NCBI GenBank assembly: GCA_023627715.1
Contig: JAMAHW010000001.1
Coordinates: 1,337,379-1,401,378 of the forward strand
Direction: 5' to 3'
Length of the DNA: 64,000 bases
DNA from: Periconia sp. R9002
Taxonomy: Eukaryota; Ascomycota; Dothideomycetes; Pleosporales; Periconiaceae
Shown: positions 1 through 64,000 of the stretch, piece after piece
Layout of the letters: each line of letters opens with the position of its first letter
Position numbering within the stretch: position 1 is the stretch's first letter
Notes under the pieces: model-generated
Told to the model about the DNA's origin: nothing
Databases searched by the model: none
The model's input: only the letters and a program-made list of their open reading frames with translations
Translations under genes and position numbers: made by a program

Positions 1-42
1 ATTTCAATTTTCTCGTTGGTTTAATATAACGCCCACACCCAC

Positions 43-43
<1 letters not shown>

Positions 44-104
<61 letters not shown>
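44..104. repeat. (CAA)n microsatellite
   Basis: About 20 uninterrupted CAA units open the repeat-rich region. They directly precede the first CACATG motif of the 50-bp-period array and have no coding context. Confidence 0.95.
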
Positions 105-105
<1 letters not shown>

Positions 106-3100
106 CATGAAACTGGTTTTCAGAGATTTATTGTAACATCCACACCCACAAAATTCAAACACATGATATTAAAGTATACCGATTTTAAAATGGTGGGCGA
201 TAAGGTTCAAACCAGCACATAATACCAGTCCTTAGCAAATTTATTGTAACACACCCACAAAACAACAGCACATAAAACCAGCTCTCGTAGGATTGTTGTA
301 ACACCGCCACCCACAAGACGGCAACACATGGGATGGTTGTTCATGAATTTTATTATAACACCGCCAATTCCAAAAACCAAACACATGTAATAAATGTAGT
401 AGCGCTTTTTGAAAAAGGTAGCCGAAAAGCTCCAAACCAGCACATAAACTGGTTTTTGAAAGCTTTATTATAAAACCGCCATCCACAAGGACCAAACCTA
501 TATAATGTGGTCCTTCTTTGTTTTGAAAAACGAACATGTAGCTACCCACAAGCTCCAAACACCACATCATGGGTCGGAACAAGCATTTCTTAATGATCAC
601 ACCCGCACGCAACCAAACCCATATCTTGTTGCAAATTATCTTTTTGTTCGAGGTGGAATCCCTCTAAATAGTTCAAAAATAAGTATCTAATGTTAATTTT
701 TATTGGAGAAAGGGAGATGCAGCTAAGCTACACACAAATTCCGAACACCACATCAGGGGTATTTATAGGCTTTTTGATGATCACACCCACACGGAACCAA
801 TCGCATGTAGGTGGTATACTCTGATTTGAAAAAGGGAGATGTAGCTTAACTACCGACGAGCTCCGAACACCGCGTGGGGTCAAACTCGGGGTCTTTTAGA
901 TGATTACACCCACAAAAACCCAACCACATATATCTTGGTGGACTATGATTTTTAAAAGGGACATGTAGCTATCCAGAAGTTCCAAACACCACATGGTATT
1001 GTATCAGCTGTGTTCTAATGCCCACACCCAAACGGAGCCAAACCCATGTGATCGGCTGAATACACCTCTTTTTTGAAGAAGATGTCCAAGATGTTCCAAA
1101 CACACATGTAATAGCATATTTCGCGTTTTTGATAACCACACCCACACGGAACCAACACATATAGGCTTCCCTCCGAGGTTTGAAAAAATGGATATGTAGC
1201 TACCTATAAGTTCCAAACGCCACATAATTGCATGTTTTTCACAGTTTTTTAATGACCACACCCACAGAATCAACACATCCGGATCTCCCCTGTTGATTTC
1301 AAAAAACACTCCTTCAGCCTCCGAACCAGCACATGCTCTCTACGTACCGGTAATTTTGTCAAAAGTTCCTCACGAACCAAAACACATATGCTATATAATA
1401 GTTGCCTCCTAATTTAAAAAGTACTCTCACACTCCAAGCAAAGACATTAAGAACAAGGAAGTGACATTTTACAAAATACACACACAGGTTACTACACATA
1501 GACTTTTAATAACGTATCTTTTAGAGAGAATTTCGTAGACTCCTGAATCGGCACATCGCGACTAGCTAAGAACAATTTTATTAAAAGTTCTTCACAAACC
1601 AGGACACATATTCTGCCATCAACAATTCTTTAGATAGCAGTCCCGCAGTCTCCAAACCAGCACATACCCACCATTGTTGCATACTTTTACTAAGCACACA
1701 CACACCCGTAGGGTTTCACACATAACCCTTCGAGCACGTACTTTTTAGATAGGATCCCGCGGACTCCCGAACCAAGACATGCTGGGCATTTATGGTAGCT
1801 TTCTTCAGAGGAGACAAATATGTACGAAGTAGTACATGTTCTTTGCCATGACGCGCTTATTGGCCTGACTTTCGTGGACTTCCGAACCAGAACATAGAGT
1901 TCCTAGTATATTTCTTCCGGAAACAGGAAATTTGTACAGAGTAGTACATGTTCTGAGACATATTTTTCGCTCTCATTAGATTTCTGTAGAGTCCGACAGA
2001 CCGCATCAACCTCAGTTGATAGGCCTTTTGTTAAACGCTCCGCACGAAGCGGCACATCCAAGATCCCATTGAAGGTTCCTGGTGAACTAGCACACATGTT
2101 TTTTACCATAATGGGTTTTTTGCCCTGATTTTCATGGATTCCGACACACCGCATCTCGCGACTTTGTTCGAAGTTCCATTAAATTCTTCCGGCAACGTGG
2201 CACTTATGAGCCTCCGATGTGGGGTTTCGGAAAAGGGACTCGCGGACTCCGAGCCAGCACATAGACCTCTGTGTGTGGAGGTTTTGTTCGAATTTTCTAG
2301 CGAATAGGCACACATATTTTATTAATGTTTGTCTTTTGAATAGGATGTCGCAGACTTCGAGCCAGCACATGATTTTAGCGTTATCCGGGTTTTGTTAAAA
2401 GTTCCTAGCGAACCGGCACATGTGAACTCTACGAGTGCCATTTTTAGATACGGTCTCGCGGACAGCAAAGCACCGCATATATATATATCTAATGGAATCT
2501 TTATCAAAAGTTCCTGGCGAACCGGCCCCCGTGGGTTCTCGGTTTCATCTTGTTTAGATTGAATTTGGCGGACAGCAAAGCACCACATAAGAACCTAGCC
2601 AGTCTGATTTCTAGTCAAACGTTTCCTCGCGAACCGGCACACATTATCCGGGCCCCATTTTTGTTTAGAAAGGGTCTCGCAGACATGGGAAACTTCTCTG
2701 TAGCCTATTTAATGACCACACGCACAGAAACTACCACATAAATTTTGTTTCTGATTTCTTTAGATGTATCCCACAGACTCCAGATAACTACCTAGGACAG
2801 CTCCAGTGTTTGCTTTCGTCCCCATTTTCTCCTTTTTTAACACCCGCACACGCAGAACAGGCACACATGGTTCGTTGATCGACACGTTTTTTAGTACGTA
2901 ATCTTACACGCTGTAAAGCAGCCGCATGCTGGAGGTTTACACCTGTTTTAAAACTGCCAGATACACACGAACGAACATACCCGAGCTTGCAAACCAGGTT
3001 TGGATGACATAGCTCACACGCAATCCAGAACAAGGCCATGGGTCAATCTCTTAAGAGTTTTTCCTTTGAGAGAAACGAAGATCTTCCACAGACAAGCGCA

Positions 3101-6100
3101 TGAACTGAAAGTGAGGGCTGTTTTTTGGAAGTAGTTCACATCCACACGCTCCAAACCAGCACATTCTCTTTGTTGTCAAAAATGTTTATTTAAGGAGCAT
3201 TTTCCCACAAACCAACATAAGTAAACCTTAGTCCAGATTTTAGCGAGATATCCCGCACACAGTCCAGAAACAAGAACATTCAGTTCTTTTGTCGAAATTT
3301 TTCTAAATAGAGATTTTCCACGAACGAGCATATTGAAGATCATCATTGTTTGTTTTTAGGAAATACTTCACCCCCACACGCTCCAAACCACCATGTGAGG
3401 ATCCTGTCTCGAGCTTCTGTTTTAAAAAGGGATTCCCTACGGTAGAGCACATAAAAAAAGTATGTGCTGGGTTTTTTAGAGAGTACTCCACATATATACG
3501 CAAAAACAAATCCATATAACCTTTCAAACTTAGGTGATGTTTGAAGGCTCCTCCCGAACCAGCACATCACATATTGCTGGGCGTGTTTTTTATTACTCCA
3601 CACGCTTCGAACCAACACATGTCCGGTGACTTTGTATCCTTCAAAAATCCAAAGAACTTCCACACTGAACCGCACATAGAACTTTTTTACCACAGTTCTT
3701 TGAAAAGGGGTACCACACAGTACAAAGTACCAAACATCTCATCTTTTGCCGTTCCTTTTTAATTAGGAGAAAGGATGCCAAGAAGCAGCTCATGGTCATT
3801 CATTCTGGTAGTCTTCGGAAAATCATTCTAGACGATCAACGTCTGTACATGGGAACTGCAAGGCGATGTTTTTTGATTATGAGAAATGACTCTACGAGGC
3901 AGCACATAAGCCATGCTGTTTGGTTTCTTAAAAAGTCCCGAAGAGACTGTCTGAACCAACATATGCCGACTTTTCCTCGAAGGTTATAAAGAATGTCCCA
4001 CAAAGCAGCACATGTGTCGGGCTATTGTGGAATTGAAAAGGATCTCCCCCCCCCCCCCCCCAAAGGCCCGGAACAGCACATAGCCATAGGTTAGGTTCTT
4101 TTTAAAAAGTACCCTAACCACGCTCCAAACCACAACATTCATACCTCATCTAGGCGATTTTGTTTAAGAATTTCTTTACAAAATAACACATGTTTTTTTC
4201 GAGTATCGACTGTGAACGGTATACCAGACAGTCCACTCCTTCACATCCGATCAATAATCGTTAAGTGTTTTTGTAAAAAAGGATTTTCCCGCGACGCACC
4301 ATACCAGTTTTGGGCGATTAGTTTTCGAAAGGTACCGCACACTCCAAACCACGACATGTTGCATCCCAATGCGTCTTTTCAATAATCACGCCCACAAACA
4401 AGCACATAACCTTAACGGCAGGGAAATCTTGTACAATCCTACAGATCTTATGTCTGACTTAAAAAGGTTTCCCACACACTTCAGACCATCCCATCGTTGG
4501 TGTCAATTTTTAAAACTCCCTCGCAAAACAGCAAATGACAAGGCCACTTTCAATTCTTTAACAGTTGCACACCATGACGGCTGATATTCTGGTTTTTTAT
4601 GAACTTCAAACAGAACCACACATGGACGGGGCTACTGTGCGATTTCAAGTACTACCTTCCAGCACACTCCACACCCCATAAATGTGGCGTCCGTCTACTT
4701 TTAGGTATTTTTTGTCTACTATACACGGGGTCATGTAATGGCCCTATTTGTCGTTTTATAAAAGAAGTATCTTGTATACTCTAAACTAACACGGGAAACA
4801 TGTATAGTTTCTGTAATGTCTTTTTGTGAACGTTCACAGCAGAACCATACATCACTCGATTAGTATATGGCTTTTGAGAGTGTGCTAGGCACAGCGCAAA
4901 CCACAACATGTCGTGATGCCAAGTTAGGTTTTTAGCAGAGTCCTTCTACGAAACGGCCCCGGTATCGAAGGAAGGTCCACAGCAGAACATAGATTCGACG
5001 CTATCCAGTTTTTACAGTCTTCCTTACCAACCGCACATGAGTAAGAGTTACCAAAATCTTGAAAGGTGTCCCACGCAGGGAATCATGTGCTAAGCAGACA
5101 TCCACTTTGACTTGTTTTTTACATCTCCCGTAGATCCGCACATTGAAGGTTAAATTTCGGATTTTGAAAGGTACCCAAGCATAGTCAATACCACGGATGA
5201 TTCTATCAAGTTGTTTATACACTTGGCCAGAGAAACACACATTTAGAATTGGAATTTGGGGTTTTAAATGTATCTCACAGCACGGCGCAAACCAACACAT
5301 CACTCCTCCCCCGTAGGCTTTTTTTTACGTGCCCTACAAACCACACATCAATTTTATTTGGCAGGTTATTTAAGAGGAGCCCCGTATTCTGAACCATTGA
5401 TTCGTTCGCAAGTAGGTTTGAAAATCGTCCACACAAAGCAGCATATCCGTAGCCGAACCTGGTGTTTTTAAAAGTATCCTAGACACCCCACCATCAATTC
5501 GCTTTCATGAACTTTTCCGAAACGTTCACACCAAGCATTGCACCACAGGTCGATGATCTTTAAAATGTAGTATCCACACACCCCAAAGGAAGACATCAAC
5601 TTGATATGCTGTGGTTTGTAAACTTCCGCACAAGATCGCACATGTAGAAGCACGAGCAGAAGTTTTAAAAAGGTACCACATACACACCAAACCATCAGAG
5701 TATTGACATGTAGTTCTATGAACGTCCCACAAAACCACATGGAAGGCCTGGAGGAAAGTTTTGACAACGTATCACTCCAAACCAACACATACGAATTTCG
5801 AGGGGAGAGTTCCCACAAACCCACACATTGTTCTTTTAGGGTTGTTTTTCCTTTGCACAACTTGTATTCATACACTTCAAAAATATTACATGACCACGTT
5901 CTCGAGTTGTTTGTTAATTTCTCCACAAACCGCATGGCCCACATCATTCCAAACTTTTACAAGACACCAATCCAAACCAACACATTATATGTGCCATAGT
6001 TGTTTCTAAAATCCCACAAACCAGCACATCCCGGATTGGTGTCGTCGATGTCAAAAGTGGTCTGTACAACCCAAAATCATCGGCAAATTGGTTGAATGTT

Positions 6101-7650
6101 TTTTGAAATCCTCCCACGAAAGCATACATAGCAGATTACCCTGGTTTTGAGAAAGAGCTCCACACTCCAAAGCAACACATGCGCGGACTGGGTGTGCACT
6201 TGTAATACTCTAGGGATTAGGACATGAAATCATGTTACTGGTCTTTTTTTAAAAAAAAAGAAGTGTTCACACGTTCCAGAGCAACACATATATGCTTCCC
6301 AGCAATATTTGTAAGATTCCACAGACCAGCACATTAGAAGGTTGATCTTGGTTTTTAGAGGTGTTAAAAACTCTGAACCAACATATACGTACGTTGTGGT
6401 TGGGATCTTCAAGTTCTCCATAAAACCAGACATGGTCTCTTTTGACTTTTTTATTAAGGTAAACTCCACATATTTTAAACCAGCACACAATATGCCGAAA
6501 AGTGTTCTGTTTGTAATCCCTCACAAACCATCACATCAAGTTTTCCGGAAACATCTTTCCTCAATTTCCCACAACAACCAAACATTGAAGAGTTAAAGTG
6601 AAATTTTTGAAACGATCCACGCTCCAAACTATATTTGAACCGGAAGTTGGTTTTGAAATCCTACTTCCCAGCACATGGAATTGTACTTCCCAATTTTTAA
6701 TGTGCCGTACACATTCCGCACTAGTACATGGATATATGACGATGTAGTTTTTGGAACCCGCACGAAGCAGAACATGAAATCTGTTCGGGATATTTTTGAG
6801 AAGTATCTCCCGCCCCAAAACATATCGTTTGTACGGATGGGAGTTTGAGAATTCCACTCAAACAACCGCACATAGCTACCACTGTCACATGTTTGAACTC
6901 CACTGTTACTTGAAAGGTATGTCGTTTTGTATACAGTTTCTCTACAGAACCACACATCGTGATGGCACATGTCTCGTTTTTGTTTTGAGAAAGTATTCCA
7001 CTCAAAACCAACAAAGACATTCACATCTGCTTTCAGTTTTTGAAATCCTCCCTAGAACCAGCACATAAGCAGACCGTAGTAGATCTTCCAATGGAGTTCC
7101 ATACCTCACATACCCACCCTCATCCACCAACCAGTCCATCAAAAATTTCTCTTCAAAGTCTCAAACTTTCCACACTCCGAACCACCACTAAATTGGTGTT
7201 ATTCCTTTTGAAGTCTTCCACAAAACCACGCATGACCCAGCAATGGCCGAACTTGAGAAGACACCCCATACTCAATCACAACAGATCGTAATACCCAGGC
7301 TTGTATTTTAGATACACACAAAGAACCAAACATGGGCATGGCGTAGGAGGATTTTCAAAAGAGCTCCACAAGTGGTTCACTTCACCACATGCCGCCTAGG
7401 CTTAGGGTTTTTAGGAACCACCCATCGAACAGCACACGACCTTTTTTTGTCCATCTTAATGGAGCACTCCACACCCCCGTGGATTGGTTTGATTGGATCT
7501 TTCACACGAACCAGCATATAAAACAGGTGGCTTCATGTTTTCAAAAGGTTGCCGGCACAAAACGCAAGTGTTCGTAACGTTTTACAAACATACCCCAAAA
7601 CCAACACATGGTTCATTCCGGAATTCATTTTTTTGGGTCTCCCTCAAGTT
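105..7650 (+). repeat. Degenerate array of a ~50-bp-period motif, core CCAAACCAGCACAT
   Basis: A short core (CCAAACCAGCACAT and close variants such as CCAAACCAACACAT or ACAAACCAGCACAT) recurs on the same strand roughly every 47-55 bp. In one stretch the copies fall near 6112, 6160, 6222, 6265, 6315, 6362, 6416, 6463, 6518, 6568, 6615, 6661, 6702, 6757, 6801 and 6852. Many copies are preceded by a T-run/A-run junction (GTTTTTGAAAAG) and a CCACAC(G)CTCC stretch, and longer and shorter forms tend to alternate. The intervening 20-30 bp differ from unit to unit. I estimate well over 100 copies. Short open frames here read through repeats and show no protein-like sequence, so I call no genes. Confidence 0.85.
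4046..4061. repeat. Poly-C homopolymer, 16 nt
   Basis: Sixteen consecutive C residues lie inside the 50-bp-period array. A run this long is a place where read-length or assembly errors are likely. Confidence 0.95.
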
Positions 7651-10200
7651 CGCACATGTACGAATGCACCCACCCGTGTGGGAAGAAAAGAAGAAGAGGA
7701 AAGGAGAGAAGGAGGAGAAAAGAGGGGGTTTTTATACTTGATTTCTGGGGCTGCTGACTAAGATAGCCCTTCACATGTAACTGCGTCTTATTGGTGCATA
7801 TCGCTAGACTATGCAGGTATGTTCTTCCAGGTACAATGTAATATCGAGATGCCACGTGGCGTAGCGTATTGAGACATTCATCAATCATTATATCACCCCT
7901 AGTTGAGTTAAGCTGACTTCTTTACCGCGAATTTTAGGTGTAGATGTCAATGTGGTGGCGGTGGTGGTGATGGTAGTAATGATAAACCTCATCATCACCG
8001 TTTTTTGTCTACCCGAAATGTTTAGGCATAAGCGCACGACAATGCGGCAAACTCCACCCCAGCACACGTAGCTATTGATGAATGCATTTTTGTAGAAAGT
8101 CCCCGCACGAAACCGTATCAATCCACTCGTGTAAAGAGAAAAGAGAGGAAGGGGAAGACGGAGTAAAACGATCCTTATATACCCTTCCTACGTACTGGCT
8201 GACTAACCCACCTTGATTCCCACCTCTCTCTTAGCAGTGTAGATCTTGTAATGTATGTATCAGTTGATGGCGATGAACCTCATCACTAACGCTCATCATC
8301 ATCATCATCTACGCTTTCCTCGAAACTGCCTACATTCAATCTCGGGTTATCGTTTTTAGACAACCACACCCACAAATCGAAAGCTTAGTTCCTCGTTTTT
8401 AGAACGAGTTCCCACATGCAAAGCCCACGACCACACATTTCGACGTCGTAGATTTGTTTTATAAAACAACACTTACAAATCCCCCACCTGTGTAGAGAAA
8501 GGAAGTGAAAGCGGAAAAGAGGGAAGCTTTATATACTTCTGAAGACGGTAGAAAGGCGAATGCTGCTTACCAATGCACAGTTCCACGATTGCTTATACCT
8601 TAATGGTTGAGGTATGTGGAGGTAGTGATGGTGATGACGTCTATCGCCACCGTTATCTGCCTACCCGGACTGCATATACGTGAAAATAGGACATGTTAAC
8701 CAAATTAGGCTGCGTTGATGTATAGACACCACATGCACCTTTTGAACTAAAAATTTAAATTCCGCTTTAGCACCGTAATCTCCCATAAGTAAAGGAGAAA
8801 GAAGAAGGGACAGAATAGGGAAAGGGTTTTATATGCCCCCATTGAATGTAGTTGCTTACTAATATCCCCTCTCATACTTGGGCTCTTCTTAGTGTATAGT
8901 TTTTGGAAGGTATATGTATGTAGTGGTAGTGATGTTTATCACCAACGCTCATCACCATTCTATAAATACCTAAAAAAGCTCTGCATGAAATCGTGACCTA
9001 TGGGCGAGGTACACATACCGCATGCTTGAATCTTTTTTTTTACGAAGACAACGATTCCCACAGACCACTCATGAGTGAAGGTTTTGGGTTTTTGTTTGAT
9101 GTAGCACACCCTACACCTGTGTAACGAGCAAAGAAGAAGAGGGAGGGGTGAGAAGAAGGACCTTTAAGTAGTTGTGTAATGTGGTTGCTAACTAACGCAC
9201 CTTCCACCTACTGTTCTCTTTACAGTCGACTTGATGTTTGAATTATGTATAGAGTGGTGATGATAACGCTTGTCACCACTGTTTCATACCTCCCACAGAA
9301 CTGCATACATAAGAATGTAGGACCACTCCACGTAGTTCTAGTTCGGTCTCATGTTTTTTGGTAGTTACGGCAAGTCACACTCCACACCAGCACATAAATG
9401 CTTGTTGAATTGTGTTTTTGTTCTTGAACTTCTCCTGCTCATTTGCTAACTTGCGCGAAGAGAAGCAAACAGGAAAGCGCAGAACAAGGGTCTTTATACA
9501 GTTGATTACTATGATTGCTTACTAACATACCTTTCTACAGTTCGAAGTATACACATGTAGTAGTGGCGGTGATAGGATTCATTACCAACGCTTATCACAA
9601 CTCTTTCTCTTTTTCGAAACTGTGCATGCATGAACGTGGGAAAGTACCACCCGCATAGGGTATCTCAACTCTTTCTTTTTTATAAGACAAGACGGGCACT
9701 CCAGGCCAGCACATACTTGCTCCTCGCCGTTGGCTCTATTAGAATATTCCTCCACACAACTCCTCCATCTTTGTACAGAAAGGAAGAAAAGAGGCGGAGA
9801 TGAAGAGATGCTTATATACTTCTGTGGGGTATCGCTTAGTAAGGTACACAGATATAAATACAGAGGTAGCGGTGATACTCATCACCACCGTTTTCTACCT
9901 ATGTGAAACAGCTACCGGTGAGGGTAGGTCAAAGGTCAACCCACATCTGTATTCTTGGTTCCTATTTTGAAAACGGCAGACATGGAAAGGCTCGAGTTCA
10001 ATTTCTTATCGAAGGAAAGCCGCACTCCAACAGCACATAATCCTGCGTCTTACTTATTTTGAAACTCCACATGAGTGTAGCAAAGTCCACGCACATGTGT
10101 TGTTCAATCTCGTTCTGTTTTCAAATGAAAAGAAGGCGCACACTCTAATCTCTGCAGCATCCAATTCTCTTTTTTTTTCCAACAGCCATGTATATCCACT
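7650..10200 (+). repeat. Module array A: purine tract + TATA box + inverted repeat, 7 copies
   Basis: Seven head-to-tail modules of about 300-440 bp. Each has a purine-rich tract often opening GTGTAGARAAAG, then a TATA-like box, then about 20-25 nt later a TTACTAA- or CTGACTAA-like element, then 50-150 nt later an imperfect GATGATGA/TCATCATC inverted repeat. TATA-like boxes start at 7731, 8175, 8528, 8827, 9161 (degraded), 9493 and 9812. Several modules also carry CCAGCACAT cores like those of the upstream array (near 9386, 9712 and 10031). No open frame with protein character is present. Function is unknown: a subtelomeric satellite, or a set of promoter-like units. Confidence 0.8.
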
Positions 10201-10315
10201 TATCTGAAGACTGATTTACACGACATGGAGGATGGTCTGCATGAAAGGACCGGTCATGCGGACTCTGCCAGTAGTCAGGATAGCCCAGAACATGTACCAA
10301 GACGACGACTCCCTT

Positions 10316-10939
10316 TCATCGTTCCATAGAGCTTTCTATATTCTTTGATTTTTGTCGAAGAAATGGTGTGCAAGCATAACCAATCCGATTCGCAACAGAA
10401 GAAAGTCTTGAGATAAGGTCGTAGATATTATGCTCTTCTGGCAAGGTTGGGATGTACGATATCTCACTTAAAATTATAAGCGTATGGAAGTAGCTGATAT
10501 GCGTTTCCCTAAGTTGTTCACGATTGGAGCCGTCGAGTTTAGTTCGGTATACCTCATCGTATGTCGAGACGTAGAATTTGTTTTTGCGTGAGTCGAGCGC
10601 AAGTGCAGAGGCGCCAGCACGAACAATGATAGAAAGTCGGAACGGGAATGTCTGAAGGGTAGAGAACGATGAGCCATCCGTGATCATGCGGCAGAGGGTT
10701 GTATTCAATGTTGATATCTGGTGAATTGGAGCACCATTGTCGGCGATGAAAAGGTGTCCATTTTCTGCATGTCTAAGCACAATGTCGGTATAAAAGGTGA
10801 TTAGTCGGAGACTGTTGACAGTGAGTGGGAAGCTTTGTAGCCACCTTATATTTGCATGCGTCATTTTGATAATGAATAAATGGCAAGGAAAACAATGGCA
10901 AATTTCATGTAAGATTGACAGGTTGATATAGCCTTGCAT
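10316..10939 (-). CDS. Beta-propeller-like protein fragment, possibly a relic
   Basis: A 207-codon frame starts with ATG at 10939. Its middle reads like blades of an NHL/SMP-30/YWTD-type beta-propeller: GHLFIADNGAP followed by an ALALDSRKNKFYVSTYDEVYRTKLDGSN-type blade, i.e. hydrophobic strand, aspartate, hydrophobic strand, then K-x-D-G-S. A full propeller needs about 250-400 residues, and the last ~60 residues do not look like blades, so the gene may be truncated or may contain introns I did not resolve. A donor-like GTGAGA lies after the blade region. It sits alone between repeat array A and gene-poor sequence. No enzyme activity can be assigned. Confidence 0.4.
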   Translation of the reverse strand: MQGYINLSILHEICHCFPCHLFIIKMTHANIRWLQSFPLTVNSLRLITFYTDIVLRHAENGHLFIADNGAPIHQISTLNTTLCRMITDGSSFSTLQTFPFRLSIIVRAGASALALDSRKNKFYVSTYDEVYRTKLDGSNREQLRETHISYFHTLIILSEISYIPTLPEEHNIYDLISRLSSVANRIGYACTPFLRQKSKNIESSMER

Positions 10940-12251
10940 TTCCTACCTAGTAACTGTGTTCTAGTCAGCTCAACTCAAAGGACTGTAGAATATCTGAATC
11001 TGAACCTTGAGGAAGAACGCAGATGAGACATCTATTTCAAAAGAGCTGCACTACTACATCAAAACTACTAAAACACGCAACGTTGATAGACCTAGATTGA
11101 TGGACATACTGTTCAATGGCCGATGCGGAAGAAACAGGTCCGATAGCGCAGTACGGGTAAAAAGCGAATTTATGCCCCACATTTCCACGATGCAAGATGC
11201 AAGAAACTATGAACTAACCCGATTATGCCTATTCCAAGCCAAAAAGGGGTGTTTGGATGGGAAACGTCCGCTCTCCCCTAGGAAGAGTTCTCACGGCGAC
11301 ATCTAGATTAGTGTCTTCAACGAAAGTAAACGATCACGCTGCAAGATCCGATGGGTGAAGACAGGCCTACACCACCTCCGACAGAAATCTTTACTGGTGC
11401 TGCCGGCAACACAGAACAAGAAAATAAACGCAGTCATATATTGCAGTTGCGATATAACAAGAACAAGAATGCGCTGGCTCGAGCAATTCACGGACTTAGT
11501 TGGCCACGGAAGGCGATGGCGCATTCCGCGCTGCCTCTTGGCATTCTGAAGGAATGCTACAGCCAACTTTGGACTTTCAGAGAAGAAAAAATAATCGTAA
11601 AACAGTGCAGCGAGACTCTGGACCTCATCACATCCCTTTCATTGAGGCGAAGAATGGGTATGATGTGATGGTGGTCCCCATTGCTTGATGATGTTGTACG
11701 TAACGCAGACCTTCGCACATTGTTGTCTTTGGGCAGCAATATTTGGGCAACGGGGAGTAGGTAGCCTGCTGATAACAACTTGGTCAGCCCAGATTTTTCT
11801 AATCGGAACGGTTGCACAGCACTATTTTGGACCGGAACATCTAATCGCACACGGTTGGAAATTCACTACGCGCATAGATGGCATGAATATAAATCACAGT
11901 CATAGACACTGTAGACCACTGCTGGTGTGGGCATCAGGATGAGTACGAGACTGTGGTACAAGCATTCTATTCGTCAAAACCTGCTGTCTACGTATATAGC
12001 TGTAGTTGGTAAACCGTTGATGGATAGCGGTGGAAGGAGGAAGGTGAAAGTTTGCTGGTGATTAGTTCTATGGAACCATGAGACGGAGAGATCTAGCTAC
12101 CTACCTATGTACCATATATTACGTCAGTCTCAAAGAGATGTAGGAAAGGGAACAGGAAAAGACGTGGGAAAGGAACCCCCCGCATTGCATGAGTCACCCT
12201 CCTCAACTCAATGTTTCATCTTCCAAGTATAGGGAAGCCATTGAACACTGT
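10940..12251. other. Gene-poor interval
   Basis: Several overlapping open frames of 60-105 codons occur in different frames on both strands (for example 11007-11306 and 11351-11668). None has a recognisable motif, signal peptide or convincing splice structure. I see no supportable gene. Confidence 0.5.
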
Positions 12252-12838
12252 TCATGGGCAGTTCAAGAAGATCGTGCCAGGGCCGCGACGGATAGCTCCA
12301 CAGAACTTCACTATAAAATTGTCTCGTTTCATGTCCTTCAACCCATAGAGAATGCGGTCGGGAATGCCACCGACCTCTCCACCATTGTATAGCTCGTCGT
12401 TCATTTGAATCGGGAACTCTAGGAACTCTAGAATGTTCTTTCCGCAGTCTTTGAGAAATTCATAGTTCGTTTCGAGTTTGTGCGGGGATTGACCTGCATA
12501 TATTCAGAGTCAGTGCTGTGTAAAATAATGATGTGTATGGATGGTGACCTACCAGAGCCAATCTGCTGATCATTTGCGTTCAATTTACCAGCTGACCTGA
12601 GGACTGCCTTGAGTTGATCCATGGTGAAAGTATGCTGCTCATAGATGTCCGATGGGGGACCATTATATATTGTCGGACATGTCAGGTCAGTCTTTGGGTC
12701 TTCGAAGAACATTGTTTTTTCAGCTGGCGCTGCCCGTTGGGGCTCCGACCCAACGGAGACGGTGGAAACATTGTTTCCTTGGAGAAACGCCTCAACACAG
12801 GCAAAAATGGTGAAGACGACAATGGGAAGGAAACGCAT
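12252..12838 (-). CDS. Secreted RNase F1/T1-fold-like protein, candidate effector
   Basis: Two exons (12838-12553, 12493-12252) joined across a 59-bp GT-AG intron give 175 residues. The ATG at 12838 opens a clear signal peptide (residues 1-17). The mature part has four Cys (54, 112, 160, 174), enough for two disulfides. The order SPHKLE, CGKN, LEFPI, PDRILY, KFCGA and LNC follows the microbial guanyl-RNase (F1/T1/U2) layout. By that alignment His100, Glu121 and Arg142 match three catalytic positions, but the usual catalytic Tyr is Ser98 and the final catalytic His is Arg (164/165), so nuclease activity is doubtful. Loss of catalytic residues on this fold is typical of RNase-like effectors (RALPH) of plant-pathogenic fungi. 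It sits in a repeat-flanked island. The fold call is mine from motif order; no search was run. Confidence 0.72.
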
Positions 12839-13864
12839 GTTGGTGTATCTCAAAGTGAAAAAACTTGGGGGGGCTGAGTGAGGAGCGTAAAGGGTAATTG
12901 AAGTTGTGTGAAGTTGTAGTGATCATTGAACGCGCGATGAGTTATCTCTTAAACAATTCCTGCTTTTACACCAGTGGAAGGACTGCACAAGGTGGTAGCA
13001 CGCAGTGCGGGACACAGCTCATGACCATGAACACGGAAAGACATGTCTCAAAGCAACTACAGATAAATGTTGCAACGCATAGAAAAAGGAATAAAGAGGC
13101 ACAAGATGTGAACGGGGAAACATAATCAGATGCAACTATGACTCGTTAGTATCGATCGCTCTTTGTACCTGAACAGCAAATGACATTTTTGAGCCAAATA
13201 AGATAAATCAAGGTTTCGAAAACGAAAGTTGGACTGTTGCGACTCTTCTGTCCGATTCCGTGAGGCACACGACGCACAAAATGGAAGGGCGTTACACGCC
13301 GGTACGTACGATTCAAGTTTCAGACAGCTCGAATCGAAGTTGCAGTACATCGCATCAACTGGGCTGGGTCAAAGCATGCATGTGTGTATGTGTATAGTGT
13401 AGGTAGTACCTAGCTACCTCAATGGCATCAATCTGATATGGTCATGTGGCCCGTGCACCCTTGGGTGTGCCTGCCGTCAATACCGTGACACTGCGGCCCA
13501 TACATAATCTTCTACCGCCGTCCCGCTCGTGCGATATCTGGCAATGGTAAAGCAGAGGCACTCTTCTGTGCAATAAGATGGGGCTCACGGCGCTTGAAAT
13601 GGAGAGACACTGTACGACGTTGGGTGGGAACTTGAACTTGCATTGGTACCATCACATCATGATGTACTTCAAAGTTACCTACATAGCAGTCTCCCACCGT
13701 CGTCCCGCCCGTTCGGTAGCACACGTCACTAACCCCATTGGGAAGTCAATGTGTCAGCTAAACTTCCGCGCTGTGCTGCTTCTAGTTACATAGGTAATCT
13801 GCATATCCTCGATTCTTCTCCATCACACCGATAATTCTTTGTATCCAGGCCAGAAGTAGGAACC
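12839..13864. other. Intergenic interval with a diverged direct repeat
   Basis: No gene is supported. A GC-rich element, YACCGYCGTCCCGCYCGT-like, occurs at about 13513-13540 and again at about 13695-13720, some 180 bp apart, suggesting an old local duplication upstream of the DUF3632-like gene. Confidence 0.45.
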
Positions 13865-14920
13865 ATGTCTCGTCCAGCCATCTTTGACCTGTCTGATCTA
13901 GAAATCATGATCAACGACCAAAAAGCTACTCAAGACGTCCTCGACAAGTCTTGTCCAGCCGTGCCGGAGTCTTTTGCAGCCACACCCAAGGATTCCTTGC
14001 AACGCAGGCACAGCGTGATTGTCCACCACCTACTGAAGTGCTTTCCGCATTCAGGAAGCTCTTTGACTTTCCCCCTACACCCATGTCAGTGATTGTGAAA
14101 GAGGCCGCCGCTCCAATCATACGAGAGCTGTCAAAAGGCAGTGACCCCAGGGACGGTGTTGAACAGTTATGGTACACTCTTCAAGTTGCTGTCGACCAAC
14201 TCACCGACTACAATGACAAATTTGTCGAATTCGTCGTCGAGCTGCAGAAGCTACCAGATGGCGATCATTTCTTCAAGTCTCTACCCGATTTTCGCCAACA
14301 CATTTCAGAGGCCGGCTATACAGGTGCGTATCGATACCACTTCCTTTTCCCCAATGATCAGTAACTGACAGATTATAGTGTCGGACTGGCCATCGGACAC
14401 AAAATATCGAGACGCAAAACGACAGGCGATGATCAATCAACACGCTTTCCTCGCTAAGCTCTCTACACATGGACTCGCAGTTCATGACCACATATACAGA
14501 GCTGGCTTCATGTTGAGATCAACCTGCGAGTTCGCGCCTTGGGAAAAGTTCCACTTCCCCGACATCGATAGGTATTACAAATACGTAGGAGAGGAAGACT
14601 GGCCAAAGTTTCGCGACGGCGAGCTTGAACCCTACAGCATCAAGAGATTGGATGCCTTAGTCCCCGCAGTTGCTCAATGGATTCAAGTGGTTGGCCACCG
14701 GTTGTACGAGATGGAAGGCGATATGAGTGGTGATCATGACTCGCACAAAGAAAATTGGAATGTCAAATGGACCGGAGACAAGGGATGGTCAAAACAGCGA
14801 TTTGCATTCTGGAGGGAGAGGTTTGAGTGGATGACGAAGGTGACTGCCTTGGAGACGTCCACCAGGCAGATCGCGAAGAAATGTGCGGAGCACATGGCAG
14901 AGATTGAAAGGGGCAATTGA
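13865..14920 (+). CDS. DUF3632-like fungal protein
   Basis: The ATG at 13865 opens IFDLSDLEIMINDQK, an N-terminus typical of DUF3632-type fungal proteins. My model has exons 13865-13960, 14008-14323 and 14379-14920. The second intron (14324-14378) is convincing: GTGCGT donor, CTGAC branch, TAG acceptor. The first (13961-14007) is only 47 bp with a weak GTGCCG donor, but it is phase 0 and restores the frame exactly. If it is not real, the gene carries a frameshift near 13,960-14,010 and is a pseudogene. The body contains repeated aromatic/acidic helices (DWPSDTKYRD, FAPWEKFHFPD, WPKFRDGELEP). No catalytic motif is visible; function is unknown. Confidence 0.6.
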
Positions 14921-15369
14921 TGTATACAACAGTGCGTGAGTCGACCAGGCCCTGGTCGCGAATGGACCTATATGGTCGTGTACCTTTTTCCGCTTTGATA
15001 GATCACCGGCATTCATATCATCACTGGAACTTTCCAATTCACATGTCCCTGTATTCGCTAAATAAGTACCTGTATTATCATTCCCTCGAGGGAACCAAAT
15101 CCAAATTATCCAATGCAAATCACCATTCAAATCAAGATATCCATGACCACAAATGCAAGTGAACCTCCTTCCTCAGTGACATAGTTACAGGAATATTCGA
15201 TGATGATCATTGTCACCCTACCAATACTGACTTATCTATCCATGAAATTGCAATTTCAAAATCCAAGCTACGACATTAAACATGGATCAAGAAAAGCAAA
15301 GGTTCTAATGCCGCCCACCTCTTCCCTCCAACAACCATGAATTTCCAATGGACGGTATTTTAGACTACC
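14921..15369. other. Gene-free spacer
   Basis: 3' flank of the DUF3632-like gene leading into module array B. AT-rich with short imperfect palindromes; no gene or RNA is recognised. Confidence 0.5.
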
Positions 15370-18300
15370 TCTCTGAACCAAAGTACAAGTGAGGAGGAAA
15401 AGAGAAGAGTACAACGAGAGAGAAATCTTCATATCTACTTCCACTACCAATGATTACTAAGCTATACGAAATCGGCGTAGCTCAGCGGTAAAGAAGTAAG
15501 GGTTGCGATGGTGGTGAGGATCATCATCGTTATCAGCTTATTGAAAGCCTTACTTCCATGGATTGTACATTCCGAACTTCGGGGTTCGAAAACACCGGCC
15601 ACACCACATGTAACATCGTTTGATATTTTTTTGAAAGTAGCCCCTGAGGTACACCCACCCACGTATGCGAAGAAAAAAAGTGTAGAAGGAGAAAAGAGAT
15701 ACTTTTATACTCACGTCGATTCCTGCGGATTACTCAGCGACGCCGCTTGAGATGTCCGTTTCAATGAGTAGTGATAATGATAAGCATCATCGCCATCACA
15801 CGCACCAAAACCTGGGTACCCATGAACAGCATATCTCACCACTCGAGTTATACGGCTATACCTGAAGGCTAGAGAAGATGTTTTGGAACCGCCGAATACT
15901 AACATTTTATTTCGCAATTTCGAAAATGGGAAACCCAGGTTCTCCTATTTGCCTACTTGCACTTTTATTACTCCGCTAAGCGGTTTTCGATGCGCATTGA
16001 TTATCATCATCATCACCATCATCACCATCATTGTCATCACTTCAGTCAAGTAACAATGCAGCGCTTTTCTGTCAGACATGAATTTTCGAAAAGCTAGAAC
16101 ATGAACAGGACCAACACAAACCATGTGACATGTTTGATGTGATTTTTAGTAAACACACCCCACCACCTACCACATCAGGCAAGAATTCATTTCACTGTGT
16201 AGAGAAAGAAAAAGGGAAGCAAAGGACAACGCAGATCTTTATATACCCTGTTGTGCGGTCGCTTACTCATCTTTCATCATCTTCTACCCTCCAAACATGG
16301 GAAGGAAACGATGATGAGTATCACCACCGTCTTTCTACTCTTCCCATCGAGCATATCCCCTATCTTGACGTCATTTTCGAAAAACACAACGCCAGCCACA
16401 TGTGTATTGTCAATCTCAATTACTGCACACACCAAACCACCTCCACAACCAAGAGGGTAAAGAAGAGAAGAAGGGAGAGCAGAAAAGAAGTCCTTATATA
16501 CTCCTCTGAACACTTGCTTACTAATACCTTGCCACTTTGTTCGGCGTACAAACGTGTTGGCGGTGATGAGAGTTAGCAGCATCACTGCTATTATCATCAT
16601 CGTTCTAGGAAATGGTGCTGGTCCATGAGTTTTCAAATTCCAAAAGCAAAGACGGACATGATATGGTTATATCTCTGGTTTTAGACATGACACACAACAG
16701 AACACTTATGTGAAGGAGAAAGAAAGACAGAGATAGGGGAGGATTATATACTGTTTAGGCCGGAGCTCCCTACTAGCGTATTGTTCCCCCTGTACTTGTT
16801 AGTTTCAAAAGAGCGCCAAGCGATGGTGATGATGATACTATTCATCACCATCGTTAGAATCTTCTTACAATCTTTCAAACACCGAAAGGTCAACTATATG
16901 TACATGATTCTTGTGATTTTTAAAGCGGCTACATGCTGAGCTACATGTATCCGTGTAATCAAGGAAAGAGAAGAATGAGGGTATGAGGGGGGTTTATATA
17001 CCATTTCCATATCCAAAGGTTAGTCAGAAACAACGCTGTAAAAATATGATAAGCGTAACGACGACGACGATCATCATCATCTCAGTGTCCCGTCAAAAAC
17101 GCAATTCATGCAGCGGGGTCTCGACAGTTGCCAAACACCACACCCATTGCCTTTCTTAACTTCATCATTTTGGACAAGCACAATCCTCCTGCAAGACACC
17201 CATATATTCGTGTAGAAAGAAAGGAAAGAGGAATAGCAGGCGGAGAAGGGGAGTTCTTATATACGTACATCTACCCTGTAAGCTATTCACGTATACAAAC
17301 ACGTGTCCTTACTCTGTCTACGCAGTCCACTGTGAGCCGTACGAGTTTAAGATATGATAATAACGATGGCACCCACCACCATCACTGTATGACATCGGAT
17401 TCTTACATTCGGCTGAACTTGAGAAAGTTCATGAGTTTAAGTTTCGCGAAATGAGCCGAGCCCTCCACATGCGTCATAGACCATACGATTTCCATTAACT
17501 ATAACGCAGAAAGCAAACCAAGTGTGTAAGGAAGAAAATGTAGAAACAAAAACGATCCTTTATATACCCTCTGCAGATTACTAAGCCACATACCTATATG
17601 CGTATATTCCACTTACGTCTGTTCACCATAGAACGTTGTACTCTGTGGCGATGATAAATATCATCATCTCTCCGAATCCAAAACATGGACAAATGTGCTG
17701 ATATTTAGAATACCGAACAGACCAGTTCTCATGCGTTTCAATATCTACGGTTTTCGGAACTATGTGCCTTTCGAAACACCACAGACATGTATTCGGATTC
17801 AGCTTCTTTTTCCATTGCGCCTCCACACCACGTGAACATCATCTGCTGTATTTTTTGAAACTCCCCATTAGAATCGATTCCCGCGTGTGGAGAAAGAAAG
17901 AGAGTATCAACATAGAGACAAACGAGCTTCTTATACCACGTCCATCCCTGCGGATTACTCAGCGATGTAGGAGTATGCATGTACGTCTTTACCGCGTGGT
18001 GATGTTAGGGGATTGCTTGGTGATGATGCGCATTGTCGTTATCGTTGCGCTTTACAAAAAACATTGTTCATGAGAGTAGCTTCTAGCATCATTGGTGTTT
18101 ATTTAGCGCACACACCAACCACAACAGGATCATGCCACCAATTATTGGCCCCTTTTTATACTCCTCTCCACTAAACCGCACCCACATGTGTAAGAAAAAG
18201 AAGAGCGACGGAAGAAGAGACAGTCTTATTTATACACTTCCTACCACACCCGCAGATGACTCAGCTTCTGCTTCCTAGGCATGCGTATATAAGTTTTTAG

Positions 18301-19260
18301 ATTTTACACGATAACAACGATGGTCATCATCATCACTACAGTTTCAAAACGTTCTTGAAGTCCGAATTTCGACAGAAGCAGAGCAACCCACATCGAACTT
18401 CAGATGCCTCCTTTTTGACACACCTTTACCTCTCAGCCCACCATGCCCTACTCCCTGCGTGAAAGGAAAGAGGGAAGTTAAGGAGGAGCAGAAGGGTATT
18501 TATATGCATGCTCCAATTTGTATGACTAATCGCAGATGGTATGCCTGTGCCGTGACCAAGTTATTGATCGCTTGCGAAAATAAGAACGCTTTTAGCAGCA
18601 AATGGTAGGTAGGGTTGGCGGTGTAAGGCACTGTCATCATCATTTTATGTCATGGGAATTGGTTACGAAATGACAGCATGAGCCAGGAAATTTCATGAAT
18701 CATGGTCTACGTAAAATTCATACCACGCGAACATAGCGCTTGATATTGATTTCTTCGGCGGCTATGTCACAAGAAGGAACATATGGCTATTCTTTCCAAT
18801 GTTTTTAGGCTTAATTGCGGCATGTTAAAAGAAACTCAACAGTAATTCCCCGTTCTCTAATACTCTTTAAATCGGTGATGATGGTTTTCATCACATCTAC
18901 TCAACTAGAAATGTTAAATGCCACATGTTTCGTCGCAAAATTTTATAATAAAACGAACCATTGTACCGCCATACAATAGCCCGCCGAACCCTCCACATAT
19001 GGCTCGTGCTCTTGCCATTTTGAATTCCAGAAACCTAAAACCACTCACACTTCGTGTGTGTAGAAAGAATAAGAAAGAGAAAAGGCGGGAAAGAAGTTGA
19101 CTTAAATATACGTTTCTAGACTGTTGCTTACTCACCCACATTCTAACGCTAAACGGCTGTCTCCCCCCTGAAGCGAATGTAGTGGTGATGATGTTCGTTA
19201 TCATTGCTCCCGTTAATAAAAAACTTCGCTTTTATTGTTTCAGTTATACACCAAAATCGG
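15370..19260 (+). repeat. Module array B: purine tract + TATA box + inverted repeat, ~14 copies
   Basis: Same module type and orientation as array A. TATA-like boxes start at 15428 (weak), 15703, 15963 (weak), 16238, 16494, 16743, 16993, 17256, 17559, 17930, 18229, 18499, 18865 (weak) and 19102, so spacing is about 240-370 bp and mostly 250-300. Each box follows a 40-60 nt purine tract (GTGTAGAAAGAAAGG-like). In most copies it is followed 15-25 nt later by GCTTACT(A/C)A or GATTACT(A/C)AG, then by a GAT/ATC-rich inverted repeat. Sequence between these elements varies strongly. No protein-like frame is present. The array ends about 150 bp before the stop codon of the P-loop NTPase gene. Confidence 0.82.
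16821..16853 (+). other. Best hairpin of module array B
   Basis: CGATGGTGATGA (16821-16832) and TCATCACCATCG (16842-16853) form a perfect 12-bp stem with a 9-nt loop, about 75 nt downstream of the TATA-like box at 16743. Other modules have the same type of inverted repeat with different arms, for example GATGATA/TATCATC at 17650-17665. Confidence 0.75.
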
Positions 19261-19409
19261 GGGTTACAACGTCTCTCTACCCCGGACGAACGATCTTTAT
19301 CAATGAACATGACCAGACAGTTGTGCATCTAATGTATCCAATTCACCGTTCTACATCACTCTGGTAAACCTTTTTCAACTCTATCCCCGGTCTCGCATAA
19401 TATCCCTAC

Positions 19410-20169
19410 TTAATCTTTCTTTGTGATTTGTTCTTGAACAAATTTCACCCGTTCTGCGATGCTTTCCATGTCCCTTGACACTACAGCGTATGGAATGCCC
19501 TCACGATCGAGCAGCTCCCGGAAAACGCCGTCGCTTTTCATCCATTCTTGTAAGTCTTCAGGCATCATGCGTATTCCATCATCTACCAACCAACGACATC
19601 CAGCTTCACATAGTATCACGACTCCTGCCTTCATGAATTCTTTCAGCTCTTTCCATGCCTCTGTGTTCAGCATCTCGACTGCGGCTTCCTCTCCGACGAG
19701 CATGCGAGTGTATACGATGGGATCTAGGCCGGAGCGATCGGAGATGTACCATCGGGATGGAGACTTGTCTAGGACAGCTGATTTTTCGGAATTTAGTTGT
19801 GCGGCCAGAATGTCCTTTTGTATTTCGAGAGCGCGAGTTGGGGATGTTTTGAGTTCTTCCCGATTGTATCCTTTTTCCTTGAATACCTTTCGCGCAACCT
19901 GATAGCCAAGGGCACAAAGTCAGTTAGTTTTAGGAAACCATATCTTGGCAAGAGTGAATTTTTGCATAAGAAATGGGCGTCGCTTCAGTCCGACATGTAC
20001 CGGCAGTACGTACCTCTCGAATGATGGTAGGAGGAGCAGTAAGTTCTTGCTCTGATCCGACATATTTTTCCCGATAGAAATCCTCGAGAGCATTGGTAAG
20101 TGTTGTTTTGCCAGTGCTTTGTGGGCCGATAACGTAGAGACATCGATTATGGGCTTTTGGTTCTGCCAT
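19410..20169 (-). CDS. P-loop NTPase, AAA_28/NadR-kinase-like
   Basis: Exons 20169-20014 and 19898-19410 joined across a 115-bp intron (GTACGT donor, CTAACTGAC branch, CAG acceptor, phase 0) encode 214 residues. The N-terminus carries a Walker A motif, GPQSTGKTTL (residues 15-24). A WYISDRSGLDPIVY segment is the Asp-Arg-Ser element typical of NadR/Ttd14-like AAA_28 ATPases, which often act as small-molecule kinases. The C-terminus is helical and charged. It is transcribed divergently from the RdRP-helicase gene, with 328 bp between the two start codons, so the two may be co-regulated. Substrate is unknown. The P-loop call is firm, the subfamily less so. Confidence 0.8.
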
Positions 20170-20497
20170 CGTTGTTGGATTACCGGCTGTTGTGTTACGT
20201 GGGGCAGCACGTACACTTTAAACTTGAATACAATCTTCTTTGTGTAACGTCGCGTAAGTCATACTATACACATGATTCGTTAACGATCAGCTGAGTTTCC
20301 ATGAGCAAGTAACAAACGCTCCTGATCATCCTATCACCTTCGAGTGTTTGCTCGACCAGCATCTCACGTGCAGTCTTGGCGGTGAATAATTCAAAGTTCG
20401 ACCTTTGTTGCTACCCACGCTGTTGTTGCAAGTCAGTCAACTGACTCCGCAATCTTTCGTTCTTGTACGTTATCTATTGGTATTTTTCAAACGAAAG
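20170..20497. promoter_or_regulatory. Divergent promoter between P-loop NTPase and RdRP-helicase
   Basis: 328 bp separate the two start codons. It contains a CACGTG E-box-like site (about 20365) and TGATCA/CGATCAGCTGAG palindromic stretches. Its shortness limits how much extra N-terminal exon the RdRP gene could have. Confidence 0.5.
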
Positions 20498-23400
20498 ATG
20501 AGCAATCTGCGGGCTTTCCGCGCCCTTCTTGCCGACAGCATAGAGCCCGATGCGCAAGCCTGGGAATACGTTGTCGCCGACCTGCCCTCGGGTGAGCGTA
20601 CGAATGCTAGTGGCCTTGTCAAGTCTCTTTCATTCGTGACTTCAGGCACAAAACAAGAGATCATCTTGCGATTTGAGAGTGTGCCAGGAAATCGCGTTAC
20701 TCGCGCGGAGCTGTTAGACAAACTTCTCCTCGTTTCATTCGTCAACTTCCGCCCACGATGGCCAGGACAAACGCCATCCGATACAGAACGACCCGCAACA
20801 ATGAGAGAGAGCGGGGACTACACTACCAGGCTACTTCAAACCGGTGTCAAAATTAACGGTCTCCATTATCATTTTTACGGTCATTCAAATAGCCAGCTTA
20901 AATCTCGATCTTGTTTGATGTACGGGAGCTCAAAGGAAAATATCGCGGCGAAGCTTGAAGCGATGGGAGACTTCTCAAAGCTGAAGTCCGTTGCTAAAAA
21001 GGCAAAACGGATCGGACTTCTCTTTTCCAGTGCGGAGATGGCACTCACTCTGCCACCCGACCGCTGCAGCGACATCGAAGATGTCAAACGAGACGATTAT
21101 ACATTTACAGACGGATGCGGCTCAATCTCCCCTCAACTCGCACGACAATTGATGCAACGGCGCAAAATACGTTTCCGTAACAAAACGTATCTTCCATCAG
21201 TGTATCAGATACGATATCGGGGATACAAGGGGGTGTTGACCTTAGACCCAAGTCTTCGCGGGAAGATTCAGGTGGAGTTCCGAGAATCTATGAGAAAGTT
21301 CAAGGACGCGCCTGACCACGGTCTCGCAGTAGTAGATTACTCCAAGGTCAGTTTCTTTATTTGAAGAGCGAAATTCAGAGCTAATTTCTTTCAGCCATAT
21401 GCTTTTGGATACCTGAACGATGAAGTAGTGATATTGCTGCACACACTGGGTATTTCGGAAAAGACTCTGCTTGCAAAGCAGCAAGATCACTTAAATCTTT
21501 TGAGCAGAGCAAGCCAGGGAGATTCACAGACAGCATTCCAATTCCTTTCATACTGCGATAAAACTGATGTTGCAGAAAAGCTTCTTATCGAAGGTATCGA
21601 AGCAATCCGTGGCACGTTGGGCAGTTTGGTTCGGCAGGAGTATGCGAAAATGCTGAATAAACGAGATGAACAGCGATGTCGGATCCTGATACCAAAATCT
21701 CGCCTTTTATTCGGTGTATGTGATCCCACCAGCAAGAATGGAAAACCAGGTAGACTGAAGGAGGGCGAATGCTTCGTACGGATAACCCACGATGGTGACG
21801 GCATGCCCCGTACCATCATCAACACTGAAGTGATGGTCACTCGAAACCCTTGTTTGCATCCTGGTGATTTACAAAAGTTCAAAGCCGTGGATATACCTGA
21901 GTTTGCCGATCATCTAAAAGACTGCATCGTTTTCTCGACTCGAGGGAAACGGCCGAGCGCTGATCTAATGTTAGGTGGTGACCTTGACGGGGACAAATGT
22001 AAGTATTGATTTGCCAGATATCAGATTCTTGTTAATGATTCAATCTAGTCTTCGTCACATGGGACCCCAATATCATTCCGCGAACGATGGCGGAACCAGC
22101 CGAATACCCTGCAGGAAAAGAGCTGGTCACCTTCGGTGAAGTCACAGGGGATGCCCGTGCCGAATATTTTGCCCGATATAACAACGCATCCTTGGGGAAG
22201 GTCAAGAATCTCTACATGAAATGGGCGCGGCTGGGGAATTGCATGAGTTCTGAGTGCCAGCAGCTGAATCGGCTCTTCTCGCAATGCGTGGATGGTAATC
22301 ACATTCGTATACCGGAAAATCTACAAAAGCTCGCACTTCTTGAGGATGCACCCGATCCCACGTCAGATACCCCACCTTTCATCCTGGATGTTCTGCATGA
22401 AGCTAGCAAGAAATTTATACAACAAGCGGCTTTGCTACACCCAGACCACGCAGACGATGTTGAGGTGCTAGAATTATTTCTCGTCAGAGACAAGATCGCG
22501 ATTACCGAGTTCGAATTGCTCCAACTTACAATGAAATGGTGCAATCGGAACGGTTTCAATATTCTAGAATTTAGCGAGCTTCTCGATTTCAGCGCCCTTA
22601 CAGATGAACAACAACTTTGGTTTCTCCACAGCCTTCCACCCTCGGCCACAGCGCCCAGTCTAGTTCGAAATGGGCTTCTGCAATCAGACTTGATCACACC
22701 GTCTGAGGCTCGTAGATTCCGCCTGGATCACTCCGCTCTGCACTGGAAACCAGTCTTCAAATCATCCAGTGATCGAATGGGGAGGTTTCTGCCAACGTTG
22801 GCTCGGGCAATAGAAACCTTCCATAAGAAGCTGATTATTTTGACCGCTGACGAACGTCTCTCCTTGGCTATATATGTACCAAGGAAGATTGAGAAAGCCA
22901 ACGAAGTGCAAGTGGATACCATGGTCCGCGTTTTCGCTTTTCCACACTCTCAAGGATCTCATTCCGCAAACTACAAAGTTTTCCCTACAAAGACCAACTA
23001 CCGACTATTCTTCGATGAACATGTTTTCCAACTGTATGAGGGTAAACGTGCCAACACATGGATCTTTCTGAGGCGGCCCCAAAATGACGACTCGTTATAC
23101 AAAAACGAAAAGAAGAAAACTGATCAACGTCGACTGAGGGACGTGACTTTGCGTGAAGGAGTCAACTTCGAGTGTAAAGCCAGTGTCGCTTTAAATAAAT
23201 TTAACGGCGATCTACAAAAGCATGTGGGCAGAGTCCAGCAGAATGGTGTCCTAGGCGCGGTAAGTTTGGTCGTCACATCTTTGGGAAAGATCTATCCGCT
23301 TACTAGGTTATAGGAAATATATGCGATTAGCAATCGAGACATAAACTCTATGCGCGTGCTCGACGAGTGGCTAAATTATGTTGACACTGATGAGATCTTA

Positions 23401-25862
23401 CCGCTATTCGAAAAACTCGATGTTGATTACGAGATTCCACGATTGGCCTCTTTCGATTGGACAACTTGTGAGCCGAGGATCATTTCCATTGTCAGGTACC
23501 AAAATCTATCTGATCTCAGGCATGTCGCTTCAGTGTCAGAACTTCAGACCATTTTTGCCATACTTCAACGTCACGACGAAAAGAAAGGGCTTCGGGACAC
23601 ATTCAGCTATATGCTAGATTTAGAAGCAAGTTCGCTCTCCACTCTGGACCGCAGGGCCGTTGCAAAAACGTTGCTGGAATACCTACTGGAAGCTGTGTAC
23701 CTCGTTCCCACTTTTCTGCGCTCACAAACATGGAAGAATCACAAAAGTGAGCTTGAGGATGATTTGGTCCGGGATGCTCCTAGACTGTTACAAGAACTTC
23801 TTCTTTTGTCCAATAGTATGGGAAGTTTCATTCACGGGCCGCTCACACTCATCCTTCAAGAGCTGAGACGTATGTCATTAGAGGAGTTTTGCAATCTCGT
23901 CGAGCATAGTGCACTTGTCATCAGAGACCCAGAAGCTGCTTTGGACTTCTTCCTGGAAATACTGGAACCCGAAACATCGAGGTTGCTCGTTGGACGTCCT
24001 TTTGCCATTCGACAGCTTGTTTCATCTTTGTTTGGCATTTCGCTTGATCATATTGAAGAAGCGTCAAACATTCGCAAATCCAGCAGTGAAGAACTGAAGC
24101 TTCACGGTCACACGATTAATAACGATGGTTTCACGACAGTCAGAAGCACTCTTCGCATTGATTCTTCTATGAACAGAAATTTCAGAGTGGGTGATCATGT
24201 TAGGCTGACGGCATCTACAGAGCCGACGAATGCTCCAATGGCAAAGCCAGTATCCATGGACGCAATCATACTGGCCGTTGAAGCGGGCGAAGTGACTTTC
24301 CGGTGTCTGCATCATCCCCCTGCATATTTTGAGCAGTGTGCCTGGAATGTTCTTCACTGTGGATCTTTTGTCACCAGCAAGACGACGCTAGATGCCGTGA
24401 CTGACTTTTATACTATGCGCGAATCTTGTTGTAAGATCTATGCGCTGCTCTTGGGGTTGCCTTCAATCGATCAAATCAAACTCCCCAATGTCAAATTACC
24501 TGTATCGGCACAACCGTCGCTGAACGCTAGTCAGAACGCCGCACTATCAGCATCAATGGAGAACTCATTGACTTTTATCTGGGGACCTCCGGGAACAGGC
24601 AAAACGCAAACAATTGTCATGATTATGACCCAGTTATTGAGGGCGCTCCCACATTCAAGATTTTTGGTTACAGCACCCACACACAACGCATGCGATAATT
24701 TGATGAAGCGATTCCTGAAAGACTCCGTGGCGAAAAACGAAGTTGCGCCTATTAGAGTATCGACACAGGTATGCCAACTTTCTTATTCCGCGTGTCATTA
24801 TCGTGAATAGTATTGCTAAAATATAGGAAGCTTTCGAAAGTCGACCCAGAGTTACGATCCTGGACCTGCGATGCCATGTTGGGGAAAGATATCAGTGGAA
24901 ACCATCCTGCCTTAAGAAAAGCCAAGAAACGAGTCAAAGAAGCTAGACTTATCTTTGCGACATGCATCGGCTCGGGAATTGGCCTACTTCGGGACCAAGC
25001 ATTCGACGTCGTGATCATCGATGAAGCTTCACAACTGACGGAGCCCGCGACTCTTGTCCCACTCGTGAAAGGCTGCTCGCGTGCCATTCTAGTTGGTGAC
25101 CACGTCCAACTACGCGCTACCGTGCAGCAGAACTCTGTTTTGACCGGATATGATGTTTCCCTTTTTGAACGTCATTACGGGTTGCCGCCACAAGAAGGCG
25201 TCGCAAAGGTCATGCTTGACACTCAGTACCGCATGCACCGCTCCATATGCGACTTTAGCTCCTCGGAATTCTACGAAAGTAAACTGAAGACTGCTGTCCA
25301 AGACAGCGGGAGACCTTTGCATGCCTCGCTGTTTCCTTGGCCTGAGGACAATCGCATGGTGTGGATCGATTGCGCAACATCTGAAGATTTGGGTCGCCAA
25401 TCCAAATCGAATGCCGGTCAGGTCGCATTATGCAAACAAGTAGTCCAGCTTCTTGGAAAACCACCGGCAGACTCTGAAAACAAGCATGGGAAACCACTTT
25501 CAATCGTCGTGTTGACGCCATACACGCGTCAGAAGACGATGTTGGCTTCTGCGATTTCTAATGTTGAAGTTTCTTCCATCGACGGTTTCCAAGGTCGTGA
25601 GGCAGACATCATCGTTTTCGTGACAGTACGATGCAATGTGTATGGTGACCTCGGCTTCTTGACAGACATGCGTCGCTTGAACGTGGCCATGACGAGGGCT
25701 AAAGCTGGAGTTGTGATAATTGGGAGCAAGAGCACAATGACTGGAGTCGCGGCTGGTGTGGAAGCTGATGAAAGTCGGTTGACGTGGAGAAGGCTGGTTG
25801 AACGATGCTCTATTGTGGAATTACCGGTTCTGGATGAGAATGGCGGTTCAGATACTAGATAG
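20498..25862 (+). CDS. RNA-dependent RNA polymerase fused to an SF1 (UPF1/NFX1-like) helicase
   Basis: Five exons (20498-21346, 21395-21998, 22049-23259, 23314-24768, 24831-25862) give 1,716 residues. The first part is an RNA-silencing RdRP: NSQLKSRSCLMYG, DGCGSISP, YRGYKGVL, FRESMRKF and the catalytic DLDGD at residues 479-483, which is split from the next residue by an intron. The C-terminal part is a complete SF1 helicase: GPPGTGKT (1312-1319), DEASQ (from 1437), VGDHVQL, DTQYRMH, DGFQGREADI and NVAMTRAK. The exon joining the halves runs through intron 23260-23313 in phase 0, with a good donor and branch. The last intron uses the AG at 24830; an earlier AG at 24826 gives a stop. The RdRP lacks the long N-terminal region of QDE-1. 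In fission yeast the polymerase (Rdp1) and helicase (Hrr1) of the RDRC are separate proteins. Confidence 0.88.
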
Positions 25863-26946
25863 TAGCATCTTCCTATTGCGGCAAGAATCCAAGAAAATCG
25901 TTTTCATCATTCCTTTTACGTGGATCTCATGCACTAGGCAAATCATGCCATCAATTCCGCAATTTCCAAGGTTTAGACTCCCTGTGTCTGCTACTGAATT
26001 TTCAAGGCTAAAAAAGAGTTATAAAAGTAATCGAAAGTTGAACGTGTCTTGTTCTTCGCAATTGATTGGTGTAATCAGTCACGGTATACACCCTGGTACC
26101 TATGAATGTCAGGTAACGTCCTTGGCTAGGGACGTGCATACAGGTAGCTATGTCATCGAAATACAAGGGTTACCGGGCTGGTAGTTAAAAGCAAAACCTA
26201 CAAAATATAAACTGTATTAGCAATAATAAAAATCATTGTGTTTGAAGTAATTTCATGTGCTCACTGCTGTAGTATAAGCGGCCCCCAAATGCGTACCAAG
26301 ATTGTTGGTTTCACCCCCTACCTAGCGCACGGGCGGATATCACTTACGTCGTCAACTAGAAGTTGGAAGCATTTATGGGCAGTGGGACATCAACAAAAAA
26401 TAATGAAGCAATTGTTGTAAGGCCTCCAAGAACTACTGTATTGTCTACTAGTAGCGGTATGAAACAATATGTGGAGCTAACTATACGCCACTAACCCATT
26501 GTTGGTTCGTGCAACGTTCTCGACACGGATTACCACATACCTTATCTTGCATATCTGGGTTGTTTGCTGCAGAGGAAGTTTTGATAGCGGATTGTTTCTC
26601 AAATAAGACAGCTTTAAGGTAGAGTTAATGGTTAAGACCAACGCGGGACCTCCCGAAGGACTCTTGGGGGACTCTTGGAGGACTCCCGCAGGATTCCCGT
26701 AAGAATATCGCACGGCTAGTGCATCAAGTCCGACCGTAAATACAGATAGCACATGAAAAACATCCGCAAGCAAGCGTATAGTTCCAACTTGGATGCAATG
26801 GGATAGAGAAGACAGACTATTTAAATACCTGTAGATAACTTCGATTTTTCTCTCATCATTCATCCAAATCAGACTTTGATCTTTCCTTCGTTGCAGTGCA
26901 GCAATAATCGCCCTGAAAATATACATCAGTCTTAAAACCTGAAAAA
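25863..26946. other. Intergenic; upstream region of the PKS gene
   Basis: No gene is supported. The proximal part holds the short tandem repeat listed separately and a CT-rich leader before the PKS start codon. Confidence 0.55.
26643..26699. promoter_or_regulatory. Tandem ~11-bp repeats in the PKS upstream region
   Basis: Four to five adjacent copies of an 11-12 bp unit, GRGGACTCYYG-like (for example GGACTCTTGGG, GGACTCTTGGA, GGACTCCCGCA, GGATTCCCG), end about 250 bp before the PKS ATG. CCCG/CGGG ends resemble half-sites of Zn2Cys6 factors, but the factor is unknown. Confidence 0.55.
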
Positions 26947-29900
26947 ATGGATGAACCCATTGCTGTCATCGGCCTGGATGCCAAATTGCCATGCGACGGA
27001 ACGAGCGTTGAAGACTTTTTCAAATTCATTGTCGCTGGACGATCTGCGAAAGCTCCTGTTCCAGCAGATCGATACAATGCAGACGCTTTCTGGCACCCCG
27101 ACAGCCATCGCGATGGAATTGTGCGTAGCAATCCTTCTTGCATTTCCCCTGTTCTCCATCCTATGTCAGCGCGGAAAAAAAGCTTGTAACTGATGAGAGC
27201 TTCTTTTACAGATTACTGGGAAAGAAGGGCACTTCATGAACACCAACATCAAAGCGTTCGACGCGCCCTTCTTCTCCATGACACCCGCCGAGGCCGCCAG
27301 TCTAGATCCCCAACAGCGCATGCTGCTTGAGTGCGTCTACACGGCCATGGAGAACGCGGGCTACACTATGGCTGAGATGAACGGAACTTCCACGGGTGTC
27401 TATGCCGGTGCATTCATGTGGGACTATCGACAGGTTCTCATGAAAGATGTGGATGTACCCATGACGTACCATGGCACTGGAACGCTGGCGTGTACGCTGG
27501 CGGGACGCATCTCGTGGTTTTACAACTTTAGGGGTCCGGCATTTACGCTGGATACCGCGTGTTCAAGTAGTATGGTTGCGCTTCACCAGGCTGTGGTGGG
27601 GTTAAGGACGGGTGGATGTAATATGGTATGTCATTTGCTGTCTTGTTCACATGCCCCCCTCCCTGCCAATTATACGGCGCTGAATAGATTTCTAATCATT
27701 GAATTTATAACAGGCACTCGCTTGTGGAACGAACATCATATTCTCTCCTGAGATGGCCGTGGAACTTAATGGTCTTGGTGTTTTGGGTCCGGATAGCACG
27801 TCGTACAGCTTCGACAAGAGGGCGAATGGATATGGAAGAGGTGAAGGTATTGGCACTGTTGTCCTCAAAAGAATGTCTGACGCTATACGCGATGGAGATA
27901 GTAAGTCTTTTCTTTCATCTTTTCACACATATACAAGTGTTTTCATGCCTTGTATTTCCCGATTTGTTCTGACTTGTGTTCAAAAAACCAGCCATCCGCG
28001 CGGTGATTCGCAACACTGGCTGCAATCACGACGGCCACTCGGCCAGTCTCTCTGCACCATCCAAGGAGGCTCAATCAGAGTTAATGGCCCACACATACGC
28101 ACAAGTCAAGCTCGACCCGTCCGAGACGCGGTTTTTCGAGGCCCACGGAACGGGAACGCCAGTGGGTGATCCCATCGAAGCCGGCGCCATCAGCGGAATG
28201 TTTTCCAAGTACCGGTCCGCAGAGGAACCCCTTATTATTGGCGCTCTAAAGAGCAATGTCGGCCATAGCGAGGGCAATTCTGGCATCTCTTCCTTCATCA
28301 AATCAGTGCTGTGCGTCGAGAGCGGCATCATACCCGCAAACGCATGGCATGAGGAGAAGAATCCTGCTATTCCAGATGAATGGCACCTGCAGTTCGCGAC
28401 TAAAGCGATGTGTTGGCCGAAGTCCAAAACGGGGGTGAGGAGAGTGTCGATTAATTCTTTTGGTGTCTCGGGTACGAATGTGCATGTTGTCTTAGACGAT
28501 GCTGGCCATTTTCTGAAGGAGCATGGATACGATGACGCACCACATCGAACGATCGAGGAACCCCGTCTGCCAGGTGTAACCTGTAAGTCTTACAAATTCT
28601 ATCCAGGTGTCAGATTTCTTTTTTTTTTTCTTTTTTTTCAAATGCGTTCAGCTAACATGAAGGGTTACTCCAGCCAATTTCCCCACAGCCATCAATGGAA
28701 CCAACTTCACACCACAGCTGTTCGTGTTGAGCAGCCATGACCAAGATGGTATTTCCCGACTTTGCAAGGCATACAAGGGATATTTGCCATCCATGACCGA
28801 ATCTCTTTACAACCTGAGCTACACAATGGCTAGTAAAAGGTCCCGGTTCACATGGCGCTCGGCGACTGTCGCGAGCTCGGGACAGGAACTGGAACACAGA
28901 ATGGCCGAAGGTCTACCGGCTTCCCGTGCCATCGTGAATCCCGGTCTCGGACTCGTCTTCACCGGCCAGGGTGCTCAGTGGGCGCGGATGGGGAGAGAAC
29001 TACTTCTTCACTACCAGTCGTACCGACGGAGTCTTGAAGCTGCCGATGCGTATCTGAAGGAACTGGGTTGCGAGTGGTCCGCTATAGGTAGGTCGAAGTG
29101 CAAAGGGGTATTTATAGAAAACTCTTCAGCTGACTTGCTTCATTTGCACAGATGAACTTTCAAAGGATTCCACGATTTCCCGGATCAACGATGCCGAGTT
29201 CTCTCAAACCCTGTGTACGGCGGTGCAAGTTGGTTTGATCGACCTTCTGGCCGATTGGGGACTCAAATATCGCGCTGTTGCAGGGCATTCATCAGGCGAA
29301 ATAGCAGCGGCCTACTCCGCTGGTGCCATTTCGCAAAAGTGTGCTTGGAGAATCGCATATTGGCGTGGTGAGTGGACCAATTTTGACCTTCTATGAGAGA
29401 CAAATTCGACTGACCCAGCTTTCACTTCGTAAGGGAAACTCTGTGCCAAACTAGCTCATGATTTGGAACAGCCAAAGGGCACTATGGCTGCTGTCGGGCT
29501 GGACCTCGAAAAGACGCAACAGATGATCGACCGAGTCCACAAATCTGGATTCAAGAGCGCCACGAAGCTTACCGTTGCCTGCATGAATAGCAAGACCAGC
29601 CACACTGTCAGTGGAGACGTTGCGCAAATAGACGCGCTCGTGGAAACCCTGAACCAGGAGAAGGTCTTTGCGCGAAAATTGAAGGTCGAGATGGCGTACC
29701 ACTCGACGCACATGGAACCCATCGCAAAGGAATACGCCTTTTGTATAGGACACATCCAGCCGGGTCAACAACAAGCTTCCGAAGTACGGTTCTTCTCATC
29801 GGCGTATGGGACGGAAATCTCGCACTCCAAATTGCAAGACGCTGGATACTGGACTAAGAACTTGATATCGGCCGTGCGCTTCAACGAATCAATGACAGGC

Positions 29901-32900
29901 ATGCTTCAAGCCTTGACCACTGCGAAGGGAGAGGAAAGCAGCCAGTCCCATCTTGTGACAGATATCGTCGAGATTGGACCACACTCGGCATTACAGGGTC
30001 CACTCCGCAACATCACCGACGAAGCCAGGGGCAATGGCAGTGTGAAATATCACCATGTTCTCCAAAGGGAAGAACCAGACTTGGTGTCCGTGATGAAGGG
30101 AGTCGGATCATTGTTTACTCGCGGTATTGAGCTTGACTTGGTCAAGGTAAACCACGTCTCTAACACTGCCAATCCTTCCATGTTGATAGATCTTCCTCGA
30201 TACCCCTTCAACCACTCACGCGAATATTGGAACGAAGGCCGCCTCAGTCGCAACTTCCGCTTCCGCCAGCATGCTCGCCACGAACTGCTCGGCATGCCCG
30301 TCAACGATTGGGATGGAAAACACGATGCCGTCTGGCGCAACTGGATCCGACTGTCGGAGAATCCCTGGGTGGAGCACCATACCATCTCGGGATCGGCGCT
30401 CTATCCCGCCGCGGGCATGCTCGTCATGGCCATCGAGGGCTGTAAACAACTCGCCGAGCAATCCAACCCCGGAAAATCCATCAAGGGATTCCGATTCCGC
30501 GAGGTGTCGTTTCACTCCGCATTGCAGGTTCCTGACAATGCCACGGGTGTCGAATCGCATCTGTATCTCCGCCCCGTGAAGCAGGCGGCTTTGGAATCTA
30601 AGACTTCGGCTTGGCGCGAGTTCCAGGTTTGCACCGCCCAGGACGACGATGAGTGGCGAGAGCACTGCTGTGGGCAAGTTCTCGTAGAATTTGACGAGGG
30701 GACGACGGCTGTGGACGGTGGACGGGAAGACCAGGTACGCCTAGAGCATTGCCGAGCGAGGATTGAGGACGCTCAGCAAAAGTGCAAGAGTGCCGTCGCA
30801 GCAGACGCGGTGTATGATGCGTGGAGAAGCGTTGGGTTGGACTTCGGCCCCAGCTTCCAAACCGTGACCAATTCTCTCGTCGACCACGAAACTGGCGTAA
30901 CCTTGGCTACGGTCAAGCCCACTACTCCTTACATAAAAACGCTGATGCCCAAGCCGTATCTGCAGCCGCATTTGATCCATCCAACAACGCTGGATGGCGC
31001 TCTCCAAGTATGCCTTGTCCCTGTTATATCGAACCCTGCCAGGAAACAAAAGAGCGCTGTCGTCGTTTCTTTCATCGAAGAGCTTTGGGTCTCGGGATCG
31101 CAGCATCCGGATGAGGGATATCAAGTTTTCGCCGATTCTGTTCCCCGCGGGCGCAAGGAGCACTTGATGAGCTGCACTGCCGTGGCTCCGGACACAAGAA
31201 GCCCCATGGTCAGCGTGTCGGGTATTGTCGTCTCGAATGTCGACTTCACCGAAGACGACGCCTTAGATGCGGACGAGGATCCCAGACATCAAGCTTGGAA
31301 CATTGACTGGAAATTGGACCCGGAATTCCTCGCTGTCGGTCAAACCGAGAACACTTTCCAAGGCCCCGGAGGGTTCCAAAGGTACTTGGATGTGCTGGCC
31401 CACAAGAATCCCTTGATGAAATTTATCGATTTCAGCGGTGGTTCCCAGGAATTTTCCAAGCGTGTCTTGTCCACTCTAGGCCAGCGTTTCGCGCAGTACC
31501 ATCTGACCAGCGACTCCTCTTCTTCATTGGAGGAGCTCCAGAAGGACAATTTGCTCGAATTTGTCGAGTTCAAACTTCTGGACATAAAGTCGGAGCTATC
31601 ATCATCGGAGGGTTTTGATGAGGATTCGTACGATGTGCTTTCTGCACCATTGAACCTCATTTCCAATGCAGACATTGATGGCATTTTAGCTACGATCAAG
31701 AAGCTCCTCAAGCCCAAGGGGAAGATTATTTTGACAACCACGGCGACCCTGGAAAAAGACATGGTGCAGAGCTGGAGCACTTCCCTGCGAAACAACGGCT
31801 TTGCCGGTATCGAAGCCCAGCTCGTTGATGAAGGCTCTACCGTTCTGATTTCTAGCGGCCCATCTCATGAATCCAACGGCAATGGAACCAATGGAATAAC
31901 AGCCTCTGGAAGCTGCTACATCGTTGGTGATTTGTCACTCGAGACACAGAGCCGCGTCGCCGAAAAGCTAGCATCCTCGCTGCAGGAAGAAAAGGGTGTT
32001 ACGGCTCGAGTTACTACAATTTCACAGTACGCTGAGCTTGCAGCTTCGGCCACCCAGGAAGAAATGGCAGCGAGCACCTGCATTCTCCTCAACGAGTGGG
32101 CTGCATCTCTGTTGAAATCGGCCAACGACGAGGTCTTGAGGACTCTGAAGACAATGGTTAATGGAAAGCGCTTGTTGTGGGTCAACAGCGATGCATCTCC
32201 CGAAACAGCTCTCGTCAACGGCTTTGCAGCATCGATCCGTCTTGAGAGACCCGGGATCGAATTCATAATTCTCACCATGAAAGCCACAGAAGCTGAAGAC
32301 GTAGTCGCCAAGAACATTTTGGAGGTGGACCACCGCCTATCATCGCCTGAGGGGCTGACAGAAACGTCGTACAGATTCAGCGACGGCATGGTCACCATAC
32401 CACGACTCATCCCAGCTCCCGAAGTGACTAAACACATATCAAAGAAGACACCAACCGACTCCATCTCGCAAACTGAGTTTGGCGCAGACTCCAACCGAGC
32501 CCTCCGCCTCCGTATCAAAACCGTAGGTCTCCTCAACTCGCTTTACTTCACCGACGACGACCGCGTGCAGGCTACAGCTCCGCTGGGCGAAGACGAGGTC
32601 GAGTTCCGCACCATGGCGACGGGTGTCAACTTCAAGGATCTCGCCGTGATGCTCGGCAAGATCCAAGAAACCCCCGTGGGCCTCGAGGCTGCCGGTGTCG
32701 TCACCAAGGTGGGATCGGGAGTGACTAAATTCAAGCCGGGCGATGCGGTCTTTGGACTCACTTTCGAGGGTGCCTTTTCTACGTATGGAAAAGGATGGGA
32801 GGGAACACTTGCTAAGATCCCCGAGGGCGTATCATTTGCAGAAGCTGCTGCCATCCCGATTGTGTACACTACGGCATACGCCTGTCTTTACGACATTGGC

Positions 32901-34926
32901 GGTCTGAAAAGCCGCACCACCAGGCGACGCGGCAACCAAAAACCTCCCAGCGTGTTGATTCACGCCGCAGCCGGAGGCGTGGGACAGGCAGCTATCCAGA
33001 TGGCGCAGCGCGAAGGCGCTGAGATTTTCGCAACGGTCGGCAGCACCGAGAAGCGCGATTTCATTGAGCAAACTTATGGGATCCCGCGCGATCACATCTT
33101 CTCCAGCCGTGACCTGACTTTCAAGACTGGGATCCAGAGAATGACGCAAGGACGTGGCGTCGATATTGTCATTAACAGTCTGGCGGGTGATACGCTGCGC
33201 GCCTCGTGGGAAATTGTCGCGCCGTTTGGTGCGTTTGCTGAAATTGGGCTTTCCGATATTGAGTCTAGGGCTCGCATCTCAATGGCTCCTTATGCTAGAG
33301 GTGTCAGGTTTGAGGTACGTATTCTCTTTTTTGCGAATTTTGATATAACCCTATCGAGTCACGTGTGGTTGGAATATTACTGACTGTTTCTACCCTCTCC
33401 ACTTATTAGTCTCTCGAACTGAACTACATGCGCAACAACGGCCAAGGGCGCCTCGACGACATCTTCTCCCGCGCCATGACGAGCGTGTTGGGTAGCGAGC
33501 AGCAGTCAGAGGGTGGTCTCAAAGCCTTTACACATATCAAGAAGTATCCCGTCTCGCAGATCGAAGACGCCCTGCGCTTCATGCAAAGCGGCAAGCACAT
33601 AGGCAAGCTCGTGATTGAATACAACGCCAGCGACATAGTTTCCGTGCTCCAACCGTCCACAATCGCAGCACCTACAACGTTTGCGGCGGACGCAACGTAC
33701 GTTGTCTCCGGTGGACTGGGAGGTCTGGGTCTAGAAATCGTAAAGTGGATGGTGAACCAAGGCGCGAAGAATCTCTGTCTCATTTCAAGGAGTGGACTCG
33801 TTGCTGGAACGTCTGCAGAGTCAGTGGTGACGAACTTGAGGAACCAAGGGGCCAACGTTGTCACGCCTGCTTGCGATATTACTAACAAGAAGGCATTGGA
33901 GGAGATGGTGTCATCAACTCTCGCCGATATGCCTCCTGTGCGAGGATGTATCCAAGCGTCGGCCGTTTTTGCCGTAAGTGTTGTTCTTGGGATTCTTCCC
34001 ACCTTCCCATTGAACTGTGGTTGCTAACAGCCTTACTCTTGCAGGACAACATCTTCGAGCAAATGACAGTCGAAGGGTGGTACTCCGCCGTTGCCGTCAA
34101 ATCCACTGGAAGCATGAACCTCTGGGAATCTCTCACCTCCCGCAACTCAGACTCCACTCTCGACTTCTTCGCCATGCTCTCGTCCCTCTTCGGCGTGACG
34201 GGCAATAGCGGACAAGCTAACTACGCCGCCGGCAATGCGTACCAGGACGCCATGGCCCGGCACCTCTCCTCTCAAGGCCACAATGTCGTTGCTCTCAATG
34301 CACCCGTGCTGAGCGATGCCGGCGTCGTCGCTACGATTCCCAAGCTGAAGGAGTATCTAGCATCGACCGGTCTTCCGGCCATGAGTGTGGGAGAACTTAT
34401 CAACACGCTGGACTACTACTGCCGTCCCGCAGGCCAGCGCATCACAAACGTTGGCGCCGTGGAAGCGCAGCTGTTCCCCAGAATCTCGCGACCCGAGTAC
34501 TCAGCGAATGAGGGCGCCGAGCAGCCCGGATGGCAGGACGAGCCCATGTACAACCACATGGTGCTGCGCGGCGGCCTCAGCGGCAGCAAAAACGCCGGTG
34601 AATCCGGTGCGGGTGGAAAACGTCTCACATCCAGCCTCATCGCGGCGGCAGAGTCGCTCGAAGCAGCTCAGAAAATTGTGCTCGAAGCCCTTTTGGAGCA
34701 GCTAGCCAAGACCCTGGGGTACGGGTTGGAGGATCTTGATCCTGCGAAGCCTATGAATGCCCACGGTGTGGATTCCCTTGTGGCGGTGGAGATGCGTGTG
34801 TGGATGACCAAGGAGATTGGGGCGGATATTTCGGTGTTTGAGCTCACCAGTGGTGAGAAGATGGAACAGCTTGCTGCAAGGGCGGCGGCGGGATCGAGGT
34901 TTTTGCCTGAATTCAAGAGCGAGTAG
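26947..34926 (+). CDS. Highly reducing polyketide synthase (KS-AT-DH-psiMT-ER-KR-ACP)
   Basis: Nine exons (26947-27120, 27212-27625, 27714-27900, 27992-28582, 28674-29087, 29152-29367, 29434-33314, 33410-33973, 34045-34926) encode 2,440 residues. KS: DTACSSS with Cys175, plus EAHGTGT and NVGHSEG. AT: GHSSGE with Ser640, and [18 protein letters not shown] with His981, and TLDGALQ. The region at about 1290-1560 sits where a C-methyltransferase belongs, but the glycine-rich SAM motif is replaced by IDFSGGS, so it is probably inactive. ER (~1690-1960): [13 protein letters not shown] (~2050-2240): SGGLGGLG and a Ser/Tyr pair in [17 protein letters not shown] with Ser2391. There is no thioesterase, so a separate release step is expected. 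The intron-4 acceptor could be 28673 or 28688, both in frame. The product cannot be predicted. Confidence 0.95.
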
Positions 34927-35650
34927 GCACAAACAGGTTGATGGCATCGCTGGGAGGGTAGTGTTCGAAAATGAAAAGAGTGGAACACTTCTGATGACCA
35001 TGGGAGGACAGATTTGTTACGTACTCATGTGCTGTTTTTTACTTATCTAAGTTTTCATGTAAGATGGTTTAAAAGAGCAACATATCGGGTAGATTTTACA
35101 GTTACATATGAATAGACTAGGTACTCTCTAGTGGTGATGATTTATATGTTGACCTTATTAGGGTTGGGCTCTTGTGGAATGGAGAGGCACATGTGTTGAG
35201 CCGGAGGAATGGAACCCAATCCAAGTCCTACCTTTGTAGCACTTGGGTTGATTGAGAAACCTCACTACACTAGTATGAGACCAAATAATTTAGCGGATTT
35301 TTAAATATGACTCTGCGCAAACAATGTACATCGAAAGTGTTTTTGTCTTCGCAAACGATTGGTGAAGAGTGCATAAATATAATAACAACAACAGTACCAG
35401 GAACAGCGGACCTGGGTTCTATATTCTTATCTCTCATAAATATTCTACCGTCTAAAGAATGAAATATAGTTGAGTCACCGTTCAAACGTGAACGCTGGGT
35501 ATTAAAACATAATCGAAATTTTAGCCTACTCCAAGGATAGACCCTAAAGTACCATGGGCTGTCCAAATGGCTGCATGAGCAATCAGTCTTGGAGGGCACC
35601 AGCTCGAAGGAGGATTAGCTTTTGCAGATTGGAATGTTAACGCAGGAAAC
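34927..35650. other. Intergenic, convergent
   Basis: Shared 3' flank of the PKS and the six-TM protein gene. No gene or RNA is recognised. Confidence 0.5.
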
Positions 35651-36511
35651 TCACAAATTTCCAGCCCTCAGGACCATGATACTAAAAAAGCTCCAGCTAA
35701 TTCCATAGGATATGAAGCCAATCGGCCATACTGCATCCCCACCAAGGACCATCACGACGAGCATGGGCCATGGATAGGCGAAAATTATCATAATACTCAG
35801 TGCCAAATCTTTGTGATGATTGCTATTGTTCCAGGTAGTGCAGACATAAATCATTGCCATGAACTGAAGAAGAGCTTCGGCAGCGCAATTGCTGATACGA
35901 GAAGAGCTCCATGGCCGCTCTACATCTCGTCCTCCCGAAATCTCAGCTATACCCCTAAACACTGACCAACTCTTCCTTCGTCGGACTAGAGTGCGATCTG
36001 TGTGGTCATAGCCGGTAAAACGATTCACTACAGTGAGGAGTATCCAGTTAAACCGCGGACGGAACAGATATAGCAGCATGATGTCTCCGATTGATACCTC
36101 GCTATATCCCGGCGTCTGCTGTATCGCGATTGCAACAAATAGATTCGCGAGGAGCTGCAGTGCGAAAGGGAATAACCACATGTAGTATCTGCTGGGGTCT
36201 CTGGGTCCGCCCGCATTGTTGATGAAGACCCGCTTGCCGAACTTCTTCCGCGTCAGCTTTGCAACTATCAATCGGCAAGCTAGCGGAAGGGAGAGAAATC
36301 CAGTTAGAATGTTGGTTGCGAGGAAGGTGAGCATTGTCGCTGCGGGCGACGGACACTGCTGGTGCAAAATCTCGGTCCCATTGCGAGGTGCGATAATCCA
36401 GCGTTCAGGAATAGGGTATGGTAGGCTGGAGTTGTTACTACCCATCGATGTATGCTGCAAAAACGAAATAAATTGCAAATACGTGGAACAGATGAGGGCG
36501 CTGTTATACAT
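35651..36511 (-). CDS. Six-TM membrane protein of unknown function
   Basis: An open frame of up to 287 codons; in-frame ATGs at 36511 and 36445 are both possible starts, the latter opening MGSNNSSLPYP. Hydrophobic segments suggest about six membrane spans: ATMLTFLATNILTGFLSLPLA, a stretch in WLFPFALQLLANLFVAIAI, IGDIMLLYLFRP, AAEALLQFMAMIYV, LALSIMIIFAYPWPMLVV and GFISYGISWSFFSIMVL. A basic loop (LVRRRKSWS) lies between spans 3 and 4. I do not recognise the family. It converges on the PKS gene and could belong to the cluster as a transporter or a membrane-bound enzyme, but nothing proves that. Further introns cannot be excluded. Confidence 0.6.
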   Translation of the reverse strand: MYNSALICSTYLQFISFLQHTSMGSNNSSLPYPIPERWIIAPRNGTEILHQQCPSPAATMLTFLATNILTGFLSLPLACRLIVAKLTRKKFGKRVFINNAGGPRDPSRYYMWLFPFALQLLANLFVAIAIQQTPGYSEVSIGDIMLLYLFRPRFNWILLTVVNRFTGYDHTDRTLVRRRKSWSVFRGIAEISGGRDVERPWSSSRISNCAAEALLQFMAMIYVCTTWNNSNHHKDLALSIMIIFAYPWPMLVVMVLGGDAVWPIGFISYGISWSFFSIMVLRAGNL

Positions 36512-37748
36512 ATCGATGTTGTCGTACACTTTCAGCTCATGTCACCTAAGCCACCGCCACAGTGCCAGGATCGGGGCCAGCCGCACCAGATACGAGTATT
36601 GGACGAATTCGGAAGGTCTCAATGCAAAGACCTCGATATGCTTTGGAATTGCTTTTTTAAAATAAAGCTGCTTGAGTTGTCAAAAGAGGAGATGTGTCTC
36701 AGCACGTAATTTCTCGTACATCAGAAGAGGCGCTACTGTGCATACATCACCCAAACTCGCACCCTTTTACTCTACTTTTGCCGCAAGTGACTACCCGTAT
36801 CGTCGAAAAATCTCCCATCCACCTGATTTTTCTCTTTCTCGTCACAACATACAACTTGAGTCAAACAGCGTTCAGATCTACGTGCGACTTCTTCACATTC
36901 GCTCAACCATTTCACCTTTCACCAATCGAAATCCCGAAGTCAAAACATCTATTATCCCTCACTGCATAACCAAAGCCACACTCCGACCAGAAAAATATCC
37001 TATGCTAGCACCTCAAGTCTCCAGACGAGGAATAAATTTTCATCGCTTGCCTAGTCAGTTTCCTCAGTTATTTCTATGACTTATACTAGCAACTTGTAGG
37101 TACCGTCGCCTATATCACCATCGATTAGATCATCGTTGCTTTAGGATCTGCATATGAGGCTTGATCCTATTCAATGGCGACCGCTGACATGTCATTAGCA
37201 ACGATCTTTTTTTGAATCTTAGACTTAGCACGCTTCAGTCTGAAGAATTTATCTCGTGGGCATATAACGCCCCTGTAAGGACCTTTCATCCACCAATTTG
37301 CGGGGTGTCATGCGCTTCCATTTCCACGTTCACTTCCACCTAAATCAACACTTTCCATCCCAAATGTGACCCTGCAGTGTCGTGCGCCACGAAGCCGCTC
37401 GTAAGGTATCTTAGCGAACGTGTGGCTAAACCAATAACCGGGTCATCACCCCATGCCACGTCGCAATCAGCCGGAAGGGCGTCGACGCCCTCCTGAAATT
37501 GAACGCCCCATTCCGAGGTCGCATTCGGCACAACACTAATATAAAATCCCCGACTCTTCGATATACATCAACTTTTGCAATTATCACTGTTTTTCCAGCA
37601 AGCGGACGACTCTTGGCCAGCAGTTTTCATTGACTACTCGTGAGCTCATTCCTCCAACTCTAGCGCAGCACAGCAGCTACAATCACATCCACCATCGGTT
37701 TGTACCATCCACAACTCAGCAAGGAATATAGTTAACAATCCAAAGTGT
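36512..37748. other. Intergenic upstream of both flanking genes
   Basis: Divergent promoter region between the six-TM protein and the C2H2 gene. Some 60-135-codon frames occur but look random. No gene is supported. Confidence 0.5.
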
Positions 37749-38938
37749 ATGGCGCTAGGTCAAACATTATCCGACTCCTCGTCGTCCCTCTATTCTATGG
37801 GGTCAAATTCCTCGCCCATCGCTATGCCGCACTCTGCAGATGGGGATATGTTCGTCGGAGAGGCTAAGGCTTTGTTCGCGAACCCGCTTTTTGAGATTCC
37901 AATCGGAGAGAATGAACTTGTGTCTACAGATATGTGAGTATGGAAACCAATGCTGGTAATCTAGGCGCCATTGAGTACTAACATTGCCGGGATGGGGAAT
38001 GATAACGACAAAGTATAACGAGAAATATTAAATACATATTACAATCTAACGTGGCACAAAAAGCACCGAGTTCCCATCAACCGTGAGGTTTTGGTTGTTT
38101 TCCGAATTTATGCGTAATCGCTTTCCAGTTTCAACAATTTGAGCAAGCTAAACTTGGCTTTTGTAGCAAATCCCGGCATGGTAAGGTAGCCCACCACGTG
38201 AAGTCAAACGCAAACCCTCTACCGTCAAAATCTTCCCCACCGGCATTATCTAGGTTACCGCACCACACTATCGACTCCTTAGGCTACCCCTTTGATAACG
38301 CTGATGCCGGGCAGCCCCATTCATTTCCCCCGCTCAATACTGCGTATACTGAACTAGGAGTCTATGAGCCTCTTTCCCAGCCTTCTTCGTTGTGCGGGGT
38401 ACTTGATCCTTACCCTCTCGCAAGCGACGTTCACTTGAACAACTTTTATAACCCATCGCTATCCGATCAGCATATGCAGGATTTTTCACTTGAAGGGCTG
38501 AATTCTCACTTCAATCCAAGAACGACTGAGCTATTCTCACAACCTTATCTACCTCCCATCGATTCAACTCCAGACGATCACATCGCCCACGATACTAACC
38601 TCCGACTCGAAAACCAACACCCCGAAGGCTCATCCACGCATACACCACCGCCTCCCACCTCCCCAAACAATCACACAGCAAGACCGAGCCCCACCAACCA
38701 TCCCCAAGTCCGCAAACCAAGCAAAACAGCCGGTACCCACGCCTGCAACGATTGCGACTACAAAAGCAAGCGCCGCTTCGATTTGAACAGACACCGTAAC
38801 AGCACCCATCTCCAGGCCAGACTCTTCCCTTGCCGGTTCGACAGCTGTCCACGTGCGACCGAGAAGTTTCCGAGGAAGGATAAGAGGAAGGAGCATGAGA
38901 GGAAGGTGCATGGGGTGGTGTTGGATGGTGTTGAGTGA
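37749..38938 (+). CDS. C2H2 zinc-finger protein, probable transcription factor
   Basis: Exons 37749-37933 and 38167-38938, joined across a 233-bp intron (GTGAGT donor, GCTAAAC branch, TAG acceptor), encode 318 residues. The first ~220 residues are Ser/Pro-rich and low in complexity, as in activation regions. The C-terminus has two zinc-finger-like units: CNDCDYKSKRRFDLNRHRNSTH, a good C2H2 finger, followed by a CRFDSCPRATEKFPRKDKRKEHERKVH-type finger with a longer linker. This N-terminal disorder plus C-terminal finger pair is common in Pezizomycotina regulators. It lies 2.8 kb downstream of the PKS and is the only regulator in the putative cluster, so it is a candidate pathway-specific factor (inference). 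Confidence 0.82.
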
Positions 38939-39428
38939 GGTACGTCTACCGGAGTTGACGCGCGGGGAGATGTGATTCGTGGTTTGTTAAATGGATCTCA
39001 GTGTATTGGAAGGACTTTTGTCTTTGCGGTTGGTTGGTTTGATTGGGCACGGGCGTTTCGGTTCATTGTTGGGAAAGGGGGAGAATTGGAGGCTGTCATG
39101 TTTCGAATGAAATTGAATTGTATCCTCACAGAGTATCGCTACCCTGGGTATCGACGCAAGTAGGGGGGAATACTTGGTAACGTCTTCGGCCACGACGGGC
39201 ACATAGGCAACTATTTGCGCACGTGATGTCATGTTTCGAATCAATCACAGCTGGGCAAAACGTATAAGGAAATCACTGTTCGATAATTCTTTGAAATGAT
39301 ATGAAAATTAATTACATTTAGACCGTTGCAAGAGCTCTAGTCTTCAGTTACTATCACTGTTGTGCTACTGTCTCGGTGCACCACTATCACCTCCCGACCC
39401 TCAAAACTCCCAAGTTCATACCTGAAAT
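38939..39428. other. Intergenic, convergent
   Basis: 490 bp between the C2H2 gene and the hexapeptide-repeat protein, both ending here. No further feature is recognised. Confidence 0.5.
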
Positions 39429-40004
39429 TCAGATATGAACGAACTTATCGTTGTCGTCGATATCGGAAGTTCCGAGGTCGTCTGAAGAGACCGTGCTACC
39501 CCCTGGTGAGTGGGGGAATTGAAAGTCTTGGGGGGGTTGGAGATCAGTGTTGAACTGGATGTTTTTAATGGCCTGGTCGGCTGAATCGACCTGGTCGCCA
39601 TCATCTGTCTGGGTACCTTGGTCGACCTGGGTGGCTCGGTCAACTTGAGTCCCACAATCGACTTGCCCGTCTCGATCAACTTGGGCACCACTATCAACTT
39701 GCCCATCTCGATCGACCTGAACACCCTTATCAACCCCCTCCCCAACCTTCTCAGAACCCCCAACCTTGTCAGCGACTTCAACATCACCCTTCACACGACT
39801 AACCTTAAGCTTCAACCCCGGAATCTCATACTCCTCAATCCCATCATAATTCTCCTTCTTAACAACCCTACCATCCGTCGCCTCCCACTGAGAAGGAGCG
39901 ATGGTCAGATTAATGGACCAATTGGAGCGAGGATCGAGACTGAACTTGTAGTCCCGGCCGTTTACGTCAATGGTGACGGTTGCCGTGTTGAGGGGGTGGG
40001 GCAT
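39429..40004 (-). CDS. Unknown protein with tandem QVD hexapeptide repeats
   Basis: A single-exon frame of 191 codons with ATG at 40004. Residues 1-75 look globular (VTIDVNGRDYKFSLD, SINLTIAPSQW, YEIPGLKLKVSR). Residues 94-141 consist of eight hexapeptides of the form x-x-Q-V-D-x (one has QTD), with a 12-residue higher-order pattern. The C-terminus is acidic and Ser-rich. No signal peptide or membrane span is visible. I do not recognise a family. Strongly regular repeats argue that the frame is translated, although a minisatellite inside a non-coding transcript is a weaker alternative. It lies in the middle of the putative PKS cluster. Confidence 0.55.
   Translation of the reverse strand: MPHPLNTATVTIDVNGRDYKFSLDPRSNWSINLTIAPSQWEATDGRVVKKENYDGIEEYEIPGLKLKVSRVKGDVEVADKVGGSEKVGEGVDKGVQVDRDGQVDSGAQVDRDGQVDCGTQVDRATQVDQGTQTDDGDQVDSADQAIKNIQFNTDLQPPQDFQFPHSPGGSTVSSDDLGTSDIDDNDKFVHI
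39582..39725 (-). repeat. Coding 18-bp/36-bp tandem repeat
   Basis: Eight 18-bp units encode the QVD hexapeptides. Alternation of RDGQVD and xGxQVD gives a 36-bp period. All copies keep the reading frame. Confidence 0.85.
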
Positions 40005-40507
40005 TGTTGTGAATTGGTTTATGTTGATTTTTTTGTGTTTTGGGTTTGGATGTGGTGTTAGGTTGAGGGTAGGGGATTATAAGGCAGTTTGTTATATAGG
40101 CGTGCAGATAGATGCATTGTTCTGTCACTTGGGAGGAAGTTATGCACAATGTGGGACTCTGTGAGCGGGTAAACAAAACTACGGCTTTTAATATGCGCGG
40201 CGGTGTACAGAGAGATATTTCCATGTTGTATGTAGAGAGAATATGAAATGGCTAAAGAAACGTACAATGTATTATAGCACCTAATGTGCTCAAAGGAAGA
40301 AGTGGATCATATTCAGAGAGTGAGGGAGGGCTCTATATGTACATGCTAGGTGTTTGCTTCACCTATTGCTACTACTTTGCTAGCAACGAACGAAAGATAT
40401 ATATCAACAATCACACACAAATCGCGACGTAGGACTACTCGGGGTATCGACGCAGGCAAAAAAAACATAGTATTAGATGACTGAAGTTCAACAACGCTAT
40501 TATTCCA
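40005..40507. other. Intergenic
   Basis: 503 bp upstream of the QVD-repeat gene and downstream of the next gene. No feature is recognised. Confidence 0.5.
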
Positions 40508-41373
40508 TCAACTGAGATTTCCCGCAATAGTATCAGCCGAACACAAAACATCAACTTTCAAGGGTATCTCCCTGCTCGCTAGCTCCCTCTCGATGTTCGG
40601 GATAATAGTATCGACCCAGACATCCTTAGCAGCGGTTGGCGTCCTTAGCAAGAGCGTCGGATGGCACATCGAACGATCGTTGACCAAACCGCGACGTTTG
40701 ATTCCCAACATGAGATAATCCTCGTTTTCTTTGTCTATCTCCTCTATGGCGAGATCATAGATGTTGTTATAGCGCTGAATTATACCGCTATCGCTAGAAA
40801 TGGGACTAAAGGTGTATAAGTCGTCTAGGATGCGGTTATCGATGATTTCGATTTTGACGGCTTCTGTGCTTTTTCTCTCGAGGAGATACTTGCGGATCGA
40901 GATGATTGTCTGGTCGAGGGTGGGTTCATTGCGTAGGTTGGCCTGAATGACCTAGGTCAAAATGGCAATGTCAGCAACTTTCTGGCTAGTGGTACGAGAG
41001 CCCCAGGACGTGATTTTCAGTTCGTCACATCATAGGTGTCTGTGTGCTATGTTCAACTCACCAGGGTGAAATACGACTCGTCCGAATCATCGCACTTTGG
41101 GATCCGAAACGCGAAGAAGATGTCCGTGACTTCAATCTGCTGCGAATCACAGATCGCACGCACGGTATCGTGGAGCTCTTTGACGAATTTTTCGTCTTCG
41201 CCCAGGTTAGCGTCGACGCGGACCGTGTGGAGAGGGAATGGCTGAAGTTGAGGCCAGCCGTGACGGTATTTGAGGTTCCGACGGTCCAAGTGTTGTGCGA
41301 TTTCTTCGTCGGTTCGTGATTCCCAGGGACCTGTTGGCGCGTCGGAAGTTGATGATACAGTTGGGTTGGCCAT
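40508..41373 (-). CDS. Uncharacterised protein, 251 aa
   Basis: Exons 41373-41062 and 40951-40508 join in phase 0 across a 109-bp intron (GTGAGT donor, CCTAG acceptor). The product has no signal peptide and no membrane segment. It is mixed alpha/beta with long charged helices (EDEKFVKELHDTVRAI, RKYLLERKSTEAVKI). A closing CHPTLLLRTPTAAKDVWVD segment resembles repeated small fungal families of unknown function, though I cannot name one. It lies 284 bp from the end of the short-chain dehydrogenase gene, on the same strand. Confidence 0.65.
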
Positions 41374-41656
41374 GATTATCAATTGATAAGTTCAGAGAGG
41401 GTGGGAAATTGTGGAAGAGGAGGTTGGCTCGTTGGGTAGGGGATAGTGTTGGTAGAAACCATTGAGATGAGAAGGCACTCTTATATACATACTTGAAGCG
41501 GAAGCTACCTGAAGCGGAGGGTTTACCGTCCAAATAATTCATTATCAATCTCATCACAGTCACGTGCGCCACGAGTCGCCATTGACCAATGAGCGTGCAT
41601 GCAAAACTAACTGTTGGAAACTTCCTCGACACCTATTTTCTCCGAATTACTACTCA

Positions 41657-42872
41657 TTACAACTTGAAGTCTGTCTTCACTAGCTTCTCACTCAAAGCCC
41701 AAAGCTTTTCCGCGGCCTCGGGATTTGTCGCATGCGGTGCCGCGTCACAGATCTGGCAATCGCTCAGCATGACACCTTCTGGATCTATTCCAAATCAGTC
41801 AGCTGTGTTCAAGCCACCACCATTTCCGAGGTCTCCATGCGTGAAGAACTTACCATTGAGAGCAGGATCCAGTGCTGCAACCAAGCTAGTCGCGCTGCCC
41901 TGATCGTGATTCTTCCAAAATGTAATGACCTTATCTAATGCCGCTTCAGCCTCTTCATCCAAATCTCTGCTCAACCCCGTTGCAATCGCTACAAAGAAGG
42001 TTAAACCGTGTAAAAATAGTAGAAGGTGGGTAAAGCACTTACAACCAGGGTGTACCGCATAACTCACTATCCCCTTGTCTTTAAGCAACTTATTCAACTG
42101 CACCGAAAACAGCACGTTCGCGCTCTTAGCCTGTCCATACGCAATCCACCCATTATAAATACCATCAGTCGCTTTCGCAAACACTGGCGGAAGCGATACG
42201 GGCTGCTCTTCAGGAGGAATATCCTTCCCCTCGAAATTGTAATCATGGAACCGAATCCCGCTCAACCGATGCCCCAGGCTCGAAACATTCACAACGCGCG
42301 TAGCTCCCGGTTTACTAGACTTGGCAGCCTCCAGTAGCTGCGGAAACAAAAGATTGGTAAGTAGGAAATGGCCGATGTGATTAGCGCCGAATTGCATTTC
42401 GATGCCTTCGGCTGTATGCCTTAGCTTTTGGGACATGACGGCTGCATTATTGATTATAATGTCGATGCGATTTGTGAGTTTGGTGATCTCGGAGGCGGCT
42501 TTTTTGATGGCACCTTGGGATGCGAGGTCTAGGATGACGGTTTGGACATTGACGCTGGGGTATGCATCTTTGATTGATTTTTGGACGGCGTCAAGTTTGG
42601 AGCCGGTGCGGGAGGCGAGGATGAGGAGGGAGGGGTTTTGCGATGCGATGGCTAGGGCTGTGGACGAACCTATACTCTCAGGAGATACACCAGTGATGAG
42701 TACTAGATACATATCTAAGTTAGCAGTTTTTTTCGTACAAGGGGACAAACAAAAACATGATAGGAAATTTGACAAAAATCGGCTTGCCTGTTTTCCCCTT
42801 CAGTTCTTCAGCAAACGCCTTGGCTACTTCAAGACCTCCCGTCTCCTGGTTCCATTCCGAGTGTGTCGCCAT
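41657..42872 (-). CDS. Short-chain dehydrogenase/reductase (classical SDR fold)
   Basis: Four exons (42872-42788, 42714-42043, 41988-41854, 41784-41657) give 339 residues. The Rossmann start LITGVSPESIG stands for TGxxxGxG; it is followed by NNAAV and a catalytic YGQAK (Tyr-x-x-x-Lys), with VNVSS giving the Ser. The sequence resembles retinol-dehydrogenase/WWOX-type SDRs, which use NAD(P)H to interconvert alcohols and ketones. The first intron (42715-42787) has a GC-AG donor, GCAAGC, which is rare. The short first exon supplies a 28-residue helical extension. It is divergent from the FAD monooxygenase gene across 675 bp. In the cluster it could act as a tailoring reductase (inference). Confidence 0.88.
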
Positions 42873-43547
42873 AATCAGTCTGTATCAATCAATTGGTGTC
42901 AGATATCTGAAGTAACCTGGAATATCATGTAGCAGCTTAAACGTAGAGGCGGCCTCTACATAGAAAGCACCATGAACTGCGCCCCACTGAACATGTCATC
43001 GTATCCGTGCAAAAGTCCGAAACGGGCCAACCATGTGAGAAAGTCACTTTGCAACTCCTCGGTACATGCAACATCCTCTATTCGGAAACGACTATTCCCT
43101 TTTTGGACATTCACCTTTTGTTCCCAAAACAAACTAGCGTGGCAGTGCGGGGTGGCTGTATCACTGCGGGGAACTCGCGTGCGAATGTGGGGCCTCCACA
43201 CTTCTCCTCCTCACCACGTACCAGATCACGCGTAGAATCAGCGTACGCAACTGTCACGACACTAGCTTGGAGACCGGCATTTGTACGACCTCGGATGTCG
43301 GCGCCATGCCTCCTAGTTTGATTACACGCACGTCTGTGAAGCGAGTGGGATGCGTGAGTATCTCGCTGCGCGCGGATATCTGCATATTGCCTCATTGGCT
43401 CTTAGGGGTCAAGATGGACTGATATGCAGGGCCCCACGGCAGGGCCAGGAGTTCGTGTGACTTCTTTTGATTAACTTCCAGTTTTCTTCGTTCTTCCAGT
43501 CAGCCCGGTAAATAACCTCAGTAAACAATCTTCAAAACTTCGCCAGT
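42873..43547. promoter_or_regulatory. Divergent promoter of SDR and FAD monooxygenase genes
   Basis: 675 bp shared upstream region. Two GCGGGG boxes in the same orientation (43147-43152 and 43166-43171) match the CreA carbon-repressor consensus SYGGRG. Their pairing at 19-bp spacing is the arrangement reported for functional CreA sites, but the short consensus occurs often by chance. Confidence 0.45.
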
Positions 43548-44990
43548 ATGGGAGCTTCCACCGCGACGGAGAATGGCTTCAAGCCAAAGACAGGCATCAA
43601 AGTCATCATTGTCGGCGCAGGTACATACCCTCACAACATCTACCACACCTATCCTAACGTAAGCCACCACAGGTTTCGGCGGTCTCACCGCAGCCATAGA
43701 ATGTATCCGTCAAGGCCACACACCCGTCATCTACGAATCCTTCCCGGAGCTCAAAGTCCTCGGCGACATCATCACCTTCGGCCCCAATGCAGGCCGCATC
43801 TTCTACCGCTGGGCGAACGGCTCCATCGCTGCAAAGATGCGCGAGGTCTCAATCGACTTGCAATCCTACGGCTTCAACATCCATAAGTGGGACACGGGCG
43901 AGATCGTCATCAATCAAAAATCACCACCTCGCAATGAAACAAGCCCCATGTTCAACGGGCACAGAGGCGAATTGCACGAAATAGTGTTCAACTACGCAAA
44001 AGAGATTGGGGTGGAAATCTTACTCGGACAGCGCGTGGAGAATTACTGGGAGGATGAGAACGGCGCAGGGATTCTGCTAGCTGATGGTACGAAGGTTGAG
44101 GGGGACGTGGTGCTGGGGTGTGATGGTGTGAGGAGTAAAGCGCGCACGCTGGTTCTCGGATACGAAGACAAACCCAAATCGTCTGGGTATGCGGTGTGGC
44201 GAGCTTGGTTCAGCAACAAGGACATGATAGCGGATCCCGAGACTGCGCAATGGTGCAAGAACGGCGATACTTTCAACGGATGGATAGGTAAGCCTCTATT
44301 CCTTCCTCCCTCTATCTACCATACCACACTTCTCACCACACGACTTCAGGCCCGGACGTCCACTTCCTCTTCAGCACGCTCAAAGGCGGCAAAGACTGCT
44401 GCTGGGTCCTTACGCACCGCGACGAACACGACATCGACGAGAGCTGGAGTTTCCCCGGCAAAATCTCCGAAGTCAAAAAGCTCCTCGAACCCTGGGACCC
44501 CATGTGCACGAAAATCATTTCCAAAACGCCCGAGGAAAAACTCGTCGATTGGAAACTCGTCTACCGCGATCCACTCCCCAACTGGGTGAGCGGCTACGGC
44601 TCCGCTCCGGGCCACGGCCGCATCTGCCTCGTCGGCGACGCCGCGCACCCGTTCCTCCCGACGAGCGCGCAGGGCGCGACGCAAGCCCTCGAAGACGGCG
44701 TCACCATCGCCGTACTATTAAGAATAGCCGGGAAAGGAAATGAGAGGGCGGCGCTAAGGGCGTATCAGGATCTTCGCTACGAACGTGTAAAGAAGGTGCA
44801 GAAGACAGGGGAGACGACGAGGGATATGTGGCATAATACGGATTGGGAGAAGGTGAAGAAGAACCCGGAGTTGATTCAGATGCCGAGGGAGGATTGGATT
44901 TTCGGACATGATGCTGAAAAGTACGCGGAGGAGAATGGGGGTGAGGCTATTGCGAAGGCTGGGGAAGGGTTGAAGGGTTCGAAGATATAG
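43548..44990 (+). CDS. FAD-dependent monooxygenase, salicylate-hydroxylase-like
   Basis: Exons 43548-43620, 43673-44287 and 44350-44990 encode 442 residues. The FAD-binding GxGxxG is VGAGFGGL, split by the first intron. GCDGVRS is the DG motif that contacts FAD and NAD(P)H, and GDAAHPFLPTSAQGATQALEDG is the conserved second FAD motif of the group A (PHBH-fold) hydroxylases. The family inserts one oxygen into aromatic or polyketide substrates. No signal peptide is present. It is divergent from the SDR and convergent with the MFS transporter, which supports a shared pathway; the substrate is unknown. Confidence 0.9.
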
Positions 44991-45359
44991 CGTGAGGTGG
45001 GTGGATAGAATCGGGTAGGTTCGGATAGATAGATAATGAATATGGTATTAAGGCTTTGAGATTGTATCTTTATTCGTGGTGTGGGAGCTCGGCAATGTTG
45101 AGAGGTATACGAGATCTTGATCTGAATGGTTTACTTGCAGATTGGATTGGATAATAAGACCGTTGACGGCGTGTACAGTGACAACCGGGAAACATTGGCA
45201 AAGTTACAAAACATAAGAATACCCAAACATCATGCACAGTTCAAAGCGAAGCAGACCGTAGCGTCCTCCAAACATCTCCAAATCATCCCCCATCACTCCT
45301 AACCCCCTCACACCCCCCAACCCAGCCCAACTTCCCACCCTTCACCCTTCCAACTGCCC
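44991..45359. other. Intergenic, convergent
   Basis: 369 bp between the ends of the monooxygenase and transporter genes. The right part is strongly C-rich on the plus strand. No gene is recognised. Confidence 0.5.
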
Positions 45360-47314
45360 TCACACACCAACCCCCACATCTTCCGTCCTAACCACCCCAT
45401 CATCCTTCTCTCCCTCCTTAACCTCCCCCACATCCTTAACCCCCTCCCCAACCGCAACATGTCCCTTACAAACAAACTTCCTAAACCTCCTCGCCGGCAA
45501 CGGCGGCCTAACCTCAAACATCTCATCAATCTCCTCAAGCGTCCTATTCTTAATCTCGGGCAGATAAAAGTAAATCCAGGCCACGGTGATAAAGCATGAG
45601 GGGCCCCATATCCAACCTATATCGATGATCCCGTTAGTTATTGATGATGACAGGAAGTGTGGGAGAAGAGGGGGAAAGGGGAGGATTACCGTATTCAGGA
45701 CCCCAGTTCAGCGCGTCTGGATTGATGAAGTAAGGTGCCGTGAAGGTGGTTAACCACGCACCCGCGAAGCCGACGGCCGCGGCGAGACCGAATGTGTGTG
45801 AGCGCAGGCGCTGCGAGGGGATTTCTCCGCCGGAAAGCCAGGCGTAGGTTGCTACCATGCCGTTGTAGCCGATGATGTATAGCACGGAGAATGCGACGAT
45901 GATCTGCATCGTCAATCCCAAATTAGATTGTGAGAAAGTGGATTAAGTGGGATAGGAGTTTTAGTTCTTCAGAAATGATTGATGCTTGAGTGGGAAAGAG
46001 ACGTACCTTTCCAGTCCTCACACTACCCGGATCGCTGCGTTGCACAGCGGCAATGATGAACTGCGATACACCACAGATACTCATCCCAACCATGAGAAAC
46101 ACGCGTCTACGGCCGATCTTGGAAATGACGCAGCTGTTAATTACTATAACGACGACACCGATAGCCGTCATGATGCAGGCCATCTTGAAAGCATCGGTGA
46201 TACCTGCCATCTTGAAGAAGTAGGTACCGTAGGCTACGAAAAAAAACCATTCATCAGTACCCATTCCGTTGTAAGGGGTGTGTCTGTACGTACCGATAAT
46301 AAACATAGCCCCCGAAGCAGCCTGTACCGAAATCGCCGCAACAGCAAGCAACGTCCGCCTCCGATCCACAGGATCCCTAACCACATCCCAAAACGTCGCT
46401 TCACGCTTCGCATCCAACTCGGCGGCAATAGCGGCCTTGATTTCGTCGAACTCGGGCTTTACGTCCTCTGTCTTAGGCCGCATCCAGAGTAGCGATTTGA
46501 GGGCCAGCTCGTCGCGGTTGGTGAGCGCGAGCCAGCGGGGACTCTCGGGGATGAAGAAGAGCCCGATTGACATGAGCGCCGGCACGATGTAGATGGTGCC
46601 GAGCGGGATGAGGTAGCTGTTGCGGCCGGGGAGGTAGGCGGTGCCGTTGTCGATTACGGTGCCCACGAGCGTGCCGATGGAGGTCCAGGATTGGAAGACG
46701 GAGATCATGAGGCCGCGGTAGCGGGCTGGTGTGCTTTCCTGTTGTCGCGGTCAGGTTTGGACATAACATAACTTGCGTTACCCGGATGGGAGAGGGATGG
46801 ATGGATGGATGAAGGTACCTGAATATACAACTGACTGAACGTCATAAACCACCCATTAGCCAAACCGATCAAAAGCCGTCCAGCATACAGCCCCGCAAGA
46901 TTCGTCGTAGTCATCATAACCACATTCGACACGATGCAAAGCAGCGACGCGATCCACAAGCACTGGCGACGACTAAGGTACGCGGCGAAGAAGCCCGCGC
47001 TCGACGAACTGACGAACGCACCCAGCGTCATGAGCGAGGAAATGAGCTGTTGACGGCCCGGCGAGATGTTGTAGCCGCCCGGCACGCTTGGATCGGGGTG
47101 CCCGAAGATCTGTTCATAGCGTGTCAGTGTGAGATGTCAATGGTGTAGGAGCGGTGCTGCGTACCTTGAGGAATCCTCCCATTGCTTGCAGACCGCCAAT
47201 CGCACCGAAGTCGATACCGTACTGGAAGGGACTCATGGAGACGAGTGTGCAAGCGAGGAGGCATTTCCAGTTTTCGCGGAGGCCTGCGCCTGCGCCTTTC
47301 GATGATGTGGCCAT
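45360..47314 (-). CDS. MFS sugar-type transporter
   Basis: Six exons (47314-47165, 47109-46819, 46738-46294, 46233-46007, 45903-45690, 45616-45360) give 527 residues. The family signature is complete: GRLLIGLANGWF after TM3, PARYRG, PESPRWL before the central loop, GRRRVFL, and PEIKNRTLEEIDEMF after TM12. This places it in the sugar porter group (quinate, maltose or lactose permease-like). About 12 membrane spans are expected, with a large central cytoplasmic loop (DVKPEFDEIKAAIAAELDAK). The acidic tail (GEVKEGEKDDG) is variable. In the putative cluster it could move a substrate or product; alternatively it serves catabolism together with the FAD monooxygenase. Confidence 0.9.
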
Positions 47315-48476
47315 GGTTTCCGTGTGGGCTGTCTTTCTATCGTCTATCAATGATACACACGGCGACGTGCGCGTATCTTGACCCTAAAGCCCAGACGCAA
47401 AAAGTGGGCAAACAATCGAAGTGGAAGAAGAAGAAGACACCTCTCCCTCAAATTTCCACAAGCAAGTCGAGCAAATACGGAAAGCACGAAACTTTCTTCA
47501 GTAGAATAAGAAAGGCAGATTTCAGCCGTGGAACCAATCCAATTAATATAAATCCCAAGCTACAAACACCCCCTCATCTCACGCCCACAACATGCACACA
47601 GGGACATCCTATCCCATCCCATCCCAGCCACCTCACCACTTCACCCTCTTCGCGTGTGCCTCGCGCAGATCCAATAACGATCTACAATGGCACGCTATCA
47701 ACGCACGCACCCCAGCCCAGCGCGGGAGCTGTCGACTTTTTACCCCGGACTTGACTTGAACGATCTGCACGGGTTGCGTGTAGAATGTGGGGAAGGGCAG
47801 GGGATGATTCAGGTCGGAAAGCGGGGGGAAATTGGGAGAGGGATTTGTGGAGGTTTTGGTTGACTTTTGTATTGGGGTTGGGATTGGGTACTTGATGGTT
47901 GGAAGCGAGGTTGTCTGTTTTTTTTTTTCGATTATTGTTGTTTTGAGAACTGTGGGATAATACATATTCACGAGAAAAATTATCCTTGAATGTTCCTTCT
48001 GGTCACTTTCGTTATTATATGTCCATGTCTCAGATATATGTACCTAGTTATCGATAAACGTAACTACCCGCAACGTCCACACCCCTATATACATACACAC
48101 ATACATCACCCATACACACCTACCCAATCTAACAACAAAAAAAAGTCCATCCTCCTCCCAAAACATCACAAAACAAGCTTAACAAGATTTATTCATCTGC
48201 TTACACATCCCAAAACAGCTGCCTACATATAACCTCCCTACCTCCTCGCTTATGTATGTACATCCCTCTTCACCATCGGGATGATCACACCGACCTACCT
48301 CTCCCCTTCCCTTCCCCTCCTCTCCTCTCCTCTCCCCCACATTTCAAAACCTCCCCCTCCGTCCTTCGTTCACTTCGTCGTTTTAACTAGCTACACATCA
48401 CTCCTCGTTCCCTCTCATACCGCAAAAAACTCCCCTCGCCCGTCCCACAGGTCACAAAAAAAGTGAGGTGAAAAAG
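47315..48476. other. Intergenic
   Basis: Upstream region of the transporter, followed by a strongly pyrimidine-rich stretch (about 48,280-48,440). Small open frames look random. No gene is recognised before the tRNA. Confidence 0.5.
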
Positions 48477-48564
48477 AGCTCTTGCCAAGATTCGAACTTG
48501 GGTTGCCGGAACTTTTCAATGCAAAGATCAAAATCCGGAGTGATCACCGCTACACTACAAAAGC
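48477..48564 (-). tRNA. tRNA-Gln (anticodon UUG) with a 16-nt intron
   Basis: The minus strand folds into a full cloverleaf. Acceptor stem: GCTTTTG pairs with CAAGAGC (48564-48558 with 48484-48478), one G-T pair. A-box TAGTGTAGCGGT and B-box AAGTTCGAATC are present. Anticodon stem: CCGGA/TCCGG. Loop: TTTTGA with anticodon TTG, followed by a 16-nt intron at the canonical position after base 37. T-stem: CCAAG/CTTGG. A T-run (48475-48471) directly after the discriminator is the pol III terminator. It reads CAA codons. Confidence 0.93.
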
Positions 48565-49469
48565 GTTGGGTTTGGGTTAATTTGGGGGAAAATCGCGCGA
48601 TTAAGATACTTATGTATGTGTATGAAGAACGGGGAGAAGGAAGGGGAAGGGGTGTCCGCTAAGGAGTTTGAGTGGAGAGCCCCACTAGGTAAGTATGTGC
48701 TTAAGACCCACAAGTGAGAGGTAACACGCCTGGTGAGTTGAGTAGTTTAGTCTACCTCTTGTGTAACTACATACCCACAAAAGCACAAGTGGTTGCTGTA
48801 GATGTACCTACTCGTATACCGTATACGTGTGTGCGGAATGTGGGGTTGGTTGTCCTAGTCTACGGAAAAAGAAACACAAAAAGTTGGGGTAAACGGATTT
48901 CTTTCCCCGCTTCCTGGCCCCCGCGCACATACACAAGGCGCTAGGTAGTTGTGTTTTGTAGATGGGGATGAAATGGTGTCTGTGTGTCTGTGTGTGTGTG
49001 TGTGTGAAGAGGGGTAGGTAGGTCTGTTGTTTTACGTAGGAGAGAAGGTTTTGTACGTAAGTATGGTTTGGTGTGGTAGGATGTATGGATACGCGCATGT
49101 ACATCCTTAGCTTACATGCATGTAAGAAACATCTCTTGAATTAACTAGTTACTCTGCGGTACAGATACAAGTACTCTTATTCTACCGTGCTGAGGTGGGC
49201 TAGGTACATACCTATGTACCTATGTACACGGATGTGGGGTCAGTCAGACTACCCCCCAACTCGCCAACCAACTAACTCCCAACTACCTACCTATCTCCGT
49301 CAAAATCTGTTTCTTTGCCTTTCTTCGCTCTTGCTTTTGCGCCTGGCCTGAGTGATATCCGTCGTAGATGTTCTATCAGTTTCGTTGTCAAGTCTACTGC
49401 TTTCATACACTACCTCGGTATATCTAAACTTCCTTCGTTGAGCGGTTGAGGGAGAAGAAGTTGAAGACC
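48565..49469. other. Intergenic upstream of the P450
   Basis: Holds a short (GT)n run near 48,985-49,005 and tandem TACCTA-type motifs (about 49,200-49,290). No gene is recognised. Confidence 0.5.
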
Positions 49470-51494
49470 ATGGCGATCGACAAAGTCGTCGAGACCGTGC
49501 GACACATTGTCCAAGGTCTGAGCGTCGCAGAGATCGCGCTCGGTGTGCTGGTCAGCGCCGTGGTGTTGGTACTTGTGGATTATGCGCGGATGCTGCGGTT
49601 GAGGGCGAAAATGGTGCGTACATATGCAACTTTTTCAATGTTCTTGACACGGGATAATGTTGAAAAGAGAATTGAGGAAAAGGAGAAAGTTGAGCATTTA
49701 GCTAATTCTAATCTGTTGTGATAGCCGCCTGGACCGCTACCCTGGCCCATTGTAGGCAACACGTTCCTGCTTCCGGAGAACAAACCTTGGTTTTATTTTG
49801 AGGAGCTGTCGAAGAAGTATAATGTACCGTTGATCACATACTGGATAGGCCGGTTCGTCTTCACAACCCAACTCGAACCTATCTATACTGGACAAGTTCC
49901 ATAAGAATTTCCACGCTAACTCTTATCATTTCAGAAACCCCACTGTCTGGATCAACGACGCCTGGACCGCCAGCGACCTCCTCGAAAAGCGCGCGGGAAT
50001 CTACTGCTCGCGCCCACGCATGCTCGTCTTCGCCGAGCTGGGCTCCGGCCAGAACAATCTCGTCAACATGATGACGACGACGCCGGAAGAGCGCGACCGG
50101 TGGCGCATGCAGCGCAAGATCACGCATCACGGCGTCGGGATCCAGCAGGTTCGGCGGTACCGCGACTTCCAGAACGATGAGAGTAAAGTGGTGGCTTTGG
50201 ATCTGTTGAAGGAACCAGAGGCGTATGTGGCGCATTTTGAGCGGTATGCCACGAGCGTAGTGTCGATTATTGGGTTTGGGAGGCGCGTGGCGGATCCCAG
50301 GGATCCGATTATCACGGAGGTCATTGCTGTGATGCATAGAGCTGCGGATTTGAATGTGCCCGGGAAGAGATTTCCAATGCTGATGGAGACATTTCCGTGT
50401 AAGTATTCACCCTTTGTTTGCTGGGTGAGATCGGTCACTGAACCTGTATGACCTTAGTACTCGCCAAGGTGCCCACCAAATATGCTCCATGGAAACACGG
50501 TCTGGGAGCTAAGAAGGGTAGCCATCGAGGGCACGACTTCTTCTACTCTCTCGCGGCAGAAGCAAACGCAAAGGAAGGACATGACGAATGCTACTCGAAA
50601 CACATCTTCAAGGAACAACCGAAGCTCAACCTCCGACCCCAAGAAATCTCCGCTCTCACGGGTAACCTTTTTGGCGCAGGATCCGATACTTCGAGTTCTA
50701 CCCTCATTACTGCTGTCCTCGCCATGCGCGCATTCCCCGAAACGCTCCTTCCCGCGTGGGAGGAGCTCGACCGCATCGTTGGTCCTGACAGGAGCCCTAC
50801 GTTTGATGACGACGCAGACCTACCTTACATGCGGGCGTTCGTCAAGGAGGTCTTCCGCTGGCGCTCCGTAGCCATCATCGGCGGACAACCGCATGCGCCT
50901 ATTCAGGATGACTACTATAAGGGATGGCTGATTCCCAAACTCACATGGGTGCAGGGCAATGTGTGGGCTATCCACCACCACGACCGCGAGTTCCCGGAGC
51001 CAGATCGTTTCAATCCGATGCGTTTCATGAAGGACAGTCCTGATGCCAGACCGTTCCCCGGAGAAAGGGGTTATATGACGTTTGGATGGGGTAGGCGGGT
51101 GTGTTCCGGGCAGGCTCTAGCAGAACAAGGGACTTGGTTGACGGTGGCACGATTGATCTGGGGGTTCAAGATTGAGGCTGCGCTGGATGCGGACAAGAAA
51201 CCGATTCCGGTGGATATCAACAATTACACGTAAGTCTTGACCCTTTGTAACTCTGTTTCCCAAATGCCTCTCTTTCATGTGTCGGGTCGCTCGGATAGAC
51301 AGGATGACAAGATGCTGACAAACTCCAGAAACGGCCTCAATTGGCGTCCGCAGCCCTTCCAGGTTAGTATCACGCCTCGCAGTGAACGTATCAGACAGGC
51401 AATTGTGCGCGAGGGAGAGCAGGCGCTGGCAGACCTTGCTCAGTACGAGGGAGAGACGCAGCATCGGATGAGCACTTTCTACAAAAAGTCGTGA
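49470..51494 (+). CDS. Cytochrome P450 monooxygenase
   Basis: Five exons (49470-49613, 49725-49852, 49935-50398, 50458-51229, 51329-51494) encode 557 residues. One N-terminal membrane anchor (IALGVLVSAVVLVLVDY) is followed by the PPGPLPWPIVGN hinge. The I-helix oxygen-activation motif is GAGSDTSSST, the K-helix ExxR is EVFR, and the haem loop is FGWGRRVCSG with Cys461 as iron ligand. All essential parts are present, so the enzyme should be active at the ER membrane. It resembles fungal P450s annotated as O-methylsterigmatocystin oxidoreductase-like, a broad group that does not define the substrate. It is the last candidate member of the PKS cluster before the housekeeping syntaxin. Confidence 0.93.
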
Positions 51495-52055
51495 AGGAGA
51501 GGAGCATGAATGAGATTGTTCATGACATGATTAAAGGATTGAGTTTGGATATAAAAAGAAGAGAAATTGGCTCTGGCGGTGTAGGAAGGTTTGTGATGTT
51601 GTATCAATGTATGTAGTCTGGAGGTGGCAGAGGGTGGCAGGCACGTGGCGGGGGGTGGCGCCAATGACGTGCCACCAGGCAGGCGCAGCGGAAGCTGCAA
51701 GCTGATCAAGCTACAAAACCTCCAAAGAGGTATCTTTCTTCCTACCACTCACCACCATCACTGTCATCATTATCTGCAACTCGTTGTTTCTGTTTGCCGG
51801 CTCACTGGCGCCAACAAATATTCCCTCCCGCCCGCCGTTCATACACAACTCGTACCCTCTCTTCGCTGCCTCAATTTTCGCAGCGCCAGGGTGCATCAAC
51901 TACGCCCGGCGCATCCATCCGTGGACATCCGCCGCGCTTCGACGACAGCTGCGGCTGTAGAGCCTTCAATAATAATAGATCAGCTCACATCGCGGACCAT
52001 CTACAACTTCAATTAATCCCCTCCCTTGCCTCCGTCTACACACGACGTCATCGCC
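51495..52055. promoter_or_regulatory. Syntaxin promoter with inverted repeat
   Basis: An imperfect inverted repeat (51634-51647 and 51667-51676, arms GGTGGCAggCACGT and ACGTGCCACC) encloses a G-rich loop and carries a CACGTG E-box-like core and a TGACGT CRE-like core. It lies about 400 bp upstream of the syntaxin start codon. Confidence 0.45.
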
Positions 52056-53174
52056 ATGTCCTACGGACAAGGATACCAGCAATACGGTGGAAACCCATAC
52101 GGAGAGGAGGAAGCTAGAACAGGTGGATATGGGCAATCGAACCCTTACGGAGGAAACGGCGCGCATGCGACCACCACGTCCAATCCATATGGTTATGTCG
52201 AGCACAATCCGCCGCAAAACCTCCAACCGCCTCCTACGCAGCTCGCCCAGCAAAACTCAAACTACTCCGAGGTATCCGACTACTCTGAGCCTGCGTTCCC
52301 ACCGCCTCAGCCGCAACACTCGTCTCATCCTCTAAGCCAGGGAGACTTCCTCTCGCGCATTGACGGCACCAAGCGGCGCATCAACCAGCTCAGCAACAGC
52401 ATCCAAGACATTGCCAATATCCACCAGCGCATGATCTCTTCACCCGACACAAGCTTGTCAGCGCAGCTCGAGAGTCTCGTGACGGAAACACAGGTGCGAA
52501 ACACGCAGATCAAGGATGAGATCAAGTTTCTCGAGAAGGACTCGTTGCGCGAGTCGGGCCAGTCGTCGTTCAAGCGCACGCAGGTCGCGGCGCTGAAGCG
52601 CACCTTCGAGGCCCAGCTCCAGGATTTCCAGCGCGAGGAGGCCGACTATTCGAAGCGGTACCGCGATGCCATCGCCAGGCAGTACCTTATCGTCAACCCG
52701 GAGGCCACCCAAGCTGAAGTCGACGAGGCCGCGAACGCGGATTGGGGCAACGAAGGCATCTTCCAACAAGCGGTAAGCCTCCTCATACTCACCCCTCCAT
52801 ACCAGTAGCAAAGCTAACCATACCTCCAGCTCAAAACCAACCGCTCCGCCCAAGGCGCCAGCGTTCTCGGCGCCGTGCGCGCCCGGCACAACGACATCCA
52901 GCGCATCGAAAAGACGCTCGGGGAGCTCGCGCTCCTCTTCACGCAGCTCAACGAGCAAGTGGTCGCCCAGGAACCCCAGGTCCAGCAGGCCGAGCAGCAA
53001 ACGGAGCAGGTCATCGAGCACCAGCACATCGCCAACGACCAGCTCGACAAGGGCATCGCATCCGCCCGGCGCGCGAGGAAGCTGAAGTGGTGGACTCTGT
53101 TCGTCGTTGTTCTCATTGTTTTGATTCTTGCGCTGGTGTTGGGTCTGTACTTTGGGTTGAATAATCGGAAGTAG
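52056..53174 (+). CDS. Plasma-membrane syntaxin (t-SNARE, Sso1/Sso2-like)
   Basis: Exons 52056-52772 and 52830-53174 (57-bp intron, GTAAGC donor, GCTAACC branch) encode 353 residues. The first ~95 residues are Tyr/Gly/Gln/Pro-rich, a long disordered extension typical of filamentous fungal Sso proteins. The Habc-like helical region (about 100-240) is followed by a Qa-SNARE helix (ARHNDIQRIEKTLGELALLF) with the central layer glutamine in LFTQLNEQ. A single C-terminal membrane anchor (WWTLFVVVLIVLILALVLGL) ends seven residues before the stop. The protein pairs with SNAP-25- and synaptobrevin-type partners in exocytosis at hyphal tips. It is likely a conserved housekeeping gene that marks the cluster edge. 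Confidence 0.93.
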
Positions 53175-56100
53175 GTGGTTCAGGTGCACTGAAGGGTTAA
53201 TGTTGATGATTGGTGGTTGGAAAGAGTCCTCTGGTATATAGGGGATGTAATATTAATGTCACAAGCAAGCAAGTCAGTATGAGAAACGTGGGGATAAAAA
53301 GGGGGTTAGGGAAAAGGTGGGGATGTCTACATGCTGCTGCCAAAGTGTGTGTTTCTCACGAGATTAATGAAGTATTGAACACGGAATGTCACAATTGCAA
53401 ATACGTAATCAAACCACGAGTACTCTTGGGCCAACGATGAGAAGTGTATATTGATCTCAAATATAATAATAATATTAAATATCTAACACCATGTGTGTTT
53501 TCTTGCTCCTTCATCTTTAATTTTTTTTTCTTCTTCTTTAGTTTATGTGGGATTATATACAATCCTACATACTAACACATCACCCCCCCCAAAAAAAAAC
53601 GACTTAATACCAACACTTCTCCTTCTATTAAAAAAACCCAGAAATAAAACGAAATACACCTCTTTCACACAACATTACTATTTCCTACATATCTATCTCC
53701 CTCTCGTCTTTAAACGTCTCCCTTCTACACGCACTTAAGTGCTCCTTACACACATATCAATTGATACATCTATACTGTATGTCTATCGGTATGTAGCTAG
53801 GAGAGCTGTATTTGAGGTTGAGGTTAGGTTGTTTTGTTTTGGTTTATATTGGATTGATTTTAGTTTTAGGTTTGGTTGTAGGAGAGTAGAGTGAAATGGA
53901 AGATTACGTACGGGTAGCACAGAATGTACTTACCTATCGAACCAGCACTACAGCACGCCAACGCTATACCTATACATTAGACTAGAAGAAGAAACAGACG
54001 TACAGCGATAAAAAGTTGCAGATTAATATATACTATATAGGTTTATATCTCAAGTAGGTAGATTTATAATTTAAAGGAAGGGGGGGAAGGAGCTGAAGAG
54101 GAAAGGGAGAGTAGGTATGTATTTACTATACACAACTGCATGCTTAAAACGTTCTTATCCCGTCCCGTCCCGTTTCGCTCCTGTTTCGGTCTTGGTGAGA
54201 TTTAGAGTGAGTAGGTTAGGTGGTTGGTTGTTGGGATGTAAAAGGGTAGTGGGGGTGGTAGGGGGAGGAGTATGTGTACATACGCATTGTTTTGTGTGGT
54301 ACGTTAGTGTGAAGGACTAGTTGTATATGTATAGAAGTAGGCGGGTAGGGAGGAGGAGGTACATATATGAATTGATTTGGTTCAGTTACATATGTACGGT
54401 ATGAATAGAATATTTAACTGTATTTGTAGGTAACTCCTCACACACATTAATTTACCTACACCAATCGACACAAAAAAAATCAACATCAAAAACGATAAGC
54501 CACAAAAAGGGGTAGATGCACTAACTCGGATACAAAACACTTCTCATAAAAAAGAAAGATATAGTTTGTACGTATATCGAAAAGGGTTTGCAAAAGAGGG
54601 GGGAAAGGGGGGTTTGAATTTACGTTGCATGCATGGTCTGTATCAAGATACTTGTAAATCAAATTCCGTAGCAATGTATGATTGCTTCGCGGCGTTCAAT
54701 CACACTAAAGGGTTACAGAAACGTGATGCTTGTGGTGGAGGTTGCACAAAAGAGAAATTGTATTTCATGGCTTTATTATTGTAGATGGGTTTTTGGTGGT
54801 GTTTGATAGGTTGCTAATGCGCAGATGATGTACCAGGCAGCATATCCAGTCTAGACTTTAGACAGGGTTGACCGAAGCTGGGCGGTGCAAACTTTTTCAA
54901 ATGAGTGAGGTCTGCACAGAGGGGATGAAGTGACATTGATTAGAAAATAACTAGATACAGCGACTGTGGTGGTGGTGGTGGTGGTGGTAATGGTGATGCC
55001 AGTGGTGAGCAGACGTCAAGTAAGGTTAGCCGCCCGTAAACCTGAAACGCGAAGCCTGCGCGCATGTTACAACTGCCAGAAAGGTACCGTGGATCGGGAC
55101 GGTTTAAGTTATGTAACAAGACAGAGTTTACCCTGCCCAGCTTTCCACGTAGACGAGACCCTCGGGACGGGCTCGTCCCGTTGGATCTGTCACATATAAT
55201 CTGTCAGAATTGGCTTTGATAAGAGTAGGCGCAGCATTCTTCGAGAGCCTTTTTTTTTTCCTAGAGCGCATGCAGAATGTGGTAGTATTTTGGTGAAAGC
55301 TGTTTCATTGCTAGTGAGCAAGCTAAAAATAAGAGGCGGGCACTTGTAGCCTGACTGCGCTGGTGTGTTTGAGCAGTAGTCCAGCTGGACCAATCAGCCC
55401 GCCAGCCAGCCACTCCATCGATCGCATCAGCGCAGCGAAGTCGAATTGCGAGAATCCAGAGCCGCACTAGCAGTCTAGGTAGCCCTCATCAGCAAACTCG
55501 GGGTACGTCCAGTAATCGATAGTGCAGTCCCAGTCCATCCATTCGTGCGCATGCACGGAAAACGGCAAAGCGTATCCTTATGTGAGACTTTGTGAGAGCG
55601 AGTGACATGTGGTGCACCAGTGAGTGTGGCAGTGCTACGGGCATAGAATTATGGTTGGATCAACGGTTCATCCATCATGCCATTCGCGACGATGCAAATG
55701 CACTGCGGGTTAGCAGCTCGTGGTACGAAATTAACGGCGAATCGAATGTGGAATGAGGCGGTCCACTTGGGAAATAGAGATTGTGAGTTGGGATTCGAGG
55801 TCAAGAACAAGGTTGCGATACCAAGGCTCCAATCCAGGGCGAACTTGGTTCCTAGCTAGGTGGGTAGTGTGAGATTTTGTAGGCATTCACGTTCAATGGC
55901 AGAGCAGATGACTGGGACTGGGCTCGAAATAGAAAGTAACGAACAATCAAGTGCTGACTGAAGAAATAGAAGGGAGGGTGGTGGAACGGGGCTGCATCTG
56001 AATCCATCGCACATCGGAGGTGAGATTGGAATTGGATACAGCGCGCCTCTTTCGGTGTCCGGGGTTGGGTACGTAAAGCCAATTTCGCGTCAGGTCAGGG

Positions 56101-57084
56101 AGGTTGTAGGGACTAGATTGTGGTAAATAGTGCATCTCTTGGCGCTCGTCTTATTTTCAAGCGGGAAGGAAAATAAGAGATTGAGACAAGAAAGAGAGGA
56201 GCCCAAAGTGGCAAGTGAGCAGCGGACGTTGGCTTGCACAATCACAACCAGGGATGGGAGGCGGATGAAAATAGGCAGTGGAGACTTGGTTTGATAGCGA
56301 TCGATGGGGTTATGATGTCGTTGGTTGTTTCGAGGTGGACGACACGTAAAGCAGTGGAGTATTTTGAGTGGAGAAGGCGGCGAAAGGGAAGGGATTTGTT
56401 GGATGAGCGGAGGCAAATGCACACCCACTGTAACAGTAGAAAAGACGGCGCGAGAGGAGATCGGCAGGAGACTGAGTGATGGACATTGCAACAAGACTGA
56501 GAGTGCATCTGGAGAAGGAGAGGCGTTTGGTTGTGGCATTGTCCGTCATTAAGGGAGGCTAATCCAGGTGGGTGCTAGACCCAAGGGGAGGCCCGAGCGC
56601 GGCGTGCCTAGGCAAGCTAGCCTTGCTTAGCCTGCTTGGACGGCCCCGCCAATAATCGTCGACACCCGCCCTCAGCGACCCCCTGCCCTCAGCCGTCCAC
56701 CCCGTCGTGCCTGCCCCCCCCTGCTTGGCTCCTTCCCTCTTCCTAAAAACGCACTTCGCCCTGTCCTCTGCCGCCCAGATTCCCTCTCCTCCTTTTCTCT
56801 CCTCAATCGACCTCTCCCCCTTCTAATTCAATCCATCAACCACTTCTTACACTCGTTTGTACTGGCAACACGCCGTTTTTTTCTTGCCCTCTTTGCATCT
56901 CCTCACCCAATCCACCCACCCACCCAACCAACCAACGCTCGCTCCACGTCCGGCCCTGTTTCACCACCTGTTTACAAGAAAAGCCCAGCCTGCCAACCTC
57001 CGCATTACCCCATCCCAAGACACCTCCAAGAAGTCTTGATCCCTTCTGTATCCATCCCATCAATAGTAGTTACCCGCCCGAATA
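53175..57084. other. 3.9-kb gene-free interval
   Basis: No supportable gene. Contents: AT-rich 3' flank with T- and A-runs (53,515-53,650), a (TGG)n run (54,966-54,988), a perfect 7-bp-stem hairpin CGGGACG/CGTCCCG (55,163-55,180), a stretch of GCTAGC/CCTAGG/GCTTAGCC near-palindromes (56,610-56,650), and a long pyrimidine-rich leader (about 56,690-57,060) just before the GH72 gene, typical of strongly expressed fungal genes. The many 60-150-codon frames on both strands look random. Confidence 0.55.
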
Positions 57085-58606
57085 ATGAAGTCCTTCACCA
57101 CCATCGCCGCTGTTGGCGCTCTCGCCGCCTCCGTCTCGGCCACTCCTGCTCTGGGCCCCCAGAAGCGTGCTCAAATCACGCCCATCACCATCAAGGGAAA
57201 CGGTACGTACAGGACACAACACCTCGACACACAAGCAATGCTTCATCGCCCTGTCGAGGATCCTACCCCACATCCATCGTCAGGCCGGCATCAGTGGCAT
57301 AAGCTCGTCTTGGGAACCCTTCTTGGAACGCTTGACTGACAACACAACAGCTTTCTTCCAAGGCGATAAGCGCTTCTACGTCCGTGGTGTCGACTACCAG
57401 CCCGGCGGCGCCTCCGACGCTAAAGACCCCATCGCCGACGTTGCTGGCTGCAAGCGCGATGTCGCCAAGTTCAAGGAGCTCGGCCTAAACACCATCCGTG
57501 TTTACACTGTCGACAACTCGGCCAACCACGATGAGTGCATGACGGAGCTTGCCAACGCTGGTATCTACCTTGCCCTCGATGTCAACTCGCCCAACTACTC
57601 CATCAACCGTGAGAAGCCCGCTCGTTCCTACAACAAGGTCTACCTCCAGAGCGTCTTCGCCACCATTGATGCCTTTGCCAAGTATGACAACACCCTCCTC
57701 TTCTTCTCGGGTAACGAGGTCATCAACGACGACAAGACCACGCAGTGCGCCCCTTACATCAAGGCTGTTGACCGTGACATGCGTTCTTACATCAACGCCC
57801 GCAAGTACCGCAAGATTCCTGTGGGTTACTCTGCCGCCGATGTCGAGGAGAACCGTGTCCAGATGGCTCAGTACATGAACTGCGGCCCCGATGGTGCTCG
57901 CAGCGACTTCTATGCCTTCAACGACTATGCCTGGTGCGACCCCGACACGTCCTCCTCTGACTGGGAGAAGAAGGCTCAGACCTTCTCCAACTACTCCATC
58001 CCTCTCTTCCTTTCCGAGTATGGTTGCAACAAGAACAAACGTGAATTCAACGCCGTCAAGGGCCTTTACGGTGATAAGATGACCCAGGCTTACTCTGGCG
58101 GTCTCGTCTACGAGTACACCGAGGAGGGTTCCAACTACGGTCTCGTCAAGCTTGACGGCGACAAGGTCTCGACACTCGACGACTTCGACGCCCTCAAGAA
58201 GGCTTTCAAGGACACCCCTATCCCCACCACCGACGGCAAGTACAACCAGCAAGGCTCTCCCTCCCAGTGCCCCCAGAAGGGTGAACACTGGAACGTCGAC
58301 ATGAAGGATGATGTCCTTCCTTCCATGCCCCAGGGTGTCGACGAGTACTTCAAGAACGGTGCCGGAACTGGCAAGGGTCTCAAGGGTGGCTCACAGGAGG
58401 CTGGTTCTGACAAGGCAGTCACTGGCCCTGCTGCCTCTGGTGCTATCACTACTGGTGCTACTGGCTCCAGCGGTGGGGCCGCTGCTGCCAGCTCGCCCAC
58501 TGCTTCCAAGAGCGCCGCCACCTCTTTCCGCAGCACTGAGTTGGCTCCCTTTGTCACTGGATTCGTGGTCCTCGTCTCTTCGGTTCTCGGCGCCGCTCTT
58601 TTGTAA
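57085..58606 (+). CDS. GPI-anchored beta-1,3-glucanosyltransferase, GH72 (Gel1/Gas1 family)
   Basis: Exons 57085-57202 and 57351-58606 encode 457 residues. A signal peptide (1-19) precedes the GH72 domain. Two glutamates sit in SGNEVIND (Glu162) and LSEYGCN (Glu262), exactly 100 residues apart, as the acid/base and nucleophile of this family should be. The family cuts beta-1,3-glucan and transfers the new end to another chain, elongating wall glucan. After about residue 375 comes a Gly/Ser/Ala-rich stalk with no Cys-rich CBM43 module, so it belongs to the module-free (Gel1-like) subgroup. The last ~20 residues are hydrophobic (FVTGFVVLVSSVLGAALL), the GPI-attachment signal. Codon usage is strongly biased to C in third position, suggesting high expression. 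Confidence 0.96.
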
Positions 58607-58783
58607 GCGCTTGATGTTGTAGGTGTTGGAATCTTGGGGTTTGCATCCATCATGTTTTACTGCCCTATCATGGCTTTTATTTAGAGTAATCTTATTCTAG
58701 CGGGCGTTCTTTCCTTATGTGTTTGTGCTCAAAAAACTAGAAATTACGTACGTGCACAATTTGTCTGTGAAGCCCAATCCTAT

Positions 58784-59019
58784 CACGCGGGTGTGGAAAT
58801 AGCCCGCACTCACAACACTTACCACTCCATATACTACGTTGTAAAGCTCTCCCCCTCCCAAAGTTATAGTTATCTTAATAGTAAGTAGGATACTAGGAGA
58901 GTATTTCTATAAAATGTTTTTACTATTCTTTTTTTAATTCTACTACTTAGGAATATAGATTTTTTATACATAATGTACTACAATATGTTGTGAGTGCGGG
59001 GAATTTTCACACCCGCATG
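58784..59019. mobile_element. MITE with 34-bp terminal inverted repeats and 5-bp TSD
   Basis: The left end CACGCGGGTGTGGAAATAG... (from 58784) and the reverse complement of the right end CATGCGGGTGTGAAAATTC... (to 59019) match over 34 bp with four mismatches. Directly outside, CCTAT occurs at 58779-58783 and again at 59020-59024, a 5-bp target-site duplication. The 236-bp element is AT-rich inside and has no open frame, so it is a non-autonomous DNA element. The superfamily is uncertain. It sits between the GH72 3' end and the GTPase start, ending 196 bp before the latter's ATG. Confidence 0.85.
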
Positions 59020-59215
59020 CCTATCCGCTCATCCTCCTTGTGCATGCCCACTTCTAGACGTGCTTAGTCATTTATCGATAACCACCACATCCATTCTGTC
59101 CCGCCAAAATATCATCATCGCGCAACCGGTCCCGAATGCGCTCCGCCTCGTCCTTCGCTTTGCACCCCCTCCTCTCACTCGACCGACATCTGCGTTCTTC
59201 TCCCGCCTCCTCATC

Positions 59216-60929
59216 ATGCCTCGCGACCCGCTCATAGGGCTCGTGGGGAAACCCTCTTCGGGGAAATCGACGACGCTGAACAGGTGCGTTTTATGATGTA
59301 TGCCATGTCGGTTTTACTCGATTGGAAAGATTCAAAGGTTGATGTTTGTGTCCCTTTTTGGCCAGGGCAGTTTGACGGATGCGACTTCCAAAGTTGGTAG
59401 GTGTGTATTCGTGTCTGTTTATTACTTCTTGCTAGTAATGTGTTTGCGCTGACACTTGTCTCGATGATGCGATTTAGGAAATTTCCCGTGAGTACCTACC
59501 TACCTACGCACTGAAGTGATTCATTCCGATTTCCTGCGATTAACGACCCTACCCTTCCAGATTCACCACCATCGACCCGCAGCGCGCCATCGGCTACCTC
59601 CAAATCCCCTGCGCGTGCGCGCGCCCCGGCATCGAGCTCACGGACAAATGCAAGCCCAACTACGGCTCGTGCGTTGACGGCCGGCGCAGCGTGCCCATTG
59701 AGCTCTTGGATGTTGCTGGCTTGGTGCCTGGTGCGCATATGGGTAAGGGATTGGGGAATCGGTTCTTGGATGATTTGAGACATGCGGATGCGCTGGTGCA
59801 TGTTGTGGATGTTAGTGGGACTACGGATGCGGAGGGTGAGTTTGCTTTTTTTGGTTGGGGGAAGGAGATTTGAAGGGGGTGGTAAAGATTGTACTGATTC
59901 GAGGCATAGGCAAGGCGACTCGAGGATATGATCCCAGTCAGGATATTGTGTGGCTGCGGTCTGAGATTGTGAGGTGGATCTTGGGAAATCTGATGGAGAA
60001 GTGGTAGGCATCCCTATGGAATTCGTCACATATTCTACAGCACGTAGTCGGATGCTCATACCATATACCCAGGGGCTCGATAAAACGACGCCACGTAGCC
60101 GTCAAAGCAACGGCGGTCGAAACCCTCCAAAACCAACTCTCAGGCTACGGATCGACCTCGCAAACGGTAGCCCGCACGCTCGACCGCCTGGGTCTCAAAG
60201 AACCCCTCCAGGACTGGTCCGACGAGACCATCGAAAAAGTCGTCAATGCCTTCACCGACGAGAAGTTCCCCACCGTCATCGCCCTCAACAAAATCGATCA
60301 CCCAGACGCCGACAAAAATATCGCCAAGATCGCCAAACAGCAGGACCCAAAATCCATCGTGCTCTGCAGCGCCATCTCCGAGGTCTTCCTCCGCAAGCTC
60401 GCCAAGCAAGGCTACATCAGGTACACCGAAGGCAGCGACTACCTCGACACGCGAGAGGATCTCATTGAAGCGGGCGACCCCACGGGCGGCGGCCTCAAAC
60501 CCCTTGACGAAAAACTCACAACGCGCATCGAGAACCTGAAAGATCTTGTGCTGTACCGCTTCGGCAGCACCGGCGTCGTGCAGGTCCTATCGCGCGCGGC
60601 GGAGCTACTCGGTCTCGTCCCCGTGTTTCCCGTCCGCAATATCCACAACTACACAAGCGGCAGCGCCAGCTCGACGGCCGTGTTTCGCGACTGCGTGCTC
60701 GTGGGGAAGGGGAGCACGGTGGGGGATGTGTATCGCAAAGTCATGGGCGATGCGCCAATGGCTTATGTGGAGACCAAGGGAGGTGTGAGGGTCGCGGAGG
60801 ATGATGTAGTTGTTGCGGGGAAGAATGATGTGAGTCTTCTTATTCTCCTAGATGTACCGTTTACCGGTTTCAATTGCTGACCCATTTGATTTCTTACAGA
60901 TTCTATCGTTCAAGGTGGGAAGAGCGTGA
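59216..60929 (+). CDS. Obg/YchF-type GTPase, YGR210C-like
   Basis: Seven exons (59216-59283, 59371-59396, 59478-59487, 59561-59835, 59910-60003, 60073-60829, 60900-60929) give 419 residues. G1 is GKPSSGKST at residues 11-19, G3 is [17 protein letters not shown], and G4 is NKID. These define the OBG/HflX-like GTPases of the YchF/Ygr210 branch. The C-terminal [15 protein letters not shown]...KGSTVGDVY segment is the TGS-like RNA-binding domain. Exon 3 is only 10 nt, yet it is needed to rebuild the conserved NFPFTTIDP switch segment. YchF relatives bind ribosomes. No targeting signal is visible. Confidence 0.92.
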
Positions 60930-61556
60930 AAACCAGACTTTGTTCTCTTCAAACTTTTTACACTTTCTATCGGTTCCTCCGATATAGATAGATTATTCAG
61001 GGTTCTCTTGAGGAACTTTCAAAACAAATAATCGAAAAAAATATACTCTTACAACACTTTGCTCTTTCTCTCTCTTATTTCTACTCTCTATAACGTACAT
61101 TTCCTTCTTTTAAACTCTATAAAAGCGTTCTACCTCACAGAGAAAAAAAACAAATACAAAACCCCGCAAAAATCAATTAATAGTAATCAAACGACGAAGA
61201 AAAAAAAAAGTTGGACTTTCTCTCCTTCTCTTTGCAACATATTACCTCAACTTACTAAACTTGTTCTTCATTATTTTCACAGTGTACCTAATACCTGCGT
61301 GTACATACAGTACCATCTGCTCCCGGTCGAGGACAGACTGTCTTCGTGTCGATATCGCGAGTGGTTTAAGCAGTGTAATGCGATAATATACTTTGCATTT
61401 TTTTTGGTTCGTTATTCTCTATTGTAACTAACTGACTTGCGCTATCGAGCACACGACAATAAATCAAACGAAAAGACGTTCTTGGTCTGGCTGGATGTAT
61501 AGGTGAATCGGCTTGTTCGAATACGGAAGGTCGGAGACGAGTAAGCCTTTGGGGCT

Positions 61557-61896
61557 AAAGCTTGACTGTGCTTGGCCGTGAGCACGCAAAACGCTTATCT
61601 GCGTTGCATCTCCCTACCGAGTGCGCGTGCGGTTATTCGCTATGTTTTTGTATGGGGACGATGTGGACTGAGTACTTACCTTTGTACAGTAGGTACATGT
61701 ATAGGTACTTGCGGCTGTTCGCCTATTCCGGAAGGGTACTTCAAATTGCTAAGCAAATGTATTTACATGCTGGGCCAGGAGAAGCGTGGATAGCTTATTT
61801 GAATAGGGCAGGTAGGAGAGCAAAAGCTTAATTATATTTGGCTTTGATCACGCAACGCTTATCTGCTCCGGCGTATGCTACTTATTATTCGCCAAG
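61557..61896. repeat. Imperfect ~80-bp direct repeat carrying GATA sites
   Basis: Copies at about 61557-61643 and 61822-61896 share AAGCTT, TTGGC, TGAxCACGCAA and ACGCTTATCTGC, then a downstream TTATTCGC. Each copy contains TTATCT, the reverse of AGATAA, a GATA-factor site (AreA consensus HGATAR), consistent with nitrogen control of the protease gene downstream. Confidence 0.6.
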
Positions 61897-62086
61897 TTTA
61901 TATTGCTCCCCCTCGCGATACCCTGACACCTTCCCGCCTCGTCAATCGCTCCGAAGATCCCCATCCCAATCACCATACCCATTTCAGTCCAATTCTCAAG
62001 AAAGAGAGACGAGCAGTATCGAAAACGCCTCAAAACCTGTGACCTGCTTAATCTGATTCAATGCAGCTCCAGCTCTTCGTCCGGCC

Positions 62087-62092
62087 TATAAA
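62087..62092 (+). promoter_or_regulatory. TATA box of the S10 carboxypeptidase gene
   Basis: TATAAA inside GGCCTATAAAGGCC, 58 bp before the ATG at 62150, followed by a CT-rich leader. Confidence 0.65.
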
Positions 62093-62149
62093 GGCCCCAA
62101 CTACCCACCACTCCGTATACCTTCTTTCTCCAGCACCCCGCCAGCAACA

Positions 62150-63881
62150 ATGCCTTCGTTTCTGTCGCTACTCACCACGGCTGCTGCCTGTGCGGGCCTT
62201 GTCGCCGCTGCGCCCTCAATCAAGCACGATAGACGATCCCTCGTGGAACGCGATGGCGTCAACTTCACCGTCTTCGAGCATGCGGCTACGGGTGCCAAGT
62301 TGGAGTTTGTCAAAAACTCCGGCATCTGCGAGACCACTCCTGGTGTCAATCAGTACTCCGGCTACCTCTCGGTCGGAACCAACATGAACATGTGGTTCTG
62401 GTAAGCTCGTCCGTCCGCCTACTCGCGTTCGCCTGACTGAAGTTGGAACCAGGTTCTTCGAAGCACGTCAAAACCCTTCGACTGCGCCCTTGGCCGCCTG
62501 GTTCAATGGTGGACCTGGCTGCTCTTCCATGATCGGCCTGTTCCAAGAGAACGGTCCTTGCAAGTTCAACGTCGGCTCCTCCAACACCAAGCCCGTGAAC
62601 AACACGTTCAGCTTCAACAACTACGCCAACATGCTTTATGTGGACCAGCCCATTGGCGTGGGCTTCTCGTACGGGTCCGACACCGTCACCTCCACCGACA
62701 CGGCTGCTCCGTTTGTGTGGAAACTGATCCAAGCTTTCTACGCTTCCTTCCCTGAATACGAGTCCCGCGACTTTGGCATCTTCACCGAGTCGTATGGAGG
62801 ACACTACGGACCCGAGTTCGCCAAAGTATGTCGTTTCCCTCGTCTACCTTCCAAGTACTAAAGTCATTCTCCACAGTACATCCTAAGCCAAAACCAAGCC
62901 AATGCCGGCGAGAAGATCAACCTCGTAGCCCTCGGCATCAACAACGGCTGGTTCGACGCAAAGATCCAAGAACCCGCCTACGTGACCTTCGCGTACAACA
63001 ACAGCCACCGGCAGCTCATCAGCAAGTCGCAGTACAACACGTACATGAACGCCTACACCACCAAATGTCTGCCGGCCATCAACTCATGCTACTCGAGCGG
63101 CTCCAACTCGGCCTGCGTCAACGCTGATAACGCCTGCTACAACGCCGTCGAGGGCCCCGTTTCCAATGCTGCCGACTTCGACGTGTATGACGTCCGATCG
63201 GGATCCAACGACCCAGAGCCCCCAGGGAACTACCAAACCTACTTGACCTCCTCGGCCGTGGTCAAGGCCATCGGCGCGCAGTCGACCTACCAAGAATGTG
63301 CGAACGCACCAGGCAACAAATTCTCCACCACAGGCGATAGTACGTCCTCCCCTCTCCTCTCCCACCCACCTACCTCTAACTTCCCAACCCAACCTAACCT
63401 AACCCTCCCACCTAGGTCCCCGCTCCTTCCTCGACGAACTCAGCGACGTCGTCTCCGCAGGCGTAACAACGCTCATCTGGGCCGGCGACGCCGATTGGAT
63501 CTGCGTAAGCCCTCCATCCCATCCCTCTCCATTCTCCCACCCCAACACACCCACTTACACCACATAACAGAACTGGTACGGCGTCCAAGACGTCGTCAAC
63601 CAAGTAACCTACTCCGGCTCCGCAGCCTTCAAATCCAAAGCGCTGGGTCCGTACAAGGTGAACGGCAAGGAAGGCGGACAGTTTAAGACGCAGGATAATT
63701 TGTCGTTTTTGAGGGTGTATGATGCGGGGCATGAGGTGCCTTATTACCGTGAGTTTGATTATATGGAGTACGACCAAGTCGTACGTTTAACGGATGTTTG
63801 CTAACTGGGGGATTAGAACCGCAGCTTTCGCTCCAGGCTTTTGTGCAGACTATGAAGAAGGGGGCTATTGCTTCGACGTAG
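62150..63881 (+). CDS. Secreted serine carboxypeptidase, peptidase family S10
   Basis: Six exons (62150-62400, 62453-62825, 62877-63339, 63416-63504, 63571-63748, 63817-63881) encode 472 residues. A signal peptide of about 20 residues ([17 protein letters not shown]) precedes the mature enzyme. The S10 triad is present: Ser197 in [11 protein letters not shown], an Asp in WAGDADWIC, and His in [19 protein letters not shown] is the oxyanion-hole motif and binds the C-terminal carboxylate. Several N-x-S/T sites suggest glycosylation. It removes C-terminal residues from peptides at acid pH, outside the cell or in the vacuole. The length is near the usual 450-550. The frame closes with TAG at 63879-63881. 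Confidence 0.95.
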
Positions 63882-64000
63882 GTGGGAGGTGTTTGTTCGG
63901 TACATTGCAGGGAGGGCGAGGAGGTACTGTGCGAATGCAGTTTACCCACTACCAGAGTGTTGGTGCCTTCCCGTACACCCTACCAGAACCCAGCCCCCCC
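63882..64000. other. 3' flank to window end
   Basis: 119 bp without a recognised feature; the window ends in a C-run. Confidence 0.5.

Follow-up and report, generated by a model that had tools for sequence, protein, structure and literature searches.

In fission yeast, the RDRC contains Rdp1 together with Hrr1. One study describes Hrr1 as the S. pombe orthologue of ZNFX-1, and both are SF1 helicases that work with a silencing RdRP, ZNFX-1 doing so with EGO-1 in C. elegans (PMC9276528). The closest studied counterpart of the gene analysed here that we found in the literature searched is FGSG_09076 (FgRdRp5) of F. graminearum, for which papers of 2015 and 2024 give an RdRP plus a helicase (PMC4515635, PMC11237814). 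Its deletion reduced exonic siRNAs (ex-siRNAs) and ascospore discharge, had the weakest ex-siRNA effect among the three with small RNAs sequenced, and affected ribosome-biogenesis genes; its authors also weighed rRNA-processing and NMD-like roles (PMC4515635, PMC11237814). Published work further describes an SF2 (DEAD/helicase-C) domain placed N-terminally on the RdRP in Dictyostelium RrpA-C, Phytophthora RDR, Hydra and Nematostella.

We analysed a 64,000-nucleotide stretch of the Periconia sp. R9002 genome (the window). Once four short introns are removed, positions 20498-25862 of the forward strand translate into a single chain of 1,716 residues, the only stop being at its end. This gene is a member of the FgRdRp5-type family, and its architecture is already known rather than new: PF05183 is followed by AAA_11/AAA_12 in one polypeptide, with DLDGD, Walker A and Walker B intact. 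FGSG_09076 (P0076, 1,721 residues) aligned with it collinearly at full length, covering 100% of the query at 45% identity, and shares the order of RdRP, middle region and SF1 helicase. The two differ in species and in how the motor is labelled: the publications give it as DEAD-like plus AAA (PMC4515635, PMC11237814), whereas the Periconia motor is SF1 of the UPF1/IGHMBP2 kind by sequence and fold.

Gene structure and the RdRP half

The original prediction of an RdRP and an SF1 helicase in one 1,716-residue protein was borne out, with DLDGD (479-483), Walker A (1312) and DEAS (1437) all located (Table 1). Its list of introns held for 21999-22048, 23260-23313 and 24769-24830 and lacked a 48-nt intron at 21347-21394. 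The region's longest open frame ran to 498 codons, whereas none of 500 first-order Markov shuffles exceeded 266. The intron boundaries are supported by the relatives: across 241 aligned sequences, the zone around intron 3 (query 880-900) was ungapped relative to the query in 232 of 237 covering rows, and that around intron 4 (query 1366-1385) in 213 of 219; intron 3 lies within a predicted β-strand of the relative P0171. A second possible acceptor for intron 4, the TAG at 24826, four bases before the AAG, was rejected, as its use shifts the frame. We infer that the fused gene is spliced and expressed in Periconia sp. R9002.

Table 1. Positions in the window of the exons, introns, domains and motifs of the fused gene.
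Feature	Position	Strand	Residues and remarks	Basis
Exon 1	20498..21346	+	1-283; short N-terminus and RdRP start	translation
RdRP domain PF05183	20681..22323	+	62-576; E 1.9e-116; introns 1 and 2 inside	Pfam
Intron 1	21347..21394	+	48 nt; GTCAGT...TTTCAG	
Exon 2	21395..21998	+	284-484; ends with first base of codon 485	translation
RdRP catalytic motif DLDGD	21980..21994	+	479-483	
Intron 2	21999..22048	+	50 nt; GTAAGT...ATCTAG	
Exon 3	22049..23259	+	485-888; RdRP remainder and first part of middle region	translation
Beta-rich middle region	22747..23328	+	about 718-893; spans intron 3	predicted on relatives P0171, P0334
Intron 3	23260..23313	+	54 nt; GTAAGT...GTTATAG; retention gives in-frame stop	
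Exon 4	23314..24768	+	889-1373; helical middle region, 1B-like barrel, Walker A, motif Ia	
Helical middle region	23341..24066	+	about 898-1139; no assigned fold	predicted on relatives
Stalk and 1B-like beta-barrel preceding motor	24067..24516	+	about 1140-1289	P0171 fold alignment
SF1 helicase core	24517..25781	+	1290-1690; intron 4 inside	
Walker A GPPGTGKT	24583..24606	+	1312-1319	
Intron 4	24769..24830	+	62 nt; acceptor AAG; retention gives stop after 1386 residues	
Exon 5	24831..25862	+	1374-1716 and stop; motifs II-VI	translation
Walker B DEAS	25020..25031	+	1437-1440	

Of the 242 aligned rows, 230 retained the catalytic motif of the RdRP; eight of the 12 others were gapped over the whole motif, two were partly gapped and two carried changes (HLDGD and DLDGE). 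The fused protein is probably an active polymerase. The RdRP N-terminus was indeed short, as had been proposed: PF05183 begins at residue 62, versus 367 and 476 in two other RdRP frames of the genome (L001 and L002, counted from the preceding stop). In the QDE-1-like RdRP gene of this genome (L004), the open frame reaches PF05183 by its residue 11 and therefore shows no long N-terminus. Among the solved matches, RDR2 (9.6e-59) outscored QDE-1 (2.8e-14), which speaks against placing the fused RdRP in the QDE-1 clade.

The helicase half and its affinity

Pfam matched the helicase half to AAA_12 (2.4e-49) and AAA_11 (8.4e-43). The motifs, given here under their usual labels (Walker A, Walker B and motifs Ia to VI), are largely intact in the family: GPPGTGKT was found in 212, GDHVQL in 193 and DEAS in 199 of the 242 aligned rows, 31 rows being gapped over the whole of DEAS. 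The Periconia protein also has QYRMH at residue 1505, and is probably a working helicase. Two Coleophoma proteins have changes at the Walker A lysine and in motifs II, III and VI, although their helicase part is still 50-51% identical to that of P0023, P0024, P0026 and P0047. Because these changes stand beside a retained DLDGD, some lineages of the fused family may do without ATPase activity.

It had been proposed that such a fusion would be a polymerase-helicase complex in one polypeptide, set beside the separate proteins Rdp1 and Hrr1 of fission yeast and SAD-1 and SAD-3 of Neurospora. An RdRP and a complete SF1 helicase are fused, but in sequence the motor falls on the UPF1 side: phmmer gave 1.4e-48 for UPF1 and 2.5e-18 for ZNFX1, which stood in as the Hrr1-type sequence. 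As a control, the separate helicase L013 gave 3.6e-107 for ZNFX1 and 4.2e-36 for UPF1. Orthology of the fused motor with Hrr1/ZNFX1 was rejected on these scores and because the ZNFX1-like genes of the genome, L012 and L013, fall in another tree group (99/98). Since the motor is nearer UPF1 in sequence, and UPF1-like and ZNFX1-like genes also occur separately in the genome, the description of the protein as Rdp1 and Hrr1 in a single chain is no more than an analogy. The pairs Rdp1-Hrr1 and ZNFX-1-EGO-1 resemble the Periconia protein in joining a silencing RdRP with an SF1 helicase, and differ from it in being separate proteins with a ZNFX1-type helicase.

The folds predicted for relatives agree with this placement. 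The P0171 model, from about residue 589 onward, aligned with UPF1 and IGHMBP2, RNA-bound entries included, and like UPF1/NAM7 the fused motor combines an SF1 core with a stalk and a 1B-like barrel. The middle region is poorly covered by both VIA lists of fold matches, in which at least a fifth of the rows span 733-1193 of the P0334 model and 548-1185 of the P0171 model, so it may still have a known fold. The pTM values were modest (0.59 and 0.64), so the placement of domains in these models is uncertain. Unlike UPF1/NAM7 and IGHMBP2, the Periconia protein has a polymerase in front of the motor, and a Pfam search of it gave no match to UPF1_Zn_bind (CH, PF09416) or UPF1_1B_dom; the separate UPF1 gene (L008) carries both CH and 1B domains. 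An N-terminal DEAD plus Helicase_C arrangement was also absent from the fused protein, with the DEAD match below the Pfam cut-off and Helicase_C not among the matches listed. SF2-RdRP fusions likewise hold helicase and RdRP in a single chain, but there a DEAD-type helicase precedes the RdRP, whereas that of Periconia is SF1 and C-terminal. These differences in helicase type and domain order suggest that the two kinds of fusion were joined independently.

Distribution and ancestry of the fusion

Three protein searches listed 120 of 252, 120 of 1,947 and 120 of 980 matching proteins. RdRP and AAA_11/AAA_12 domains occurred together in 119 of the 120 relatives listed of the 252, and the same two domain types in 112 of the 120 listed of 980 for a basidiomycete relative, which contradicts the possibility that homologues are always two separate proteins. 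The idea that the fusion is rare is unsupported, given its wide spread in Pezizomycotina and Agaricomycetes and the F. graminearum publications. Among the matches listed, the family reaches at least eight fungal classes in two phyla; classes were looked up for Tulasnella, Dactylella, Kalmusia, Monosporascus, Ascobolus, Coleophoma, Fusarium graminearum, Aspergillus fumigatus, Letrouitia and Glarea, and those of the remaining fungi are assumed.

Trees of either half, built from the same 18 of the 242 aligned fused-family rows, placed the fused proteins in one group, with long branches among the outgroups in both. The genome has 17 further AAA_12 places, of which the helicase tree took in 11, leaving out L015, L016, L017, L020/L025, L023 and L024; the fused group (99/99) stood apart from those 11. 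Its neighbour was the DNA2-like L009 rather than UPF1 (88/82, on a long branch), with UPF1 (L008) one fork beyond (85/80), so any choice of nearest unfused relative for the motor is tentative. In the RdRP tree, which took in all four other RdRP places, the fused group stood apart from all four, with support (89/98) short of the 95/80 mark. Pairwise identities of the two halves correlated at 0.94 over 60 rows (every third of 178 well-covered rows). On this comparison of sequences, the two halves are inherited together in Ascomycota and Basidiomycota. From the spread over eight classes in two phyla, together with the single group, the joining may well date back to the split between Ascomycota and Basidiomycota; we met no statement to this effect in the literature consulted.

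A proposed role and its alternatives

We propose, with a probability of about 0.77, that the protein is an FgRdRp5-type one-chain polymerase-helicase making dsRNA for Dicer, a cellular RdRP with a C-terminal UPF1/IGHMBP2-like motor. It would bind selected transcripts, and its ATP-driven motor would draw in or clear the template, or remove proteins and structure, while the DLDGD site would copy the RNA into dsRNA. The motor would probably work in cis, on the template that its own polymerase is copying. The genome's Dicers would then cut the dsRNA into exonic siRNAs to be loaded on Argonautes, with the strongest effect expected in spore development; Piwi-domain and RNase III-domain genes were found in the genome. 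By analogy, the Periconia protein probably has the same role in ex-siRNAs as its F. graminearum counterpart.

The locus might instead contain an RdRP gene that stops within intron 3, near 23313, and next to it a helicase gene that starts from the methionine at residue 901. Retention of intron 3 does bring an in-frame stop, and 46 of the 117 helicase-half proteins listed begin at query 900-904. Of these 117 newly listed proteins, 80 start at 885-904, near intron 3, and 49 stop at 1370-1379, near intron 4, as would be expected of genomic open frames if the introns are conserved. Against two genes, the flanks of intron 3 form one conserved block (AE[I/L/V]Y.ISN.D in ascomycete rows), ungapped in nearly all covering rows and within a predicted β-strand. 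In addition, 18 of the 117 listed proteins begin at query 362-662 and extend beyond 1300, many named genomes have full-length models, and P0059, if called on its longest contig of 5,483 bases, has scarcely any intron space for its 1,754 residues. We rejected the two-gene reading as extremely improbable, on the ungapped conserved junction and the full-length fused relatives; judged from sequence, the fusion is no gene-model accident.

It is very improbable that the helicase half alone does the work, as a UPF1-like factor of NMD or rRNA processing, with the RdRP as a passenger. The motor is UPF1-like, and deletion of the F. graminearum counterpart hit ribosome-biogenesis genes. However, that deletion strain has fewer ex-siRNAs, DLDGD is so widely kept that most exceptions are gaps over the whole motif, and the genome encodes its own UPF1, complete with CH and 1B domains, beside a fused protein that shows no UPF1_Zn_bind match. 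A more serious, though still doubtful, alternative is that the SF1 half does not translocate as a helicase but tethers the polymerase, serving as a scaffold or as an RNA clamp gated by ATP. The Coleophoma proteins, with altered motifs on a well-conserved helicase part, favour a clamp, whereas the canonical motifs of most rows and the stalk and 1B barrel shared with UPF1 and IGHMBP2 speak for a motor.

The polymerase-helicase reading could also extend to a family that switches its motor by splicing, one gene yielding polymerases both with and without a working motor, although we consider this improbable. In Pezizomycotina, an intron interrupts the helicase after motif Ia; in Agaricomycetes, to judge from the protein models, one may lie within Walker A. 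Among the matches listed, 10 of 120 Agaricomycete-set rows are in-frame models skipping exactly the Walker A lysine stretch (GPP|AVDN), six other such rows break off within Walker A, and in five ascomycete models the protein stops where intron 4 lies. Coprinopsis cinerea has both forms in two annotations of apparently one gene. Annotation error is the simpler reading of the motor-less models.

To our knowledge, the part played by the SF1 helicase beside the silencing RdRPs of yeast and worms is not settled. The fused protein offers a natural one-chain RdRP-helicase whose two active sites could be inactivated separately, which would make the helicase's part directly testable. In helicase type and order, this SF1 fusion is distinct from the fusions with a DEAD-type helicase in amoebae and oomycetes.

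Gene model and domains

The original prediction of an RNA-dependent RNA polymerase (RdRP) fused to an SF1 helicase was confirmed at the level of the gene. Removal of four introns yielded a translation of 1,716 residues with no internal stops, on which the residue numbers predicted for DLDGD, Walker A and DEAS proved exact. Introns 2, 3 and 4 had been placed correctly, and intron 1 was missing from the predicted set. The longest open frame spans 498 codons, compared with a maximum of 266 among 500 shuffles. Because relatives align across introns 3 and 4 without gaps (232 of 237 covering rows at query 880-900 and 213 of 219 at query 1366-1385, among 241 aligned relatives), the intron boundaries appear well supported by sequence comparison.

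Features of the window
Feature	Position	Strand	Remarks
Fused gene	20498-25862	+	start 20498; stop ends 25862; in-frame stop upstream at 20387
Intron 1	21347-21394	+	retained: early stop at codon 289
Intron 2	21999-22048	+	retained: early stop at codon 488
Intron 3	23260-23313	+	retained: early stop at codon 906
Intron 4	24769-24830	+	retained: early stop at codon 1387; AAG acceptor, four bases past TAG, keeps frame; the TAG would shift it
Polyketide synthase gene	26948-34926		directly downstream of fused gene; acyltransferase, dehydratase, enoylreductase-like, KR and carrier domains found; putative ketosynthase-like start read by eye
GH72 glucanosyltransferase match	57089-58606		frame, E 3e-125

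Pfam places RdRP (PF05183) at residues 62-576 and AAA_11/AAA_12 nearer the C-terminus. The best-matching solved structure for the polymerase half is plant RDR2 (9.6e-59), with QDE-1 at just 2.8e-14; for the motor it is UPF1 (1.4e-48), followed by SMUBP-2 (IGHMBP2; 4.4e-36) and ZNFX1 (2.5e-18). At the N-terminus of the RdRP, noted as short, 61 residues precede PF05183, compared with 366 and 475, counted from the preceding stop, at the RdRP places L001 and L002 in the same genome, but the QDE-1-like RdRP L004 has 10 within its open frame alone.

A search with the full protein scored 7,979 candidates and matched 252 proteins. The predicted domain architecture was borne out among the 120 matches listed, as precomputed annotation assigned both RdRP and AAA_11/AAA_12 to 119 of them (all except P0019). 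When the query, these 120 relatives and P0171 were aligned (122 rows), 108 rows covered both halves and the middle at >70%; among the remainder, P0016, P0086, P0116, P0118 and P0120 stop at query 1374-1377, adjoining intron 4. Searching with the helicase half alone listed 120 of 1,947 matches, 117 of them new. Among these listed proteins, 18 of the 117 begin at query 362-662 and extend beyond 1300, 80 begin at 885-904 and 49 stop at 1370-1379; the latter starts and ends are the pattern expected of genomic open frames in which introns 3 and 4 are conserved. Intron 3 is spanned in the ascomycete rows shown by a block, AE[I/L/V]Y.ISN.D, that lies within a beta-strand of the predicted P0171 model. 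Residues 889-1269, searched against the genome, matched one place, the window itself.

Published counterparts, spread and age

One listed relative, P0076, is FGSG_09076, the Fusarium graminearum protein FgRdRp5. PMC11237814 places its motor domains at 1277-1478 and 1475-1677 and the protein on a separate branch of the published tree. It reports that after deletion of the gene 47.6% of ascospore discharge remained, antisense-exon small RNAs stood at 18.91% rather than 27.3%, and 5'-U reads of 21-25 nt were fewer by ~32%; both small RNA classes were affected more strongly by Fgrdrp2 and Fgrdrp1 deletions. Other papers describe ATPase domains in an RdRP of Fusarium fujikuroi (PMC11130915) and, in Dictyostelium and oomycetes, a DEAD-type helicase N-terminal to RdRP (PMC3661229, PMC4791657). 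The architecture is thus already in print, and the window gene is a further FgRdRp5-type member.

The helicase-half search also returned a relative from Tulasnella (Basidiomycota, Agaricomycetes). With this protein as query, 120 of 980 matches were listed, of which 112 carried both domains, six lacked helicase annotation and two lacked RdRP annotation; the named rows are presumably Agaricomycetes. Among the matches listed, relatives occur in eight classes, Agaricomycetes included. The others, with one named row checked per class or genus, are Dothideomycetes (Kalmusia), Leotiomycetes (Glarea, Coleophoma), Sordariomycetes (F. graminearum), Eurotiomycetes (A. fumigatus), Lecanoromycetes (Letrouitia), Pezizomycetes (Ascobolus) and Orbiliomycetes (P0171, whose protein model begins behind the DLDGD motif).

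Eighteen fused proteins, included in trees of 29 helicase rows and 22 RdRP rows, formed one group in both (99/99 and 89/98, respectively). Six basidiomycete rows grouped in each tree (92/94 and 98/97), and twelve ascomycete rows grouped in the helicase tree (97/93) and were without resolution in the RdRP tree. Pairwise identities of the two halves correlated at 0.94 (60 rows, sampled as one in three of the 178 with good coverage). We read these sequence patterns as suggesting a single joining of RdRP and helicase that would predate the split of Ascomycota and Basidiomycota; transfer of the fused gene between the two phyla is a possible alternative. Several outgroup branches were very long, and in the helicase tree the fused group was adjoined by the long-branched DNA2-like L009 (88/82), not UPF1. 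P0001 carries a Sordariomycete label (Monosporascus sp. GIB2) but is 66% identical to the window protein and groups with it and P0005; its assembly may be mislabelled or contaminated, or the gene transferred.

The 42.9 Mb genome (267 contigs) contains four RdRP places besides the window gene. One of these, L003 (G000:C189:3329-4966), has one in-frame TAA within the domain match, either a short intron or a sign of a decaying copy. The presence of silencing genes is shown by six matches to Piwi, spread over five places, and by nine to RNase III, which form pairs at three places. UPF1-like and ZNFX1-like genes exist separately from the fused motor, as L008 is a UPF1 that has both the CH and the 1B domain, and L013 and L012 are ZNFX1-like helicases.

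State of the motor

By motif reading, both active sites are intact in the window protein. DLDGD is kept in 115 of the 122 rows of the query alignment and 115/120 of the Agaricomycete set (the listed relatives of the Tulasnella protein), and Walker A in 118/122 and 94/120. Both sites are also widely conserved. The likeliest mechanism is synthesis of dsRNA for Dicer, in which the polymerase would be served in cis by the motor on its own chain.

Two kinds of variation speak against the motor being strictly required. In Coleophoma, the Walker A lysine is replaced by T in P0020 (GPPGTGTT) and by R in P0022 (GPPGTGRT); both proteins also carry DKAS, GDHSQS and TGA and keep DLDGD, making them candidate natural ATPase-dead members. 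They may be paralogues, because their RdRP parts are 54-56% identical to four relatives that are themselves 71-80% identical to each other. In the Agaricomycete set, 10 of 120 models (P0323, P0325, P0327, P0328, P0330, P0331, P0332, P0338, P0344 and P0352) skip the Walker A lysine stretch in frame, leaving GPP joined to AVDN. These skips may well be annotation errors, alternative splicing being the other option; in Coprinopsis cinerea the stretch is present in model P0307 and absent in P0352. The original interpretation is partly supported, and the value of the family lies in offering a one-chain system that lets polymerase and helicase roles be separated.
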